A stretch of DNA of 64,000 bases from Candidatus Zixiibacteriota bacterium (lineage in GTDB: Bacteria; Zixibacteria; MSB-5A5; GN15; FEB-12): contig JBFLZR010000008.1 of the NCBI GenBank assembly GCA_040756055.1, positions 62,001 to 126,000 of the forward strand, given 5' to 3'. The notes under the pieces were generated by a model. It was given only the letters and a program-made list of their open reading frames with translations. It had not been told where the DNA came from and did no database searches. Made by a program: the position numbers and the translations under genes. Of this stretch, positions 1 to 64,000 are shown in pieces; position 1 is the first letter of the stretch; every line of letters begins with the position of its first letter.

Positions 1-261
1 GACCTCAATGACATGGTATTCAGCACCGCCCGGGATCTCGGTTTGATGACTTTCATAGACAGCGTCAGGTACCCGATAATGGATGATCACCTTTCGTTGA
101 ATATAGCCGGGGTGCCGGCAATAGACATCATTGATTTCGACTACCCTTACTGGCACACGGAGTATGACACTCCCGATAAATGTTCGGCCGAGTCGCTGGC
201 GAATGTAGGGCGTCTTCTGGCGTATGTGGTCTATAACAAATCTTTATGGCTAAAAAAGTAA
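1..261 (+). CDS. M28-family metallopeptidase, C-terminal fragment (5' end outside window)
   Basis: The reading frame is open from base 1, so only the last 86 residues are visible. The segment DDHLSLNIAGVPAIDIIDFD followed by YWHTEYDT is typical of the C-terminal part of M28 aminopeptidases and glutaminyl cyclotransferase-like proteins. In that family the His of the WHTEYDT-like motif is a zinc ligand and the preceding Asp-rich loop lines the active site. The end of the gene overlaps the selA start by 16 bases, so the two are probably co-transcribed. The N-terminal signal and the other zinc ligands lie outside the window, so I cannot separate aminopeptidase from cyclotransferase. Confidence 0.75.
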   Translation, partial: DLNDMVFSTARDLGLMTFIDSVRYPIMDDHLSLNIAGVPAIDIIDFDYPYWHTEYDTPDKCSAESLANVGRLLAYVVYNKSLWLKK

Positions 262-1619
262 TCAAACAGCTGCGTGATTTCCCCGCCGTCGAACAGTTGC
301 TGCAAAGCTCCAGACTGAGATCGTCCGTGGCTTCGTTGCCGAGACCGGTCGCGGCGGATATTATCAAAGAAGTGGTCGCAGGGATGAAGGAGAGTTTCAA
401 AAAGGGCGACGAACCGGCTGAAGGTGATATCATCCGTGAGATAGAACGCAGGATCGGGGCGCAACGGCGTTTTGAGATTACGAAGGTTATCAATGCCACC
501 GGTATCGTAGTGCACACTAATCTGGGAAGAGCGCCGCTTTCGGAGGCTATTTTCGAGGCCGTCAAGAAGACGGTTGTCGGGTATGGCAATATCGAGTTTG
601 ATCTCCAGAAGGGGGAGCGGGGGAGTCGTGGTGTGGCGTGCGAGCAATATTTGGCCCAGCTATCCGGCGCCGAAAGCGCCACAGTCGTGAATAATTGCGC
701 TGCCGCTTTGCTGTTGACGCTCAACTCCCTCTCGGACCGCAAACAGGTGATTATTTCACGGGGAGAACTGGTGCAGATTGGAGGCGGGTTCAGGATTCCC
801 GATATCCTTCGCAAGTCGGGGGCCAGGCTGTGTGAGGTGGGGACGACAAATATTACATCGCTCGATGATTACGAAAGCGCCATCAACGATAAGACGGGTT
901 TGATACTCCGCGTGCACCAGAGCAATTTCGTCCAGAAGGGATTCACCGAGCAGCTGGCTCTCAAGCCGCTGGTGAAACTCGGCAGGAAACATAATCTTCC
1001 GGTCGTGAACGATCTTGGCAGCGGGGTTTTCATTCCGACCCGGGAAGTTCTCGGGTACGCCGAGCCAACGGTTCAGCAGTCTGTCCGCGACGGCGCCGAT
1101 ATCACCTGTTTCTCCGGCGACAAGATGCTCGGTGGATGCCAGGCCGGTCTCATAGTGGGGAAACGGGATTTCGTTCACAAGATCAAGCGCAACCCTCTTT
1201 ATCGGACGGTGCGTGTGGATAAAATTGTCTTTTCCATGCTGGAGAAGATGCTGGCGTATTATCTCAACAACGAGTGGCAAACGGAAATCAAACTGTGGTC
1301 GTTGCTTTCGGTGAGTGAGTCTGAGTTGTACAGTCGAGGCAAGCAACTTCTGAAGAAGCTTGGTAACCCTTCGGGAGTCTCAGTAGAGGCGACCAAAGCA
1401 TTTATCGGTGGCGGGGCGCTTCCGGAAGCCAATATTCCATCGGTAGGGTTGATATTTTCGACAGAATTCAAGGCGTCAGACCTTTTGAGAAAGTTGCGCG
1501 AGCTGCCGGTGCCGGTCATCGGGCGAATCGACAGCGACCGCCTTATCCTCGATCTGAAGGCTGTCGACGAGGCCGACCTTGCCTATCTCGAGACGGCCAT
1601 AAAACAAGTCCTCAAGTAA
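246..1619 (+). CDS. selA: L-seryl-tRNA(Sec) selenium transferase (selenocysteine synthase)
   Basis: SelA converts Ser-tRNA(Sec) to Sec-tRNA(Sec) with selenophosphate, using pyridoxal phosphate. The 457-residue length is normal for a full bacterial SelA. The N-terminal helical region opens with [13 protein letters not shown]. The core has [19 protein letters not shown], and the PLP lysine is K293 in the motif [10 protein letters not shown]. The gene starts inside the end of the upstream peptidase gene and is followed 15 bases later by selB, the usual selAB order. The pair shows that this organism decodes UGA as selenocysteine. No selC (tRNA-Sec) or selD was found in the window. Confidence 0.96.
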
Positions 1620-1634
1620 GGGTGGTCCGAAGAA

Positions 1635-3524
1635 ATGCTGATAATTGGAACAGCAGGCCACATAGACCACGGTAAATCATCAATCGTAAGAATTCTCACC
1701 GGTACCGATCCTGACCGTCTCCCGGAAGAGAAGGCGCGGGGAATGACGATCGATCTGGGGTTCGCGTTCTACCGGACTGCGGACGAAGATACGATTGCAT
1801 TTGTGGATGTTCCCGGACATGAACGGTTCGTAAAGAATATGGTGGCGGGGGTTGGGGCTATTGACGCTGTCATGCTGGTGATCGCGGCCGATGACGGCTG
1901 GATGCCGCAGAGTGAAGAGCATTTTCAAATTGTCAGACTGCTCGCTGTGCATCGCGGACTTGTTGTCCTAAACAAGATCGACCTGGTTGATGCCGAATGG
2001 CTGCAACTACTGGAGCAGGATATTGCCGGCAAAGTCAAGGACTCGTTCTTACATAAAGCGCCGATCTTCAAGGTTTCAGCGCATACGGGAGAGGGTTTCG
2101 GCGAGCTCAGGACTTATCTCGATAAGCTTCCTGCAGAGCATGCTTCTCAAAAGGACATAGGCAAGGCCCGGCTGTATATTGACCGCTCTTTCGTTCGGCC
2201 CGGTATCGGCGGTGTTGTTACGGGAACACTTCGCGGCGGCAAGCTGACGATGGGGCAAACCGTTACTATATGGCCGTCGATGAAGCAGGCGAAGATTCGG
2301 TCGTTGCATTCGAATAACAGTGATGTCAACGTAGCGGTGCCGGGCCAGCGCACAGCGGTGTCTTTTACGGGGCTCGATAAGGAGAATCTCGTTCGAGGCG
2401 GTGTTGTCATCGATCATGCGGAGCCCGATTACTTTCGGCGCCACCAGGTGCTGGCGTTATCGCTGGAGTCCCTTAAGACGGCGCCTGTCGAGATAGAGGA
2501 CCGTCGTCGTGTTCTGGTTATTGTCGGGACAACCGAGGCTGAGGGGGAACTCCGGCTGTACGACAGAAAGAAACTGGGACCGGGGGAGTCGGGGCTGGTA
2601 TTTTTCAAACCGGATGAACCGGTTTATTCTTTGATTGGCGACCACTTTATCCTCAGATTACCGACGCCGATGGTTACGATAGGCGGCGGGCAGGTGCTCG
2701 ATCACCTGGAACATTTTCCGCGTAAGCGACATGCGGAGCGTTATGAGTATCTCTCCAGCCGCATACCGCTCACCGCCCGCACTCTATTGGTCTCGGAACT
2801 GAAAAAGCAGACCCTTGTGCCGACCGATGCTCTGCTTATCAATTCAGACTATTCTGCCGAGGAGATTGAGCGGGAGTTGAAGAATTTGTGGCAGGCCAGA
2901 ACTGTCAAGTTGCACGAGGGCTATGTTTACCACGAAGCTGATTTCAAAAAGTCCCTGGAGCGTTTTCAGAAATTAATTGAAGACCACCTGAAAGAACATT
3001 CGCATATCAAAGGTCTGACGGTTGAGCAGGTTTCGCGGCTTACCGGATTAGACAGCGCCCGGTCGCATGTCATGATTAAGTTGCTGATTTCGTCGGGGGA
3101 AATGATACAGTTGGGAGAATTATATAATCTCGTTGGTCGGGGCATGGCGCTTAAGGGAGCGGCCAGGCTGGCCCATGATGATATCATGGCGATGATGAAA
3201 AGGGAGCCGTATGCGCCGCCATCGCTCGCCATCCTCGCCGACAGAGGCAAAGCCTACAAGGACGCTATCAAGTTCATGCTCGATACCGGGCAAGGCTATA
3301 AATGCGGGGCGGATTTTGTTTTTCTGACCGAGGTGTGGGAGGAGCTTGTGACGTTTATCCGCGGCACTCTCAACTCGAGCGGCAAGCTGAATGTTACGGA
3401 TATGCGCGAGCGGTTCGGGCTTACGCGCAAGTACCTGATTCCCGTCTTGGAAGAAACCGACCGTATCAAACTAACCCGTCGCGAGGGCGACATACGCGTT
3501 AAAGGTGATAAATTTGAAGGCTAA
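1635..3524 (+). CDS. selB: Selenocysteine-specific translation elongation factor SelB
   Basis: SelB is the EF-Tu-like GTPase that carries Sec-tRNA(Sec) to the ribosome and binds the SECIS hairpin in selenoprotein mRNA. G1 is at residues 5-16 ([12 protein letters not shown]), G3 is DVPGHE and G4 is NKID. EF-Tu-like beta-barrel domains follow. The C-terminal third looks like the winged-helix array that reads the SECIS element, with [19 protein letters not shown] and a final [16 protein letters not shown] segment. At 629 residues it is full length. The stop codon overlaps the start of the downstream amidohydrolase gene, so selA, selB and that gene probably share a transcript. Confidence 0.96.
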
Positions 3525-5097
3525 GACGCTTTTTTACAATGGGCGGATTCACACGCAGGCCGATTACCTGGTGGTTGACTCCATGGCGCTTTATAGAAGT
3601 AGGATTGTCGCAGTCGGCAACAGATTGGAGCATGACTCTGATTTCGATCGGTACGATAAAATTGATCTGAAGGGTCGAACAGTCATCCCGGGGCTGGTGG
3701 ATGCCCATACGCATTTTCATTATTTCGCCCGTTCGCTGGGAAAGGTGGATCTCGATGGAGTTGACTCTATTGACAAATGTCTTAGCCGCATAAAGGCCTT
3801 TGCCGCCACGGTCAAGAAGGGGGCATGGGTAACCGGGGGCGGGTACTCTCCCGACCGGTTCAAGAAAAGAATCGAGCCGGACCGTTTCATGCTCGACAAA
3901 ATCACCGGTGACAGACCGGCTTTCATTTTCTCAAAAGACCAGCACTCCGCGTGGGTCAACAGCAAAGCGCTGGAGATAGCCGGTATCACCTCGCGTACGA
4001 AAGACCCCGATGGAGGTAAAATTGAAAGGTGCGCTGATGGTGAGCCGTCCGGTATCCTTCGGGAGACGGCGTATCAAAAGGTGTACCGCCTCGTTCCGAT
4101 TCCATCAGGCGCGGAGATCGATCGCTTGTATAAGAAGGCGCTGGATTACGCATACAGAAATGGCGTTACCGGTGTGCATTCGTTTGATGGTTCTAACGGT
4201 TTCATTTACTTTCTGCAATTGGCGCAGTCGGGCAAGGTGGGGCTTCGGATAAATTACTACTTTCCGGTTGAAATGCTTCCCCAGATGCACAAGAGCAAGG
4301 TGTACTATGGCACAGGCACCGATTTCTTCAGGGTGGCCGGGGTGAAAGTGTTTGCCGATGGTTCACTCGGCAGCCAGACGGCTTTGTGTTTTAATAAATA
4401 TATTGGGTCGAAGGACAATTTTGGCATCGAAGTGACCCCGCCGCGGGAGTTGGAGCGGGTTGTCAAGTCGGCCGCCAAACTCGGGTTTCCGTGTGCTATT
4501 CATGCCATCGGCGACAGAGCGGTGGCCAACGTGCTCGATGCTTTCGAGAAGGGACCACAACTTCATTTCGGAGCGCGTCACCGGATAGAGCATCTCCAGC
4601 TCGTGCGTCGTGCGGACCTGGCGAGACTTAAAAGTCTGGGAGTGGTAGCCTCGATGCAGCCGTCGCACTGCCCATCGGATATTCAGATGATTCGTCGCTA
4701 CTGGGGCAAGAGAGGGGCAAACGCTTTTATTTTCAGGACGCTTATCGACAAGAAAATGGACCTGGCGTTTGGTTCCGATGCTCCAATTGAGCCGTTGAAT
4801 CCGATCGCCGGTATCGCGGCGGCGGTACGCCGGGCGCGTTCGAACAGCAGAGATGTTTTTTATCCCGACCAGCGCATAACGGCCGCGGAGGCTTTGTACC
4901 ACTACACGGTCGGCCCGGCCAGAGCGGTTGGTCAGGAGCATTGCCGCGGCTATTTGTTGCCCGGTTACCCGGCGGACTTCGTATTACTTGAAGACGATAT
5001 CACCAAAGTACCATCGACAAAAATAGAGGGGACGAGGGTATTGGTCACGGTGCTCGATGGCAAGGTCAGGTATACGCATTCGTCGGTCAACTGGTAG
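3514..5097 (+). CDS. Amidohydrolase family protein (YtcJ/DUF-type imidazolonepropionase-like hydrolase)
   Basis: This is a metal-dependent hydrolase of the amidohydrolase superfamily, in the YtcJ-like branch. The N-terminal metal site is DAHTHFHYF. Later landmarks are DGSLGSQTA, IHAIGDRA, RIEHLQ and the C-terminal metal Asp in GSDAPIEPLNP. About 527 residues fits the family. I prefer the TTG at 3514, which has the Shine-Dalgarno-like AAAGGTG (3501-3507) six bases upstream. A GTG at 3505 would add three residues. Either start overlaps the selB stop. The substrate cannot be told from sequence. YtcJ-like enzymes act on cyclic or linear amides. The position behind selB does not by itself imply a role in selenium metabolism. 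Confidence 0.85.
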   Translation: MKAKTLFYNGRIHTQADYLVVDSMALYRSRIVAVGNRLEHDSDFDRYDKIDLKGRTVIPGLVDAHTHFHYFARSLGKVDLDGVDSIDKCLSRIKAFAATVKKGAWVTGGGYSPDRFKKRIEPDRFMLDKITGDRPAFIFSKDQHSAWVNSKALEIAGITSRTKDPDGGKIERCADGEPSGILRETAYQKVYRLVPIPSGAEIDRLYKKALDYAYRNGVTGVHSFDGSNGFIYFLQLAQSGKVGLRINYYFPVEMLPQMHKSKVYYGTGTDFFRVAGVKVFADGSLGSQTALCFNKYIGSKDNFGIEVTPPRELERVVKSAAKLGFPCAIHAIGDRAVANVLDAFEKGPQLHFGARHRIEHLQLVRRADLARLKSLGVVASMQPSHCPSDIQMIRRYWGKRGANAFIFRTLIDKKMDLAFGSDAPIEPLNPIAGIAAAVRRARSNSRDVFYPDQRITAAEALYHYTVGPARAVGQEHCRGYLLPGYPADFVLLEDDITKVPSTKIEGTRVLVTVLDGKVRYTHSSVNW

Positions 5098-5122
5098 GCC
5101 GATTGTCGTCGCGTGAAATTGT

Positions 5123-5153
5123 TTGACATCGCGTTTTTGAGGGGGCATATTAT
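5123..5153 (+). promoter_or_regulatory. Sigma-70-type promoter for nfeD
   Basis: A perfect -35 TTGACA (5123-5128) precedes an AT-rich -10 region, either CATATT (5146-5151, 17-base spacer) or TATTAT (5148-5153, 19-base spacer). The -10 ends only a few bases before the ATG at 5158, so the predicted transcript would have almost no 5' leader. Confidence 0.6.
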
Positions 5154-5157
5154 AAAC

Positions 5158-6531
5158 ATGCGTACAAAGAGTTACATTGTACTCGTTTTGTGCGGATTTC
5201 TGTTGGTAAGCCCAATCATCTCGTTCACCATCAAGTCAGTGCTCGCCTCGGACACCGCCAGGGCGATTTTACAGGAGGATTCGTCGGCAGCCAAGTCTGA
5301 GCCGGCGGTGTTGCCTCCGGGGGAACCATCGCTGGTTTATACTATCGTAATAGAGGGGGCGATCGGGACGGTTACGGATGACCGCATTGAGGGCGCCATA
5401 GAGATAGCCGAAGAGGACAAGGCGGAGCTCTTGGTGATATATTTGGATACGCCGGGGGGATTTTCGAAGCCGACGTGGTCCATTTCCAAGAATATTCTGA
5501 ATTCGTATGTGCCGGTTTGTATGTACATAGCGCCATCGGGAGCCCGGGCCGGGTCGGCCGGAGTTTATATGACGTACGCGGCGCATTTTGCCGCTATGGC
5601 GCCATCGACAAATATCGGTGCGGCGCATCCTGTTTCCGGCGATGGACAGGAGATCGATTCGGTGATGAACGAGAAAATCACCAACGATGCTGTCGCCCAG
5701 ATCAGGGCAGCCGCGGAGAAGAGGGGACGGAACGCGGAGTGGGCCGAAAATGCGGTTCGCCAATCGGTCTCGGTTACGGATAACGAGGCGTTGCAGCTGA
5801 ATGTGATCGATTTCAGGGCCGACAATCTGGACGATTTGCTCAAGCAGATAGATGGTAAGGTGACCGATATTCCTTCGGGCAAAAAGACGATGTCGCTTGG
5901 TAATTTTGAGGTCAGGGAGATAAAGAGCACGTTTGTTCACCGGGTTTTGGAGGTCATAACTTCGCCCGATGTGGCTTTTATACTCATGTCGATTGGCGGG
6001 CTTGGCATTATTCTGGAATTGTACAACCCCGGATCGATTCTTCCGGGAGTTGTCGGTGCGATCTGCCTGATCCTTGCCTTTTACGCTTTTCAGACTTTGC
6101 CAATAAACTACGCGGGGCTGGCGCTGATTGTGCTATCGGCCATATTGTTCATAGCCGAGATAAAGGTTGTCAGTCATGGTCTGTTAACCCTTGGAGGCAT
6201 AGTCTCCTTCTTCTTTGGAGGCCTCATGTTAATTGATACTGTCGATCCGAACCTGCAGATATCCAAATCGGTGCTCATCACGGTAGTGGTATGTGTCGGT
6301 GTGATTGTGGCGGTGGTCTCGTGGTTGGTTATTAAGGCGGCGAAGCACCGGCCGTTTACCGGTGATGAGGGGATGATTGGAAAGTTGGCCGAGGTGAGAA
6401 CCGAGGATATGGTTTATGTTGATGGCGCTCTGTGGAGGGCTGTCTGTGATCAGGCTCTCGTGAAAGGCGACAAGGTAGAGATAGTCAGTATAGAGGGACT
6501 TAAACTCAAAGTGAAGAAGATCAACCCTTAG
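5158..6531 (+). CDS. NfeD-family membrane-bound ClpP-class serine protease
   Basis: The full-length NfeD (long form) pairs an N-terminal ClpP/crotonase-fold protease with membrane helices and a C-terminal OB-fold NfeD domain. Residues 1-20 form a signal or anchor helix (YIVLVLCGFLLVSPIIS). The protease part contains VIYLDTPGG and GARAGSAGVYMTYAAH with the Ser nucleophile region. It is followed by four to five hydrophobic helices, for example ILMSIGGLGIILELY, and the NfeD domain at the C-terminus. The upstream in-frame GTG at 5113 is rejected because it lies before the promoter. The slipin gene follows at 16 bases. This is the standard NfeD-slipin operon, which acts in membrane microdomains and quality control. 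Confidence 0.92.
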   Translation: MRTKSYIVLVLCGFLLVSPIISFTIKSVLASDTARAILQEDSSAAKSEPAVLPPGEPSLVYTIVIEGAIGTVTDDRIEGAIEIAEEDKAELLVIYLDTPGGFSKPTWSISKNILNSYVPVCMYIAPSGARAGSAGVYMTYAAHFAAMAPSTNIGAAHPVSGDGQEIDSVMNEKITNDAVAQIRAAAEKRGRNAEWAENAVRQSVSVTDNEALQLNVIDFRADNLDDLLKQIDGKVTDIPSGKKTMSLGNFEVREIKSTFVHRVLEVITSPDVAFILMSIGGLGIILELYNPGSILPGVVGAICLILAFYAFQTLPINYAGLALIVLSAILFIAEIKVVSHGLLTLGGIVSFFFGGLMLIDTVDPNLQISKSVLITVVVCVGVIVAVVSWLVIKAAKHRPFTGDEGMIGKLAEVRTEDMVYVDGALWRAVCDQALVKGDKVEIVSIEGLKLKVKKINP

Positions 6532-6546
6532 AGAGGGGGATGGCAA

Positions 6547-7332
6547 ATGCCTTTTCCAGCAATAGCGGTAGTAGCATTTATAGTTTTCTTAATCATCGTA
6601 AACGCCATCAAGATTCTAAAAGAATACGAGCGTGGCGTTATCTTCCGGCTTGGTCGCCTTATCGGCGCCAAGGGGCCGGGTTTGATTATCCTGATACCGA
6701 TGGTCGATAAGATGGTTAAAGTCGACCTGCGCGTGCTTACATTTGATGTACCTCCGCAGGACGTGATCACCAAGGATAACGTCTCCGTGAAAGTCAACGC
6801 GGTGCTGTATTTTCAGGTGCTTGACCCCAATAGGGCCATTGTATCAGTAGCTAATTACTTCGAGGCGACATCGCAGATTGCCCAGACGACTCTCAGGTCG
6901 GTGTTGGGGCAGGTGGAATTGGATGATCTGCTGGCGAATCGCGAGAAGATCAATGCCGAGCTTCAGCACATTATCGACGATCAGACGGAGCCATGGGGTA
7001 TCAAGGTTTCGGTTGTGGAAGTGAAAAATGTTGACCTTCCGCCCGAAATGATTCGCGCGATAGCACGTCAGGCCGAAGCCGAACGTGAACGTCGCTCGAA
7101 GGTCATTCATGCTGATGGCGAATTCCAGGCCGCGCAAAAGCTGGCTGATGCCGCTCAGGTTATCGGAACAGCTCCCCACGCGATGAATCTCCGATTCCTG
7201 CAGACGCTGGTTGAGGTGTCAGCGGAGAAGAATTCGACGCTGATATTCCCGGTGCCGGTTGATCTGCTTCAGTCGCTCAAGAATTTCCTCGACATCAAGT
7301 CCGGCAAGGATTCCAGCGCGATGGATGTGTAG
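6547..7332 (+). CDS. Slipin (SPFH/stomatin-family membrane scaffold protein)
   Basis: This SPFH protein of 261 residues has one N-terminal membrane segment (residues 3-20, [19 protein letters not shown]). The SPFH core follows: [48 protein letters not shown] charged C-terminal helix contains [19 protein letters not shown]. These are hallmark slipin sequences. Slipins oligomerise in lipid rafts and are often substrates or partners of the adjacent NfeD protease. The spacing from nfeD is 16 bases with the Shine-Dalgarno-like GAGAGGGGG. A rho-independent terminator follows at 7357. Confidence 0.95.
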
Positions 7333-7356
7333 GCGGGGACACAAGTGATTCGTAAA

Positions 7357-7384
7357 GGCAGGGTTCTTTCGAGCCCTGTCTTTT
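7357..7384 (+). terminator. Rho-independent terminator of the nfeD-slipin operon
   Basis: Stem GGCAGGG (7357-7363) pairs with CCCTGTC (7374-7380), seven pairs including one G-U, and is followed directly by TTTT. Confidence 0.75.
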
Positions 7385-7399
7385 CATAACTGCGGGATC

Positions 7400-7430
7400 A
7401 AAATAAAAAAACGGCCGGTTTCCCGGCCGT
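7400..7430 (-). terminator. Rho-independent terminator of the PEP-CTERM gene
   Basis: ACGGCCGG and CCGGCCGT form a perfect eight-base stem with a TTTC loop (7411-7430). On the plus strand an A-run (7401-7410) precedes it, so reading the minus strand gives hairpin then U-tract. It lies 25 bases beyond the stop of the minus-strand PEP-CTERM gene. Confidence 0.85.
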
Positions 7431-7455
7431 TGCTATTTACGCTATCCGTCAAGTG

Positions 7456-8094
7456 TTACTTGAGCAGTCGCTTTCTGAGTCCCGCTCCGACCAGACCGAG
7501 ACCGAATAGAAGCAATGTGCCCGGTTCTGGTATGGCAGTCTCGGTATCAGGACGAAGGATTTTAAAATCAACTGAACCATCGGCGGCGGCAAGGAGATGG
7601 TCAGCATTGTAAAACCCGGTGTTCCGAATGGTATTGAATTCATCGTAGGTTTGAGAGAACCCATCCTTCGCGTAAAAATCACCCCAGACCGGAGCCTGCC
7701 AGCTATAGAAAGAGTAGGTGGTAGCGCCGTCTTCGAGACCCCAATCGAGTTTCATGGAGTTGGTGATGCCATCGTAGCTGCCAAACTCAACATCGCCACC
7801 ATCCATACTGAAGCCCCAGAAGCGGGACGACGGTACATTGGGGGAGATTTCGAGGGTCAGATGGCTGACTTCGTTGTCGTATAACGGAGCGCCGGCGAGA
7901 GTGGTCATGGTGTACTGATAGAACCAGGACTGATCTGCTTGCTGAGTGACATCCCACGAAATCATGAAATTCTGTCCCCAGTCACCGGTGCCCGTAAGAC
8001 CGCCGTTGTCGGTGCTTAACATTCCGGCAAAGCCAAAAGCGCTCAATGGTGCCAAGGCTATGAGCACTGCCAAAGTTAGCAAAATTCTCTTCAA
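7456..8094 (-). CDS. PEP-CTERM sorting-domain secreted protein
   Basis: This is a secreted protein of 212 residues carrying an exosortase sorting tag. The N-terminus is a signal peptide (LKRILLTLAVLIALAPLSAFGFA). The C-terminus has IPEPGTLLLFGLGLVGAGL followed by a basic RKR tail, that is the PEP motif, a membrane segment and an Arg cluster. The middle is beta-rich, aromatic and Gly/Asp-rich with no catalytic motif, as in many PEP-CTERM surface proteins. I chose the TTG at 8094 because AAGGGG sits six bases upstream and the signal peptide begins there; an ATG at 8190 would add 32 unlikely residues. A sigma-54 type promoter lies 67-82 bases upstream. Exosortase itself is not in the window. Confidence 0.88.
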   Translation of the reverse strand: MKRILLTLAVLIALAPLSAFGFAGMLSTDNGGLTGTGDWGQNFMISWDVTQQADQSWFYQYTMTTLAGAPLYDNEVSHLTLEISPNVPSSRFWGFSMDGGDVEFGSYDGITNSMKLDWGLEDGATTYSFYSWQAPVWGDFYAKDGFSQTYDEFNTIRNTGFYNADHLLAAADGSVDFKILRPDTETAIPEPGTLLLFGLGLVGAGLRKRLLK

Positions 8095-8389
8095 AATAAG
8101 CCCCTTATTGTTGTTTTCTTGTCCACGTCCATTTTGAATACAATTCAACACAATCTGTAAAGCAACTTGCGTACCGCAGACAGCGACCATGCCGGAGTAT
8201 TTTGGCCTAATATAAGTTGTTTTTGTACAGCCGGTTGTAGGGCCCGGTGAAGTTGTCAGCGGTAACGGTTTGTGTTATCTCTTCCTGGAGTGTGAAATTA
8301 AAGTCACATTCTACGTACCCGAATGTCATTTTCTCACCCGATATTTCTTGTTTGTGCCGGGGTTCGTTTTGCTTATATTCCTTTCCATC
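8095..8389. other. Divergent intergenic region between PEP-CTERM and dCMP deaminase genes
   Basis: This spacer of about 295 bases holds the sigma-54 site on the minus strand and, at its right end, a -10-like TATATT (8374-8379) for the plus-strand dCMP deaminase. That TATATT ends ten bases before the ATG. Open frames through it have no recognisable protein content. Confidence 0.6.
8161..8176 (-). promoter_or_regulatory. Sigma-54 (RpoN) -24/-12 promoter for the PEP-CTERM gene
   Basis: Read on the minus strand this is CGGTACGCAAGTTGCT, against the RpoN consensus TGGCACGNNNNTTGCW. The invariant GG and GC are present at the exact 10-base spacing, and ACG and TTGCT also match. Predicted transcription starts near 8150, giving a leader of about 55 bases before the TTG start at 8094. 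The match is by eye. Confidence 0.75.
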
Positions 8390-8887
8390 ATGAGAGGCAA
8401 ACGGACCGACTACATAAGCTGGGAGGAGTATTTTATGGCTATTGCCCAGCTTTCGGCCAAGCGTTCGAAGGATCCTTCGACCCAGGTAGGCGCTTGTATC
8501 GTAAACAAAAACAAGCGGATAATCGGAATCGGCTACAACGGGTTTCCCACCGGCTGCTCGGACGACGAACTACCGTGGGACAGGGAAGGGGACTTTTTGA
8601 ATACGAAATACCCCTACGTTTGCCATGCCGAAATGAACGCCATCACCAATGCCGCGAACAAGCCCGACCTCGATGGCGCCAGTCTCTATGTCTCACTTTT
8701 CCCTTGCAATGAGTGCGCTAAACTTATTGTACAGGTGGGGATTAAAGAGGTCGTATTCTTGTCGGACAAGTACAACGGCGATCCCATCTTTGTTGCCGCC
8801 CGTAAAATCTTTGATATGGCTGGGGTGACGTACCGGCAGTTGAAGCCGACCCACGGGGCGATCGAGCTGTCGCTTGACATGGACTGA
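8390..8887 (+). CDS. dCMP deaminase / deoxycytidylate deaminase family protein
   Basis: This zinc-dependent deaminase has 165 residues. It converts dCMP to dUMP, which feeds thymidylate synthesis. The zinc site is intact: CHAEMNAI supplies the His ligand and the proton-shuttling Glu, and FPCNECAK supplies two Cys ligands. The substrate-side motif STQVGACIV and the GYNGFPTGC loop are typical of the dCMP deaminase/ComEB group. I start at the ATG at 8390 ([15 protein letters not shown]); the longer frame from 8270 encodes a low-complexity stretch unlike the family. There is no Shine-Dalgarno sequence in front of this ATG, and a TATATT ends ten bases upstream, so a leaderless or nearly leaderless mRNA is possible. 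Confidence 0.92.
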
Positions 8888-8943
8888 GTCCGCCGGTTTT
8901 TCCACAAGGCGCCTCATCACCCAGAACTTTTTTAAGTTTAATG

Positions 8944-8971
8944 TTGTTAGACACTCATTAAAAATTATATT
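8944..8971 (+). promoter_or_regulatory. Candidate sigma-70 promoter for glnA
   Basis: TTGTTA (8944-8949) and TATATT (8966-8971) are separated by 16 bases in an AT-rich stretch, 65 bases before the glnA start. No -24/-12 sigma-54 site was seen in this spacer, although glnA genes often have one. Confidence 0.4.
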
Positions 8972-9035
8972 AGCCGCTTATTAAATACATGAAAAGTATA
9001 TACCATCCCTGTAACCCCGTTGAGGAGATGTACCC

Positions 9036-10361
9036 ATGACCAAGACCAAGGAAGATATCCTGAGGATGATCGACGAGGCCGGCGTCCGCTATATCCGGCT
9101 GTGTTTTACCGACATTCTGGGGAAGATCAAAGGAATGTCGATTACTCGTTCCGAGATAGAGCAAGTACTTGAGGAAGGTCAGGGGTTTGATGGTTCTTCG
9201 GTGGAAGGGTTCGCGCGCATTGAAGAATCGGATCTGATGGCCATACCGGATCCGGTTACTTTTCGAATCATACCGTGGGATATCGCCGGGGAGAAGGTCG
9301 CGACAATGTTTTGCGACATTCAGAATCCGGACGGCACTCCGTATGAAGGTGATCCCAGATGGGTCCTTCGCAAGAACCTGGCCAGGCTGGTCGACAAGGG
9401 CTGGACATATAATGTGGGGCCGGAGATTGAATATTTTTATTTCGAGAATTCGTGTTCCACAGTGCCTATAGATACGGCCGGTTATTTTGACTACGGCACG
9501 GTTGATATAGGCACGCGAGTTCGCAAGGAGACAGTGAGGGCGCTCGAGCAGATGGGTATTCCGGTGGAGTGTTCGCATCATGAGGTAGCGCCCAGCCAGC
9601 ACGAGATTGACCTGAAATATCAGGAAGCTCTGGTCATGGCGGATTTCGCGCAGTTGTACCGTTTTGTGGTCAAAGAGGTGGCCATGGAGAACAGCTTATA
9701 TGCCACCTTCATGCCCAAGCCCATATACGGTGAGAACGGAAGCGGCATGCATTGCCATATGTCGCTGTTCGACAAGAACCGCAACCTGTTTTTCGATGCC
9801 AGGGGACGGTATAACCTCTCCAAGCTGGGTCAGCATTTCACGGCAGGCGTTCTTCGTCATATCAAAGAGTTCACACTGGTCACGAACCAGTGGGTGAACT
9901 CTTACAAGCGGCTTGTTCCCGGTTACGAGGCTCCTGTGTATATCAGCTGGGGTCGTCGCAACCGTTCGAGTATGATCAGGGTGCCTATGTATCGTGTGGG
10001 TAAAGAACAGGCCACGCGTATCGAACTTCGTTCGCCCGATCCGGCGGCCAACCCGTACCTTGCTTTTGCCTGCATGCTGGCCGCGGGGCTTGATGGTATC
10101 GAGAAGGGTTGGGAACTTCCTGATCCGGTGGAAGAAAACATCTTCAATATGACCAGCGAGACAAAAGCGGGTCTTAAGATCGACACTCTTCCCAACTCGC
10201 TCGAGAACGCGGTAAATGAGTTCGAGCAATCAGAATTCGCGAGAGAGACATTGGGCGCTCATATCTTTGAGAAGCTGATAGCCAACAAACGCATCGAGTG
10301 GGATCGGTATCGCATACATGTCAGCCAGTTCGAGACCGACAAGTATCTCCCGATGTTATAG
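9036..10361 (+). CDS. glnA: Glutamine synthetase type I (GSI-alpha-like)
   Basis: The enzyme makes glutamine from glutamate, ammonia and ATP. The length of 441 residues and the N-terminus (DILRMIDEAGVRYIRLCFTDILG) match the GSI-alpha class. Family landmarks include GFDGSSVEGF, GPEIEYF, the ammonia/ATP-site motif NGSGMHCHMSL, and the R-rich RIELRSPDPAANPYLAFA. The adenylylation Tyr loop of GSI-beta enzymes is replaced by DPVEENIFNM, so control by GlnE adenylylation is unlikely and feedback inhibition is expected instead. A strong GAGGAG lies nine bases before the ATG. The gene appears monocistronic. Confidence 0.96.
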   Translation: MTKTKEDILRMIDEAGVRYIRLCFTDILGKIKGMSITRSEIEQVLEEGQGFDGSSVEGFARIEESDLMAIPDPVTFRIIPWDIAGEKVATMFCDIQNPDGTPYEGDPRWVLRKNLARLVDKGWTYNVGPEIEYFYFENSCSTVPIDTAGYFDYGTVDIGTRVRKETVRALEQMGIPVECSHHEVAPSQHEIDLKYQEALVMADFAQLYRFVVKEVAMENSLYATFMPKPIYGENGSGMHCHMSLFDKNRNLFFDARGRYNLSKLGQHFTAGVLRHIKEFTLVTNQWVNSYKRLVPGYEAPVYISWGRRNRSSMIRVPMYRVGKEQATRIELRSPDPAANPYLAFACMLAAGLDGIEKGWELPDPVEENIFNMTSETKAGLKIDTLPNSLENAVNEFEQSEFARETLGAHIFEKLIANKRIEWDRYRIHVSQFETDKYLPML

Positions 10362-10404
10362 AGCGGTATTGTCAAGTGTGGTTGATAGGCAGCGCGAGGT
10401 CTTG

Positions 10405-10707
10405 CTATGACTTGGTGACTATGTCTCCCCAATCTGCATGTATGATCTCAAATATCTGACTTCCGAGGTGAGCATCGCCACCTGCGTCATCCCACTCGCA
10501 AGTAGGGGCGAAGATTAGCCAGAGTTTTCTCTTGTCCTCATTGGGTATATCACCTTGCGCCAGTCTTATGGACATTTGGCGACAGAATAATCCGAGTTCG
10601 TCGGAGTAATGTTGTGAGTCCCAAATATCTGTGTGTCCGCGGGATTCGAAAAAGTCAGAAGCCTTTTCCAAAAGAGGGATCAATCTCTCTAGTGACTGTT
10701 TTTCCAT
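10405..10707 (-). CDS. Hypothetical protein, 100 residues
   Basis: I do not recognise this family. The protein is acidic, begins MEKQSLERLIPLLEKASDFF, and has a Trp-rich middle and end (KLWLIFAPTCEWDDAGGDAH, IHADWGDIV). There is no signal peptide or membrane segment, so it is probably cytoplasmic. A good Shine-Dalgarno sequence (GGGAGG, seven bases before the ATG) supports a real gene. It stands alone on the minus strand between glnA and a hydrolase gene, with a 218-base upstream spacer that contains an inverted repeat. The size and isolation resemble immunity-type or other accessory proteins, but nothing in the sequence proves that. Confidence 0.6.
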   Translation of the reverse strand: MEKQSLERLIPLLEKASDFFESRGHTDIWDSQHYSDELGLFCRQMSIRLAQGDIPNEDKRKLWLIFAPTCEWDDAGGDAHLGSQIFEIIHADWGDIVTKS

Positions 10708-10839
10708 TTTTATCCTCCCAAGCGATTACGTCGTGCATTCCGTAAGCTAGGTCCACTTACCACTAATGTCAACAACTGCCGAATGTCAGGACAATGCCCT
10801 AGTCAACTGCCAGCCCGCTGGGAGACAAATTCGTTGACT

Positions 10840-10862
10840 ATTGTCTGCCAATATCAGACAAT
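10840..10862. repeat. Inverted repeat, possible operator
   Basis: ATTGTCTG (10840-10847) and CAGACAAT (10855-10862) are perfect eight-base arms separated by seven bases. They lie 64 bases before the alpha/beta hydrolase start and have no following T-run, so an operator is more likely than a terminator. Confidence 0.4.
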
Positions 10863-10925
10863 TGGACTGTGGTATTTGCCCGGCACAAGAATTTGACAGA
10901 AAAATAACGCAGATGAGGTTACACA

Positions 10926-11726
10926 GTGCCATACGTTGAACTGAAAGATTTCAAGCTTCATTATATAGATATCCCGGCAAAGCGGGATAACAGCGGCAAT
11001 TTCCCAATTGTCATGCTGCACGGGTTCACGCTCGATCACCGGATGTGGCTCGACGACGCCGCGTATTTCAGCCAGTGGTACCGGGTGATCCTTCCCGACT
11101 TCAAGGGGCATGGGCTGTCTGATGCTCCGCAATCGGGCTACAGTCGGGCCCACCGGGTAGAGGATATGATCGGGCTTCTGGACAGTCTGTCAATCGACAA
11201 AGCCCATGTGGTCGGATTGTCTATGGGGGGGACGACGGCACTGGGGATGGCACTCAAGTATCCCGGTCGGTTGGCTTCGATGACGCTGGTATCGACCTCG
11301 GCGGCAGGTTTTGACCCGGGGCCGAAAATACGCAAGATTGATGAAATCGCCCGCAGCCAGGGTCTTGAAAGCGCAAAAGAGAAATGGATCAAGTCTTCGC
11401 TCAGGTATTTCGGAAGCGACAAGCGCCATATCAGGGATTTGCTTGAGACCATGATGACCGAGCATTCGGGGGCGGTCTGGGCCGACCCGATGAGGGGAAA
11501 GTATCCGCGGGAGAGTGATCTTGAGCGGGTACACGAGATCAGGTTACCGACGCTGATATTGGCCGGGGAGTTGGACCGTCCTTTCGTGCCGCTGGCCAGG
11601 GAGCTTCATAAGAGGATTCCCGGCAGTCGACTCAGTATTTACGACAATACAGGGCACATGCTCAATTTAGAGACTGTCAACAAGTTCAGGGGTGACCTTA
11701 AAGTATTCCTTGAAGGAATTTATTGA
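10926..11726 (+). CDS. Alpha/beta-hydrolase fold protein
   Basis: This protein of 266 residues is a single-domain alpha/beta hydrolase. The triad is visible: nucleophile Ser in GLSMGG, Asp in GELDRPF, and His in NTGHMLN near the C-terminus. The oxyanion-hole segment is MLHGFTLDHRMW. There is no signal peptide. The start is a GTG with a weak GAGG upstream, and the protein begins MPYVELKDFKLHYID as usual for the family. Homologous enzymes include esterases, C-C hydrolases and 3-oxoadipate enol-lactonases, and the substrate cannot be assigned. It precedes purN but is separated from it by a strong promoter. Confidence 0.88.
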   Translation: MPYVELKDFKLHYIDIPAKRDNSGNFPIVMLHGFTLDHRMWLDDAAYFSQWYRVILPDFKGHGLSDAPQSGYSRAHRVEDMIGLLDSLSIDKAHVVGLSMGGTTALGMALKYPGRLASMTLVSTSAAGFDPGPKIRKIDEIARSQGLESAKEKWIKSSLRYFGSDKRHIRDLLETMMTEHSGAVWADPMRGKYPRESDLERVHEIRLPTLILAGELDRPFVPLARELHKRIPGSRLSIYDNTGHMLNLETVNKFRGDLKVFLEGIY

Positions 11727-11764
11727 CCCTGATATCTGATTTCCCGTTCAGACAGGGAATGAGT

Positions 11765-11792
11765 TTGACAACGCTATCCGTTGGCGTATATT
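11765..11792 (+). promoter_or_regulatory. Sigma-70 promoter of the purN-purC-purH operon
   Basis: A perfect TTGACA (11765-11770) and TATATT (11787-11792) are separated by 16 bases, 72 bases before the purN start. No purine riboswitch or PUR-box-like repeat was recognised in the leader. Confidence 0.7.
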
Positions 11793-11863
11793 CCATTTTG
11801 ACCTCGTAGGGAAGCCGTTATCCATAGATTAACAATGTTGATGAAAGGACTCAGGAGGTAGAC

Positions 11864-12481
11864 TTGTTTCACGACGACTGGCCCAATATAGCGGTTTTTA
11901 TCTCCGGAAGCGGCAGTAATCTTCAGGCTTTAATCGATGCTACCAAGTCGGGTATACTGGCGGCCAGGATTGCCTACGTGGTTTCGAACCGCCGCGATGC
12001 CTACGGGCTTGAACGGGCGGCCGGAGAGGGTATTGAGACATTCGTTTTTAAAGAGAAAAAGTTCGCGACAGCTGAGGCGGCCGGTGATGACCTTCTGAGT
12101 AAGCTCAAGGAACGTAAAATCGAGTATATCGCCCTGGCGGGATACCTCAAGTTGCTTCCGGTAGCAGTCGTCAAAGGGTATCACAGCAGGATCGTGAACA
12201 TTCACCCGGCTCTGCTTCCTAAATATGGCGGTAAGGGCATGTACGGGCATTTCGTGCATGAAGCTGTGATTGCCAACGGAGACAAGGAGTCGGGAGTTAC
12301 CATACATATAGTAGACGAGTTCTACGACCATGGCAGGATTCTCGAACAGGCCAAAGTACCGGTGCATGCGGATGACACGCCGGACACGCTGGCGGCGAGG
12401 GTCTTAAAACAGGAACATAAGTTGTACCCCCGGGTACTGGATAAACTTATAAAAGGAAAGTACGATTTAGACAATGGCTGA
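11864..12481 (+). CDS. purN: Phosphoribosylglycinamide formyltransferase (GAR transformylase)
   Basis: PurN transfers a formyl group from 10-formyl-THF to GAR, the third step of purine synthesis. The 205-residue protein begins with the Rossmann-like VFISGSGSNLQALIDA. The catalytic region is NIHPALLPKYGGKGMYG, with the conserved Asn and His, and the Asp lies in HIVDEFYDHG. The start is a TTG with a near-perfect AGGAGG five bases upstream (11853-11858). The gene overlaps purC by eight bases, so translation is probably coupled. Confidence 0.95.
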   Translation: MFHDDWPNIAVFISGSGSNLQALIDATKSGILAARIAYVVSNRRDAYGLERAAGEGIETFVFKEKKFATAEAAGDDLLSKLKERKIEYIALAGYLKLLPVAVVKGYHSRIVNIHPALLPKYGGKGMYGHFVHEAVIANGDKESGVTIHIVDEFYDHGRILEQAKVPVHADDTPDTLAARVLKQEHKLYPRVLDKLIKGKYDLDNG

Positions 12482-13370
12482 TGTAGTATTGCACACTCAT
12501 ATCGAAGAATATCCTCTTCTTGTGCGCGGCAAGGTGCGCGATGTATATGATCTCGGTGATTCGCTTTTGTTTGTGGCGAGTGACCGTATCTCGGCGTTCG
12601 ATGTTGTCATGCCGAACGGGATTCCTCACAAGGGGAAGGTTTTGACGGCGATGTCTTTGTTCTGGTTTGACTTTTTGAAAGATTCCGTGGAGAGTCATTT
12701 AATAACGGCCGATGTTGATGAGTACCCGGAGCGGCTGCGCAAGCATCGGGAAATGCTCGATGGCCGTTCCATGATAGTGATAAAGGCGGACAGGATTGAC
12801 TGCGAATGTATTGTTCGCGGATATATTTCGGGTTCGATGTGGAAAGAACTCAAGCAGGCTCGCCAAGAGGGCAGCAATACAGTTCACGGTTTCGAGTTTC
12901 CGGCTGATCTTCAGGAGTCACAAAAGCTGCCGGAGGATTTGTTCACACCGTCATCGAAGAACGATTCCGGTCATGACGAGAATATAAGTTACCAGCAGTT
13001 GGTGGAACTGATTGGTCCGGAAACCGCGGCTATGTGCCGTGACAAGTCGCTCGAGATATACAAGAAAGCGGCGGATTACGCTCTCACCAAGGGGATCATC
13101 ATAGCCGACACCAAGTTCGAATTCGGGTTCAAGGATGGTCGTTTTATACTTATCGACGAGGTGCTTTCGCCGGATTCAAGTCGTTTCTGGCCGGTCGACA
13201 AATACGAAATCGGCCGGGGGCAGCCGTCGTTCGACAAGCAGCCGATACGCGACTATCTCGACAAGTTGGGTTGGAACAAAAAGCCGCCGGCGCCGGAACT
13301 TCCAGATGAGGTAGTCAGCGCTTCGGCCGAGCGATATTTGAAGGCTCAAAAACTTTTGACAGGCAAATAG
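12474..13370 (+). CDS. purC: Phosphoribosylaminoimidazole-succinocarboxamide synthase (SAICAR synthase)
   Basis: PurC joins CAIR and aspartate with ATP. This is the long form of the enzyme (298 residues), closer in length to the yeast/actinobacterial type than to the 237-residue E. coli form. Landmarks are LLVRGKVRDVYDLGDSLLFV, SDRISAFD, IVRGYISGS, and the C-terminal LIDEVLSPDSSRFW with the conserved acidic and Ser residues. It sits between purN (eight-base overlap) and purH (three-base gap). Confidence 0.95.
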   Translation: MADVVLHTHIEEYPLLVRGKVRDVYDLGDSLLFVASDRISAFDVVMPNGIPHKGKVLTAMSLFWFDFLKDSVESHLITADVDEYPERLRKHREMLDGRSMIVIKADRIDCECIVRGYISGSMWKELKQARQEGSNTVHGFEFPADLQESQKLPEDLFTPSSKNDSGHDENISYQQLVELIGPETAAMCRDKSLEIYKKAADYALTKGIIIADTKFEFGFKDGRFILIDEVLSPDSSRFWPVDKYEIGRGQPSFDKQPIRDYLDKLGWNKKPPAPELPDEVVSASAERYLKAQKLLTGK

Positions 13371-13373
13371 GAA

Positions 13374-14942
13374 ATGGCAGATTCAGTCAATATCAAGAGG
13401 GCGTTGATTTCGGTCTCTGACAAGACCGGCATTGAAAAGTTAGCTAAATCTCTCGAGGAGATGGGGGTGGAGATAATTTCTACGGGGGGTACTCTCAAGG
13501 TCCTGAAGAAGGCGGGAGTGCACGTCATTTCCGTTTCGACATTCACCGGCGCTCCGGAGATACTTGGGGGACGCGTCAAAACCCTGCATCCGAGGGTTCA
13601 CGCGGGCATTCTCTATCGGCGGGATAATGAAGGTGATATCGAGCAGATGCGCCAGACTGACTGCCGCGGTATTGATCTTGTGGTGGTGAATCTCTATCCG
13701 TTTCAGCAGACGGTTGCTAAGAAAGAGTCCACTGATTCGGAGATAATCGAGAATATCGATATCGGTGGACCGTCGATGATTCGCGCCGCGGCAAAAAACC
13801 ACGAGAGTGTGACCGTAATCACCGACCCGTCTGATTATGACACCCTTCTCGGTCAGCTTCGCGACAACGACGGCAACACCACGCTGGCGTTCAGGCGCGA
13901 GTGTGCCCGCAAGGCTTTCGCGATGACGTCGGAATATGACACCGCCATAGCCTCGTATTTCACCGCCGGCAAACCGGAACAGGGGGGATTTCCGCAGATA
14001 CTCAACCTGAATTTCGTTCAGAAGTCAGGGCTTCGCTATGGTGAAAATCCGCACCAGCAGGCGTCGCTATACAAGCTCAGCGGTTTTAAGAATGCCTCGC
14101 TTCTCGATGCCGAGCAGCATGCGGGGAAAGAGTTGTCGTTTAACAACTATTATGATCTTGATGCCTGTCTCGAGATGCTTCTGGATTTCGCCGAGCCGTT
14201 TGCCTGTGTTCTCAAACATGCCAACCCATGTGGCGCGGCGATCGGGAAGACGCTGGCGGAAGCGTATCAGAAAGCTTATGACAGCGATCCGCTTTCGGCC
14301 TACGGATCTATTATCGGGCTGAACAAGCGGGTCGATATCGATTGCGCCCAAATTCTACATGAAACGCCCTTCGTAGAATGTATTCTTGCGCCTTCATTCT
14401 CCGACGAGGCTATGACGCTTCTTCAGAAGAAGAAGAACCGCAGAATTCTCACTCTTGAGGCGATTGCCGCCGGACGTCCATCGGGAGAGACGGCCTATCG
14501 CTACATTCGCGGCGGGGTTTTAGTGCAAAGCGCTGACGACAGGGTGACCGACAAGGCAGAACTTCAGGTAGTCACCAAGCGTCCTCCAACTCAGAAGGAG
14601 ATCACGGACCTTCTGTTTGGCTGGAAAGTGGTCAAACACACCAAGTCGAATGCCATTGTGCTGGCTAAAGACGGAGCCACGGTGGGAATAGGAATGGGGC
14701 AGACTTCACGCGTGGATTCGGGGTTCATGGCCGTAAAGCGGGCCGGTGAGCGGGCCAAAGGGGCGGTTATGGCGTCGGACGCGTTTTTCCCCATGCCTGA
14801 TGGGGTGGAAGTGGCTACCGATGCCGGAGTCACGGCTATAATACAGCCGGGAGGCTCGAAGGGTGACGAGCAGGCTATTGAGGCCGCCGACAGGGCCAAT
14901 GCCGCAATGGTGTTTACCGGCGTGAGGCACTTCAAGCACTAA
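13374..14942 (+). CDS. purH: Bifunctional AICAR formyltransferase / IMP cyclohydrolase
   Basis: PurH carries out the last two steps of IMP synthesis. The N-terminal 200 residues are the cyclohydrolase (RALISVSDKTGIEKLAKSL, IISTGGT, KTLHPRVHAGIL, NIDIGGPSMIRAAAKN). The C-terminal part is the formyltransferase, with RYGENPHQ, the catalytic Lys-His in LKHANPCGAAIG, and the closing MVFTGVRHFKH. At 522 residues it is full length. It closes the purN-purC-purH operon; no clear terminator hairpin follows. Confidence 0.97.
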   Translation: MADSVNIKRALISVSDKTGIEKLAKSLEEMGVEIISTGGTLKVLKKAGVHVISVSTFTGAPEILGGRVKTLHPRVHAGILYRRDNEGDIEQMRQTDCRGIDLVVVNLYPFQQTVAKKESTDSEIIENIDIGGPSMIRAAAKNHESVTVITDPSDYDTLLGQLRDNDGNTTLAFRRECARKAFAMTSEYDTAIASYFTAGKPEQGGFPQILNLNFVQKSGLRYGENPHQQASLYKLSGFKNASLLDAEQHAGKELSFNNYYDLDACLEMLLDFAEPFACVLKHANPCGAAIGKTLAEAYQKAYDSDPLSAYGSIIGLNKRVDIDCAQILHETPFVECILAPSFSDEAMTLLQKKKNRRILTLEAIAAGRPSGETAYRYIRGGVLVQSADDRVTDKAELQVVTKRPPTQKEITDLLFGWKVVKHTKSNAIVLAKDGATVGIGMGQTSRVDSGFMAVKRAGERAKGAVMASDAFFPMPDGVEVATDAGVTAIIQPGGSKGDEQAIEAADRANAAMVFTGVRHFKH

Positions 14943-15086
14943 TATAATCCAGCTTTATTGGAGCAGAAACTCGCAATAATGCGGTAAAGCGCATTTCGCG
15001 CTGGAACCGACGGTTGGCGTTTGTCGTTTCTAACTCTTGAACGTCATTGGGTTGGTCACTTTCTAAGGCTGGTGGGAAAACACTTG

Positions 15087-15115
15087 TTGCAAAGTTTTTA
15101 ACTGGGTGCTATTTT
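15087..15115 (+). promoter_or_regulatory. Extended -10 promoter for the Smg-like gene
   Basis: TTGCAA (15087-15092) and TATTTT (15110-15115) have a 17-base spacer and a TG dinucleotide just upstream of the -10 (TGCTATTTT). It lies 31 bases before the start codon at 15146. Confidence 0.55.
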
Positions 15116-15145
15116 GAAAGAAATTAGGACGCTATTACGAGCTAC

Positions 15146-15619
15146 ATGAGAAATAGAATACTTGAGATCGTCGTATTCCTGATGGACTACATGAAGGACG
15201 AGCAGGACCGGCAGTCCGAATCCGACGATGTTTCCAATGCCCTGCGCAACCTTGGCTACTCCGAGCAGGAGATAGGGGCGGCCTATTCCTGGTTTTTGGA
15301 GCAGTTTAAGGGAGCTCCGGAGCAGTTCTTCTCGAAATTCCCCGAAAAGCATTCATCGCAGCGGATTCTTACGGAATCGGAGAGGCTATATTTGGCTTCG
15401 GAGGCGCATGGATTTCTCATCAAGCTTCTTAATGGCGGGATTATTAACGACGAGCAATTTGAATCGATTCTCGAGCGTGCAATTTTCTTCGCGAGCGAGC
15501 CGATTACGCTTGAGCAGATGAAGATAATCGCCTCGGCGGTGGTGTTTAACGAAGCCGATGATCTTGAAAGCCCGGCCTTGCTTCGTCCGGCGAATGACCA
15601 GTCTCATCTGGTTAACTGA
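15146..15619 (+). CDS. Smg-like DUF494 protein
   Basis: This is a small acidic protein of 157 residues. The N-terminus (ILEIVVFLMDYMKDEQ) and the segment LRNLGYSEQEIGAAYSWFLEQF match the layout of the Smg/DUF494 family. In proteobacteria the gene usually lies next to dprA and topA, and its molecular role is not established. There is no signal peptide or membrane segment. The gene is followed six bases later by coaBC and appears to be the first gene of the housekeeping run that continues to tgt. Confidence 0.75.
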   Translation: MRNRILEIVVFLMDYMKDEQDRQSESDDVSNALRNLGYSEQEIGAAYSWFLEQFKGAPEQFFSKFPEKHSSQRILTESERLYLASEAHGFLIKLLNGGIINDEQFESILERAIFFASEPITLEQMKIIASAVVFNEADDLESPALLRPANDQSHLVN

Positions 15620-15625
15620 TTTCCC

Positions 15626-16837
15626 ATGTCATTGAAAGACAAGAGAATACTGATTGGCTTAACGGGTGGAATCGCCTGTTATAAGATACCTTATCTGGTT
15701 CGTTTCCTGTGGAAGGAGAAAGCCGAGGTAAGGGTGATCATGACCGAGGCCGCTACCAGGTTTATCACACCGCTTACTCTTGAGAGCGTATCTAATAATC
15801 CTGTCGCTGTGGATATGTTTCCCGCTGACAGGTTCGTGGGTACCCGTCACATCGATATGGCACAATGGCCCGATTTAATCGTGGTTGCTCCTGCTACGGC
15901 CAATTTCATGGGCAAAGTTGCTTCGGGGATATCGGATGATCTTTTGACCACCGTTATATGTGCCTCGCCGAAGCCTCTTTTGATCGCCCCCGCGATGAAT
16001 CCGCAGATGTGGCTCAACAAAATCACTCAGCGCAATTTCGCTGTTTTGAAGGGGTTGGGTTACGGGTTTATCGGTCCCGAAGAGGGTGGCACTGCCTGTG
16101 ACCACTTTGGAATCGGGCGTATGGCCGAACCGCAGGAAATATTCGAAGTTATAAAAGCCTTCTTTGCCGCGCCCCCTGGCGGCCGAAAAAAAAAAGCCCT
16201 AAAAGATAAAAAGTTTGTTATCACGGCCGGTCCGACGCGGGAGGCTATTGACCCGGTCAGGTTCTTGAGCAATCGTTCATCGGGGAAGATGGGTTATGCG
16301 CTGGCCGAGGCTGCAGCTCAGCTTGGCGCGGAGACAGTCTTGATTTCCGGGCCGACGAATCTTGTAGCCCCGTCGGGAGTGAGGCTGGTAAACATAGAAA
16401 CTACCGCCGAACTTCATGCTGCGGTAAAAAAAGAGTTCGCGAAAGCGGATTGTCTCGTGATGGCCGCCGCGCCGGCGGATTACATGCCCGAAAAGGCGGC
16501 AGTGAAGAAGATCAAGAAATCGGACAAGGGGTTGAGTCTGCCGTTGAAAGCGACGGTTGATATCCTCAAAGACGTTGGGAGCAGTAAGAAAAAGGGGCAG
16601 GTGGTTGTTGGATTCGCGCTGGAGACTGATGACGGCCTGACCAACGCCCGCAGCAAGTTGAAAAGCAAGAACCTTGACATGATTGTTCTTAACAGCCCGA
16701 GCGCGACGACCGGGTTTGAGCACGATACGAATGAAGTGACTATTCTGCTTCCGGGGAAGAAACCGATAGCTGTTCCCGTAGCATCAAAATCAGAAATCTC
16801 CATGCGAATCCTTGACGTGGTTGCCGGACTTCTTTAA
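15626..16837 (+). CDS. coaBC: Bifunctional phosphopantothenoylcysteine decarboxylase / phosphopantothenate-cysteine ligase
   Basis: CoaBC performs two consecutive steps of coenzyme A synthesis. Residues 1 to about 180 are the FMN-dependent decarboxylase (ILIGLTGGIACYKIPYLVR, and the Asn motif in APAMNPQMW). After a linker the ligase starts at KKFVITAGPTREAIDPVRFL. It has the GKMGYALAEAA nucleotide-binding segment and the lysine-rich KKIKK loop used for substrate binding. The length of 403 residues is normal. It lies between the Smg-like gene and a uracil-DNA glycosylase gene. Confidence 0.96.
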   Translation: MSLKDKRILIGLTGGIACYKIPYLVRFLWKEKAEVRVIMTEAATRFITPLTLESVSNNPVAVDMFPADRFVGTRHIDMAQWPDLIVVAPATANFMGKVASGISDDLLTTVICASPKPLLIAPAMNPQMWLNKITQRNFAVLKGLGYGFIGPEEGGTACDHFGIGRMAEPQEIFEVIKAFFAAPPGGRKKKALKDKKFVITAGPTREAIDPVRFLSNRSSGKMGYALAEAAAQLGAETVLISGPTNLVAPSGVRLVNIETTAELHAAVKKEFAKADCLVMAAAPADYMPEKAAVKKIKKSDKGLSLPLKATVDILKDVGSSKKKGQVVVGFALETDDGLTNARSKLKSKNLDMIVLNSPSATTGFEHDTNEVTILLPGKKPIAVPVASKSEISMRILDVVAGLL

Positions 16838-16862
16838 TATAGAAAGCCGGGACTAACCTCGT

Positions 16863-17615
16863 ATGAAAGATAGCACTAACAATATTCAGCAGCTTCTGCG
16901 CCGTGCCATCGCGGCCCAGGTTGATATGGGTCTGGGGGAGGTTATTCTTCGCGGTGGCAAAGCTGCCGCGCAGATGCCGCAGGTTGGTCAGAAGGAAGTG
17001 ACAAGGGTGGTATCGGTGATGAACCTCTTCGGGAAACCTGACATGAAAAAAGTATCTGCTTCGTATGAATCGTTGCCATCGCACTGTGCGGCGATATGCA
17101 ACTGTCAATTGTGTTCTCTCGGGGCGACTCGGAACAAGTTCGTATATGGTGTTGGGAATCCCGATGCTGATCTGATGTTTATCGGGGAGGCTCCGGGCGC
17201 CGATGAGGACCGTCTCGGGGAGCCATTCGTGGGCCGCGCCGGGCAGCTACTTGACAAGATTCTGGCGGCGATACAGCTTTCGCGCCAGCAGGTGTATATA
17301 GCGAATATCTTAAAGTGTCGTCCTCCGAACAATCGTGACCCGCTTCCGGAGGAGATGGAGAAGTGTTTTCCGTATCTGGATGAGCAGATTCACCTGATTA
17401 AGCCAAAGCTTATTTGCGCACTGGGGCGAGTGGCGGCGCAGGCGCTTTTGAAGACGAGCGCTCCGCTGGGTAAATTGCGCAAGAACTGGCACAGCTATGA
17501 AGGTATTCCCATGCTCATCACTTATCACCCGGCGGCGTTGTTGAGGTTCCCTACCTACAAAAAGGATACCTGGGAAGATATGCAGATGCTGAAAGCGAGA
17601 TTGGATTCCCTATAA
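16863..17615 (+). CDS. Uracil-DNA glycosylase, family 4 (Fe-S type)
   Basis: The enzyme removes uracil from DNA at the start of base excision repair. Motif A is [17 protein letters not shown] and motif B is the HPAALLR segment. The Fe-S cluster Cys residues of family 4 are present in [14 protein letters not shown] and EKCFPYL. About 70 N-terminal residues precede the catalytic domain ([19 protein letters not shown] and on), a variable extension common in this family. The gene lies four bases before dnaB, which fits a DNA metabolism role. Confidence 0.92.
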
Positions 17616-17618
17616 AAA

Positions 17619-19052
17619 ATGGCGCAACGAACACAATATAACAAGGAAACTGACAATCTTCAGCCGCCGCAGTCGCTCGATGCCGAGCAGGCGGTGCTGG
17701 GGTCGCTGCTTAAGGATGCCGAGGCGATCGGCCAGGCCATTGAAATCCTCGATGCCCCCGATAATTTCTATTATCCCAAACATCAGGCGATTTATAGGGC
17801 CATAATCGGTCTGTATGATAAAGGTGAGCCGTGTGATATCACCACTGTCTCAAATGCCCTGCTTAAAGACGGCAATCTGGAAAAGATAGGGGGGCGGGTT
17901 TACCTTGTCGAGTTGGTAGAAGGTGTGGCCTCGACAGCCAACATAGCGCATCACTGCAATATCGTGCTCGAAAAGGCAGTGCTCCGCAAGCTCATTCAGA
18001 CCTCCAACGAAATCGTTCGAAGCTGCTATGCGATGGAACAGCCTGTCGACGCTCTACTGGACAGCGCCGAGGCGAACATTTTCTCCATATCGGAGAGTCG
18101 TCTGCGCAAGGGCTTTGCTTCGATCAAGGACCTGATGCCGTCAACGTTCGAGCAGATCGAGAATCTTCAGTCGGATCAGTCGGCGCTGGTCGGTATCAAG
18201 ACAGGATTCACCGACCTCGATACCCTTACCAATGGACTTCATCGCGGCGACCTGATAATTGTGGCCGGCAGGCCATCGATGGGTAAGTCGTCGCTGGTGA
18301 TGAATATGGCGGAGTATATCGCCGTGAATCTGAAAAAGGGCGTGGGCGTATTTTCTATTGAGATGTCGAGTGAGGCACTGGCGCTGCGTATGCTGTGCGG
18401 CCGGGCAAGGGTGTCGCAGCAACGGTTGCGGGCAGGGAAGCTGAGAAAAGAAGAGTGGCCGAAACTCACGGTTGCCGGTGGTTCATTGTCCGAGGCTCCG
18501 ATTTTCATTGACGATTCTCCGATGTTGTCATCGCTTGAGATGAGAGCGAAGGCGCGGCGTTTGAAGGCCCAGCATGACATAGGTTTGATAATCGTAGACT
18601 ATATCCAGATGATGCATGCTTCGGGAAGGCACGAGAATCGTCAGCAGGAGATTGCCTCGATCTCGCGCGCCATGAAAGTTCTCGCCAAAGAGATCGATAT
18701 CCCGGTTATCGCCTGTTCCCAGTTATCGCGTATGGTGGAGCAAAGGGGTGGCGAGAAGAGACCGCAGTTGTCCGACCTGAGAGAATCGGGAGCTATCGAA
18801 CAGGACGCCGATGTGGTGATGTTTGTGTATCGTTCGGAGCACTACATGAGTCACGTGGAAAAGACCGATCCGAAATATCTTGAGGTCGAAGGCAAGGCGG
18901 AGATTATCGTAGCCAAGCAGCGCAACGGCCCTACCGGCGTGGTCAATCTTGCTTTTGTCAAGGATTTCGCGAGGTTCGAGAACCTCGCGGCCGGCTACCG
19001 TGAGTTGCCTCCGGGCGCGGAGCCTGTTGAAGGTCAGGAAATACCTTTTTAA
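17619..19052 (+). CDS. dnaB: Replicative DNA helicase DnaB
   Basis: The hexameric helicase of the replication fork has 477 residues and no intein. The N-terminal domain begins with PPQSLDAEQAVLGSLLKD. The RecA-like domain has Walker A AGRPSMGKSSLVMNMA and Walker B LIIVDYIQMM. Further motifs are ACSQLSRMVEQR and the C-terminal IVAKQRNGPTG. The start ATG lies four bases after the glycosylase stop, and mlaE follows ten bases after the dnaB stop. Confidence 0.97.
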   Translation: MAQRTQYNKETDNLQPPQSLDAEQAVLGSLLKDAEAIGQAIEILDAPDNFYYPKHQAIYRAIIGLYDKGEPCDITTVSNALLKDGNLEKIGGRVYLVELVEGVASTANIAHHCNIVLEKAVLRKLIQTSNEIVRSCYAMEQPVDALLDSAEANIFSISESRLRKGFASIKDLMPSTFEQIENLQSDQSALVGIKTGFTDLDTLTNGLHRGDLIIVAGRPSMGKSSLVMNMAEYIAVNLKKGVGVFSIEMSSEALALRMLCGRARVSQQRLRAGKLRKEEWPKLTVAGGSLSEAPIFIDDSPMLSSLEMRAKARRLKAQHDIGLIIVDYIQMMHASGRHENRQQEIASISRAMKVLAKEIDIPVIACSQLSRMVEQRGGEKRPQLSDLRESGAIEQDADVVMFVYRSEHYMSHVEKTDPKYLEVEGKAEIIVAKQRNGPTGVVNLAFVKDFARFENLAAGYRELPPGAEPVEGQEIPF

Positions 19053-19061
19053 GGGGAGCCG

Positions 19062-19841
19062 ATGGCGAGCGGACTGTATGAACTGGGACGACATGGCGTA
19101 AACTTCGTACGCACCATAGGCGGTACGTTCATACTCCTCGGCAAGTTTGCAGTTTCACTCAAACAAGTCCACAGGTCGTTTGGCCTGATTGTGGAACAAC
19201 TCTACGTTGTCGGGGTGCGTTCGCTTCCACTTATTATTATCATATCGGTTTTTGTCGGCGCGGTATCCGCTTGGCAAGCGGCTTATCAGTTTAAATTTAT
19301 CGGCGCGCCGCTACGGTTTCTGGGTCACGCTGTGGGCAAAGCCGTGGTGATAGAGCTGGCGCCGGTGTTATCGTCGATAGTCTTCGCCGGACGCGTGGGG
19401 GCCGGTATCACGGCGGAACTGGGAACGATGAAGGTTACCGAGCAGATCGACGCGCTCGAGTCGATGGGTATCAGCCCGGTGCGGTACCTCGTGATGCCGA
19501 GAGTGCTGGCCTGTTTGTTCATGGTGCCGTTTCTGGTGATTTTCGCCAATTTTGTTTCGATTCTGGGCGGGCTGGTGGTTTCGGTTATCGGCGTGGCGGT
19601 GTCGTCTGAGACATTTCTGTTCGGATTTCGGGATTCGTTCCAGCTTTCGGATTTCGTCAACGGTCTGGTGAAAGCTGCCGTTTTCGGTTTCATAATTGGG
19701 CTTGTGGGATGCTACCAGGGCTTCAACACGCGCGGCGGCGCCCAGGGGGTGGGCACGGCCACGACATCGTCGGTGGTGATCTCCATGGTGCTGATACTGG
19801 TCTTTAATTTCATTTTTGCCGTGATTCTATTTAGAGTGTGA
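19062..19841 (+). CDS. mlaE: MlaE-type ABC transporter permease (lipid asymmetry / phospholipid transport)
   Basis: This inner-membrane permease belongs to the MlaE (DUF140) family and moves phospholipids or related hydrophobic cargo between the inner membrane and a periplasmic carrier. It has 259 residues with about five membrane helices. The signature run is VFAGRVGAGITAELGTMKVT, followed by EQIDALESMGISPVRYLVMPR. It is followed one base later by mlaF. No mlaD (MCE domain) gene follows here, so the substrate-binding ring must be encoded elsewhere. Confidence 0.93.
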   Translation: MASGLYELGRHGVNFVRTIGGTFILLGKFAVSLKQVHRSFGLIVEQLYVVGVRSLPLIIIISVFVGAVSAWQAAYQFKFIGAPLRFLGHAVGKAVVIELAPVLSSIVFAGRVGAGITAELGTMKVTEQIDALESMGISPVRYLVMPRVLACLFMVPFLVIFANFVSILGGLVVSVIGVAVSSETFLFGFRDSFQLSDFVNGLVKAAVFGFIIGLVGCYQGFNTRGGAQGVGTATTSSVVISMVLILVFNFIFAVILFRV

Positions 19842-19842
19842 T

Positions 19843-20598
19843 ATGGATACACCGCTGATAAAGATAGAAGATCTTCATAAGAGTTTCGACACACAAAAGG
19901 TACTTGACGGGGTCAGCCTGGAAATTAAGCGTGGCGAATCTATCGTAGTTATCGGACAGTCGGGATGTGGTAAATCAGTGCTGCTTAAGCATCTGATACG
20001 CCTGATGGAGCCTGACAGCGGGCAGGTGTTTTTCGATGGCGAGGATATAAGCAAACTCACTTTTGAACAACTGACCTCATTGAGACGCCGCTTCGGGATG
20101 CTTTTTCAGTCGGCGGCGCTCTTCGATTCCATGACGGTTGCGGAGAATGTTGGCCTTGGTCTGAAGGAAGCGCGAGAGCACAGCGCTGACGAGATCAGGC
20201 GCATTGTCAATGAGAAGCTGGAGATGGTCGGGCTGCAGGAGGCAGGCGACAAGGATCCATCGGAGCTTTCCGGCGGAATGCGCAAGAGAGTCGGGCTGGC
20301 CCGGGCCATAGCGAACTCGCCGGAGGTTCTTCTGTACGACGAACCGACCACCGGGCTGGATCCGATAACGTCAGACATGATCAATGAGTTGATTGTGCAT
20401 CTTCGCGAGCGGCTCAAAGTAACCTCGGTAGCCGTAACGCACGATATGAAATCAGCCTTTCAGATCGCGGATCGTATCGTCATGCTATATAAAGGCCGAA
20501 TAGAATTCGACGGTACTCCTGAAGAAATCAAGACTACTGATAACGCCGTGGTCCGGCAGTTCATCGCGGGGTCGGCAAGCGGCCCTATTCAGGTCTAA
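19843..20598 (+). CDS. mlaF: MlaF-type ABC transporter ATP-binding protein
   Basis: This is the ATPase partner of MlaE, with 251 residues. Walker A is GQSGCGKSVLLK, the Q-loop is MLFQSAALFDSMTV, the signature is LSGGMRKRVGLARA, Walker B is VLLYDEPTTGLDP, and the H-loop is AVTHDM. The GGMRKR signature (GGM instead of GGQ) is typical of MlaF/Ttg2A proteins. radA starts directly after its stop codon. Confidence 0.95.
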   Translation: MDTPLIKIEDLHKSFDTQKVLDGVSLEIKRGESIVVIGQSGCGKSVLLKHLIRLMEPDSGQVFFDGEDISKLTFEQLTSLRRRFGMLFQSAALFDSMTVAENVGLGLKEAREHSADEIRRIVNEKLEMVGLQEAGDKDPSELSGGMRKRVGLARAIANSPEVLLYDEPTTGLDPITSDMINELIVHLRERLKVTSVAVTHDMKSAFQIADRIVMLYKGRIEFDGTPEEIKTTDNAVVRQFIAGSASGPIQV

Positions 20599-20601
20599 GT
20601 G

Positions 20602-21966
20602 ATGGCCAACCTCAAGAAGACAAAGACCGCTTTTTTCTGCACCAATTGCGGGGCGGAGCATTCCAAGTGGCAGGGGCAGTGTCGGGAGTGCGCGCAATGG
20701 AATTGTCTGGTAGAGGAGAAGATCATTGTCAAGAAATCCCCGGCCAAATCGTCGTTGACATCCCAACCGAAAAAGCTTCCGGAGATTAAATACGAGACTG
20801 AGTCCGGCCATGAGACGGGCATTGTCGAACTTGACCGTGTACTCGGGGGACAACTTCTTGAGGGTATGACCGTCCTGCTGGGCGGCGAACCCGGAATCGG
20901 AAAATCCACGCTGCTTTTGCAGGCGGCTGAGGCATACTCGCGCAAAGGATTATCCGTGCTTTATGTTACCGGTGAGGAGTCATTGCCGCAGTTGAAGCTC
21001 CGCTCGCAGAGGCTTAAAGTATCCGGTGACAACATTACGGTCTTGAATTCGACTTCTATCGAAGAGACCTTCCAGAGCCTCACCTCGGCACACTACGATA
21101 TAGTTCTTGTCGATTCCATACAGACGATGGCGACCGACCAGCTGGATTCGCCGCCCGGGACGGTAGCTCAGGTGCGGGAAGTGAGTCATCAGTTGATTAC
21201 CACCGCCAAGGCGATGGGTTTTGGATTGTTTCTTGTGGGCCATGTAACCAAAGATGGCATGGTGGCCGGTCCGAAGCTTCTGGAACACATGGTTGACACA
21301 GTGATATATTTCGAGGGTGATTCGACGCATCTTTACCGGATGCTCCGGGCCACCAAAAACCGTTTCGGTTCGGTGGCCGAAATAGGATTGTTTGAGATGA
21401 TGCCCCAGGGTTTGGTTGAGGTTGGCAACCCATCGTCGCTGTTTATGTCCCACCAGCCGGATCAGCCCCGAAGCGGGTCGGTGATCGCGGCCATTTGTGA
21501 AGGGAACCGTCCGATTCTGGTCGAGGTTCAGGCGCTGGTTACATCGGCAAATTATGGCACTCCTCAGCGCGTCGCGGGTGGTATAGACAACAAACGGCTC
21601 GCTTTGCTTCTGGCCATACTTGAAAAACGGTGCGGCTACCCGATGGCTTCGAATGATGTTTTCGTATCGGTGGCAGGCGGACTCAAACTCACAGAGCCGG
21701 CGCTGGATCTTCCGCTGCTGACAGCCATTGTGTCCTCGCTGCGAAACAAACCGGTTGACGCCCGGACGGCAATCATTGGGGAAGTGGGGCTTTCAGGAGA
21801 GGTGCGCGGCGTTACCATGGTTGACCGGCGCATAAACGAAGCCACCCGGCTTGGTTTTAAAACTATGGTACTTCCGCGTGTAAATACCACGCAATCGAAA
21901 GACGCGGGCATAAAGCTCGTTCACGCCGATAACATTCAAGCCGCGCTGGACGCTATACTTGGATAA
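20602..21966 (+). CDS. radA: DNA repair protein RadA
   Basis: RadA is a RecA-like branch-migration helicase. The N-terminal zinc finger is CTNCGAEHSKWQGQCRECAQW. Walker A is GGEPGIGKSTLL. The RadA-specific KNRFGS motif is present (ATKNRFGSVAEIGLFEM). The C-terminal Lon-protease-like domain includes DVFVSVAGGLKLTEPALDL and AIIGEVGLSGEVRGV. The ATG at 20602 follows a GTG at 20599 in the same frame; either start is possible. The 3' end overlaps the TTG start of tgt by eight bases. Confidence 0.97.
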   Translation: MANLKKTKTAFFCTNCGAEHSKWQGQCRECAQWNCLVEEKIIVKKSPAKSSLTSQPKKLPEIKYETESGHETGIVELDRVLGGQLLEGMTVLLGGEPGIGKSTLLLQAAEAYSRKGLSVLYVTGEESLPQLKLRSQRLKVSGDNITVLNSTSIEETFQSLTSAHYDIVLVDSIQTMATDQLDSPPGTVAQVREVSHQLITTAKAMGFGLFLVGHVTKDGMVAGPKLLEHMVDTVIYFEGDSTHLYRMLRATKNRFGSVAEIGLFEMMPQGLVEVGNPSSLFMSHQPDQPRSGSVIAAICEGNRPILVEVQALVTSANYGTPQRVAGGIDNKRLALLLAILEKRCGYPMASNDVFVSVAGGLKLTEPALDLPLLTAIVSSLRNKPVDARTAIIGEVGLSGEVRGVTMVDRRINEATRLGFKTMVLPRVNTTQSKDAGIKLVHADNIQAALDAILG

Positions 21967-23110
21967 GATTTACTCGTTACAATCTACTGATGGCAAGGCT
22001 CGCCGCGGTGAAATCACGACCGGCCACGGCAAGTTTCAGACTCCCGCGTTTATGCCGGTCGGGACTTCGGGAGCGGTCAAGGCGCTTACGGCGGGTGACC
22101 TTGAAGAGATCGGTGCGGAGATTGTACTCGGCAATACTTACCATCTGTATTTGCGTCCCGGTACGGAGATAATCAAATCACAGGGGGGATTATCGAGCTT
22201 CTCCGGCTGGAACAGACCGATGCTCACCGATAGCGGCGGTTATCAAGTGTTTTCTCTGAGGGACATATCGAAGATCAGCGACGATGGCGTGACGTTTCAG
22301 TCGCACCATGATGGTTCTTATCATACCTTCACGCCTGAGAACGTGATGGAGGTTCAGCACGCTATCGGGGCCGACATAATAATGGCATTCGACCAATGCG
22401 TGCCTTATCCGGCGGATGAGGGGCTGGCGGCCACCGGTGTGCGAAGGACGTATGATTGGGCGAAACGATGTTCGGCAAGGTACCGGGAGTTGGAAGGAAA
22501 AGGGAATTCAAATTATCGGCAGTATCTGTTCGGTATCGTGCAAGGCTCCACGTACGAAAACCTTCGGACGCAATCCGCCGAACAAATTGTGTCCCTTGAT
22601 TTGCCGGGTAACGCGATCGGTGGTTTGTCGGTAGGGGAGAGCAAGACGGAAATGGAAGATATGCTGGCGCACACGATCGAATATCTCCCGCCGGATAAAC
22701 CGCGCTATTTGATGGGTGTCGGGTATCCCGAGGACATTCTCATGGCGGTGTCGTATGGTGTGGATATGTTTGATTGTGTCCTCCCCACCAGAAACGCCCG
22801 TACCGGCAACGTGTTTACATCGGAAGGTCAGATTGTCTATCGGAACGCCGATTATGCGCGTGATGAACGTCCCCTTGACCCCAATTGTGACTGCAAAGTG
22901 TGCCGTCGCTATAGCCGGGCTTACATCCGGCATCTATACAATCAGTCGGAGATAACCGGCATGGTGCTGGCTTCCTATCATTCGAGTTATTTCTATCAAA
23001 ATCTCCTGAAAAACATTCGGCAGGCGATTTCCGAGGGCAGATTCGATTCGTTCAAGCGGGAATTTCTTCAAAGATACCGCATCAACCGTGACGCTACATC
23101 TTTAGAGTAA
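21959..23110 (+). CDS. tgt: tRNA-guanine transglycosylase (queuine/preQ1 insertion)
   Basis: Tgt exchanges guanine 34 for preQ1 in tRNAs with GUN anticodons. The 383-residue protein has the substrate motif MLTDSGGYQVFSLR and the catalytic Asp region FDCVLPTRNARTGNVF. The zinc site is CDCKVCRRYSRAYIRHL with a downstream His (SYHSSY). The start is TTG at 21959, inside the radA stop region, indicating translational coupling. The end overlaps by 17 bases the 3' end of the convergent outer membrane protein gene. Confidence 0.97.
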   Translation: MDKIYSLQSTDGKARRGEITTGHGKFQTPAFMPVGTSGAVKALTAGDLEEIGAEIVLGNTYHLYLRPGTEIIKSQGGLSSFSGWNRPMLTDSGGYQVFSLRDISKISDDGVTFQSHHDGSYHTFTPENVMEVQHAIGADIIMAFDQCVPYPADEGLAATGVRRTYDWAKRCSARYRELEGKGNSNYRQYLFGIVQGSTYENLRTQSAEQIVSLDLPGNAIGGLSVGESKTEMEDMLAHTIEYLPPDKPRYLMGVGYPEDILMAVSYGVDMFDCVLPTRNARTGNVFTSEGQIVYRNADYARDERPLDPNCDCKVCRRYSRAYIRHLYNQSEITGMVLASYHSSYFYQNLLKNIRQAISEGRFDSFKREFLQRYRINRDATSLE

Positions 23111-23708
23111 ACAGATAACCGATACTCACCCGGAAGTCGTTGAATCTGACTTCTCGCTTCGCGACCGAATACTGATTTTCATCAATTCTGGATGTAAAGG
23201 TGTAATCGGGGCGCGTGTCGGTGAGGCTTATTTCCAACGAAAAAGACTTGTGCCATCGCAGTCCTCCGGTGATTCGGTATCCGAGAACATCGCTCATACC
23301 AACGCTGGTGATGTGCTCGTAATTGAACAGCGAGTCGGACGTCTCCGCGGATACATTGAAGTTGTTCATGGAGTAAACCGGTCCGGCGCCCACGTATCCG
23401 GTGATCTTCTTTGTGCCCCGGTAGTAAATGGCTTCGATGGAGAACAGGCCGCGATGGAGGCTGCCGCCGGCGTAGACGGGAGAGTTTATGGAGCCGTAGC
23501 GATAGTCGAACGCCGCGCGAACGATGAAGGGATGATAGACCATAAGCTCGTATTTGACGGACAAATCCGGCCCGGCTGAAAGGATTGGGCTTGGACCATT
23601 GATGCCGGCGGTGAGGTGCAAGTTCATGTAGGCGATCGTGTCCTGCGCGGTAGGGTTCAGGGGGTATAGGGGCAGGCTCATGAAAGTCGCAAAGACTAAG
23701 GCCGTCAT
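23094..23708 (-). CDS. Small outer membrane beta-barrel protein
   Basis: This protein of 204 residues has a short N-terminal signal (ALVFATFMSLPLYPLNPTAQ). Alternating hydrophobic/polar strands and many aromatic residues follow, for example MVYHPFIVRAAFDYRYGS, GLFSIEAIYYRGTKKI and VSIGYLFTLKM. The C-terminal aromatic/hydrophobic strand suggests an eight-stranded OmpX/OmpA-like barrel. No enzymatic motif is present. Shine-Dalgarno GGAGAA lies five bases before the ATG. It points toward tgt and overlaps its 3' end, so the two genes share a transcription stop region. Confidence 0.7.
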   Translation of the reverse strand: MTALVFATFMSLPLYPLNPTAQDTIAYMNLHLTAGINGPSPILSAGPDLSVKYELMVYHPFIVRAAFDYRYGSINSPVYAGGSLHRGLFSIEAIYYRGTKKITGYVGAGPVYSMNNFNVSAETSDSLFNYEHITSVGMSDVLGYRITGGLRWHKSFSLEISLTDTRPDYTFTSRIDENQYSVAKREVRFNDFRVSIGYLFTLKM

Positions 23709-24048
23709 ATCTGTTCTCCCTGGTTAGTTATTCTATTAGTAAAACGATAAAAGAAGTTAAAACGATGATAGGTAATTGAATATGGCGTAATTTTTTTGTG
23801 GTATAACGGCTTAAACGACAGAGGAAAGGCGGGGAAGATGGACCTTGATATCAGTGAAGTCGCCATTAGCGGCGGGCATTGTAAGTCGTTGATACGTAAG
23901 ACAAAAATCTTATATTTTGGGGGCAAAACCGGTTGACATAGGCGCGGAATACGCTATATTAACAGCTTATGTTTTACGGCTGTGAATAAATTCACAAACA
24001 CGTATGGTAAATAAGACTTTATCGCAAAATAAGTTAATGGAGTGAAAG
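23709..24048. other. Divergent intergenic region (outer membrane protein gene / aldehyde dehydrogenase)
   Basis: This 340-base AT-rich spacer carries the strong plus-strand promoter at 23933-23960 and an untranslated leader of about 80 bases before the aldehyde dehydrogenase gene. An open frame of 73 codons on the minus strand (23705-23926) has no protein-like features and overlaps the start of the barrel gene. Confidence 0.55.
23933..23960 (+). promoter_or_regulatory. Sigma-70 promoter for the aldehyde dehydrogenase gene
   Basis: A perfect TTGACA (23933-23938) and TATATT (23955-23960) are separated by 16 bases. Transcription would start near 23967, leaving a leader of about 80 bases. This is one of the best sigma-70 sites in the window. 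Confidence 0.75.
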
Positions 24049-25542
24049 ATGGCTGACGCAAAGGTATATAAGAACTTCATAAACGGGCAGTGGGTCGAAT
24101 CGAAATCGGGCAAGACGTTCGAAAACAGAAATCCCGCGAACACCGACGATCTTGTCGGTATTTTCCAGAAGTCAACCGCTGAAGACGTCAACATGGCGAT
24201 CGATGCTGCGGCGGAGGCCTACAAGAAGTGGCGGCTCGTGCCCGCCCCGAAGCGCGGAGAGATTCTCTACAAAGTGGCTAATCGCCTGTTCAAGGAAAAA
24301 GAGGCGATCTCGCAGCAGATGACGCGCGAGATGGGTAAGGTGATCAAAGAGACGCGCGGCGACACCCAGGAAGCCATCGATATGACCTACTACATGGCCG
24401 GTGAGGGTCGGCGTTTGTTCGGCATGACGACTCCTTCGGAAATGATGAACAAGTTCAATATGACGATTCGTCAACCGCTGGGAGTTTGTTCGTTCATCAC
24501 TCCGTGGAATTTCCCGATCGCGATTCCGTCGTGGAAGATGATGCCGGCGCTCATTTGCGGCAACACGATCGTTATCAAGCCGGCTACGGAGACACCGGCT
24601 TCGGTGGCTTATCTGATGAAAGTCTGCGAAGAGGAAGGAATTCCGGCGGGAGTCGTCAACATGGTTACCGGTTCGGGCGGTGCGCTTGGTGATGCGCTCA
24701 TCAATCATCCGGCGGTCAGGGTGGTCTCGTTTACCGGTTCGACCGAGGTCGGCCGCAAGGTATCCGAGGCGTGTTCGACCAGTTTCAAGCATTCCTGTCT
24801 GGAGATGGGTGGCAAGAACGTACAGATCGTCATGGATGACGCCAAGCTTGATCTGGCGGTTGACGGCGCTCTGTGGGGCGCTTTCGGTACAACCGGTCAG
24901 CGCTGCACCGCGACCAGCCGTTTGATTATCCACAAGAGTGTTGCGGATAAGATGATCTCGATGCTGGTTGAGAGAGCCAAAAAGCTCAAAGTCGGCAATG
25001 GTCTTGATGAGTCGGTTGATATGGGCCCGTGCGTCAACAAAGGTCAACTTGAAACGGTTCTCAGCTATATTGAAATCGGCAAGAAAGAGGGCGCGCAGCT
25101 TTTGTGTGGCGGCGAGAAACTGACCGGTGGCGATTATGACAAGGGATTCTTCGTGAAACCGACTATCTTCGGCGGTGTTACGCAGAAGATGCGTCTGTGG
25201 AAAGAAGAGATCTTCGGTCCGGTGCTGAGCATCGGCACGTTTGACACTTTCGAGCAGGCCATTGAGATGGCTAATGATACCGCTTATGGTCTCTCGGCTT
25301 CGATTTACACCCAGGATGTTAACCGGGCGTACACGGCGATGCGCGATGTTTACACGGGTATTTTCTACGTCAACGCTCCGACTATCGGCGCCGAGACACA
25401 CCTTCCGTTCGGCGGAACGAAGGAGACAGGCAACGGCCATCGCGAGGCCGCCACAGCCGCGCTCGATGTATTCAGTGAGTGGAAATCGATTTACGTGGAC
25501 TTTTCGGGCGTGCTCCAGAGGGCGCAGATCGATAACGCGTAG
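24049..25542 (+). CDS. NAD(P)-dependent aldehyde dehydrogenase
   Basis: This is a classical ALDH-superfamily protein of 497 residues. The coenzyme/oxyanion Asn is in [12 protein letters not shown], the Rossmann segment is [11 protein letters not shown], the general base Glu is in LEMGGKN, and the catalytic Cys is in [12 protein letters not shown]. The C-terminal EIFGPVLSI is conserved. It resembles the glyceraldehyde-3-phosphate/succinate-semialdehyde/aminoadipate-semialdehyde group, and the substrate cannot be decided from sequence. A Shine-Dalgarno-like GGAG lies before the ATG. It has its own strong promoter and a 189-base gap to the next gene. Confidence 0.92.
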
Positions 25543-25731
25543 GATGATTCCCTGGGTTTTGGAAGGCTATGAGTCGCTGCAAATACATACTTCGTGAGAA
25601 ATCAGGCTGTACGCTCTGGTACCTGATTCTGTTCATCTGGATGGCTTCTTCGATATGACTGCAGAGGTCCGAGTCTGAGATCATGTAATTGCGATTGAAA
25701 TGAATATGTATAAAAGCAAGTGGAGATAACA

Positions 25732-27078
25732 ATGGCTACGAAAAGAAGGAAGATAATCATCATGGGAGCCGCCGGGCGCGACTTCCACAATTTCAATACC
25801 CTTTATCGTGACAACAACGATGTCGAGGTGGTGGCGTTCACGGCGACGCAGATTCCGGATATCGAAGGGCGTAAGTATCCCGCGGTTCTGGCCGGCAGGC
25901 TGTATCCGAAGGGCATTCCGATTTACGAAGAGGCTAAGCTTATCGATCTGATCAAGAAACACGATATCGACGAGGTGGTTTTCTCCTATTCGGATGTTCC
26001 GTACCAGTATGTGATGGAGAAGGCGGCGTACGTGATGTCTGCCGGGGCCCGTTTCGCGGTCGAGGGCGGCGAGCCGACAATGATCAAGTCGAGCAAGCCG
26101 GTGGTGGCAGTGTGTGCCGTCAGAACCGGATGCGGTAAATCGCAGACGACCCGCAAGGTGGCGGAAGTCCTGCAGGCCATGGGCAAGAAGGTTGTCGCTA
26201 TCCGGCATCCAATGCCGTACGGCGATCTGGCCAAGCAGGCCTGTCAGCGTTTCGCCAAACTGTCGGACCTCGACAAGCACAAATGCACCATCGAGGAGCG
26301 TGAAGAGTACGAACCGCACATCAATCGCGGTATCGTTGTATACGCCGGCGTGGATTATGAAATGATCATCCGCGAAGCCGAAAAAGAGGCCGATATCATT
26401 TTGTGGGACGGTGGCAACAACGACATGTCTTTCTACAAGACCGACCTTCTGATTACCGTTGTCGACCCGCACCGTCCGGGACACGAGCTTTCCTATTATC
26501 CCGGTCAGAACAATCTGTTGATGGCGGACGTGATCGTTATCAACAAGATCGATTCGGCTGATCCGGATGGTATAGCCGAGGTGCGCGAGAATATCGCCGC
26601 GTACAACCCGGATGCGATCGTGATCGACGGTGCTTCGCCCATTGAAATTGATAATCCGAGAGCTATGAAGGGCAAGCGCGTTCTCGTCGTCGAGGACGGT
26701 CCGACGCTGACCCACGGTGAGATGCCGTATGGCGCGGGCGTAGTCGCGGCGCAGAAGTACGGCGCTGCGGAACTGGTCGATCCGAGACCGTTTACCGTGA
26801 AATCAATCACGAAGACTTTCGAGAAGTATCCCGAGATCGGCATTCTTTTGCCGGCTATGGGATATGGCGACGAGCAGGTCAAGGATCTGGAGACGACCAT
26901 CAATCGGACCAAGTGCGACCTGGTGGTAGTGGCGACTCCGATTGATCTGACGCGCATAATCAAGATTAAGCAGCCGACGGTGCGGGTGTATTACAGCCTT
27001 CAGGAGATCGGCACGCCGGATCTTAAGATGGTTCTCGATGATTTCGTCAAGGGCCAGAAAAAAGGCAAAAACAAATAG
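25732..27078 (+). CDS. COG2403 P-loop GTPase/ATPase, cyclic 2,3-diphosphoglycerate synthetase-like
   Basis: This 448-residue protein has an N-terminal Rossmann-like domain (KIIIMGAAGRDFHNFNT). A P-loop domain follows, with the unusual Walker A region AVRTGCGKSQTTRKVAEVL, a Walker B-like ILWDGGNNDMSF and the NKID motif in VINKIDSADPDG. The same architecture is annotated in archaea as cyclic 2,3-diphosphoglycerate synthetase, but the bacterial members (COG2403) have no proven function that I know of. The ATG at 25732 has GGAG seven bases upstream; a GTG at 25720 would add four residues. A carbamate kinase gene follows after a hairpin, and that pairing is worth noting. Confidence 0.85.
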   Translation: MATKRRKIIIMGAAGRDFHNFNTLYRDNNDVEVVAFTATQIPDIEGRKYPAVLAGRLYPKGIPIYEEAKLIDLIKKHDIDEVVFSYSDVPYQYVMEKAAYVMSAGARFAVEGGEPTMIKSSKPVVAVCAVRTGCGKSQTTRKVAEVLQAMGKKVVAIRHPMPYGDLAKQACQRFAKLSDLDKHKCTIEEREEYEPHINRGIVVYAGVDYEMIIREAEKEADIILWDGGNNDMSFYKTDLLITVVDPHRPGHELSYYPGQNNLLMADVIVINKIDSADPDGIAEVRENIAAYNPDAIVIDGASPIEIDNPRAMKGKRVLVVEDGPTLTHGEMPYGAGVVAAQKYGAAELVDPRPFTVKSITKTFEKYPEIGILLPAMGYGDEQVKDLETTINRTKCDLVVVATPIDLTRIIKIKQPTVRVYYSLQEIGTPDLKMVLDDFVKGQKKGKNK

Positions 27079-27090
27079 GAGCATATTGGG

Positions 27091-27119
27091 AGCGGGCCGA
27101 AGAATATCGGCCCGCTTTC
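27091..27119 (+). terminator. Strong hairpin after the COG2403 gene
   Basis: AGCGGGCCGA (27091-27100) and TCGGCCCGCT (27107-27116) form a perfect ten-base stem with a six-base loop. The T-run after it is short (TTCAGTTT), so it may only attenuate transcription into the carbamate kinase gene. Confidence 0.65.
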
Positions 27120-27142
27120 AGTTTGGATATACATTCTGACAT

Positions 27143-28093
27143 ATGTCTACGATTAAAACAGCTGTTGTTGCTCTTGGCGGCAATGCCATTACCCGTCCCG
27201 AGGAAGAAGACACCATCTACAGACAGTTTGCCAACACGCGCAAATCCCTGGACGGCATTGTTGAGCTCGCGCGGGATGGTTACCGGCTGGTGGTGTCTCA
27301 CGGCAACGGTCCTCAGGTTGGCAACGCTTTGTTGCGGGTCGAGCTGGCGAGGGGAAAGGCCCCGATTCTTCCTCTGGGCGTACTGGTGGCCGACACCGAG
27401 GGCGGTATGGGCTATATGATAGAACAGTCGCTTCAGAACCGGCTCAGGGCGGAAAATATCAACAGGCCGGTGGTGACGATTATTACCCAGATGCTGGTCG
27501 ATGAGAAGGATCCGGCATCGCTCAATCCCACCAAGTATATCGGGCAGTTCTATACGGAGGCGCAGGCGAAGGAGTATTCCGAGTCACGCGGCTGGCAGAT
27601 GAAGACTGATGCCAACCGTGGTTGGCGCCGCGTGGTGCCGTCGCCCATTCCCTACAAGGCCGTAGAGGCCGAGACAATCAAGTTGCTGGTGGAGAATGGA
27701 ACAATCGTTATTGCCGCCGGGGGTGGGGGTATCCCGATTTATATCGATGAGAAGGGCAACTACGAAGGTATCGACGCCGTGATTGACAAAGACCTTGCCT
27801 CGGCGGTTCTGGCACAGGAGATAGGCGCGGGGATTCTCTCGATTCTGACGTCGGTGGACCAGGTGGCCGTCAATTTCGGCAAGCCTGACCAGAGAAATCT
27901 GGCGAAAGTTACGGTTTCGGAGATCAAGAAACTGTATGAAGACGGACATTTTCCGGCCGGCTCCATGGGGCCGAAGATTACAGCAGCCATCAAATTCATC
28001 GAAGGCGGCGGCGAGCTGGTGACAATAACATCGCTGGAAAACGCGGCAGCCGCCATTCGCGGCGAGGCCGGTACGAGGATTGTTCCGGATTGA
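27143..28093 (+). CDS. arcC: Carbamate kinase
   Basis: The enzyme reversibly transfers phosphate between carbamoyl phosphate and ADP. The 316-residue length is typical. Motifs include VVALGGNAI at the N-terminus, VVSHGNGPQVGNALLR, AAGGGGIPIY, and DKDLASAVLAQEIGAG. The C-terminal GSMGPKITAAIKFI is also conserved. No arginine deiminase or ornithine carbamoyltransferase gene is present nearby, so the source of carbamoyl phosphate is not shown by this window. Its stop lies two bases before the ATG of the CCA-adding enzyme gene. Confidence 0.96.
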   Translation: MSTIKTAVVALGGNAITRPEEEDTIYRQFANTRKSLDGIVELARDGYRLVVSHGNGPQVGNALLRVELARGKAPILPLGVLVADTEGGMGYMIEQSLQNRLRAENINRPVVTIITQMLVDEKDPASLNPTKYIGQFYTEAQAKEYSESRGWQMKTDANRGWRRVVPSPIPYKAVEAETIKLLVENGTIVIAAGGGGIPIYIDEKGNYEGIDAVIDKDLASAVLAQEIGAGILSILTSVDQVAVNFGKPDQRNLAKVTVSEIKKLYEDGHFPAGSMGPKITAAIKFIEGGGELVTITSLENAAAAIRGEAGTRIVPD

Positions 28094-28095
28094 TA

Positions 28096-29484
28096 ATGTG
28101 TGAATTGTCACAGGATACTATTGAAGATATCCTGAAAAAGGGTAGAATTTACGAAGTCGGCGGCGCGGTGCGCGACCGATTCCTGCTGTTAGGGAAGTCC
28201 GTAAAGGACCGGGACTATCTGGTGACCGGCGTACCGTACGACGATTTGACGGGGATATTGAAGGGGCACGGTCGCGTGGATCTGGTCGGAAGGAGTTTCG
28301 GCGTCATCAAGTTCACGGAGTTCCGCGACGGTGCGGCTCATACTTTCGATATTACGTTGCCTCGGAAGGAATACTCCACGGGAATCGGCCATAAGGACTT
28401 CAAGGTGGATTTCGATCCGCATCTGAGGGTGGAAGATGATCTTTTGAGGCGCGATTTTACCATAAATGCCATGGCTATATCGCTCGACGATGATGTTTTG
28501 ATCGATCCGCTCAACGGGCGGCTGGATCTTGACAATCGTCAGATTCGCATGGTTTACGACGGTTCATTTGAAGATGATCCGTTAAGAATGCTTCGGGCCA
28601 TACAATTCGCGGCCAGGTTCAATTTCATGATTGAGCCCAAGACTTTTGAGGCGCTGCGAAGGAACGCGCATCTAATGAAGTCGGTATCCAGTGAACGTAT
28701 AGCCGAGGAATTGAATAAACTTCTGGAGCTCGCTCCGCGCCCATCGGAAGGCCTCCGCATAATGCACACAACGGGTCTTCTGCGGGAAATCCTACCGGAA
28801 CTCGAGGCCTGTATTGATGTGGATCAGCCGGGTGGGTACCACAAGTACGACGTTTTTGAGCATACCTTGCATGTTATAGATGCCGCGAAGCCTGATCTCA
28901 GGCTGCGGTGGGCAGCGTTGTTTCACGATATTACCAAGCCAAAGCACAAGCGGGTGGTTGAGGATGGGGCGACCTTCTACGGGCATGAAGTCAGCGCTGC
29001 GAAGGTGGCCAGAGAGGTGCTTGGTCGTCTCAAGTACTCCAATGACTTGATCAAGGACGTGAGCACGCTCTGTGAAAGGCATATGTTCACGACAGATGTA
29101 ACGGACAAGGGATTGCGACGGCTGGTAAAGCGGGTTGGGGTGGATCTCATTTTCGACCTGCTTGACTTGCGGCGCGCCGATGTTGAGGGGCAGGGGATGG
29201 GCGGTTCGACGGATGATGTCGATCGGTTCGAGGCGGACATCAGGGCGGAACTCGAGAAAAAGCCGCCGTTCGGCCTATCGGATCTCGCTGTCAATGGCTC
29301 CGACTTGATGGCAATGTTCGCCATTCAACCGGGACCGGTAATCGGCGACATCCTCGATTATCTGATGGAACGAGTTCTTGACGAACCCGAGTTGAACACC
29401 TTCGAGCAGCTTAAGACTATAGCGACGGAATATTATCAAAAAATAGCGAAATATAAACATAGCGACAAGGAAACGAATCAATGA
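28096..29484 (+). CDS. CCA tRNA nucleotidyltransferase / poly(A) polymerase family with HD domain
   Basis: This 462-residue class II nucleotidyltransferase matches CCA-adding enzymes. The nucleotidyltransferase site is EVGGAVRDRFLL with the acidic pair in VKDRDYLVTG, and the basic RRDFTINAMAI and MLRAIQFAARF motifs follow. A C-terminal HD phosphohydrolase-like domain contains RWAALFHDITKPK and a later ERHMF segment. The role is to add or repair the tRNA 3' CCA end. The ATG at 28096 is preferred to the TTG at 28090. The last four bases overlap the sucC start (ATGA), so it is coupled with the TCA operon. Confidence 0.9.
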   Translation: MCELSQDTIEDILKKGRIYEVGGAVRDRFLLLGKSVKDRDYLVTGVPYDDLTGILKGHGRVDLVGRSFGVIKFTEFRDGAAHTFDITLPRKEYSTGIGHKDFKVDFDPHLRVEDDLLRRDFTINAMAISLDDDVLIDPLNGRLDLDNRQIRMVYDGSFEDDPLRMLRAIQFAARFNFMIEPKTFEALRRNAHLMKSVSSERIAEELNKLLELAPRPSEGLRIMHTTGLLREILPELEACIDVDQPGGYHKYDVFEHTLHVIDAAKPDLRLRWAALFHDITKPKHKRVVEDGATFYGHEVSAAKVAREVLGRLKYSNDLIKDVSTLCERHMFTTDVTDKGLRRLVKRVGVDLIFDLLDLRRADVEGQGMGGSTDDVDRFEADIRAELEKKPPFGLSDLAVNGSDLMAMFAIQPGPVIGDILDYLMERVLDEPELNTFEQLKTIATEYYQKIAKYKHSDKETNQ

Positions 29485-30617
29485 AAATTCACGAGTACCA
29501 GGCGAAAGAGATCTTCGCGGACGCCAAGATTCCGGTGCCGGGTGGCGGCATCGCCACGAATCCGGTTGAGGCTTTTGAGATTGCGGAAAGGTACCACAAG
29601 CCGGTGATGGTCAAGTCACAGGTGCACGTTGGCGGTAGAGGCAAAGCGGGCGGAATCAAGTTCGCGGAGAACGCCGAGGCCGCCAAAGTGCTGGCGCAGC
29701 AGATTATCGGAATGGATATAAAAGGTCTGACGGTCAAGAAGGTTCTCGTGACTGTCGCCGAGGATATCATCTCCGAGTCCTATGTCGGCATCATTCTCGA
29801 CCGTTCTACGAAGAAGCCGGTGATCATGGTTTCCCCGGCGGGCGGTGTGGATATTGAAGAGGTCGCGGCCAAGACGCCGGAGAAGATTTTCAAGCTGTAC
29901 GTCGATCCCGTTTTGGGACTGAAGAGCTATCAGGCAAGGAATCTCGCATACAAGCTTTATCGCGATATCGGCCAGGTGCGGGCCGCGGCCGACATAATCA
30001 TGAAGCTTTACAATGTGTTCTGGAAAGTGGATGCTTCACTTGTGGAGATAAACCCCCTGATTACGAATACAGCCGGTGAAGTTATTGCGCTGGATGCCAA
30101 GATCAATATCGATGACAACGCGTTGTATCGCCAGAAGAACATAGCCGCCATGCGTGATCTCGACGCCGAGGACCCGGCGGAAGTGGAAGCGCGCGAGGGT
30201 GACCTGTCGTTCGTGAAACTGGACGGTAATATCGGGTGTATCGTCAACGGAGCCGGTCTGGCGATGGCCACGATGGACCTTGTCAAGCGCTACGGCGGCG
30301 AACCGGCCAACTTTCTCGATATCGGCGGCTCTTCCAATCCGCAAAAGGTCGTAACGGCCATGAAGATTATCCTTTCGGACCCGAAAGTGAAGGCTATCCT
30401 GATAAATATCTTTGGCGGTATTACCCGTTGCGATGATGTCGCGACCGGCATTGTCGCCGCCTTCAAGGAACTCAATCCCACCGTGCCGGTGGTTGTGAGA
30501 TTGACCGGCACCAACGAGAAAGAAGCGTACAAGATTCTCAAGGCAGTCAATCTTCCCACCGAGGATACGCTGGATAAAGTAGTCAAGAAAGCCATCGAAC
30601 TGGCGGGTGTAGAGTAA
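29481..30617 (+). CDS. sucC: Succinyl-CoA synthetase (ADP-forming) beta subunit
   Basis: SucC carries the nucleotide-binding ATP-grasp domain and pairs with SucD. The 378-residue protein begins MKIHEYQAKEIF, the family hallmark. VKSQVHVGGRGKAGGIK marks the ATP-grasp Lys loop, SLVEINPLITN the metal-binding region and NFLDIGGSSNPQKV the C-terminal ligase domain. It starts inside the stop codon of the CCA-adding enzyme gene and lies 27 bases before sucD. It opens the central carbon operon that extends to icd. Confidence 0.96.
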   Translation: MKIHEYQAKEIFADAKIPVPGGGIATNPVEAFEIAERYHKPVMVKSQVHVGGRGKAGGIKFAENAEAAKVLAQQIIGMDIKGLTVKKVLVTVAEDIISESYVGIILDRSTKKPVIMVSPAGGVDIEEVAAKTPEKIFKLYVDPVLGLKSYQARNLAYKLYRDIGQVRAAADIIMKLYNVFWKVDASLVEINPLITNTAGEVIALDAKINIDDNALYRQKNIAAMRDLDAEDPAEVEAREGDLSFVKLDGNIGCIVNGAGLAMATMDLVKRYGGEPANFLDIGGSSNPQKVVTAMKIILSDPKVKAILINIFGGITRCDDVATGIVAAFKELNPTVPVVVRLTGTNEKEAYKILKAVNLPTEDTLDKVVKKAIELAGVE

Positions 30618-30644
30618 CAACTCAACGAGGAAGAGGATAAGAAA

Positions 30645-31715
30645 ATGTCAGTCTTCATAAATAAGAAAACTAAAGTAATCGTTCAGGGAATCACCGGCCG
30701 GGATGGTTCCTTTCACGCCGAACAGATGAAAGCCTACGGCACCGATGTCGTGGGCGGTGTTACTCCCGGAAAAGGCGGTACCAAAGTAGGCAGTATCCCG
30801 GTGTTCAACACCATGGAAGAGGCTGTCGAAAAGACAAAAGCGAATACCTCTGTTATCTATGTGCCGCCGGCCTTCGCGGTTGACGCCATTTATGAGGCGG
30901 TTGACGCTGGAATCAAGACTATCGTATGTATTACGGAGGGTGTACCGGCTAACGATATGATGAAGGTGTACCCTTATGTCAAAGAGCGCGGTGTGAGACT
31001 GATTGGGCCGAATTGTCCGGGATTGATATCACCCGGTGAGTCCAAGGTCGGTATTATGCCCGGCTCGATCGTGAAGAAGGGCAATATCGGCGTTGTTTCC
31101 CGCTCGGGCACCTTGACCTATGAAGCAATCTGGGCCCTGACGACCGAAGGGATGGGTCAGACGACATGTATTGGAATCGGTGGCGATCAGGTGATCGGCA
31201 CCAATTTCATTGATTGTCTTGAAGCTTTTCAGGCTGATAACGCCACTAAGGCTATTGTCATGATAGGTGAGATTGGCGGCAGTGATGAAGAGGATGCGGC
31301 GGCCTATATCAAGAAGCGCGTCACCAAGCCGGTGGTGTCGTTTATCGCCGGCCAGACAGCCCCTCCCGGCAAGCGTATGGGACATGCCGGAGCCATTATT
31401 TCAGGTGGCACCGGCACGGCTGCGGAAAAAATAGCCGCTCTGAACAAGGTGGGTATTCCGGTAGCGTTTTCACCGACTGAGATTCCGGGCTTGTTGAAGG
31501 AGTTGATGTCCGGGAAGAAAAAGACCCCGGCCAAAAAGGCAAAGAAAACGCCGGCTAGAAAGACCTCAGCCAAGAAGGTGTTAGCCAAGAAGACGCCAGA
31601 TAGGAAGACGGTCGGAAACAAAAAGACCACGCTGAAGAAAGCGGCCAGGAAAACGAAGAAATCGACCAAGAGACAGCCCGGTTCGGACATGAATAAGAAA
31701 CCGAAACGTAGATAG
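30645..31715 (+). CDS. sucD: Succinyl-CoA synthetase alpha subunit with a lysine-rich histone H1-like tail
   Basis: Residues 1 to about 288 are a normal Suc[19 protein letters not shown] at the CoA site, [20 protein letters not shown], and the phosphohistidine in [11 protein letters not shown]. The usual protein ends near here (LLKELM). This gene continues in frame for 66 more residues (291-356) containing 24 Lys and 6 Arg, arranged as repeats such as [18 protein letters not shown]. This resembles histone H1 C-termini and bacterial AlgP/Hc1-like proteins. No stop or frameshift separates core and tail. The tail is rare for this enzyme; it could bind nucleic acid, phosphates or a partner, or be a solubility feature. 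Confidence 0.95.
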
Positions 31716-31754
31716 AGCGTTTTATATAATAATTGATACCTTTGAGGAACAAAT

Positions 31755-32018
31755 ATGACAGATTCGAACAAGATTGATGAGTCAGCTTCTAAGCCCAAGG
31801 TAAAGAGCAAATATGACTATTCCGTCGGTCCGCCGCCGCTGAAGATCAATCTGAGTTGGTGCAAGGCGTGCAACCTGTGTATCGCTTTATGCCCCCAGCA
31901 GGTTTTTGAGCCCGACCGTGACGGAAAGCCGGTTCAGGCCAGGCCTGAAAATTGTACGCAGTGCACGATATGCTGGGTACATTGTCCCGATTTCGCAATA
32001 ACGTCTAATTATAAGTGA
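31755..32018 (+). CDS. korD: 2-oxoglutarate:ferredoxin oxidoreductase, delta (ferredoxin-like) subunit
   Basis: This 87-residue protein binds two [4Fe-4S] clusters. The Cys motifs are CKACNLCIALCP and CTQCTICWVHCP. It begins with a charged stretch of about 25 residues and ends FAITSNYK. It passes electrons between the catalytic subunits and external ferredoxin. The gene leads a compact korD-korA-korB-korC block and lies 39 bases after sucD. Confidence 0.93.
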   Translation: MTDSNKIDESASKPKVKSKYDYSVGPPPLKINLSWCKACNLCIALCPQQVFEPDRDGKPVQARPENCTQCTICWVHCPDFAITSNYK

Positions 32019-32036
32019 GGTAGAACAGGTATTAAA

Positions 32037-33173
32037 ATGGCAGAAGCAGTAAAGAAACTACTCCAGGGTAATGGTGCCTGTGTTGAGGGCGCCATTTATG
32101 CCGGACTTCAGTTCTATGCCGGTTACCCTATAACTCCCTCTACCGAGATTGCCGAATCCTGTGCTCGCCAGCTTCCCAGAATCGGTGGCCGGTTCATCCA
32201 GATGGAGGACGAGATTGCGTCTATGGCCGCAATTATCGGTGCTTCCGTGACAGGACTGAAATCGATGACCGCCACTTCCGGTCCGGGTTATTCTCTGATG
32301 CTGGAAAACATTGGATATGCATACATGACTGAGACGCCCTGCGTTATTGTAAACGTGCAGCGCGGGGGTCCGTCCACCGGATTGCCGACCAAAGTCAGTC
32401 AGTCCGATACCATGCAGGCCCGCTGGGGTTCTCACGGTGATTATACCGCCATCGCGGTCGCTCCATCGACCGTCAATGACACGGTAACCGAGACAATTCG
32501 AGCCTTCAATCTCGCGGAAAGATTCAGAACGCCGGTGACGGTACTTCTGGATGAAGTCATCGGTCATATGCGGGAGATGGTGACGATTCCGCGGCCGGGT
32601 GAGTATGAGGTAATCAACCGCGTAAAGCCGACGAGCAAGCCGGAAGAATTTGTACCTTTCGAGATGACGCCGAACCTGGTGTCCCCGATGCCGTCGTACG
32701 GCGAGGGTTATCGCTATAATGTCACCGGGTTGACACACGACACGATGGGTTTTGCGACCAACCGTGCGGACGAGATTTTTGTCAAACTCGACAAACTCAA
32801 AAACAAAATAGAGAACTACAAAGACGAGATATTCAAACTTCGCGCCGAGAAGATGGATGACGCTGAAGTGGTCTTTATTACATACGGTTCGGTGTCCAGA
32901 GCCGCCCTCCAGGCTACATCGCTGGCTCGACAGGCAGGATACAAAGTTGGGTCGATTCAACTATACACGATTTGGCCGTTTGCTTATGACCAAATCAGGG
33001 ATCTTTGTTCCCGCTGCAAGAAGGTCATCGTTGCCGAATTGAACATGGGTCAGGTCATCGATGAGGTCAAGAAAGCGGTGTGCGGAGACGTGGACATCAT
33101 TCCGCTGCAGCGTTACGATGGTGAAATTCTCACTCCCGCCGAGCTGCTCGGCAAGCTCGAGGAGGTGCTCTAA
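32037..33173 (+). CDS. korA: 2-oxoglutarate:ferredoxin oxidoreductase, alpha subunit
   Basis: KorA forms part of the thiamine diphosphate enzyme that interconverts 2-oxoglutarate and succinyl-CoA with ferredoxin. The 378-residue protein has GYPITPSTEIAE, QMEDEIASMAAIIGAS, TATSGPGYSLM and NVQRGGPSTGLPTK, all typical of the alpha subunit of 2-oxoacid ferredoxin oxidoreductases. The GPSTGLPTK motif is shared with both KorA and VorA types; the succinyl-CoA synthetase neighbours favour 2-oxoglutarate as substrate. The stop overlaps the korB ATG by one base (TAATG). Confidence 0.93.
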   Translation: MAEAVKKLLQGNGACVEGAIYAGLQFYAGYPITPSTEIAESCARQLPRIGGRFIQMEDEIASMAAIIGASVTGLKSMTATSGPGYSLMLENIGYAYMTETPCVIVNVQRGGPSTGLPTKVSQSDTMQARWGSHGDYTAIAVAPSTVNDTVTETIRAFNLAERFRTPVTVLLDEVIGHMREMVTIPRPGEYEVINRVKPTSKPEEFVPFEMTPNLVSPMPSYGEGYRYNVTGLTHDTMGFATNRADEIFVKLDKLKNKIENYKDEIFKLRAEKMDDAEVVFITYGSVSRAALQATSLARQAGYKVGSIQLYTIWPFAYDQIRDLCSRCKKVIVAELNMGQVIDEVKKAVCGDVDIIPLQRYDGEILTPAELLGKLEEVL

Positions 33174-34012
33174 TGGCTACGACAGAACAACACAAATCCG
33201 ATTCGATGCTGAACTATCTGCGGCCACGCAAGAAATTCCCGAGCGTCTGGTGTCCGGGATGTGGCAACGGTATCGTGATGGGCGCCTTTATCCGGGCGGT
33301 CGAGAAGCTTGGATACTCCAAGGACGAGGTGGCTATGGTCTCAGGTATCGGATGTACCAGCCGGATGCCGGTCTACCTGGACTTTAACTCGCTTCACACC
33401 ACGCACGGCAGGGCGCTTGCCTTCGCGACCGGCGTGAAGTTCGCGCGGCCGAACATGAAGGTGGTTGTGATTACGGGCGATGGTGATGCTCTTGCTATCG
33501 GCGGTAACCACTTCATTCATGCCTGCCGGAGAAATATCGACATTACCGCCATTCTGATTAATAACTATATCTATGGCATGACCGGTGGTCAGGGTTCGCC
33601 CACGACCCCCGGCGGTTCGTTCTCCACAACCACGCCATACGGCAACGTGGAGAAGCATTTCGAGCCATGTCATCTGGCTATCGGCGCGGGAGCGTCTTTC
33701 GTTGGGCGTTCCACCGTATATCACTATCCTCAGATGGAGAAAATGATTATGCAGGCGTTGGAGCACAAGGGCTTTTCGCTCGTGGAAATCATCTCCAACT
33801 GTCACACCTACTATGGCCGGTTGAATCGCAAGGGTGATGCCACCGCCATGTTAAACTTCATGAAAGAAAACTCCGTCACTACGGCCAGGGCCAAGAGTAT
33901 GACGGAGGAAGAGTTGAAGGGCAAGTACCTAATCGGCACCCTCCACGAGGATACTGTTAAAACCGAATTCTGCGACGAGTACCAGAGAGTCGTCGATGCC
34001 CAGAAAGGATAG
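33173..34012 (+). CDS. korB: 2-oxoglutarate:ferredoxin oxidoreductase, beta subunit (ThDP-binding)
   Basis: KorB binds thiamine diphosphate and an Fe-S cluster. The ThDP motif is VITGDGDALAIGGNHF with the later NNYIYGMTGGQGSPTTP. The N-terminal WCPGCGNGIV and SGIGCTSRMP supply Cys residues. The 279-residue length is usual for the beta subunit. It overlaps korA by one base and precedes korC by 12 bases, so subunits should be made in stoichiometric amounts. Confidence 0.94.
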   Translation: MATTEQHKSDSMLNYLRPRKKFPSVWCPGCGNGIVMGAFIRAVEKLGYSKDEVAMVSGIGCTSRMPVYLDFNSLHTTHGRALAFATGVKFARPNMKVVVITGDGDALAIGGNHFIHACRRNIDITAILINNYIYGMTGGQGSPTTPGGSFSTTTPYGNVEKHFEPCHLAIGAGASFVGRSTVYHYPQMEKMIMQALEHKGFSLVEIISNCHTYYGRLNRKGDATAMLNFMKENSVTTARAKSMTEEELKGKYLIGTLHEDTVKTEFCDEYQRVVDAQKG

Positions 34013-34023
34013 AGAGGAAACCT

Positions 34024-34599
34024 ATGGCTGGAAAAATACTCGGTAAAGTTGGTATTCCCCAGGATCGTTTCGAGATCCGGCTATCCGGTTCGGGCGGCCA
34101 GGGAATGATCTTCGCGTCGGTCGTTCTTTGTGAGGCCATCGGCAAAGCCGGCGGAAAGAATGTGGTGCAATCACAATCCTACGGCCCGGAGGCCCGCGGA
34201 GGCGCTTCCAAGGCGGATGTGGTAGTTTCTTCCGAGGAGATTTACTACCCCAAGGCGATGAAACTTGATCTGCTCCTGGCTATGACCCAGGAGTCCCTGG
34301 ACAAGTATTATCCGGATCTCAAGGAAGGCGGCACGCTGGTGGTCGATACGTCGATGATCACGGAATTTCCGACGGAGAAATACTACGGATTGCCTTTCAC
34401 CCGGCTGGCGCGTGAAGAAGTCGGGCATATCATGGTAGCCAACGTGATTGCTCTCGGTTCCATTTGCGCTCTTACCGGTATCGTGCCGTTGGACGTTTTG
34501 ACGGATGCCGTGCTGGCGCGCGCGCCGCGGGGTACCGAGGACAGAAACAAGAAAGCTCTTCAGATTGGCCATGACGAAGCCATGAAGCTAAAGAAGTAG
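34024..34599 (+). CDS. korC: 2-oxoglutarate:ferredoxin oxidoreductase, gamma subunit
   Basis: This 191-residue protein matches the gamma subunit of 2-oxoacid:ferredoxin oxidoreductases. It begins with the EIRLSGSGGQGMIFASVVL motif, followed by QSQSYGPEARGGASKADVVV. No Fe-S motif is expected in this subunit. With KorD, KorA and KorB it completes a four-subunit enzyme. The order D-A-B-C is intact, with an RBS (GAGAGG) before the ATG. Confidence 0.94.
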   Translation: MAGKILGKVGIPQDRFEIRLSGSGGQGMIFASVVLCEAIGKAGGKNVVQSQSYGPEARGGASKADVVVSSEEIYYPKAMKLDLLLAMTQESLDKYYPDLKEGGTLVVDTSMITEFPTEKYYGLPFTRLAREEVGHIMVANVIALGSICALTGIVPLDVLTDAVLARAPRGTEDRNKKALQIGHDEAMKLKK

Positions 34600-34617
34600 C
34601 CCGTTGAGGTAAACAGG

Positions 34618-35013
34618 TTGAACCGAACATTATTGATCATTAAGCCTGATGCCACAGAGCGAAACCTGGTCGGGCACATCATCAGTCGTCTTGAAAAAGC
34701 CCGCTTCAAGATCGTTGAGATGAAAATGGTGCGTCTGACAAAAACGCAGGCGCGCCAGTTCTACGCGGTCCATGAAGGTAAACCGTTCCTTGACGCCCTC
34801 GTCGAGTTCATGACATCGGGGCCGGTGGTGCCGATGGTTCTTGAGAAAGAGGGCGCGGTTTCCCAGTTGCGGACGCTCGTGGGCGCCACCAATCCGGAGA
34901 AGGCGGATTGCGGCACCATTCGTTACGAGATTGGAATGGATATTCAGAGGAATTCCGTTCATGCCTCCGACTCCGACGAGAACGCCGCAAAAGAAATAGC
35001 TTTCTTTTTCTGA
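34618..35013 (+). CDS. ndk: Nucleoside diphosphate kinase
   Basis: Ndk equilibrates nucleoside di- and triphosphates by a phosphohistidine intermediate. The 131-residue protein has the N-terminal LLIIKPDATERNLVG and the active-site His115 in NSVHASDSDENA, with the loop FMTSGPVVPMVLE. It starts with TTG (34618), preceded by GAGG. Placement within the sucCD/kor operon makes sense, because nucleotide produced by succinyl-CoA synthetase can be redistributed. Confidence 0.96.
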   Translation: MNRTLLIIKPDATERNLVGHIISRLEKARFKIVEMKMVRLTKTQARQFYAVHEGKPFLDALVEFMTSGPVVPMVLEKEGAVSQLRTLVGATNPEKADCGTIRYEIGMDIQRNSVHASDSDENAAKEIAFFF

Positions 35014-35086
35014 GAAACACAGGGGTCGCTACGGACAAAGATCGGTGCTTAGCGGCCAAACGACAGAAAGCAAACAGGTCGTCGAG

Positions 35087-36304
35087 ATGGATATCAAGCT
35101 GGCCTATAACGCGGGTGAGATTGTCATTCACTTGCCTGATGATGTGAGTGTCACCGAATATTCGCCGAAATTGGCGCCACGGGAAGTTGATCTGTCGACT
35201 TTTCGTCGCGGCCTATCCGATGCCGGCGGTGAAGAATTACTTGCTTCGAATAGCCTCCTGTTTGTGGTCAACGATGGTCATCGCAATACGCCAACACCGA
35301 GGATCCTGAGCCTGCTTGATCAAATCAACCCGACTGTTTTAGACCGGGCATCGTTTGTGGTGGCCTGCGGCACCCATGAGCCGCCGACCGAGCAGCACTA
35401 TCTCAAGATATTCGGGGATCACCGCGAAAGGGTCGAGCCGCGGGTGCGGATTCACGACTGTCGCGATTACTCGACGATGACAAAGATCGGGCGCGACCAT
35501 TTCGGTGAAGAGGTCTGGCTCGATAGCGTCTTGTTTGAGTACGACGAGGTGGTCATGATAAGTTCGGCTGAGCCGCATTACTTCGCCGGTATGACAGGCG
35601 GGAGGAAGTCGCTTGTTCCGGGGCTGACTGATTTCGCCACGGTCGAACGCAATCACAATCAGGCAATATCGCTGGATGCCGCGCCGTTGAGGCTAAAAGG
35701 GAACCCGGTTGCCGAGCACATGGCGTCGGTTCTCGACATGATGGGCGCCCGGAAGTTCTTCGGGATTCAGGCTGTTATCGACGCGTCAAAGAAAATGGCC
35801 GCTGTGTTTTTCGGAGATCTGAAGACCTCTTTCGAAAGCGCCTATGAGTATTCGTGCGCGATGTATGCCAATCGTGTCGATAGCTACTACGATACCGTCA
35901 TTTGCGAAATGCTGCCTCCGCTGGACAATAATCTGTATCAGCTTCAGAAGGCGCTTGAAAACTGCCAGAGGGCGGTAAAAGATGGCGGCCGAATTATACT
36001 CGTGTCATCATGCGCCGGCGGAATAGGCTCTGAAAATTTCTACAGGCTGGCCGACAACTGGGATCGGGAAAAGAACGAGCCGAAGGATGGAGTTATCAGG
36101 TTTGGCTCACATAAGCTGTCACGGGTTAACGCGATGCAGCGTCGCATTGACGTGAGGGTGTATTCAACTTTGCCTGATGATACCGTGAGGCACGTTTTTT
36201 ATGAGCCGCTTCACAGTCCGGACGAATGTTTTGCGTCAATAAACGTTGCTGAACATAAGATAGCCGTTGTCCGGGATGCCGGACATACTGTTTTGACAAC
36301 TTAA
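35087..36304 (+). CDS. LarA-family nickel-pincer enzyme (lactate racemase superfamily)
   Basis: The protein belongs to the LarA (DUF2088) superfamily. Counting from the ATG at 35087 it has 405 residues, with VACGTHEPP (H97), GMTGGRKSLVPG (K174) and the later RNHNQ (H190). In Lactobacillus plantarum LarA the key residues are H108, K184 and H200; the K-to-H spacing of 16 is kept exactly. K184 of that enzyme bears the nickel-pincer nucleotide cofactor. A GTG start at 35045 would add 14 residues. No larB, larC or larE gene is in the window. Substrate is unknown, since the family includes racemases and epimerases of 2-hydroxy acids. The neighbour mdh suggests a malate- or lactate-like substrate, which is inference. 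Confidence 0.85.
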   Translation: MDIKLAYNAGEIVIHLPDDVSVTEYSPKLAPREVDLSTFRRGLSDAGGEELLASNSLLFVVNDGHRNTPTPRILSLLDQINPTVLDRASFVVACGTHEPPTEQHYLKIFGDHRERVEPRVRIHDCRDYSTMTKIGRDHFGEEVWLDSVLFEYDEVVMISSAEPHYFAGMTGGRKSLVPGLTDFATVERNHNQAISLDAAPLRLKGNPVAEHMASVLDMMGARKFFGIQAVIDASKKMAAVFFGDLKTSFESAYEYSCAMYANRVDSYYDTVICEMLPPLDNNLYQLQKALENCQRAVKDGGRIILVSSCAGGIGSENFYRLADNWDREKNEPKDGVIRFGSHKLSRVNAMQRRIDVRVYSTLPDDTVRHVFYEPLHSPDECFASINVAEHKIAVVRDAGHTVLTT

Positions 36305-36343
36305 AACTTAACTAAACACCATACCCAATTAGGGAGAGGTACC

Positions 36344-37270
36344 ATGAACAAGAAGATAGCAGTTATCGGTGCCGGAAATGTAGGCGCCAGCACCGCCATG
36401 TATCTGGCCGAAGCAAATTTTGCCGACGTCGTAATGGTCGACATTATCGAAGGCGTACCGCAGGGCAAAGGTCTCGATCTCTCGCAGGCCGGGCCGGTCC
36501 GTGGGTACAATGCGATGGTTAAAGGCACGAACAAGTTCTCCGACCTTAAGGGTGCCGACATCGTAATCATGACAGCCGGGCTTCCGCGCAAGCCGGGGAT
36601 GTCACGCGAGGATCTGTTGAACATGAACGCCGATATCGTCGGCTCGGTGGCCAAAAATATCAAAAAATATGCCCCGAAGAGCTTTGTTATCGTGGTGTCG
36701 AACCCCCTCGATCTGATGACTTATCACATGCAGCAGGTCACGGGGTTCGAGAAGAACCGCGTTTGCGGGCAGGCCGGTGTGCTCGACTCGACTCGTTTCC
36801 GCACGTTCGTGGCGATGGAACTCGGCGTTGCGATGACGGATGTGCAGGCGATGGTACTCGGCGGTCATGGCGATACCATGGTTCCTCTGCCGCGCTATAC
36901 CACTGTTGCCGGTATTCCAATCGGCGAACTTATTCCCAAGGACCGTATAAAGGCGATATCCGACCGCACCGCTGACGGCGGCGGCGAAATCGTAAGATTG
37001 CTCAAGTCCGGATCGGCATATTATGCCCCGGCCGCTGCCTCGGTTGACATGTGCCGCGCCATCTTCAACGATGAGAAGAGAGTTCTGCCGGCGTCGGCCT
37101 ACCTGACCGGACAATACGGCATCAAGGATATTTACATCGGCGTTCCAGTCGTGCTTGGGGCCAACGGTGTGGAGAAGATTATCGAGCTCAAACTTGCCAA
37201 GGGTGAGATAGCCGCTCTGCAGAAATCGGCCGCTACGTACAAAGAACATCTCAAGATTCTTGGCTACTAA
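36344..37270 (+). CDS. mdh: Malate dehydrogenase (LDH-like type)
   Basis: The 308-residue enzyme interconverts malate and oxaloacetate with NAD. The Rossmann motif is [19 protein letters not shown], followed by [17 protein letters not shown]. The active site has [13 protein letters not shown], the [11 protein letters not shown] Arg/Asp segment, and the catalytic His in [14 protein letters not shown]. Arg at the substrate-loop position ([13 protein letters not shown]) supports malate over lactate. A GGGAGAGG lies four to five bases before the ATG. icd follows after 11 bases. Confidence 0.95.
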
Positions 37271-37281
37271 AAGGAGTATCG

Positions 37282-38526
37282 ATGGCAAATTATAAGCATA
37301 TCCAGGTTCCGAAAGACGGTAAGAAGATCACGGTCAAAAACAAGAAGCTGCAGGTCCCCGACAACCCGATTATTCCGGTAATCGAGGGTGATGGTACCGG
37401 GCGCGACATCATGAAGGCTACCAGACGCGTGGTCGATGCGGCCGTGGAAAAGGCATACGGCGGCAAGAAGAAGATTGCCTGGATGGATGTGTATGCCGGT
37501 GAGAAAGCCTTTGAGCTTTATGGCGAATGGCTGCCCGATGAAACTGTCAAGGCTATCAAGACCCATCTTGTGGCATTGAAAGGCCCTCTGACGACACCGA
37601 TCGGCGGTGGGTTTCGCTCGCTCAATGTCTCTCTGCGCCAGATTCTGAATCTGTATGCCTGCGTGCGTCCGGTCAAGTGGTTTAAGGGTGTCGGCTCACC
37701 CGTAACTCATCCGGAGAAACTGAACGTCATCATCTTCCGTGAGAATACCGAAGACGTTTACGCGGGCATTGAATGGAAGAAGGGTACCCCTGAGGCGAAA
37801 ATGGTCATTAACTGGCTCAACAAGACGATGAAACGCAACATCCGTCTGGACTCCGGCATCGGCATCAAACCGATCTCGGTGACCGGTACTCGTCAGCTGG
37901 TTCGCAAGGCCATACAACATGCCATAAAGAAGGGACTGCCGTCTGTCACTCTGGTCCACAAGGGTAACATAATGAAGTTCACCGAAGGGGCCTTTAGAGA
38001 CTGGGGTTATGAGATTGCAAAGAAGGAATTTCGGAGCCAGATCGTAACCGAAGACGAGGTCTGGGCGAAGTACAAGGGCAAGGCCCCTAAGGGTAAAGTG
38101 GTCATCCAGGATCGTATAGCAGACTCTATCTTCCAGCAGGTATTGACCCGACCGGATGAATATAGTGTCTTGGCTACGCCGAATCTGAACGGTGACTATT
38201 TGTCCGACGCTTGTGCGGCTCAGGTGGGTGGTCTTGGTATGGCTCCCGGCGCCAACATTGGCGACTATATCGGATTGTTCGAAGCCACTCACGGCACGGC
38301 CCCGAAGTATGCCGACAAGGATGTCATCAATCCGTCATCGGTGATCCTCTCGGCGGTCATGATGCTCGAATATCTGGGCTGGGACAAGGCCGGCAATATG
38401 ATTGAAGACGCCATTCAGAAGACGATCAATAAAAAGACGGTCACTTATGATTTAGAGCGGCAGATGAAGGGCGCCAAGAAAGTTGGTACTTCGGAGTTCG
38501 CGACTAACATCATCAAGAACATGTAA
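37282..38526 (+). CDS. icd: Isocitrate dehydrogenase, NADP-dependent
   Basis: This 414-residue enzyme is close in layout to E. coli Icd (416 residues). It has [20 protein letters not shown] with the conserved isocitrate-binding Ser, and [15 protein letters not shown]. The C-terminal coenzyme segment [20 protein letters not shown] carries the Lys-Tyr pair that favours NADP over NAD in the E. coli enzyme. The reaction is isocitrate to 2-oxoglutarate and CO2. It is the last gene of the sucC-to-icd run and is followed by a strong terminator. Confidence 0.96.
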
Positions 38527-38552
38527 CGAGGCTGTCCTATCGTTGGCTAAAG

Positions 38553-38582
38553 AAAGGAAGGCTTTAGAGCCTTCCTTTTCTT
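38553..38582. terminator. Bidirectional rho-independent terminator after icd
   Basis: AAAGGAAGGCT (38553-38563) and AGCCTTCCTTT (38568-38578) form a perfect 11-base stem with a TTAG loop. T-rich sequence follows on both strands, so it can end both the icd operon and the convergent hydrolase gene. Confidence 0.9.
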
Positions 38583-38598
38583 ATTTCTGACCGTACGG

Positions 38599-39813
38599 TT
38601 ATTGTCCGGGGCGCAGCCTCGTCAGCGCAGTACTGGCATTGGTATTCTCAGGGTTGAGTTTCAGAGACTTCTGATAGTTTGCCACAGAACCAGTAGTATC
38701 TCCCGCTGCTAACAATGCCTCGGCATAGCTGTCGTACACATTGGCGGATTGCGGATACAGATCCACGTTGAGTTGGAACAATTCAAGTGCATCTTCGAGC
38801 TTGCCAGCCAGAAGATATTCATAGCCCATGCGGTTGAGCCTGTTTTCACTGAGAATGTCAATGCCCGGGTCCCGTTTATGCATGGAACGGTATAGGTTCA
38901 CTGCCGGCTTTACGCCTGATGCGTTCATCACTCTGAAGAACTCCCGGCCAGAGAGGAATCCAATCACGGTCTGGCTCAGCAGTTCAGGCTGCTCCATGGG
39001 GATCCTGTGGGCGCAGTCCTTAAGTACTACCCGCTCCGAACCTCTGATCCCTGCCGCAATGGCGCCGGCGTTGGCATGAATATCGGGAAGGTCATACTCT
39101 CCAGAGATAATCAGCGCGGGGATATCCAATTCGTCCAGAGAATCGAGAGTCGTATAAGAAGGTGCTTGTTCGAGCCTGTTGAATATCTGGTCAACGTTGT
39201 TCAGGTAACCTTCCATCAAGGTGTGGGCTTCCTCGCGGACCTGCGGATTGCCACTGTAGATCTCGTAGGGATCTTCGTCGAGATAGTAATTCAGGAGAAG
39301 AACCGGGTCCGAGAAAATCGCCGGATCCTGATGTCCACCTCTGGTGAGAAAGTGGTCTGTTAAAGGCAGTCCGCGCACCACCGGACTGACGAGAATGAGA
39401 TGAGTAATTCGGTCCTGGTGCTCGACCGCAAAATCAAGGGCAAGGCGGGCCCCGGCGGACATACCGATTACGATTGCACTATCAATTCCGAGTTTTTCGA
39501 AGAGCGTCAGCAGGTCATCAACGTTAGAATATGGTTTCGTGGGCACGGGAGATTTGCCGAATCCGCGGCGATCGTAGCGAATCATTGTGAAGCGGTTTGC
39601 GCAGTTTTCCCACTGGTGGTTCCATACGGCAGAGTGAATAAGACCGTCGTGCAGCATTATCATTGTTGGTCCCTGCCCGGCAACTTCATAATACAGTTGT
39701 CCATCGGGGACCTCGACATATCCCGTTTCTCCGCTCTGAAAGCCGCGGGCCGGTTGTGATGGCAACATCAGTCCCAAAACAAAAACTATTGTTGCTGTGA
39801 AGTGTTTAGACAT
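38599..39813 (-). CDS. Secreted alpha/beta-hydrolase with C-terminal TPR repeats
   Basis: The protein has a signal peptide (MSKHFTATIVFVLGLMLPSQ, cleavage probably after PARG). A full alpha/beta-hydrolase domain follows: the oxyanion segment MLHDGLIHSAVW, Ser nucleophile in GMSAGARLALD, Asp in SGEYDLPD and His in CAHRIPMEQPE. Residues from about 320 onward form tetratricopeptide repeats (RMGYEYLLAGKLEDALELF, AEALLAAGDTTGSVANYQKS). Hydrolase-TPR fusions occur in FCB-group and related bacteria. I start at 39813 because the ATG at 39828 would have its Shine-Dalgarno too close. The substrate is unknown. Confidence 0.87.
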   Translation of the reverse strand: MSKHFTATIVFVLGLMLPSQPARGFQSGETGYVEVPDGQLYYEVAGQGPTMIMLHDGLIHSAVWNHQWENCANRFTMIRYDRRGFGKSPVPTKPYSNVDDLLTLFEKLGIDSAIVIGMSAGARLALDFAVEHQDRITHLILVSPVVRGLPLTDHFLTRGGHQDPAIFSDPVLLLNYYLDEDPYEIYSGNPQVREEAHTLMEGYLNNVDQIFNRLEQAPSYTTLDSLDELDIPALIISGEYDLPDIHANAGAIAAGIRGSERVVLKDCAHRIPMEQPELLSQTVIGFLSGREFFRVMNASGVKPAVNLYRSMHKRDPGIDILSENRLNRMGYEYLLAGKLEDALELFQLNVDLYPQSANVYDSYAEALLAAGDTTGSVANYQKSLKLNPENTNASTALTRLRPGQ

Positions 39814-40498
39814 GAAATGTATCTCCATTTCCTCCAGGTGTTGTCTCCGGCCGGAACTGTCAATGGCCGGATTTATCTGGTAGACGTGCGAGTAGCCGTA
39901 AGGTGTTTAGCACTTTGACTGAGATGCTGCAGATTGCTGCGGCGGGAGGATAGAAAGGTCCACGATAACAATTCTTTTCGCGCGTCCCCTTTTTTCATGG
40001 CGTGAAAGCCATAACTGCTTATCTGACTGTCTGGTACGGACCAGTGTTTTTTCAGCGTTCTTTGCCACGTTTTAGTTGACTTAATATTGAAAAATTCTTA
40101 CCCCTGAACCGTCTTGAGACTTGAATGCGAGTCTCGGACAAGAGGTAATAAAATTGCTCAGGAAGCCGACAATAAGGGAAGAGATGTCGGTTTCTTGAAC
40201 GACACCGGGCATATTGTTACAAGTACTCGACTTATTGAACGCCTGAGTCGATTTGCGAGCGGTTGTTGTTCAGAAAGCGGACACGAGCGCAAATAATAGG
40301 GACAGGCAAATCGAATCAAGGCTAAGACAGAACCTGTTACTGATGGTCTCGCGTGTTTGGGAATGGATTGTAAACAAGGCACTTATGTTCATATCAGGGG
40401 GCTGGGAAAATCCCTGTCAAATAAATCCACCCAGAACCGTTTCCGGCATTGGGATTGCCAATACAGGACAATTGGAACAATCGTGGATGAGGTAGACC
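39814..40498. other. Long divergent intergenic region with serial hairpins
   Basis: This is 685 bases without a recognisable gene; two open frames of 60 and 80 codons show no known protein features. Between 40116 and 40251 three stem-loops follow one another. GAGACT/AGTCTC is at 40116-40135. GAAGCCGACA/TGTCGGTTTC is at 40162-40194, ten pairs with one G-U. TCGACT/AGTCGA is at 40227-40251. A partial -24/-12 match, AGGTAATAAAATTGCT, lies at 40143-40158. No tRNA, 6S, tmRNA, SRP or RNase P signature was recognised. It may hold an unannotated RNA or long leader. Confidence 0.4.
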
Positions 40499-41446
40499 AT
40501 GGATGTTAGGATTCTGGTGAAGAGGATTATCGTAGGGTGGATCATTCTGCTGCTTCTGGTGGCGTTTTTTGGCAGAGTGACAATAGCGGAGACGAATGCG
40601 GGGAACACGGCCGCGGAGTTTCTTCTTATAGGTGCCGGAGCGAGGCCCTCCGCAATGGGCGGAGCCTTTTCGGCCGTATCAGAGGGCGCGGTAGCTTCTT
40701 ATTGGAATCCCGCCGGTCTCACAAGTGTTGAGACCAGCGAGTTTCTTCTGAGTCACTTCGCCTGGTACCAGGACATGACCGTTGAATATGGTGCGTATGC
40801 CAGACAAATGTCGGACAGGATGACCCTGGCAGCGTCAGTCACATATTTCAATTATGGCGCTATCGATGGATTCGATTTGAGCGGCCTGCCGACAGGGGAG
40901 ATCAGCGCCTACGATATTGCCGGCGCGATTTCGCTGGGGTATAAGACGAGTGAAAAGCTGTCCCTTGGCTTGACCGGCAAAGTGATTAATCAGAAACTCG
41001 ACGATATCAGCGCAACGACTTTCGCTGTCGATTTCGGCACCAAATATGACCTGGGTCGTATCGCTCTTGCCGGTGTGCTGACCAATCTGGGGCCGGACAT
41101 TTCGTTTGACGGAACCACCGAGAATCTTCCGGCGGCGCTTCATCTGGGTTTAGCCGGATATCCGGTTGAAGACAGGCTTCTGCTCACCGCCGATGTTGAA
41201 AAGAGACTTCACGGTGAAACGGTTGTTCATCAGGGGGTAGAGTTTAATCACAACGGCCAATATTTCCTCAGATCCGGTTACAGTTACTATCCGAGTGCCG
41301 ATGAAAGGAATTTTGCCACTGGAATCACGCTGGGAGCGGGTTTGAAATTCAATAACGCCGCTTTCGATTATGCCTATACGTTCGAAGAAAAATACAGCTC
41401 TGAGGACCTTCACAGGTTCACCATAATCTTTCAAATTGGCCCTTGA
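40499..41446 (+). CDS. PorV/PorQ-family outer membrane protein
   Basis: This 315-residue protein has an N-terminal membrane/signal segment (RIIVGWIILLLLVAFFG). The family signature AAEFLLIGAGARPSAMGGAF follows, then ASYWNPAGLTSVETSEFLL and many beta-strands ending FTIIFQIG. This matches UPF0164/PorV-PorQ proteins, outer membrane beta-barrels linked to type IX secretion or long-chain lipid transport in the FCB group. The RBS is GAGG. A terminator follows at 41482. No other type IX secretion gene was found in the window. Confidence 0.85.
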   Translation: MDVRILVKRIIVGWIILLLLVAFFGRVTIAETNAGNTAAEFLLIGAGARPSAMGGAFSAVSEGAVASYWNPAGLTSVETSEFLLSHFAWYQDMTVEYGAYARQMSDRMTLAASVTYFNYGAIDGFDLSGLPTGEISAYDIAGAISLGYKTSEKLSLGLTGKVINQKLDDISATTFAVDFGTKYDLGRIALAGVLTNLGPDISFDGTTENLPAALHLGLAGYPVEDRLLLTADVEKRLHGETVVHQGVEFNHNGQYFLRSGYSYYPSADERNFATGITLGAGLKFNNAAFDYAYTFEEKYSSEDLHRFTIIFQIGP

Positions 41447-41481
41447 TCCGGCACGCAGAAACAGACTCGAATTAGCAGAAG

Positions 41482-41509
41482 AAACCAGCCCGACGGCTGG
41501 TTTTTTCTT
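41482..41509 (+). terminator. Rho-independent terminator of the PorV-like gene
   Basis: AAACCAGCC (41482-41490) and GGCTGGTTT (41495-41503) form a nine-base stem with a CGAC loop, and the T-run continues to 41509 with one C. Confidence 0.9.
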
Positions 41510-41714
41510 TGCCAACCGTCGTTTTCGGACTAGGCAATTCGTTGCATGTTTTGTGTTCAAAATTCGCACTATGTTTCCGCCATTGCAGAAACACGGGGTA
41601 ACGGACCAAATTAGTCCACGCTTCGATTTTCGAGCGAAATCTTATGCTGCTGCCTGCCAACCGCTTACAATAGTGTCAAAATTGGTATTACTTTTCTGTT
41701 AGTCCTTTACACGC

Positions 41715-41730
41715 TGGCAGAAGTTTTGCT
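41715..41730 (+). promoter_or_regulatory. Sigma-54 (RpoN) promoter for the exopolysaccharide sugar transferase gene
   Basis: TGGCAGAAGTTTTGCT matches TGGCACGNNNNTTGCW at all but two specified positions, with GG and GC at the exact spacing. Transcription would start near 41741, about 39 bases before the ATG at 41780. A NtrC-family activator gene lies 4.2 kb downstream. Confidence 0.8.
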
Positions 41731-41779
41731 TCACGGAAAGTAACGCAGTGATTGTATACTCCTCGTTATTTTAAAAAAT

Positions 41780-42718
41780 ATGGAAAACATTCAGAGTAAC
41801 AGCAGTAATATACAAGCTCAGAGTACGGTCGCGGTCCCAAGGAGGGCTTATTCTTATGGAGTTGCTTCCGGGTTGACCGTATCACCCTCTGTAACTTTGC
41901 CTCAGTCGCAATCCTTGACTTTTTCGGGGTATGTAAATTTCTTGTTCTCGGAATATTTTAAGGGATTGCTGTTTATCCTGGTGACTTCGCTTTTCATCTT
42001 TGCCATGCCGATGGCGGTGACCAGGGGGGGCAGCCTTAAGGGGATATTGATGGGATTTGGAAAGAGATTCATGGATATTGTGGGCTCGACAGTCGGGCTG
42101 ATTCTCACATTGCCGTTTTGGCTTGTCGTACCCATACTGATAAAACTCGATTCTCCCGGTCCGGTGTTTTACTCGCAGGTCAGGGTTGGAGTTAACCGTC
42201 GTAAAGGTCAGCGTCGCGTTTATCAGAAGTCCGATGTAGGGGAGAGTCGCCATCGGGAGCGTCGCCGTGAAGATCTTATGGGCCGCCCGTTCAAGCTTCA
42301 CAAGTTCCGTACGATGGTGAGTGATGCTGAGAAAGAATCGGGACCGGTGTGGGCCACCAAGAGTGATCCGCGAATAACCCGGATTGGTAAGTTTTTGCGC
42401 AAGACGAGAATAGATGAAATCCCCCAGTTCTGGAATGTGCTGAAGGGTGATATGTCGTTGGTGGGTCCCAGGCCGGAACGTCCGAGCTTCGTGCTGGATT
42501 TGTCTGCCAAGATAAAAGGATATACTAATCGCTTGAATGTCAAGCCGGGTCTTACGGGATTGGCTCAAGTGGAGAATGGTTATGACTCTTCCCTGGCGTC
42601 GGTGGTACGCAAAGTACGCTATGACCTTGAGTATATTGAAAAAAGGTCATTTTGGACCGACATCAGGATTCTGCTTAAGACAGTGGTGGTTGTGATTACC
42701 GGCAAGGGCGCCTGTTAA
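41780..42718 (+). CDS. Bacterial sugar transferase (polyprenyl-phosphate glycosyl-1-phosphate transferase)
   Basis: This 312-residue enzyme starts exopolysaccharide or O-unit synthesis by placing a sugar phosphate on undecaprenyl phosphate. A Gln/Ser-rich N-terminus precedes a membrane helix (YFKGLLFILVTSLFIFAMPM). A second hydrophobic segment (FMDIVGSTVGLILTLPFWLV) leads into the catalytic part: KLDSPGPVFYSQ, FKLHKFRTM, TRIDEIPQFWNVLKGDMSL, LVGPRPERP and the final KPGLTGLAQV. Between residues about 138 and 168 lies a strongly basic insertion (NRRKGQRRVYQK, RHRERRRED) not usual in the family. It has its own sigma-54 promoter and terminator, so it is transcribed alone. Confidence 0.92.
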   Translation: MENIQSNSSNIQAQSTVAVPRRAYSYGVASGLTVSPSVTLPQSQSLTFSGYVNFLFSEYFKGLLFILVTSLFIFAMPMAVTRGGSLKGILMGFGKRFMDIVGSTVGLILTLPFWLVVPILIKLDSPGPVFYSQVRVGVNRRKGQRRVYQKSDVGESRHRERRREDLMGRPFKLHKFRTMVSDAEKESGPVWATKSDPRITRIGKFLRKTRIDEIPQFWNVLKGDMSLVGPRPERPSFVLDLSAKIKGYTNRLNVKPGLTGLAQVENGYDSSLASVVRKVRYDLEYIEKRSFWTDIRILLKTVVVVITGKGAC

Positions 42719-42736
42719 TTTGTTAGAAAAATTCGT

Positions 42737-42765
42737 GGCCGTGGCGGATGTCACGGCCTTTTTTT
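42737..42765 (+). terminator. Rho-independent terminator after the sugar transferase gene
   Basis: GGCCGTG (42737-42743) and CACGGCC (42752-42758) form a seven-base stem followed by seven T. Confidence 0.9.
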
Positions 42766-42842
42766 ATGACTTGTTTTTGAATATTCATTTTTATATTGTT
42801 AAATCATTCCAAGGGGTTTTAACCTTTACTTCAGGGAAGAAG

Positions 42843-43580
42843 ATGACGTCAAAGAAACTCGCATTCATCATATTAGCCGCTTGTGCTATTCCTGTTTCCG
42901 CGGCGGGTCAGGCCAGCATGACCGGCGACCTTACCGTTCGCACTGATCCCCAGGGAGCCCAGGTTCGACTATCCGGTGGGGCCAGGGTTTCGGGAGTGAC
43001 TCCGGTTCGCTTCAGACATCTTCTAGTCGGTGACTATGAACTCACTTTAAAGAAGCACGGGTACGAAACATATAAGACCCGAATCGAGCTTGACCCGACT
43101 CGTCAGATGGAAGTCGACATCAAGTTATCTCCAAAGACCCGGTTCAAGACGGCCGTCAGGTCACTTTTTATCCCCGGCTGGGGTCAGCGGTATGCTGATC
43201 GCAAGACGAAAGGGTGGGCTTTTACTTTTCTGACAGTCGCTGCCGGGGTAAGTTATCTTTACGCCGATGACGAGTTCGATTTCAGGTTCGATGAGTTCAA
43301 GAAGATCGAAAGGGAATACGACTCGCTGGCAGTTGATGGAAATATTGAGGAGTTACGCCGCGTTCAACCGCTTCTGGCAGCGGCGCAGGAAAGCGCTTAC
43401 GATGCTGAGAATGTCAGGCGGATTGTTATCGGGGTCGGTATCGGAATCTGGGCGCTGAACGTAATCGACGCTCTGTTTTTCTTTCCGGAAGAAAAAGGGA
43501 CGTTTACGGTGAAGGGCCTCACCATGACCCCCACAGCCGATTCTGAAAGTGTCGGGCTGTCCATTTCCATGAAGTTATAG
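42843..43580 (+). CDS. PEGA-domain envelope protein
   Basis: This 245-residue protein has a signal peptide (KKLAFIILAACAIPVSAAGQ). A PEGA-like domain follows at residues 25-95 (LTVRTDPQGAQVRLSG, GVTPVRFRHLLVGDYELTLKK). Then comes FIPGWGQRYADRKTKGW, a segment often seen in DUF5683-type proteins, and a hydrophobic helix near the end (IVIGVGIGIWALNVIDALFFF). It is probably anchored in the envelope and beta-rich at the N-terminus. The in-frame TTG at 42720 is rejected since it precedes the terminator of the previous gene. Its downstream neighbour is a lipoprotein 16 bases away. Confidence 0.78.
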   Translation: MTSKKLAFIILAACAIPVSAAGQASMTGDLTVRTDPQGAQVRLSGGARVSGVTPVRFRHLLVGDYELTLKKHGYETYKTRIELDPTRQMEVDIKLSPKTRFKTAVRSLFIPGWGQRYADRKTKGWAFTFLTVAAGVSYLYADDEFDFRFDEFKKIEREYDSLAVDGNIEELRRVQPLLAAAQESAYDAENVRRIVIGVGIGIWALNVIDALFFFPEEKGTFTVKGLTMTPTADSESVGLSISMKL

Positions 43581-43596
43581 TCGAGGAAGATAGGGA

Positions 43597-44829
43597 ATGA
43601 AAAGATATTTACCTTTGCTGGCAGTTCTTGTCGTAGGTATCGGTGGTTGCGATCGTACCATAGAGTCAAAGGATCCTGTCAGGTCGGTGCCAGAGGCTAC
43701 GCCGGTGCCATACGATGTGGAGGTATTCATCAATACGGAGACGGTTGATCTCCAATGGAAAGTCTCGGACAGTTCGAATATAGCCCGCTATCGCATTTAT
43801 GTGGCTGATATCGAGCCGGTGGATTTCAGGATTCACGATTCTTCTTCCAATACGAGCGCGACTTTGAGTAATCTGGTAATCAACCGTCTTTACTACTTCA
43901 AAATAGCATCTGTCTCCCGCGAGGGTATTGAAGGTGAATCCTCAATTGCTTTGCCGCTGACTCTCGGACGGTCTTCGATTACGATTAATTCCGACGCCGA
44001 GTTCACCAACAGTCGCAGTGTGCGTATCCAGGTGAACACGTCGGCTACTGCGGCTCAGGTGATACTCTCTGAGGAGGCCGACTTCTCGGGATCTGAGTTT
44101 GTGGCTTTTGCCCCCGAGCGCACCTATACGCTTTCTGAGGGCGACGGCGCAAAAACGGTCTATGCCCGGCTGGTGTATGCTGATGGTTCGGAGTCGAGTG
44201 AGGTTTTATCCGATGATATTATTCTGGACACTCGGGCTGAGATAAGCTCCGTTTTTTATGCTCCGACCGGCAGCGTATTTTCAGCGGGGCAGACAATTAC
44301 GTTTGGTCTGGATGCCGGTGAACTCTCGGGTCGGGCCACTGTGTCGTTTACCGGTGTCAGTGGTTTGAGATTGTACGACGATGGCACGGACGGGGACGAT
44401 ACGGCCGATGATGGTGTTTATCATGGCCAGTATGTGGTGCCGGTTGGCAGCAATCTTTTTGAGGCGGTGGTCACCGGTAATTTCACCGATGCCGCGGGCA
44501 ATTCCGCCGTAGCGGTTCGAGGCGAGCAACTGCTGAGTATCAATACTCCCCCTGATGCGGTTGAAATCGTTCTGGTGGCGGGAGTTGACTCCGTTCGTTT
44601 TCAGTGGACTCGTAGTGAAGAAGACGATTTCGCGTCTTATCAGATTTATTCGGCGGCAAATTCAAGCGTCGACCTGGCCGATACGAGGGTAGCCATTATC
44701 AATGCGGTCGAGCCGCCTTCACCCTGGTACGCGGTCGCGGCTCCGGCTGTTAACACTTATTATCGAGTCTATGTTTTTGATCAGCATGGTGCATCGACCG
44801 GTTCCAACGTGGTGCTCTTCGAGCCATAG
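43597..44829 (+). CDS. Lipoprotein with fibronectin type III-like domains
   Basis: A lipoprotein signal is visible (YLPLLAVLVVGIGGC, lipobox Cys at residue 18). The remaining 390 residues are beta-rich and acidic. Fibronectin-type segments occur near the N-terminus (VDLQWKVSDSSNIARYRIYV, LYYFKIASVSREGIEG) and the C-terminus (VRFQWTRSEEDDFASYQIY, NTYYRVYVFDQHG). In between is a DDGTDGDDTADDGVYHG motif, common in large surface proteins of the FCB group and probably binding calcium. No enzyme motif was seen. It is likely an outer membrane or surface-exposed adhesion/scaffold lipoprotein, in a run with the PEGA and membrane protein genes. Confidence 0.8.
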   Translation: MKRYLPLLAVLVVGIGGCDRTIESKDPVRSVPEATPVPYDVEVFINTETVDLQWKVSDSSNIARYRIYVADIEPVDFRIHDSSSNTSATLSNLVINRLYYFKIASVSREGIEGESSIALPLTLGRSSITINSDAEFTNSRSVRIQVNTSATAAQVILSEEADFSGSEFVAFAPERTYTLSEGDGAKTVYARLVYADGSESSEVLSDDIILDTRAEISSVFYAPTGSVFSAGQTITFGLDAGELSGRATVSFTGVSGLRLYDDGTDGDDTADDGVYHGQYVVPVGSNLFEAVVTGNFTDAAGNSAVAVRGEQLLSINTPPDAVEIVLVAGVDSVRFQWTRSEEDDFASYQIYSAANSSVDLADTRVAIINAVEPPSPWYAVAAPAVNTYYRVYVFDQHGASTGSNVVLFEP

Positions 44830-44838
44830 GACAGGGTT

Positions 44839-45681
44839 GTGCGCTTATTAGACTCGATCAACTATTTCCTATCGCTTTTCCTGGAGACGCTATCGCAGGT
44901 CAAGCGGGGCCGAATATGGTCGCTTCTGCTCGCCTATTTCGCTCTCCAGTGGCTGGTACTTTTCGCTCACGACAGGTTTTATTCCCCGGCCTTTTTCGGG
45001 GTTATCCATTTGTGGGTGAACGCGATCGACTCGCAGAACGCCGTTGGCTTTATGCATTATCCCGGACATTTCGCTGTCCTGCCGTATTTCTTCGGTTGGG
45101 CCAAGTTCGTGGTTTCGGCGTTGCTTGAAGGGTCTGTTCTGGGGGCGGTTTCAATATTGTTTTATCGCGGGCTCCCCGGCGACAACGCTCGCCCTAAAGT
45201 TAATTCTGCGCAGATGCCATTTTTGTGGCTTCAATTGACGCTGGCATGGCTGGCCATTAATGGTTTAATCTTGCTGGCGAATTTATACCTGCCGGCTTTG
45301 CTGAGTCCTCTACTGACAAATTCACCACGCCGGATCATCGTGTTTCAGTATCTGTTTATGCCCGGGCTTTATATCGTGATAGTGGCCCTTTTCTACTTCT
45401 CCATATCATACTGCGCCTTATATGGCGCCAGTGTCTGGACGGCTTTGAAACGATCTCTTCAGATTTTCTGGAATCGTCCTATTATGTGCTTGTGCCTGGC
45501 TGCCGTTATTCTGGCAGCTCCCGTGCTCATGTCAATTATTGGCCAGCAACAAAACATCATTATTAATAAGTTCTATCCTGAACTCATGTACTGGGTCCTG
45601 GTAGTCGGTCTTGCGGTGGACGCTGTCGTGTATTTTTTCTGGATGGGCACTGCCGTGCGTTTCTTGTCGGACCAGGAATAA
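44839..45681 (+). CDS. Polytopic membrane protein of unknown function
   Basis: The protein has 280 residues and about six hydrophobic segments, for example SLLLAYFALQWLVLFA, WLQLTLAWLAINGLILLANL, YLFMPGLYIVIVALFYFSI and MCLCLAAVILAAPVLM. It resembles general YIP1/DUF4013-like membrane proteins in layout (multiple helices with a soluble N-terminus), but I do not recognise a family. The start is a GTG. It closes the PEGA-lipoprotein-membrane protein run, suggesting a shared envelope function. Confidence 0.65.
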   Translation: MRLLDSINYFLSLFLETLSQVKRGRIWSLLLAYFALQWLVLFAHDRFYSPAFFGVIHLWVNAIDSQNAVGFMHYPGHFAVLPYFFGWAKFVVSALLEGSVLGAVSILFYRGLPGDNARPKVNSAQMPFLWLQLTLAWLAINGLILLANLYLPALLSPLLTNSPRRIIVFQYLFMPGLYIVIVALFYFSISYCALYGASVWTALKRSLQIFWNRPIMCLCLAAVILAAPVLMSIIGQQQNIIINKFYPELMYWVLVVGLAVDAVVYFFWMGTAVRFLSDQE

Positions 45682-45964
45682 TCCAAACGATATACCAAAT
45701 TGAAACAGTCTGAGGCCTTCGGACCTTTAATCTGTAAATTTTGTGCAAAAGGATGACGGGGACTGTTTCATAATTAAATCGTCCCGCGATTGCGTTGTCC
45801 GGATTACCGAATGGGACCGTTACACCGTAGTCTGCTGGTGATTCGGTCGAACCTGCTTCAAGCGACTTTTCTTAACAAAATCAGCCATTTACGTCAAAAT
45901 TTGTCTATAAAAAATACAGCAAACGCCGATATAAAAGGTGAATACCCTAAGGACGAAAAAGCGC
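45682..45964. ncRNA. Structured leader or candidate small RNA before the sigma-54 regulator gene
   Basis: Two nested inverted repeats are present. TGAAACAGTC (45701-45710) and GACTGTTTCA (45761-45770) are perfect ten-base arms; between them lies an AGG...CCT hairpin with a UUCG tetraloop and a TTTTG/CAAAA palindrome, compatible with a multi-branch fold. A second element pairs ACCGAAT (45806-45812) with ATTCGGT (45841-45847), enclosing CACC/GGTG (45823-45840). I do not recognise a known riboswitch class. Type is provisional; it could also be the terminator region of the membrane protein gene followed by a leader. Confidence 0.35.
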
Positions 45965-47392
45965 ATGAAAAATATACTACTGGTTGACGACGATAAAGAC
46001 TTATCGCAATCACTGGCTAACCTGTTTGATCCGGACAAGTTCAATTTCGACTTCCTCGACGATGGCTTGGAAGTGGGTGAATATGTACGTGCTCATGACA
46101 ATGTAGATCTGGTGATGCTCGATGTGAATCTTCCTTCCCTTTCCGGTCTTGATGTTCTTAAACAAATCAAACAGATCAGAAACGAACTTCCCGTAATAGT
46201 CATTTCGGGATTCGTTTCCACCGAGAACGCCATCGAGGCTATGAGAGAGGGTGCCTTTGAGTATTTGACGAAACCTTTTGAGATTCAGAAGCTCATTGAT
46301 ATGGTCAACAAGGCTTGTGGTTATTCTGCCAGACCGCGTCCGGTTGTTGCGGTACCGTCGGCACACGGTGACCATGAGGTGGGCGAGATAATGGGTCAAT
46401 CGCCCGAGATAGTCGAGATTGCCAAACTGATCGGACAGGTCGCCAAAACAGACGCGGCCGTCCTTATTTTTGGCGAGTCCGGCACAGGTAAAGAGCTTGT
46501 GGCCAGGGCTATCCACCGAAATTCCAACCGCAGGAGCAATTCCTTTTTATCGGTCAATTGCGCCGCTCTCCCGGAAACGCTGTTGGAATCCGAGCTTTTC
46601 GGTCACGAAAAAGGCGCTTTCACCGGAGCCTATTTCAAGCGAATCGGCAAATTCGAGCAGGCACACGGGGGCACCCTTTTCCTCGACGAAATCGGCGACA
46701 TGTCGATGCTGACGCAATCGAAGCTTTTGAGGGTGCTTCAGGAGAAGCAGTTTGAGAGGGTCGGCGGCAACGAGTCGATTTCCACCGATGTCCGAATAAT
46801 CGCCGCCACCAACAAGTCACTCGTACAGTGCATGAAAGAGGGTTCTTTCAGAGTAGATCTGTTTTATCGTCTCAAGGTTGTATCCGTTTACATCCCGCCG
46901 CTTCGTGAGCGCAAGGGTGATGTGCCTCTGCTTGTCGATCACTTTACCGAGAAATTCGCCAATCAGCTGCAAGTTCAGCCGAAAAAGGTCTCCAAAAAGG
47001 CGATGCAGATTCTCACGAAATATCATTGGCCGGGCAACGTGAGGGAACTCGAGAACAACATCCACACCGCTATGGTGATGTCCAAGAGCGAGACGCTTCA
47101 GCCCGAGGATCTGCCCATTTTCTCAGAGGATAACGGGAGGCTCGAGATCGACATCGATGTCCTTAAAGACGATTACACCGAAACCTTCAAAAAGATCATC
47201 GATCCGGTTATGGCCAAGCTGATTAGCAGTTCACCGGGGCAGATATACCAGTTCATGGAATCGGCCTTCGAACGAGCTATCATTTCTTCATGTCTGAGAC
47301 ATTTTGACGGTAACCAGGTGAAAACGGCTGAGACCCTGGGAATCTCACGAAATACGCTCAGGGACCGTATTGCCCGGTATAACTTGTACTGA
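45965..47392 (+). CDS. NtrC-family sigma-54-dependent response regulator
   Basis: This 475-residue regulator has an N-terminal receiver domain (ILLVDDDKDLSQSL, phosphoacceptor D53 in VMLDVNLPSLSG, KP in LTKPFE). The AAA+ domain follows, with Walker A GESGTGKELVARA near residue 170 and the sigma-54 contact motif GAFTGA near residue 217. Walker B-like GGTLFLDEIGD and RVDLFYRL are also present. The C-terminus is a Fis-type helix-turn-helix (NQVKTAETLGISRNTLRDRI). An unusual long linker (ETFKKIIDPVMAKLISSSPG) precedes it. The ATG at 45965 is preferred over the GTG at 45938. No histidine kinase is adjacent. Candidate targets are the two sigma-54 promoters in this window. Confidence 0.95.
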   Translation: MKNILLVDDDKDLSQSLANLFDPDKFNFDFLDDGLEVGEYVRAHDNVDLVMLDVNLPSLSGLDVLKQIKQIRNELPVIVISGFVSTENAIEAMREGAFEYLTKPFEIQKLIDMVNKACGYSARPRPVVAVPSAHGDHEVGEIMGQSPEIVEIAKLIGQVAKTDAAVLIFGESGTGKELVARAIHRNSNRRSNSFLSVNCAALPETLLESELFGHEKGAFTGAYFKRIGKFEQAHGGTLFLDEIGDMSMLTQSKLLRVLQEKQFERVGGNESISTDVRIIAATNKSLVQCMKEGSFRVDLFYRLKVVSVYIPPLRERKGDVPLLVDHFTEKFANQLQVQPKKVSKKAMQILTKYHWPGNVRELENNIHTAMVMSKSETLQPEDLPIFSEDNGRLEIDIDVLKDDYTETFKKIIDPVMAKLISSSPGQIYQFMESAFERAIISSCLRHFDGNQVKTAETLGISRNTLRDRIARYNLY

Positions 47393-47469
47393 TCCGGTCG
47401 AACCGAACCAACCGACTTTTTTTACATTTGTGATTTCGCGGACATCCGTCCGGCTTTATATTCATCGTC

Positions 47470-48585
47470 ATGAAGATATGCCATGTCTCCGATAGTCATC
47501 TGGGGGCGGGGGAGAATCACCCGCGGCGTGGCGAGTCCGGGCTGACCCTTCGGCAGGAGGATATTATCGACAGCTTCACCCGGGCCGTTGATGCTATTAT
47601 TGCCTTGCGACCTGATTTGTGTATACACTCCGGTGACCTTTTTCATACGGTGCGTCCGTCCAACCGGATAATGGCTTTGGCGGGAGAGCAACTTTATCGA
47701 CTCGCCGAAGAGAACTCAATTCCCACAGTTATTATCAGCGGAAATCACGATGCTCCCAAACAGCCGCACATCGGCGCGGCTCTTGACGTTTTTGAGTATA
47801 TTGACAATCTTCATATAGCGGCCGGTACGCAGCTTAAGGCATTTCAAATCGGTCAGGCGAAGATACTGGCTTTGCCGCACTGCCTTACGGCTCAGTCTTT
47901 AAAGGAGCAGCTCGTACTGTGCCGTCCCGATCCGGATTTCAAGTACAACATACTCGTACTCCACGGTGTTGTTGCCGGAATGCCGGAGTTCTCGATGGCG
48001 GATCTCGGCGAACAGGAATTTCCGGTGGAACTGATGGAGCGGTTCGACTATGTCGCCCTGGGGCACTATCACAACCAAACACAGGTTGCGTCGAGAGCGT
48101 GGTACGCCGGCTCCACCGACCGCCTTTCTCAGGCCGAGAGAGATGTCGCCAAGGGATTTGCCGAGATTCATCTGGAGCCTTTTGAGGTTTTATTTCATGC
48201 CGTGCGATGCCGGGATATGGTCAGCCTGGATGTTATCGATGCCTCGGGCATGAGAGGGGATCAGCTGGCGGCCATTATACAGGAAAAAGTCAGCCGGCTG
48301 GACAGCAGGGATAAAATTGTGCGACTGAAAATTGAGGGGGTGTCGGAGGAATCTCTCAAGACCTTGCCTGTGGGTGTGATCTCTTCGCTCAAGCAAAAAT
48401 CCTTTTCGCTCGACATAGCGTTTGAGAAAGAGAAGTCAGATGATGCGGCGGCATCGTTTGGAAGATCCGCGATCGGACGGCTCGACGAGGGCTTTGTGAA
48501 ATTCTTGGATACGGTTGATCTCAAAGGATTTGACAAGGAATGGCTCAGGACGGAAGGCCTCAAATATCTCTCTTCAGAGGATTAA
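47470..48585 (+). CDS. SbcD/Mre11-like metallophosphoesterase (DNA repair nuclease family)
   Basis: The 371-residue protein carries all calcineurin-like phosphoesterase motifs: DSHLGAG at the N-terminus, HSGDLFHTVRPS, ISGNHDAP, LVLHGVV, and GHYHNQTQV. Its C-terminal 120 residues form the capping domain. It fits bacterial SbcD/YhaO-like exonuclease subunits. Normally sbcC, an SMC-like ATPase gene, follows; here a terminator and a convergent transporter gene follow instead. So the partner, if any, is elsewhere. The start ATG has no Shine-Dalgarno and a TATATT ends only seven bases before it. Confidence 0.85.
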   Translation: MKICHVSDSHLGAGENHPRRGESGLTLRQEDIIDSFTRAVDAIIALRPDLCIHSGDLFHTVRPSNRIMALAGEQLYRLAEENSIPTVIISGNHDAPKQPHIGAALDVFEYIDNLHIAAGTQLKAFQIGQAKILALPHCLTAQSLKEQLVLCRPDPDFKYNILVLHGVVAGMPEFSMADLGEQEFPVELMERFDYVALGHYHNQTQVASRAWYAGSTDRLSQAERDVAKGFAEIHLEPFEVLFHAVRCRDMVSLDVIDASGMRGDQLAAIIQEKVSRLDSRDKIVRLKIEGVSEESLKTLPVGVISSLKQKSFSLDIAFEKEKSDDAAASFGRSAIGRLDEGFVKFLDTVDLKGFDKEWLRTEGLKYLSSED

Positions 48586-48616
48586 AAAAAGCCGACTCTC
48601 GGGCCGGCCTTTTTTT
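48584..48616. terminator. Bidirectional terminator between the phosphoesterase and transporter genes
   Basis: A run of seven A, GCCG, a ten-base loop, CGGC with one bulged C, then seven T. It serves as a U-tract hairpin on both strands and lies between two convergent stop codons. Confidence 0.8.
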
Positions 48617-48629
48617 CTATCTCTTTGGA

Positions 48630-50009
48630 TCAATAATCCATGAAGGGCAGGAGCTCCAATCCGTGCAGCAGTACGATGAACACCGCTATTGGCGTTACGT
48701 ATCTCAGGACAAAAATGAGCCCCTTGTAGAGAGGACCTTTTCTGCCGAGCTCCGCGACTTTGTCGGACTCTTTCATAACCCAGGCAGCGAACAAACAGGT
48801 GAAAAGGCCGCCGATGGGGAGCATATAGTTGGTGCTGATGAAGTCGAAGATGTCGAAGAAGCCCTGCTCGCGCCCCCTGAACGGGACTGTAATTGCGGCT
48901 ATCGCTGACAACAAGCCCAGCGCCCAGATGATACCGCCCATAAGGAGAGTGGCTTTGTGCCTGCTCCAGCCGCGTTCATCGATAAAATACGCGACGACAA
49001 CCTCAAGCAGGCTTATGCCGGACGTAAGTGCGGCAAAAGTGAGAAGAACGAAGAAGGGCACGGATACCAAGGGTCCTGTCTGAGCGAACAATACCGGCAG
49101 AGTTTTAAAAATAAGCCCAGGTCCTGCGGCGGGGTCGGTTTGGTAATTGAACACCAGAGAGTATATAGCCACACCGGCAATCAGCGCAACAACCGTATCC
49201 AGCACAGAGACGACGACAGCGTCGCGCGTAATGCTCTCATCTCTTCGCATATAGCTGCCATATGTCAGCATGGCTCCCATACCCAGTGACAACGTGAAGA
49301 AGGCATGACCGAGAGCTGACAAGACTGCCTCGGCGGAGAGTTTGTGAAAATCAGGTTTGAAGAGAAAGTCAATCGCCTTGCCCCCGCCGTGAGTAAAAAA
49401 CAATCCGTAAAACATAAGGCCGAGCAAAATCAGAAATAGCGATGGCATCAGGATTTTGGACCATCGTTCAATACCGCGCTGGACACCACCAATGACGATA
49501 CCGATACACAGCACCATGAAGACAGTGTGCCAGAGGATGGAAGCGAAGGGGTGATTCACCAGTGATTCGAAGCCGGCTTGAATTTGCTCGGGAGTACCGC
49601 TGAATCCGGCGAATGATTTGAAAATGTATGCCATGGCCCAGCCGGCCACCACCGAGTAAAAGGATAGTATCACGAATCCCGATGCTACTCCCAGCCATCC
49701 CGTCATCTGCCAGGGGGAGGAAGGTTTGTGCAGGGCCTTGAAGGCTCCTACGGGGTTTTTCATTGAGTGTCGGCCGATCATCAGTTCAGCCATCATCAAC
49801 GGCAGTCCGACTATAACAACGCATCCCAGATACACCAGTACAAAAGCAGCACCCCCGTACACACCTGTTATATAGGGGAATTTCCAGATGTTTCCCAATC
49901 CGATTGCCGAGCCGCTGGCAGCCAGAATAAAGCCTAGTCGACTGCCCCAGTTTCCCCTGGTAGATTGTTCGCCTGAAATAAACCCGCTTGATTCCGAGCT
50001 GATCGACAT
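48630..50009 (-). CDS. Sodium-dependent neurotransmitter:sodium symporter family transporter
   Basis: This is a 459-residue NSS/SNF-family sodium symporter for amino acids or related solutes. The first helix has the family motif WGSRLGFILAASGSAIGLGN followed by IWKFPYITG, which contributes to the sodium and substrate sites. About 11-12 helices can be traced, ending LRYVTPIAVFIVLLHGLELL. Helix 6 has FFTLSLGMGAMLTYGSYM, which carries the unwound region in LeuT-like folds. It is inner-membrane and likely monocistronic on the minus strand, with GGGAGA before the ATG. Confidence 0.93.
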   Translation of the reverse strand: MSISSESSGFISGEQSTRGNWGSRLGFILAASGSAIGLGNIWKFPYITGVYGGAAFVLVYLGCVVIVGLPLMMAELMIGRHSMKNPVGAFKALHKPSSPWQMTGWLGVASGFVILSFYSVVAGWAMAYIFKSFAGFSGTPEQIQAGFESLVNHPFASILWHTVFMVLCIGIVIGGVQRGIERWSKILMPSLFLILLGLMFYGLFFTHGGGKAIDFLFKPDFHKLSAEAVLSALGHAFFTLSLGMGAMLTYGSYMRRDESITRDAVVVSVLDTVVALIAGVAIYSLVFNYQTDPAAGPGLIFKTLPVLFAQTGPLVSVPFFVLLTFAALTSGISLLEVVVAYFIDERGWSRHKATLLMGGIIWALGLLSAIAAITVPFRGREQGFFDIFDFISTNYMLPIGGLFTCLFAAWVMKESDKVAELGRKGPLYKGLIFVLRYVTPIAVFIVLLHGLELLPFMDY

Positions 50010-50268
50010 TAGAAAGTCTCCCGTTTGTGAATATGTATAGAACTAATCACCTGTTTTTCACCGTCGAAAGCGCCGCAACCGCAAGCAGCACTTCACCAAA
50101 CAACGCCTCATCAGATAATGTGTCAAGTAATAATATCCCAATGAAACCTTTGTTGATTTCGTTAGTAGATAGATAAATATAGAGGGTCTTTTTTTATTTG
50201 ACGGCGTAAATACGAAAAACTAATTTGGCTCAGTTAATTTTTTTGAACCATTAGACAGGGGAAACCTC

Positions 50269-50904
50269 ATGAAGAAAGTCCTTGTAGTTGTTGGCAGTAT
50301 CTTGCTATTGACATCGGTTAGTGGTTTCGGGTTTGAAGCGGCCGGTTCAGCGTTCGGCGGTCTGAGCACGGCCAGCACGCTTGGCATGGGAACCGGTAAC
50401 TTTGGCTTGGCGGTTGGTCTGGCTGATGCTACTTCGTTCAGCGGATATTTCAACTATGGCCTCTCAGCGCACACTGATGGCAGGATTAAAATCGGGCTCA
50501 TTGACTACGACGGCGCTGATACGGAGTTGGCCCTCGGCGCGGATTTCAAATATCAGATAGTCAGTGTCGATGGAGCCGGCAGCGGGCCGTTCGATATGGC
50601 GGTCGGCGGATTTGGTGAGTATTACGATGTCGGTCCGTTCTCCGTCGTGCAGCTTGGCGGCCATTACACTGGCTCCTATCCCGTCAGGCTGAAAAGCGGG
50701 GGAACGCTGACGCCGTATGGTCGTTTCAACGTCAGGGTTGAAGTAGTGGATTATGACGTTTTCGATGAATCCGATTCGAACCTTGAGATCGGATTGAATG
50801 CCGGAGTGCATTGGCAAGTCAACAGGAACATAGGCTTCTTCGGTGAATTCCAAATCGATGGCAACGATGGTCTCTTTCTCGGGATAGAATTCGGTGCGCT
50901 CTAA
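50269..50904 (+). CDS. Small exported beta-rich protein (probable outer membrane barrel)
   Basis: The protein of 211 residues has a clear signal peptide (KKVLVVVGSILLLTSVSG). The mature part is rich in Gly and aromatic residues, with strand-like segments FGLAVGLADATSFSGYFNYG, TELALGADFKYQIVSV and VVQLGGHYTGSYPVRL. It ends IGFFGEFQIDGNDGLFLGIE. An eight-stranded barrel is the simplest reading. No family was recognised. The spacer upstream has TTGACG at 50198 with no convincing -10. It is followed 54 bases later by uppP. Confidence 0.65.
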   Translation: MKKVLVVVGSILLLTSVSGFGFEAAGSAFGGLSTASTLGMGTGNFGLAVGLADATSFSGYFNYGLSAHTDGRIKIGLIDYDGADTELALGADFKYQIVSVDGAGSGPFDMAVGGFGEYYDVGPFSVVQLGGHYTGSYPVRLKSGGTLTPYGRFNVRVEVVDYDVFDESDSNLEIGLNAGVHWQVNRNIGFFGEFQIDGNDGLFLGIEFGAL

Positions 50905-50958
50905 GGCGAACCTGCGTTCACCCGATCTGGGTAGTCAAATTGCGAGGATGGCGGTGTG

Positions 50959-51732
50959 ATGTCTTATTTCGACGCCGCCATACTTGGTATTCTACAGGGA
51001 CTCACCGAGTTCTTACCGGTGTCATCCTCGGGGCATCTTGTGCTCGCTCAAGCCATCCTCGGAGTGAAACAATCCGGTGTGTCTTTTGAGGTCCTGGTAC
51101 ACCTCGGTTCTCTGCTGGCGGTGCTGGTATATTTCCGAAGCCGCATATTCAGATTAGTCAAAAGTCTTTTCGATAACGGGATGGTCGCTGAGCGGAAGAT
51201 TGTGTTGGGTTTGATTGTCGCCACCCTTCCGGCGGTTATCGCCGCTCTTTTGTTTAAGGACTTTTTTGAAGCCGCGTTTTCCAATCCGCTGATGACATCG
51301 ATTATGCTCTTCGTCACGGGTATCATCTTGATCTCCACGGTGCTGGTAAAGAAGCGGAGTGGGGTGGTAACGATTCCAAAGGCGCTGCTGATGGGGATTG
51401 GACAGGCGGTGGCTATTATACCGGGTATTTCTCGCTCCGGGACCACAATCGCCACTGGCATAATGGCGGGAGTGGAACCGGCGGTCGCTGCAGAGTTCTC
51501 GTTCCTGCTTTCCATACCGGCCATTCTTGGCGCGGTTGTCTTCAAATCGAGAGATCTTCTGGCCTTGGAACCATCCTTGATGCCGCAATATGTACTGGGA
51601 ATGATTACAACTTTCGTAGCGTCGTTGTTTGCCGTTTACGCGGTTCTGGCGGTAATCAAGAGAGGGAAATTTGTCCTCTTTGGTTATTATTGTTTTGCTG
51701 CCGGTGCTCTCGGTTTGTATCTTTTCCTTTAG
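50959..51732 (+). CDS. uppP: Undecaprenyl-diphosphate phosphatase
   Basis: UppP (BacA) recycles undecaprenyl pyrophosphate, the carrier for peptidoglycan, O-antigen and exopolysaccharide. The family signature is plain: ILGILQGLTEFLPVSSSGHL near the N-terminus, and the second motif PGISRSGTTIATGIMAG. There are about eight membrane helices over 257 residues. The ATG at 50959 is chosen; a GTG lies one codon earlier. The stop is immediately followed by the ATG of the heptosyltransferase-phosphatase fusion, indicating coupling with lipopolysaccharide-type sugar synthesis. Confidence 0.96.
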   Translation: MSYFDAAILGILQGLTEFLPVSSSGHLVLAQAILGVKQSGVSFEVLVHLGSLLAVLVYFRSRIFRLVKSLFDNGMVAERKIVLGLIVATLPAVIAALLFKDFFEAAFSNPLMTSIMLFVTGIILISTVLVKKRSGVVTIPKALLMGIGQAVAIIPGISRSGTTIATGIMAGVEPAVAAEFSFLLSIPAILGAVVFKSRDLLALEPSLMPQYVLGMITTFVASLFAVYAVLAVIKRGKFVLFGYYCFAAGALGLYLFL

Positions 51733-53316
51733 ATGAAACAGAATATCCTCGTTATACGTCTCGGCTCGCTGGGTGATATTGTTCTTACCTCGGCCGCGCT
51801 GGTCAATCTGAAAATAAAATATCCTCGCTCTCACCTGACCTTCCTTTGCAAAGAAAAGTATGCCGAGGTGGTTGGGTGTATGGGTACCGTTGATGAAATC
51901 CGCGCCGTACCCGATAATGTTGGTCTGCCCGCGTATGTGCGGCTTCTGATGCAGCTCGACAAGCGCAATTACAATTTCGTCATCGATCTCCACGGTAATG
52001 CGCGTTCCTGGATGGCACGGGAGGCTGTAACGGCCGATCGAACGGTACGGTATCCCAAGCGGCGGCTTGAGCGCATTCTGGCTGTCAAGGGCAGGTCACT
52101 GCCGGTGTCCTGGCCGCATACTATCGACCTTTATAATGAAGCGGTTATTGAGGCCGGCGGCGCTGCCTTCTGCCGGCGGCCGATCATGTCTGTTCCGGGA
52201 GTCGTTGATGGCGAAAAACTCGAATCCCCACAATTGTCCCGGCATGATTACGTCGTGGTGGCACCGGGCGCCGCGCACGAGAACAAACGCTGGCCTATAG
52301 AGAGGTTTGTCGAAACGGCAGTGGAGCTTCATCGCCATCGAGGCGTTTCGATTGTCTGGATGGTTACCGGGTCTGATAGAGAGAAAGAATCGCCCAGAGC
52401 CAGGATACCTACGCGGAATTTCTATGAGGCGGTTGATTGTTCGTTTGCCGAAGTGTTAAGGATATTGTCGGGAGCTGCTTTGACGATAGCAAATGACTCC
52501 GGTATTGCTCATGCTTCATCAGCCGTAGGAGTGCCGGTAATCGCCATTTTCGGGCCTACCCATCCAACGCTCGGTTTTGCTCCCCGGGGGATGTATGACC
52601 GTGTGATGCAAGTTGACGAATACTGCCGACCATGTTCGCTGCACGGTAAGAAGCCTTGCTATCGCGATAAAAGACACTGTTTCGAACGGATTAGCGCCGA
52701 GATGGTCGTCGCTGAAGCGTCCGAGATTCACCACCGGAGACTTGGGGAAGCAAAGGCTGTATTTGTTGATCGTGACGGTACGATTATTCGCGATAAGAAT
52801 TTTCTTTCGGATCCCGACGATATTGAATTCGAGACAGGATCTGTGGAAGGCCTTAGGATACTAGAACAGGCTGGATTTAAATTAGTCATCGTTTCCAATC
52901 AGTCGGGTGTGGCGAGGGGCTTTTTTGGCGCGGAGACGGTGGACAGGGTAAATGGTCGGTTACTGGAGATGCTGGCAGCGGGACATGTAGATATCGCGTC
53001 GGTGCAGTACTGTCCTCATCATCCGATGGGTAGCGTAAATCGGTACGCGATCAAGTGTGAATGCCGCAAGCCGGGCGCAGCGATGGCGGAGGATGCCGCC
53101 CATCAGCTTGGCATCAATATCCGTAAATCTTATGTGATTGGCGACAAGCTGGACGATGTCAATTTTGGCCGGGTGGTGGGGGCGCAGCCTATTATGGTGA
53201 AAACGGGTTACGGGATAACTCAGGCGGCGGATCTGGAAGGCCCTGCCTTCTACCGGGGAGTTCCGGTTGTCGCCAATCTTTTGGAGGCGGCGCGGATGAT
53301 TGTGTCGCGAAAATGA
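51733..53316 (+). CDS. Heptosyltransferase fused to a GmhB-type heptose bisphosphate phosphatase
   Basis: Residues 1 to about 330 form a GT9 ADP-heptose glycosyltransferase: ILVIRLGSLGDIVLTSAAL at the N-terminus, VVAPGAAHENKRWPIERF, and the nucleotide-sugar site IANDSGIAHASSAVGVPVI. From residue 342 a complete HAD-IIIA phosphatase follows, with D346 and D348 in VDRDGTII, SNQSGVARG, the zinc-type motif CPHHP...CECRKP and IGDKLDDV. This matches GmhB, which makes D-glycero-D-manno-heptose 1-phosphate. No stop or ribosome site lies between the parts. The fusion links precursor dephosphorylation with transfer to the lipopolysaccharide core. The gene abuts uppP and precedes a radical SAM gene. Confidence 0.92.
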   Translation: MKQNILVIRLGSLGDIVLTSAALVNLKIKYPRSHLTFLCKEKYAEVVGCMGTVDEIRAVPDNVGLPAYVRLLMQLDKRNYNFVIDLHGNARSWMAREAVTADRTVRYPKRRLERILAVKGRSLPVSWPHTIDLYNEAVIEAGGAAFCRRPIMSVPGVVDGEKLESPQLSRHDYVVVAPGAAHENKRWPIERFVETAVELHRHRGVSIVWMVTGSDREKESPRARIPTRNFYEAVDCSFAEVLRILSGAALTIANDSGIAHASSAVGVPVIAIFGPTHPTLGFAPRGMYDRVMQVDEYCRPCSLHGKKPCYRDKRHCFERISAEMVVAEASEIHHRRLGEAKAVFVDRDGTIIRDKNFLSDPDDIEFETGSVEGLRILEQAGFKLVIVSNQSGVARGFFGAETVDRVNGRLLEMLAAGHVDIASVQYCPHHPMGSVNRYAIKCECRKPGAAMAEDAAHQLGINIRKSYVIGDKLDDVNFGRVVGAQPIMVKTGYGITQAADLEGPAFYRGVPVVANLLEAARMIVSRK

Positions 53317-53317
53317 A

Positions 53318-54307
53318 ATGATTAAAACGGCTCAATATTTCGACAAGGATGGTCAGGCCGGAGTGGTGTGCCGGCTCTGTCCCGCCGAGTGTCATCTTCA
53401 GCCCGGCAAGGCCGGTATCTGCCGCAACAGGTTCAATCAGGATGGTATGCTGGTCACGGACAATTACGGTGAACTGGTGACTATCGCTATTGACCCGATC
53501 GAGAAAAAGCCGCTTTATCATTTCTATCCGGGTAGAGATATTCTGTCCACCGGACCGAACGGATGTAACCTCGGGTGTGTTCACTGCCAGAACTGGACCA
53601 TCTCACAGAAGAAAGTGCAGACATCATATGTGGCGCCCGCCGAACTGGTCCAGACGGCTCGTCAGCATGGATCGATGGGTATTGCATTTACTTACACTGA
53701 GCCGCTGATATGGTTTGAGTACATTATGGATGTCGCTCCGCTGCTTCGGGATCAGGATATGAAGGTGGTGCTGGTGTCCAATGGGTATATCAATGAGAAG
53801 CCGCTGAGGGAGCTCCTGCCGATGGTGGATGCCGCGAATATCGATTTGAAGGGAATCAGTCCGGAGTTTTACGCAAAGTACTGCAAGGGGAAGCTCCAGC
53901 CGGTGCTCGATACCATAAGGATAATGTCTGAGGCGGGGGTGCATCTGGAGCTGACGAATCTGATTATTCCGGGTCAGAATGACTCCGATGAAGATTTGAA
54001 AGGTATTGCCGATTTCGTGGCTTCGGTGAATGATTCGATCCCTCTTCACTTCTCCGCGTATCATCCTGATTACAAGGCATCGGCTCCGGCGACGCCGCTG
54101 GAGACAATGTTGAAGGCGAGGGAGATAGCGTTGTCGCGGCTCAAATATGTCTATGTTGGCAATATTGTGACCGAAAGCGGCTCCAACACGTATTGCCCCG
54201 GCTGTGGAGCACTTCTGATAGAGAGAAGCCATTATTTTACGTCGATAAGGGCGCTTTCCGGCTCTAAGTGCGAAGCCTGTGGATTTGACACGGGCATAAT
54301 TCAGTAG
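53318..54307 (+). CDS. amrS: AmmeMemoRadiSam-system radical SAM enzyme (AmrS)
   Basis: This 329-residue radical SAM protein has the cluster motif CNLGCVHCQNW. Family features are the N-terminal CRLCPAECHLQPGKAGICR and IDPIEKKPLYHFYPG, and the glycine-rich GMGIAFTYTEP-like segment. The C-terminal zinc-type CPGCGALL and CEACGFDTG are also present. This matches the AmrS component, usually next to MEMO (AmrB) and AMMECR1 (AmrA) proteins. Neither partner is in the window. The start at 53318 follows the previous stop by one base; a GTG at 53300 overlaps the upstream gene. The reaction is unknown. Confidence 0.9.
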   Translation: MIKTAQYFDKDGQAGVVCRLCPAECHLQPGKAGICRNRFNQDGMLVTDNYGELVTIAIDPIEKKPLYHFYPGRDILSTGPNGCNLGCVHCQNWTISQKKVQTSYVAPAELVQTARQHGSMGIAFTYTEPLIWFEYIMDVAPLLRDQDMKVVLVSNGYINEKPLRELLPMVDAANIDLKGISPEFYAKYCKGKLQPVLDTIRIMSEAGVHLELTNLIIPGQNDSDEDLKGIADFVASVNDSIPLHFSAYHPDYKASAPATPLETMLKAREIALSRLKYVYVGNIVTESGSNTYCPGCGALLIERSHYFTSIRALSGSKCEACGFDTGIIQ

Positions 54308-54455
54308 TGGGCTTCGGCGGCCGATATTAAGTACATGGCCGGTGAAGCGGCGGAGCCCGGCTGCAAGTTGGATATTTCCGGAACTTGAATCGTCTGTTAT
54401 GGTGTTAAAATATATAGACACAAAAGAGTTACCCGCGCGAAGGGTCAGGTCCGTA

Positions 54456-57278
54456 ATGAAAGCTTTCCGGCCGAAGCTGCCGTATAATTCGCTAAAACTG
54501 CTTGTCATCTGTGTACTTATCCTTGCTGCCGGTTCGGGTTCGGTTAAGGCCCAGTTTTATTTCGGCAAGAATAAGGTCCAGTATACCGAGTTCGACTGGC
54601 AGGTTATGACCACGGAGCATTTTCGGATATACTTTTATTCCGAGGAGTCCGAGGTGGCGGCGGTGGCCGCAAAATCTGCGGAAGATTCTTATCGCAAGCT
54701 GGCGGCCAAATTCAATCATGAAGTACCACATCTAATTCCCCTTATCATTTACTCGACCCCGGGATATTTCTCGCAGACCAACACCACGCCCTACTTGCTG
54801 CCGGAAGGGGTGGCCGGTTTTACCGAATTCATGAAGGGCAGGGTGGTGGTGCCGTTTCACGGTTCCTATCATGATTTCGATCATGTGATTCGTCACGAGC
54901 TGGTGCACGTTTTCACGCTCTCCAAGCTCGGCGAGGTGGTGTCGCGCCGCGCCAGGATTCGCTACACCTATCCACCGCTCTGGTTTACCGAGGGCATCGC
55001 GGAGTTCTGGTCGAAAGACTGGGACACCGAGGCCGACATGGTGGTAAAGGACATGGTGCTCAACGGCATGCTCTTTACGATCCCGAATATGTACCAGGTG
55101 AACGGGACATTTTATATGTACAAGCTGGGCGAGTCTATCTGTCAATTCATTGATTCCACTTATGGTTCGGACAAGCTCACCCTGATATTCGAGAACTGGT
55201 ACAAGGGGCGGACGTTCGATGATGTGGTCAAGATGACCCTTGGTGATGATCTCAAGGAGCTTTCGCGCAAGTGGGAATACAGTCTTAAGAAGAAATACTA
55301 TCCGGAGCTTGACAGCCTGGGGCTGCCGGATATGGAATCCATTAATGTAACCAAAGACGGGTATAACGTTGAGGCGGCTCCGATAGTCTGGGATGATGGC
55401 TCCGGCAAGCGCGACTGGATCGTTTTCAAGGCGAACCGGATGGGTTATTCGGCGATTTATATGAAGCCGGCCGATGACGGCCGCAACGGGGAGCCGGGCA
55501 AGCATGTCAAGACGCTGGTGAAAGGGGAGCGATCGTCGAATTACGAATCGCTGCATTTGCTTCGTTCCGGTATCGATGCCACGGATTCCGGGTTGATTGT
55601 CTTTTCCTCGAAATCGAAAGAGAAAGATGTTCTCTATCTTTATGATCTGAATGAGGGCAAGGTAACCAAGCGATATGAGCTTGAGGAGCTGGTGGCGGCG
55701 CGTTCGCCGAGGTTTTCGCCCGATGGCCGCAAGGTTGTGTTCTCCGGCAGCCGCAAGAACGGCACGACGGACTTGTATATACTGGATATGACGGATGGGT
55801 CCTACTGGGCCGTTACTTATGATTTCTATTTCGATACCGACCCGGCTTTCACACCCGACGGATCGGCGATCGTGTTCTCGTCGGATCGTTCGCGCGATGG
55901 TCCGCGCGGCGGGCTCAATCTGTTTCGAGTCAGTCTTGATGATGGCATTATCAAACAGCTCACGTATGGTTTCCACATGGATCAGTCGCCGGAGTGCACC
56001 GAAGACGGTGTCTATTTCTCCTCCGACAGGGACGGTACTTTCAACCTTTTTTCCCTTAGCAATGATGGTGTTTTGACGAAACAGTCGGAGTATGCCACCG
56101 CGGCGCTCGACCCGAGAGTCACCTCTGACGGCAGGAAGTTGATCTACACCGGTTACCAGAAATTGGGTTTCCAGATTTTCACTATGGATGTGCCGGAGAA
56201 AGAGAAAGTAATCGAGAGGGAACCGTCTTACAGCCTGGAGTCGTGGCAGCCGAAGAAAATCGACGGCAAGTACCGTCAGGCATCGCTTAGGTACGACACC
56301 GACTATTCGCTCGACATAGCGCAATCGTCGATCGGCTATGATCCCGTTTATGGTTCTATCGGCGGGCTGCAGCTGGCGATGTCCGATGTGCTGGGGAACC
56401 ACTCGTTGTATTTCCTGCTCACCAACACGGCCACCGATAAGGATGATTTTTTGGAATCGTTCAATGTGGGCGTGACCTATCTGAACCGGGAGAGACGTTT
56501 GAACTGGGGTATCGGCGGCTTTCATCTGTTCGACGAGTATTATAATGATTACGACGGTTACTATTTCGAGCGGCAGGCGGGAGGTATCGCGCTTCTGAGC
56601 TATCCGTTCTCGAAATTCCACCGGATTGATTTTACGACGCTGGGGCGTTATTCGAATCGCGAGAAAGCGTTCGGGCTGACCAATAGAGAGAAGTTTCTGT
56701 TTACGAACTACGTGAGTTGGATATACGATAACTCCCTCTGGGATTTTACCGGGCCGATTGAAGGACGAAGGTATAATTTCTCGGTGGGCATAACGACCTC
56801 GGTGGGGGATCTCAGGACTTTCAGCCGTCAGGCCTCGGTTGACCTTCGTCATTATTTCCGTATGGGTAAGTATTCGGCTTTCGCCAGTCGGTTGTTTGCT
56901 TTCAGCAGCACGGGAGAGGAGCCGCAGCGGATTTATTTCGGCGGAAGCTGGTCGTTCAGAGGATTTGACCGCCGGTATTTCTATAACCGGAATATACTTT
57001 TTGCCTCTCATGAACTTCGTTTCCCGCTCATCGATAATTTGCTTATTGGTTTCCCGTTTGGCGGACTTGGCTTCAGGGGCATAAGGGGCGCGATTTTCTT
57101 CGATACCGGCTCAGCCTGGGATGACGAATTCGACCAGTTTCTCGGGTCATTCGGCGGCGGGTTCAGGGTGTCGCTGGGATACCTGGTGGTGCTTCGGTTC
57201 GACTTCAGCCGAACGACGGATTTCGAGACGATCAGTCCGAGCACCGACTTTGACTTTTTCTTCGGGTGGAATTTCTGA
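54456..57278 (+). CDS. Metallopeptidase-like / TolB-propeller / Omp85-type barrel fusion protein
   Basis: This 940-residue exported protein combines three modules. After a signal peptide (KLLVICVLILAAGSGSVKAQ) comes a gluzincin-like domain. Its HExxH is at residues 147-151 (RHELVHVF) and the third-ligand Glu is probably E179 in WFTEGIAEFWS. Residues about 310-590 carry TolB/PD40 propeller repeats (RFSPDGRKVVFSGS, AFTPDGSAIVFSSD). The last 300 residues are an Omp85-like beta-barrel, with FGGSWSFRGFDRR matching the conserved RG-F/Y motif and an FFFGWNF C-terminal strand. It probably sits in the outer membrane with the peptidase and propeller in the periplasm. The TGA overlaps the ATG of the next gene. 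Confidence 0.85.
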   Translation: MKAFRPKLPYNSLKLLVICVLILAAGSGSVKAQFYFGKNKVQYTEFDWQVMTTEHFRIYFYSEESEVAAVAAKSAEDSYRKLAAKFNHEVPHLIPLIIYSTPGYFSQTNTTPYLLPEGVAGFTEFMKGRVVVPFHGSYHDFDHVIRHELVHVFTLSKLGEVVSRRARIRYTYPPLWFTEGIAEFWSKDWDTEADMVVKDMVLNGMLFTIPNMYQVNGTFYMYKLGESICQFIDSTYGSDKLTLIFENWYKGRTFDDVVKMTLGDDLKELSRKWEYSLKKKYYPELDSLGLPDMESINVTKDGYNVEAAPIVWDDGSGKRDWIVFKANRMGYSAIYMKPADDGRNGEPGKHVKTLVKGERSSNYESLHLLRSGIDATDSGLIVFSSKSKEKDVLYLYDLNEGKVTKRYELEELVAARSPRFSPDGRKVVFSGSRKNGTTDLYILDMTDGSYWAVTYDFYFDTDPAFTPDGSAIVFSSDRSRDGPRGGLNLFRVSLDDGIIKQLTYGFHMDQSPECTEDGVYFSSDRDGTFNLFSLSNDGVLTKQSEYATAALDPRVTSDGRKLIYTGYQKLGFQIFTMDVPEKEKVIEREPSYSLESWQPKKIDGKYRQASLRYDTDYSLDIAQSSIGYDPVYGSIGGLQLAMSDVLGNHSLYFLLTNTATDKDDFLESFNVGVTYLNRERRLNWGIGGFHLFDEYYNDYDGYYFERQAGGIALLSYPFSKFHRIDFTTLGRYSNREKAFGLTNREKFLFTNYVSWIYDNSLWDFTGPIEGRRYNFSVGITTSVGDLRTFSRQASVDLRHYFRMGKYSAFASRLFAFSSTGEEPQRIYFGGSWSFRGFDRRYFYNRNILFASHELRFPLIDNLLIGFPFGGLGFRGIRGAIFFDTGSAWDDEFDQFLGSFGGGFRVSLGYLVVLRFDFSRTTDFETISPSTDFDFFFGWNF

Positions 57279-58450
57279 TGAAAAGCAGAATACTTATAGC
57301 TGCCGTTGCGTCGCTGACACTGGTATCGCTGGTCGGATGCGCCAGTAAGTATCGTCTCGAGCGGTTCAAGGTGCAGGAGGGTGCCCAGTGGCCGTATCAT
57401 CGGGGGGACGCCCAGTCGACCGGTTCTGTGTTGGAGGGGGCGTTTGATGGTAAGCTCGATGTTATATGGGAATACAGATCCAACGACAAGCCGGCCGGCC
57501 CCCTGACTGTCTATCACAACCGACTGATTTATCCGGGTGCCCGTCACAAGATCAAATTTATCGATATGGAAACGGGGCATTTCGAGGGTCAGATTAAATC
57601 CGGTGGGAATCCGCAGACCGGTGTGGTGGTGGCGGACTCGCTGGCCTATTTCGCAATTTCGCCCCGAACCAACCTTCTCAAGTGTGTCAATCTGAGGAAC
57701 GGCGACATTATCTGGGAGAGGCCATTCGTTAATGCTTCCAATGGAGGTTTGCTGGTCGACGATTTGCTGGTTATCGGTTCCAGTATTGGTGATTTGATGG
57801 CGCTGAGTCAGCTCAGCGGTGAGGTAAAATGGCGTTTTCTGGCTGATATGCCGCTGGCTGTGGCGCCCACGTTTGCGATGGGGAAGATTTTTCAGCCGGG
57901 GGGTAACGGAATGTTGTTCGCGCTGTCGCCACTGAGCGGGAAGCTTGTGTGGAAGGTCAAACTGGAGAATGCTATCGCGGCTGCGGTGTCGGCCGGGGAG
58001 TTTGTTTACGCGGGGGACCTTGATGGCTTCGTGTATGCCATTAATTCTGACGACGGTTCGATAGTGTGGAAACGTCAGGTGGGCGGCCCGGTGTGGACTT
58101 CGCCGGCCGTGGCCGAAGGACGGATATTTGTCGGGCATTCGGGGGGGGAGATGGTGGCGCTGGATGCTATCAGCGGCGAGATTATCTGGAGATTCGATGC
58201 TGCCGATGTTGTCAGGTCGTCGGCTGTCGTTGTAGGCGGGTATGTTGTTTTTGGCAATGCCAGCGGGATGTTGTTTTCTCTGGACGCATTGACTGGCAGG
58301 CTGGTCGAGGAGCGTCAGCTTGACGGTCCCATTGTTGCTGCTCCTGTGACCAATGGTCAGAATGTGGTTGTGGCGACCGATGAGGGGTTGGTTGTGTGTC
58401 TGGGCGATGCTCCACAGGAGCCGCAGGCGCAGGTGTCTGACGGGGATTGA
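57278..58450 (+). CDS. PQQ-propeller lipoprotein (BamB-like)
   Basis: This 390-residue lipoprotein has a signal of SRILIAAVASLTLVSLVGC with a lipobox Cys. The rest is a seven- or eight-bladed propeller with repeated blade motifs such as LDGFVYAINSDDGSIVWKRQ, GGEMVALDAISGEIIWRFD and LFALSPLSGKLVWKVK. BamB has the same fold and helps outer membrane protein assembly. Other PQQ-repeat proteins are dehydrogenase-like, but no catalytic or PQQ ligands were seen. It starts inside the stop codon of the peptidase-barrel gene, so the two proteins likely work together at the outer membrane. Confidence 0.82.
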   Translation: MKSRILIAAVASLTLVSLVGCASKYRLERFKVQEGAQWPYHRGDAQSTGSVLEGAFDGKLDVIWEYRSNDKPAGPLTVYHNRLIYPGARHKIKFIDMETGHFEGQIKSGGNPQTGVVVADSLAYFAISPRTNLLKCVNLRNGDIIWERPFVNASNGGLLVDDLLVIGSSIGDLMALSQLSGEVKWRFLADMPLAVAPTFAMGKIFQPGGNGMLFALSPLSGKLVWKVKLENAIAAAVSAGEFVYAGDLDGFVYAINSDDGSIVWKRQVGGPVWTSPAVAEGRIFVGHSGGEMVALDAISGEIIWRFDAADVVRSSAVVVGGYVVFGNASGMLFSLDALTGRLVEERQLDGPIVAAPVTNGQNVVVATDEGLVVCLGDAPQEPQAQVSDGD

Positions 58451-58784
58451 GTCTTTCGTATTTATTTCTTCAGGAATCATTTGTAATTTCATAGCGTTAG
58501 GGCTTTTAGGCGGATTTGGGTTCGTTTCGTTAATTTTATGATTCCGACGCGCAGCGGTGCGTTTGATAAATCAAACGCCAACCGATGCGCCAGGTATATT
58601 TTTTGATGTCAGGCCCAAACGAGTTTGAGCCTGCCACCCACCGCGTCGGAGTGACAGCAGAGTCCCGGGATGGCAGGAGACTGATCCCGCCCTTGGCGGG
58701 ACTGCCCTACTTGTACTGCGATCGCGCGGCGGGTTCGAAGACGGACCCGCCCTACAGGGTTTAAGTATATGCCATCCATTTGTG

Positions 58785-58810
58785 CCCGCTGAATCTTCAG
58801 ATTCACCGGG
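58785..58810. repeat. Dispersed hairpin repeat family B, copy 1
   Basis: CCCGCTGAATC and GATTCACCGGG pair in ten of eleven positions around a TTCA loop. A second, inverted copy sits at 61045-61070. Confidence 0.7.
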
Positions 58811-59107
58811 TAATCCGGAATTGGGTTTGTTTCGTCATTTTTGTAGGGCCCCCTATTCACGTTATTCTCCTCTAACCTGTTTTCATGGGCATAGTTATCC
58901 CCTCTAGCCAAAGCCAATTGGTTGCACATATTCGAAGCAAAGGTTTTTGGGAACAAAGGGCGATCTTCATGCATAACGACCCCGGCCTGGCTTTTTGCCC
59001 GGAAGTTGTAGTGAAATTGCCGGGTGGGGATGGTGGTGTGATGGGGATATGTTTATTATCATTATTTGACAAAAGGCTGTTTCTGTGCGTTATTTTTGGT
59101 GGAGGTG

Positions 59108-59183
59108 TAAGTGCGGGAGGTTGAATATTAGGATTCACGATAAGTATCAAGGCAGCAGTTGTTGCGCGGGGATCCCACCGCAA
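59108..59183 (+). repeat. Long dispersed direct repeat, copy 1
   Basis: A 76-base segment, about 80% identical by eye to 60346-60422. It starts TAAGTGCGGGAGG and ends with the identical GCGCGGGGATCCCACCGCAA. One copy lies on each side of the TPR protein gene. Confidence 0.75.
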
Positions 59184-59338
59184 TTTCGCGAAGCGCGTGA
59201 CAGGACGGATGGGTTACCCGGAATCGGAGTCTCGATATCAAACGAAAGAGTTCCATAGCCTAATATGGATTACTGGGTTTTGACCCGGAAGTGGCAGGGG
59301 CGGTACCAAATAGACAGCCAGGAAGACGAGGAGAGGTT

Positions 59339-60247
59339 ATGCATTCGCCAGAGCACAAGCGCAAGGAAGCAGAAGACTTATTCAATCGGGGTGTAGCCCT
59401 GTATGAAAGTGACAAATATTCCGCGGCAATCGAGATATTCCAGAGTCTGCTGGTAGAATGTGATGACTGTATCGATATGGCGGTAATACTCAGTTGGATA
59501 GGATGCTGCTTTCATGAATCGAAGCAATACACGGCAGCGCTAAAACACTTCCAAAAGAGGATTGATCTCGTGGATTGGTCACGACCCAGGCACGGAGATG
59601 TATACACGCTGTATAGAATGGCAATGGCGCATGCGTTTCTCGACCAAAACGATAAGGTGCTTGAATGTCTCAATGAAGCGGAACGATACTTCTACGTCTA
59701 CGAAGAGCCGGAGCCGGGGGCAGAGGAAGGCAACCCGAGATTCGAAATTAAGTTGCTCAAAGGCTACCTGTACACTTGGCAAGATGAGCCGCTGAGAGCA
59801 ATCAAAGAATTCGAAGCTGCCTACGACTATCTGGAGAGCGGAAGTTTTAAGCGCAGTGAGGACGAGGCGGAAGTACTGTACTGTCTCGGTTTCTCTCACA
59901 TGGATGCTGACGATCCAGAGAAGGCTGCCGAGTATTTTCAGAAGCTTAATCCGGCACATTTGCATCAAGATCTCCACGAAAGTTACAACGTTTATATGGT
60001 GGGGGTCTGTGTTTATCAGCAGAGGTGGGCAGATGCGCTGAAGGATTTCGCCGCGGCAAAACAAATTGGCATCCGCCCAAGTTTGTTGTCGCGGGCCTAT
60101 GACTTTGCGGGCATGGCGTATTTTCACCTTGGTGATGGGGAGAACGCTAGAGTGTGCTTCGAGACGGCATTGAAGTATGAAGCTCCAGAATGGCTAAAGA
60201 ATCGCAACCGGGACTACCTGGCGAAGGTGTCTAAGGAAGAGGGTTAG
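59339..60247 (+). CDS. Tetratricopeptide-repeat protein
   Basis: The 302-residue protein is made almost entirely of TPR-type helical pairs: AEDLFNRGVALYESDKYSAA, LSWIGCCFHESKQYTAALK, VLYCLGFSHMDADDPEKAAE and FAGMAYFHLGDGENARVCFE. No signal or membrane segment was found, so it is probably a cytoplasmic scaffold. The start ATG at 59339 has GGAGAGG close upstream; an earlier GTG frame (59291) would add 16 unconserved residues. It lies alone between dispersed repeats, and one repeat copy follows its stop. Partner and function cannot be assigned. Confidence 0.8.
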   Translation: MHSPEHKRKEAEDLFNRGVALYESDKYSAAIEIFQSLLVECDDCIDMAVILSWIGCCFHESKQYTAALKHFQKRIDLVDWSRPRHGDVYTLYRMAMAHAFLDQNDKVLECLNEAERYFYVYEEPEPGAEEGNPRFEIKLLKGYLYTWQDEPLRAIKEFEAAYDYLESGSFKRSEDEAEVLYCLGFSHMDADDPEKAAEYFQKLNPAHLHQDLHESYNVYMVGVCVYQQRWADALKDFAAAKQIGIRPSLLSRAYDFAGMAYFHLGDGENARVCFETALKYEAPEWLKNRNRDYLAKVSKEEG

Positions 60248-60303
60248 TCCGTAATGGTGCTAGCTCTGCCTATCAATTGAGTGGGTTTCTGAGTAGGGGA
60301 TTT

Positions 60304-60336
60304 GGTTGCGGGCAGATGAGGACATCTGCCGCGCAC
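60304..60336 (+). repeat. Dispersed palindrome family A, copy 1
   Basis: A 33-base unit that begins GGTTGCGG and ends CGCGCAC, with the core GGCAGATG-AGGA-CATCTGCC, an eight-base stem with a four-base loop. It is near-identical to 60439-60471 (one base differs) and inverted at 63974-64000. Confidence 0.85.
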
Positions 60337-60345
60337 AGAGAGGAT

Positions 60346-60422
60346 TAAATGCGGGAGGATGAATAATGATGATTCCCGATAGGTCTCAAGGTAATAGAGA
60401 TTGCGCGGGGATCCCACCGCAA
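60346..60422 (+). repeat. Long dispersed direct repeat, copy 2
   Basis: A 77-base segment matching 59108-59183 at about 80% by eye, with one gap. The last 20 bases are identical. Confidence 0.75.
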
Positions 60423-60438
60423 GCGGATGGGGTACCCA

Positions 60439-60471
60439 GGTTGCGGGCAGATGAGGATATCTGCCGCGCAC
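60439..60471 (+). repeat. Dispersed palindrome family A, copy 2
   Basis: The same 33-base unit as 60304-60336 with one T for C in the loop-proximal region. It lies 27 bases before the small lipoprotein start. Confidence 0.85.
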
Positions 60472-60497
60472 GAATGATAGGAGAATAAACGCAAATA

Positions 60498-60962
60498 ATG
60501 TTAGCTCTGCGGATATTGTTTTTAGGATTATTGACTTTAGTAGCTTGCAACGCTCGCGATGTGAGGCACGATGAAGTCGGTTCGGTAAGAATCTCGTACG
60601 TCGAGAACTGGTACATGACAACTACATTGCCGCTCAGTTGCCAGCGACTCAAGGACGAATGGCATCCCTACAAGGATACGACGCTCAAAGAGACGGCAGA
60701 ACTCGAGCGCTGGACGAAGACCATAGGAGGTCTGAAGAAAGTGAAACTCGGGGGAGATTTTGCCGGTGACTGCCGAGTCTGTTGCGAAATTGTGTCGTCG
60801 GATGGAAAACTACTACATCAGATCGCTGTGTGGCCCGCGGGTATGACAGTGGATGATACGGTGTATTTTCTCGACAGCGCGTTAATAAGCCTTGTCGCCC
60901 ATTATCTGCCACGGGGTTATTTTACACATCAAATGGGGAATGGTGACTGGGGTTCTGAATGA
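60498..60962 (+). CDS. Small predicted lipoprotein
   Basis: The 154-residue product begins with LRILFLGLLTLVACN, a plausible lipobox with Cys at residue 17. The mature part has several Cys residues (SCQRL, DCRVCCEIV) and aromatic segments, and ends GNGDWGSE. There is no recognised family. The ATG at 60498 has only a distant GGAG (14 bases), so the start is uncertain. The gene follows the second family A palindrome closely. Confidence 0.6.
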   Translation: MLALRILFLGLLTLVACNARDVRHDEVGSVRISYVENWYMTTTLPLSCQRLKDEWHPYKDTTLKETAELERWTKTIGGLKKVKLGGDFAGDCRVCCEIVSSDGKLLHQIAVWPAGMTVDDTVYFLDSALISLVAHYLPRGYFTHQMGNGDWGSE

Positions 60963-61044
60963 AACAAGTATGAGCAGGTCGGAACTTTTGCCCGTCAGGG
61001 GCCCGTGTTGCGGGGGAGTTTCGACGACAGACCTTGACTGAAGA

Positions 61045-61070
61045 CCCGGTCAATCTGAAGATTAACCGGG
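61045..61070 (-). repeat. Dispersed hairpin repeat family B, copy 2 (inverted)
   Basis: The plus strand reads CCCGGTCAATC-TGAA-GATTAACCGGG, an 11-pair stem that includes one G-U. Its reverse complement matches the copy at 58785-58810 with few changes. Confidence 0.7.
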
Positions 61071-61304
61071 CACAACGCCGGAAGCGTTGTGTGAGTCAGA
61101 ATCCCACAGTCCCGCCAAAAGCGGGATGGGGCACCCGTAGATCCGCAATCACCTCCCATAATCTGCCATAACCTGCCAAGCATCTGCCAAAGAGGCAATT
61201 GAGCTGCCGTGATGGCTGCGCCATAATGCCATTGTGGCAGTATTTCCCATCGCAAATCCTGTCCGAAAATCGTAAGTAATTGTATACAGGCGACTTAGTG
61301 ATTT

Positions 61305-61320
61305 TGGCACGGGGTTTGTT
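61305..61320 (+). promoter_or_regulatory. Sigma-54-like box upstream of hsp20 (weak at -12)
   Basis: TGGCACGGGGTTTGTT fits the -24 half perfectly and the -12 half except for T in place of the invariant C. No clear sigma-70 or CIRCE element was seen in the same spacer. This is a low-confidence call. Confidence 0.25.
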
Positions 61321-61382
61321 TATACATAGGGCGTGGTTAATGAAAACAGAAAAAGCAAAAAATAAAAAATGGAGGTGTTAAA

Positions 61383-61814
61383 ATGACTAACCTGGTAATC
61401 AGACCGAACAGAGTCGCCAAGGAAATCGACAGTTTCTTCAATGATTTCTTCAACTACCCCAGTGTTTGGGCCAATGGCGAGGCCGACTTTGTCCCGCGCG
61501 TGGACATTATCGAAAGCGACGACCATGTCAAGATGAACTTCGAGGTCCCCGGAATGAACAAGGACGACATCAAGGTCTCAGTCAAGAACAAAGTTCTTTC
61601 GGTTAGCGGTGAGCGCAAAGTCGAGAAGGAAGAGAAAAACGACAGCTATGTCCGCAGCGAGATTCGCACCGGTTCATTCTGCCGCTCGTTCACTCTTCCG
61701 GAAACAATCGACCCTGACAAGATCAAGGCCGATTACAAGAACGGTATTCTGGAAGTCTCTCTCGCCAAGCGTGAAGAGGTTAAGCCGAAAGAGATCGAAG
61801 TGAAGGTGTCGTAA
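61383..61814 (+). CDS. Small heat shock protein, Hsp20/alpha-crystallin family
   Basis: This 143-residue chaperone has the alpha-crystallin domain from about residue 37 to 130. It includes PRVDIIESDDHVKMNFEVPG, GMNKDDIKVSVKNKVLSVSG and the A-x-x-x-nGvL motif (KADYKNGILEVSLAK). It prevents aggregation of unfolded proteins. RBS GGAGG lies seven to eight bases before the ATG. It precedes dnaK, but a strong terminator at 61857 separates the two. No CIRCE inverted repeat was found. Confidence 0.95.
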   Translation: MTNLVIRPNRVAKEIDSFFNDFFNYPSVWANGEADFVPRVDIIESDDHVKMNFEVPGMNKDDIKVSVKNKVLSVSGERKVEKEEKNDSYVRSEIRTGSFCRSFTLPETIDPDKIKADYKNGILEVSLAKREEVKPKEIEVKVS

Positions 61815-61856
61815 ACTAACCAGCAATTCAACGCAATACACGACGGAGCAAATGAG

Positions 61857-61887
61857 AAAGGCCGGTCAGCATCGACCGGCCTTTTTT
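61857..61887 (+). terminator. Rho-independent terminator of hsp20
   Basis: AAAGGCCGGTC (61857-61867) and GACCGGCCTTT (61874-61884) form an 11-base stem and the T-run continues to 61887. It lies only 27 bases before dnaK, so dnaK may depend on readthrough or on a promoter overlapping this region. Confidence 0.9.
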
Positions 61888-61913
61888 CGAAATGACAAGG
61901 AAAGGAAGATAGA

Positions 61914-63809
61914 ATGAATAAGATAATCGGAATAGACCTCGGTACGACCAACTCGGTGGTTTCGGTGATCGAAGGAGGCGAGCCGAAAGTTATCGCCAAC
62001 TCCGAAGGTAACCGCACCACCCCATCGGTGGTCGCTATCGACAAAAACGGTGAGCGGCTGGTTGGCACAGTGGCCAAAAGACAGGCAGTGACCAATCCGC
62101 TGAACACGGTGTTTTCGATCAAGCGTCTTATGGGGCGCAAATTCGATGAAGTAAGAGAAGAGATCAAAAACTACCCATATAAAGTCAAGGCCAACGGCTC
62201 AGGCGAGGTCGTGGTGGAGATGGGTGGTAAAGACCACACCGCGCAGGAAATCTCGGCGATGGTTCTGGCCAAGATGAAAAAGACAGCCGAAGAGTATCTG
62301 GGTCATTCGGTCAGGGAAGCCGTTATCACGGTGCCGGCCTATTTTAATGACCGTCAACGTCAGGCCACCAAAGATGCCGGTAAGATCGCCGGTCTCGAAG
62401 TGAAGCGTATTATCAACGAGCCGACGGCGGCAGCGCTGGCGTATGGTCTGGATCAGAAGAAAACCGGCAAGGTGGCGGTGTATGACCTTGGCGGTGGTAC
62501 GTTTGATATATCGATCCTCGATTTGAACGAGGGTGTGTTCGAGGTTCTTTCCACCAACGGTGATACGCATCTTGGCGGTGATGATTTCGATAAGCGCATT
62601 ATCGACTGGCTGGTGGATGAGTTCAGGAAATCGGATGGTATCGATTTGTCGAAGGATCCGATGGCCCTGCAGCGTCTGAAAGAGGCGGCGGAGAAAGCCA
62701 AGATAGAGCTCAGCTCGACAATGCAGACGGATATCAATCTGCCGTTCGTGACGGCGGATCAGTCGGGTCCGAAGCATTTGAATGTGAAGCTCACCCGGGC
62801 GAAATTCGAGCAACTGGTCGATGACCTTCTGGTCCGCAGCATGAAGCCGGTGGAGAAAGCGCTTTCGGACGCCGGGTTGAAGGTTAACCAGGTTGATGAT
62901 GTCATCCTGGTTGGCGGTATGACCCGCATGCCGAAGGTTGTCGAACTGGTGAAGAATTTCTTCGGGCGCGAGCCGAATCGTTCGGTCAATCCTGATGAGG
63001 TGGTCGCTATCGGCGCCGCCATTCAGGGTGGCGTGCTGGCCGGTGACGTCAAGGACGTGCTGCTTCTGGATGTAACCCCGCTATCATTGGGTATCGAGAC
63101 TCTGGGCGGTGTTATGACGAAGCTGATCGAGCGCAATACGACGATTCCGACGAAGAAGTCGCAGATATTCTCGACAGCATCGGATAACCAGCCGCAGGTG
63201 GATATACACGTGCTTCAGGGTGAGCGCGAGATGGCGGTTGATAACAAGACTATTGGAAGGTTTATTCTCGATGGGATTCCACCGGCGCCGCGCGGGATGC
63301 CGCAGATTGAGGTGACGTTCGATATCAACGCTGATGGTATCCTTGAGGTATCAGCGAAGGATATGGCGACGGGTAAGTCGCAGAATATCCGCATCGAGGC
63401 ATCATCGGGCCTCACCGAGAAGGACATCGAGAAGATGGTCAATGACGCCAAGGTGCATGAGGCGGAGGACAAAGAGAAGAAGAAGAAAGTTGAGGCACAC
63501 AACCAGGCTGACGCGGCCGTGTTCCAGAGCGAGAAACAGCTCAAGGAGTTTGGTGACAAGCTGAGCGCCGATTCCAAGAGCAAGATCGAAGCGGCAATCG
63601 GCAGGGTAAAGGAAGCCCTGAAGGGTGATAATGTTTCCGAGATGGAGTCATCGGTAGAGGCCTTAAACCAGATCTGGCAGCAGGCGTCATCGGAGATGTA
63701 CCAGAACGTGAACCGTCAGCAGCACTCTCAGCCGGGCGCGGACGCGTCGCAGCAAAAGAGTGGGTCGGATGAGAACACGGTTGACGCTGAGTTTGAGGAG
63801 ATGAAATAG
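61914..63809 (+). CDS. dnaK: Chaperone protein DnaK (Hsp70)
   Basis: The 631-residue Hsp70 starts [20 protein letters not shown]. Other hallmark segments are [53 protein letters not shown] and the substrate domain [18 protein letters not shown] flexible Gln/Ser-rich tail ends EEMK. It folds proteins with DnaJ and GrpE, neither of which is in the window. GGAAAGGAAG precedes the ATG. Confidence 0.97.
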
Positions 63810-63826
63810 GGGTTGATTAGCGGTGA

Positions 63827-63854
63827 GTAGGCTCACGCCGCGGCGTGAGCCTAC
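63827..63854. repeat. Perfect 28-base palindrome after dnaK
   Basis: GTAGGCTCACGCCG is followed immediately by its exact reverse complement, 14 pairs with no loop. No T-run follows, so a standard terminator is not obvious. Confidence 0.85.
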
Positions 63855-63916
63855 GAGCTAGCCAATCGTTTAAGATAAAGTGAAGGGCGCGCCCGTGTTG
63901 GTCGCGTGTGACTGGG

Positions 63917-63960
63917 CCCCCGCTTTCGCGGGGGTGACTAAGAGGGCGGGGGTGACTAAG
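63917..63960. repeat. Short hairpin and 15-base tandem repeat
   Basis: CCCCCGC/GCGGGGG with a TTTC loop spans 63917-63934. The 15-mer GCGGGGGTGACTAAG occurs at 63928-63942 and again at 63946-63960, three bases apart. Confidence 0.75.
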
Positions 63961-63973
63961 GTGCTGAGCTTCT

Positions 63974-64000
63974 GTGCGCGGCAGATGTCCTCATCTGCCG
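63974..64000 (-). repeat. Dispersed palindrome family A, copy 3 (inverted, cut by window end)
   Basis: GTGCGCGGCAGATGTCCTCATCTGCC on the plus strand is the reverse complement of the family A unit. The final base of the window departs from the expected C. The element may continue outside. Confidence 0.8.

Follow-up and report, generated by a model that had tools for sequence, protein, structure and literature searches.

A Peptidase_MA, propeller and Omp85 barrel protein encoded beside a BamB-like lipoprotein in Zixibacteria

Introduction

Bacteria have no energy source in the periplasm, and how they tell sound outer-membrane proteins from stalled ones there is an open question. A gene pair on the plus strand of the window (the whole 64,000-nucleotide stretch of Candidatus Zixiibacteriota DNA analysed here) bears on that question: the first gene (54456-57278) encodes a 940-residue protein in which a Peptidase_MA domain, a TolB-type propeller and an Omp85-type barrel follow one another on a single chain, and the second (57278-58450) encodes a 390-residue, BamB-like propeller lipoprotein. 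What would a bacterium gain from joining a peptidase to a barrel of this class, and does the lipoprotein belong to the same system? A sequence-only reading of the locus had proposed a self-contained outer membrane machine that might insert, process or degrade outer membrane proteins, or export a cleaved product. Here, profile searches, structure prediction and comparison across genomes are used to weigh these possibilities.

Architecture of the barrel protein

The open reading frame runs from an ATG at 54456 to a stop at 57276-57278. A GTG at 54342 opens a longer alternative frame; the ATG at 54456 leads directly into a signal peptide (residues 1-32, 54456-54551), whose cleavage site (VKA/QF) is placed by eye from sequence and alignment, and Q33 is invariant across the family. 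The mature chain comprises: a Peptidase_MA domain (residues 33-290, 54552-55325), with an HELVH zinc-binding motif at residues 147-151 (54894-54908) and a probable third zinc ligand, E179 (54990-54992), on the next helix; a six-bladed TolB/PD40 propeller (residues 300-600, 55353-56255); a linker (residues 601-637, 56256-56366); and an Omp85-type barrel of about 16 strands with a terminal Phe (residues 638-940, 56367-57275), which carries the RGF motif of loop 6 at residues 835-837 (56958-56966). HMM searches and AlphaFold2 agree on this order of domains, which the sequence-only reading had already set out, and its coordinates and numbering of the RGF and of H147, E148, H151 and E179 are exact in the sequence.

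Searches with the 940-residue protein recovered Pfam Peptidase_MA_2 at residues 77-278 (E 1.3e-8, above cut-off) and PD40 (E 1.6e-19), together with a TolB propeller (E 8.4e-31) and Omp85_fam at residues 827-938 (E 3.8e-7) among the NCBIfam models; against TIGR02800 (TolB) the protein scores 107.3 bits, below the cut-off of 343.15. Peptidase_MA_2 and PD40 are matched in all 22 aligned full-length family members. For the barrel, Pfam Omp85 is matched at E 0.01 in six of the 22 full-length orthologs (best 5.3e-14), and the BamA model TIGR03303 matches every one of the 22 barrels searched alone (E <= 0.01; best 1.4e-9), the barrel from the window reaching 21.2 bits, far below the cut-off of that model. 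Compared by hhalign with three Omp85 barrels encoded elsewhere in the genome, the family barrels match at 97.3% probability (E 2.3e-11), and the RG motifs line up. Of the two halves of the barrel, the C-terminal one resembles Omp85 strongly and the N-terminal one weakly.

The AlphaFold2 model, built from 22 sequences, has a mean pLDDT of 73.5 and a pTM of 0.71. It begins with a signal helix and an alpha-helical peptidase domain, in which HELVH falls within the helix of residues 138-163 and E179 within that of residues 175-186, continues through six four-stranded blades spanning residues 303 to 578, and ends in a barrel of some 15-16 strands predicted with moderate confidence, in line with the barrel proposed from the sequence. 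The RGF falls in L6, the long loop that joins the sixth-last strand to the fifth-last, which is where BamA has its loop 6. No POTRA domain was found in a Pfam scan of the protein taken to E 1, and the model leaves no room for one between propeller and barrel. On these profile matches and this model, the protein is an Omp85 barrel, but not a POTRA-bearing Omp85 protein.

Comparison with solved structures was less informative for the peptidase and barrel than for the propeller: the peptidase-domain profile had no match among PDB sequences; the barrel profile had weak matches only (a POTRA-domain protein at E 0.0024 and TamA at 0.083, with a chance match on top); and in a Foldseek search with the whole chain, hits to the propeller crowded out the rest, leaving no independent match to barrel or peptidase. 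The linker ahead of the barrel (YDTDYSLDIAQSSIGYDP) is predicted with low confidence, contains three invariant residues (D620, A622 and Q623) and may be a plug or gate segment. Opposite the gene pair, the minus strand holds open frames at 54732-57011 (759 codons) and 57008-58492 (494 codons). The former was rejected as a gene, being interrupted by 10-17 stops in relatives of the same genus, and seems to be a chance by-product of codon use.

The lipoprotein partner

The ATG of the second gene, at 57278, overlaps the upstream stop by the single base noticed in the sequence-only reading (TGATG). Its product has a lipobox cysteine, C21 (57338-57340), in a column invariant across a 17-row alignment, and is predicted to fold as an eight-bladed PQQ propeller (pLDDT 88.9). 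Designed propellers and YxaL top the Foldseek matches, and BamB follows closely (TM about 0.7-0.8); counting natural proteins, BamB is among the best fold matches in the PDB. Against the BamB equivalog TIGR03300 the lipoprotein scores 127.6 bits, under the curated cut-off of 285.2. The earlier assignment to the BamB type thus holds for the fold and the cysteine and fails at the family threshold: the lipoprotein is BamB-like by fold, not a certified BamB. The residues after C21 are non-acidic, which would suit a lipoprotein on the periplasmic side. It is the only PQQ_2/BamB-like protein in a genome that is 97.7% complete.

Conservation of the zinc site and of the barrel motifs

If catalysis were under selection, the peptidase domain would be expected to be well conserved and its zinc residues retained. 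All 35 orthologs and all 7 paralogs compared (42/42) retain H147, E148, H151 and E179, bearing out the sequence-only choice of these four residues for a zinc site, here judged from sequence and secondary structure only. The arrangement of an HExxH with a downstream Glu on the next helix, read from the sequence and the predicted secondary structure, is that of the gluzincin-like Peptidase_MA superfamily, and the zinc peptidase domain is apparently intact. Compared with Bacteroidota orthologs, the peptidase domain averages 50% identity and has 70 invariant positions, while the barrel averages 41% and the propeller 32%, so that the peptidase is the best conserved of the main domains and the propeller the least. 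Together, the zinc site and the domain around it argue for a working enzyme. A conserved zinc site would also fit substrates other than outer-membrane proteins. Within the barrel, every one of the 35 orthologs has R835 and G836, the third position of the motif being F, Y, W or L, and a strand of the form FFDxGxxW keeps F881, D883 and W888 throughout.

Spread and gene pairing

The closest named records to the 940-residue protein come from Candidatus Zixiibacteriota MAGs, and the family profile is matched in all 118 Zixibacteria genomes sampled, a presence throughout the phylum that rules out a one-off fusion or assembly artefact. From this match list 108 ortholog loci were taken, in 98 of which the lipoprotein gene follows on the same strand no more than 1 kb downstream, at a median gap of 15 nt. 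Read by their coordinates, the remaining ten loci sort as follows: in seven, the locus ends at the edge of its contig or close to it, or the lipoprotein gene opens a different contig; in two, the lipoprotein gene is 2.3-2.5 kb downstream; and in one, it lies inside another contig. Full-length orthologs, 40% identical, also occur in MAGs named as Ignavibacteria and Bacteroidota, where the lipoprotein gene is usually the neighbour as well. Among 296 Bacteroidota genomes, about 68 have an ortholog (>800 bits) and 168 encode one or more proteins that match the profile at E 1e-60; the lipoprotein gene lies within 1.5 kb in 17 of the 19 Bacteroidota orthologs checked. The coupling suggested from one locus is therefore seen across two phyla.

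The gene upstream of the pair differs between phyla, being an AmmeMemoRadiSam radical SAM enzyme in the window and a phosphoglucose/phosphomannose isomerase in Ignavibacteria, and it is thus the pair, not the neighbourhood, that is kept. As the pair is deeply conserved, the two proteins are likely, on this genomic evidence, to share a joint function.

The radical SAM gene (53300-54307) scores 338.8 bits against TIGR04337, over the cut-off, and an upstream gene of similar length is seen in two other Zixibacteria loci and not in Ignavibacteria. Further upstream, 51733-53316 encodes a 527-residue chain combining a family-9 glycosyltransferase (heptosyltransferase) with a HAD-type phosphatase, and adjoins an undecaprenyl-diphosphatase gene, BacA/UppP (50956-51732).

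Paralog and other envelope genes of the genome

The description as self-contained is made doubtful by the rest of the genome, which encodes elsewhere a canonical BamA (848 aa, over cut-off), BamD-like proteins and a TolB that is likewise over cut-off. Replacement of BamA or TolB by the pair was rejected for this reason, and by its gene content the genome has the pair as an addition to BAM rather than in its place. This 3.3 Mb genome encodes at least eight Omp85-type barrels, among them BamA, a patatin-Omp85 protein and two shorter proteins that resemble BamA.

A paralog occupies a 1141-codon frame on contig C1 of the same genome (C1:662538-665888; L121:6536-9892), with a Peptidase_MA domain, a propeller and a barrel more like TamL. 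Its relatives keep the same zinc residues in 7 of 7 cases, and no propeller lipoprotein gene was found beside the paralog or its relatives. Profile matches of the paralog class occur in over half of the 296 Bacteroidota genomes sampled. In a maximum-likelihood tree of 31 proteins (midpoint root for drawing only), orthologs and paralogs separate with full support and both phyla appear on each side. The simplest reading of the tree is that the duplication predates the split of Zixibacteria and Bacteroidota, with later transfer possible.

What might the gene pair do?

A barrel with an even number of strands has both ends in the periplasm. For this reason, and because PlpD, the only enzyme-Omp85 protein to have been tested, has a periplasmic enzyme domain (PMC11116518), the peptidase and both propellers would face that compartment. 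The reading we prefer, at a probability of roughly 45%, is that the two genes encode a periplasm-facing processing or quality-control protease built on an Omp85 barrel. By sequence and model, the barrel protein is exported and has an apparently intact zinc peptidase and a six-bladed propeller standing where POTRA domains would otherwise be; the co-encoded lipoprotein would dock on it. The propellers may hold unfolded or strand-exposing envelope proteins, which the peptidase would cleave as they meet the barrel, either processing precursors or removing stalled barrels. Such a role would resemble that of E. coli BepA, a periplasmic zinc peptidase that meets LptD on BAM and then assists or degrades it (PMC8423444), but with the peptidase fused to its own Omp85 barrel and working beside an ordinary BamA/BamD machine. 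E. coli BamB docks on the POTRA domains of BamA (PMC13067283); as the barrel protein has none, any binding of the lipoprotein must differ from the BamB-BamA contact.

A broader proposal, which we regard as doubtful, is that of a second outer-membrane assembly line parallel to BAM, universally kept in Zixibacteria and common to Ignavibacteria-type Bacteroidota. One gene pair would then supply insertion through the Omp85 barrel, client capture through two propellers, one of them a lipoprotein, and proteolytic triage through the zinc peptidase.

That the peptidase might trim one specific precursor, the product leaving through the barrel as in a TpsB-like exporter with a built-in peptidase, is suggested by the exporters (FhaC/TpsB) among Omp85 barrels, which have the loop-6 RG in common with this family, and by weak matches of the ShlB/FhaC model to 2 of 22 family members. 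We judge such a dedicated translocon unlikely, given that no conserved candidate substrate gene was found beside the pair, the flanking genes differing between phyla, and that PlpD, formerly read as an exporter of this kind, has been shown not to export its domain (PMC11116518). It is similarly improbable that the peptidase domain mainly binds peptides while the barrel inserts a subset of outer-membrane proteins, as a second, specialised BAM: the Omp85 barrel motifs, the BamB-like partner, the presence throughout the phylum and the occurrence beside a complete BAM in the one genome checked would all fit, but binding alone would not need complete conservation of the catalytic E148 and of every ligand. 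Least likely is an envelope-linking or lipid/peptidoglycan-related factor whose propeller contacts Pal-like or cell-wall proteins, for although TolB is what the propeller matches best in both sequence and fold, the genome's own TolB scores above its family cut-off and, among the three main domains, conservation is weakest in the propeller.

Relation to known systems and significance

The combination of propeller and Omp85 barrel is known. In 2014, Heinz and Lithgow named a WD40-Omp85 subfamily, compared it to BamA fused with BamB, and counted subfamilies with non-POTRA N-termini as Omp85 members (PMC4104836); a later definition includes at least one POTRA domain (PMC11116518). WD40-Omp85 proteins share with the barrel protein a TolB-like propeller N-terminal to the barrel, but in the main text of the 2014 paper 'peptidase' occurs 0 times and a linked BamB-like lipoprotein goes unmentioned; the 'Metallo' subfamily of that text is defined by PF00149, a domain different from Peptidase_MA (PMC4104836). 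PlpD, a patatin-Omp85 protein, likewise has an enzyme domain N-terminal to its barrel, but one that is a lipase rather than a zinc peptidase, with POTRA present and without propellers (PMC11116518). BAM, BamB and BepA together offer an Omp85 barrel, an eight-bladed propeller lipoprotein and a periplasmic zinc peptidase, but as separate proteins, BepA being an unfused M48 peptidase and BamB docking on POTRA (PMC8423444, PMC13067283). Bacteroidota BAM has extra, phylum-specific parts, among them the six-bladed propeller BamI of B. thetaiotaomicron, but these sit on BamA at the cell surface (PMC12611786, PMC12578637). Among the open-licence papers searched, no description was found of a zinc-peptidase domain in WD40-Omp85 proteins or of a linked lipoprotein.

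WD40-Omp85 was still listed among the subfamilies not well characterised in a 2024 paper (PMC11116518), and the pair could give it a first function. It bears also on whether BamB-like lipoproteins exist outside proteobacteria, the group in which BamB arose according to a 2026 review (PMC13067283), the presence of BamB in any Bacteroidota having been called unclear (PMC12578637). By its distribution across genomes, this appears to be an ancient, conserved two-gene unit in a little-studied bacterial phylum, and a peptidase physically joined to an Omp85 barrel would allow a direct test of how insertion and proteolysis are connected.
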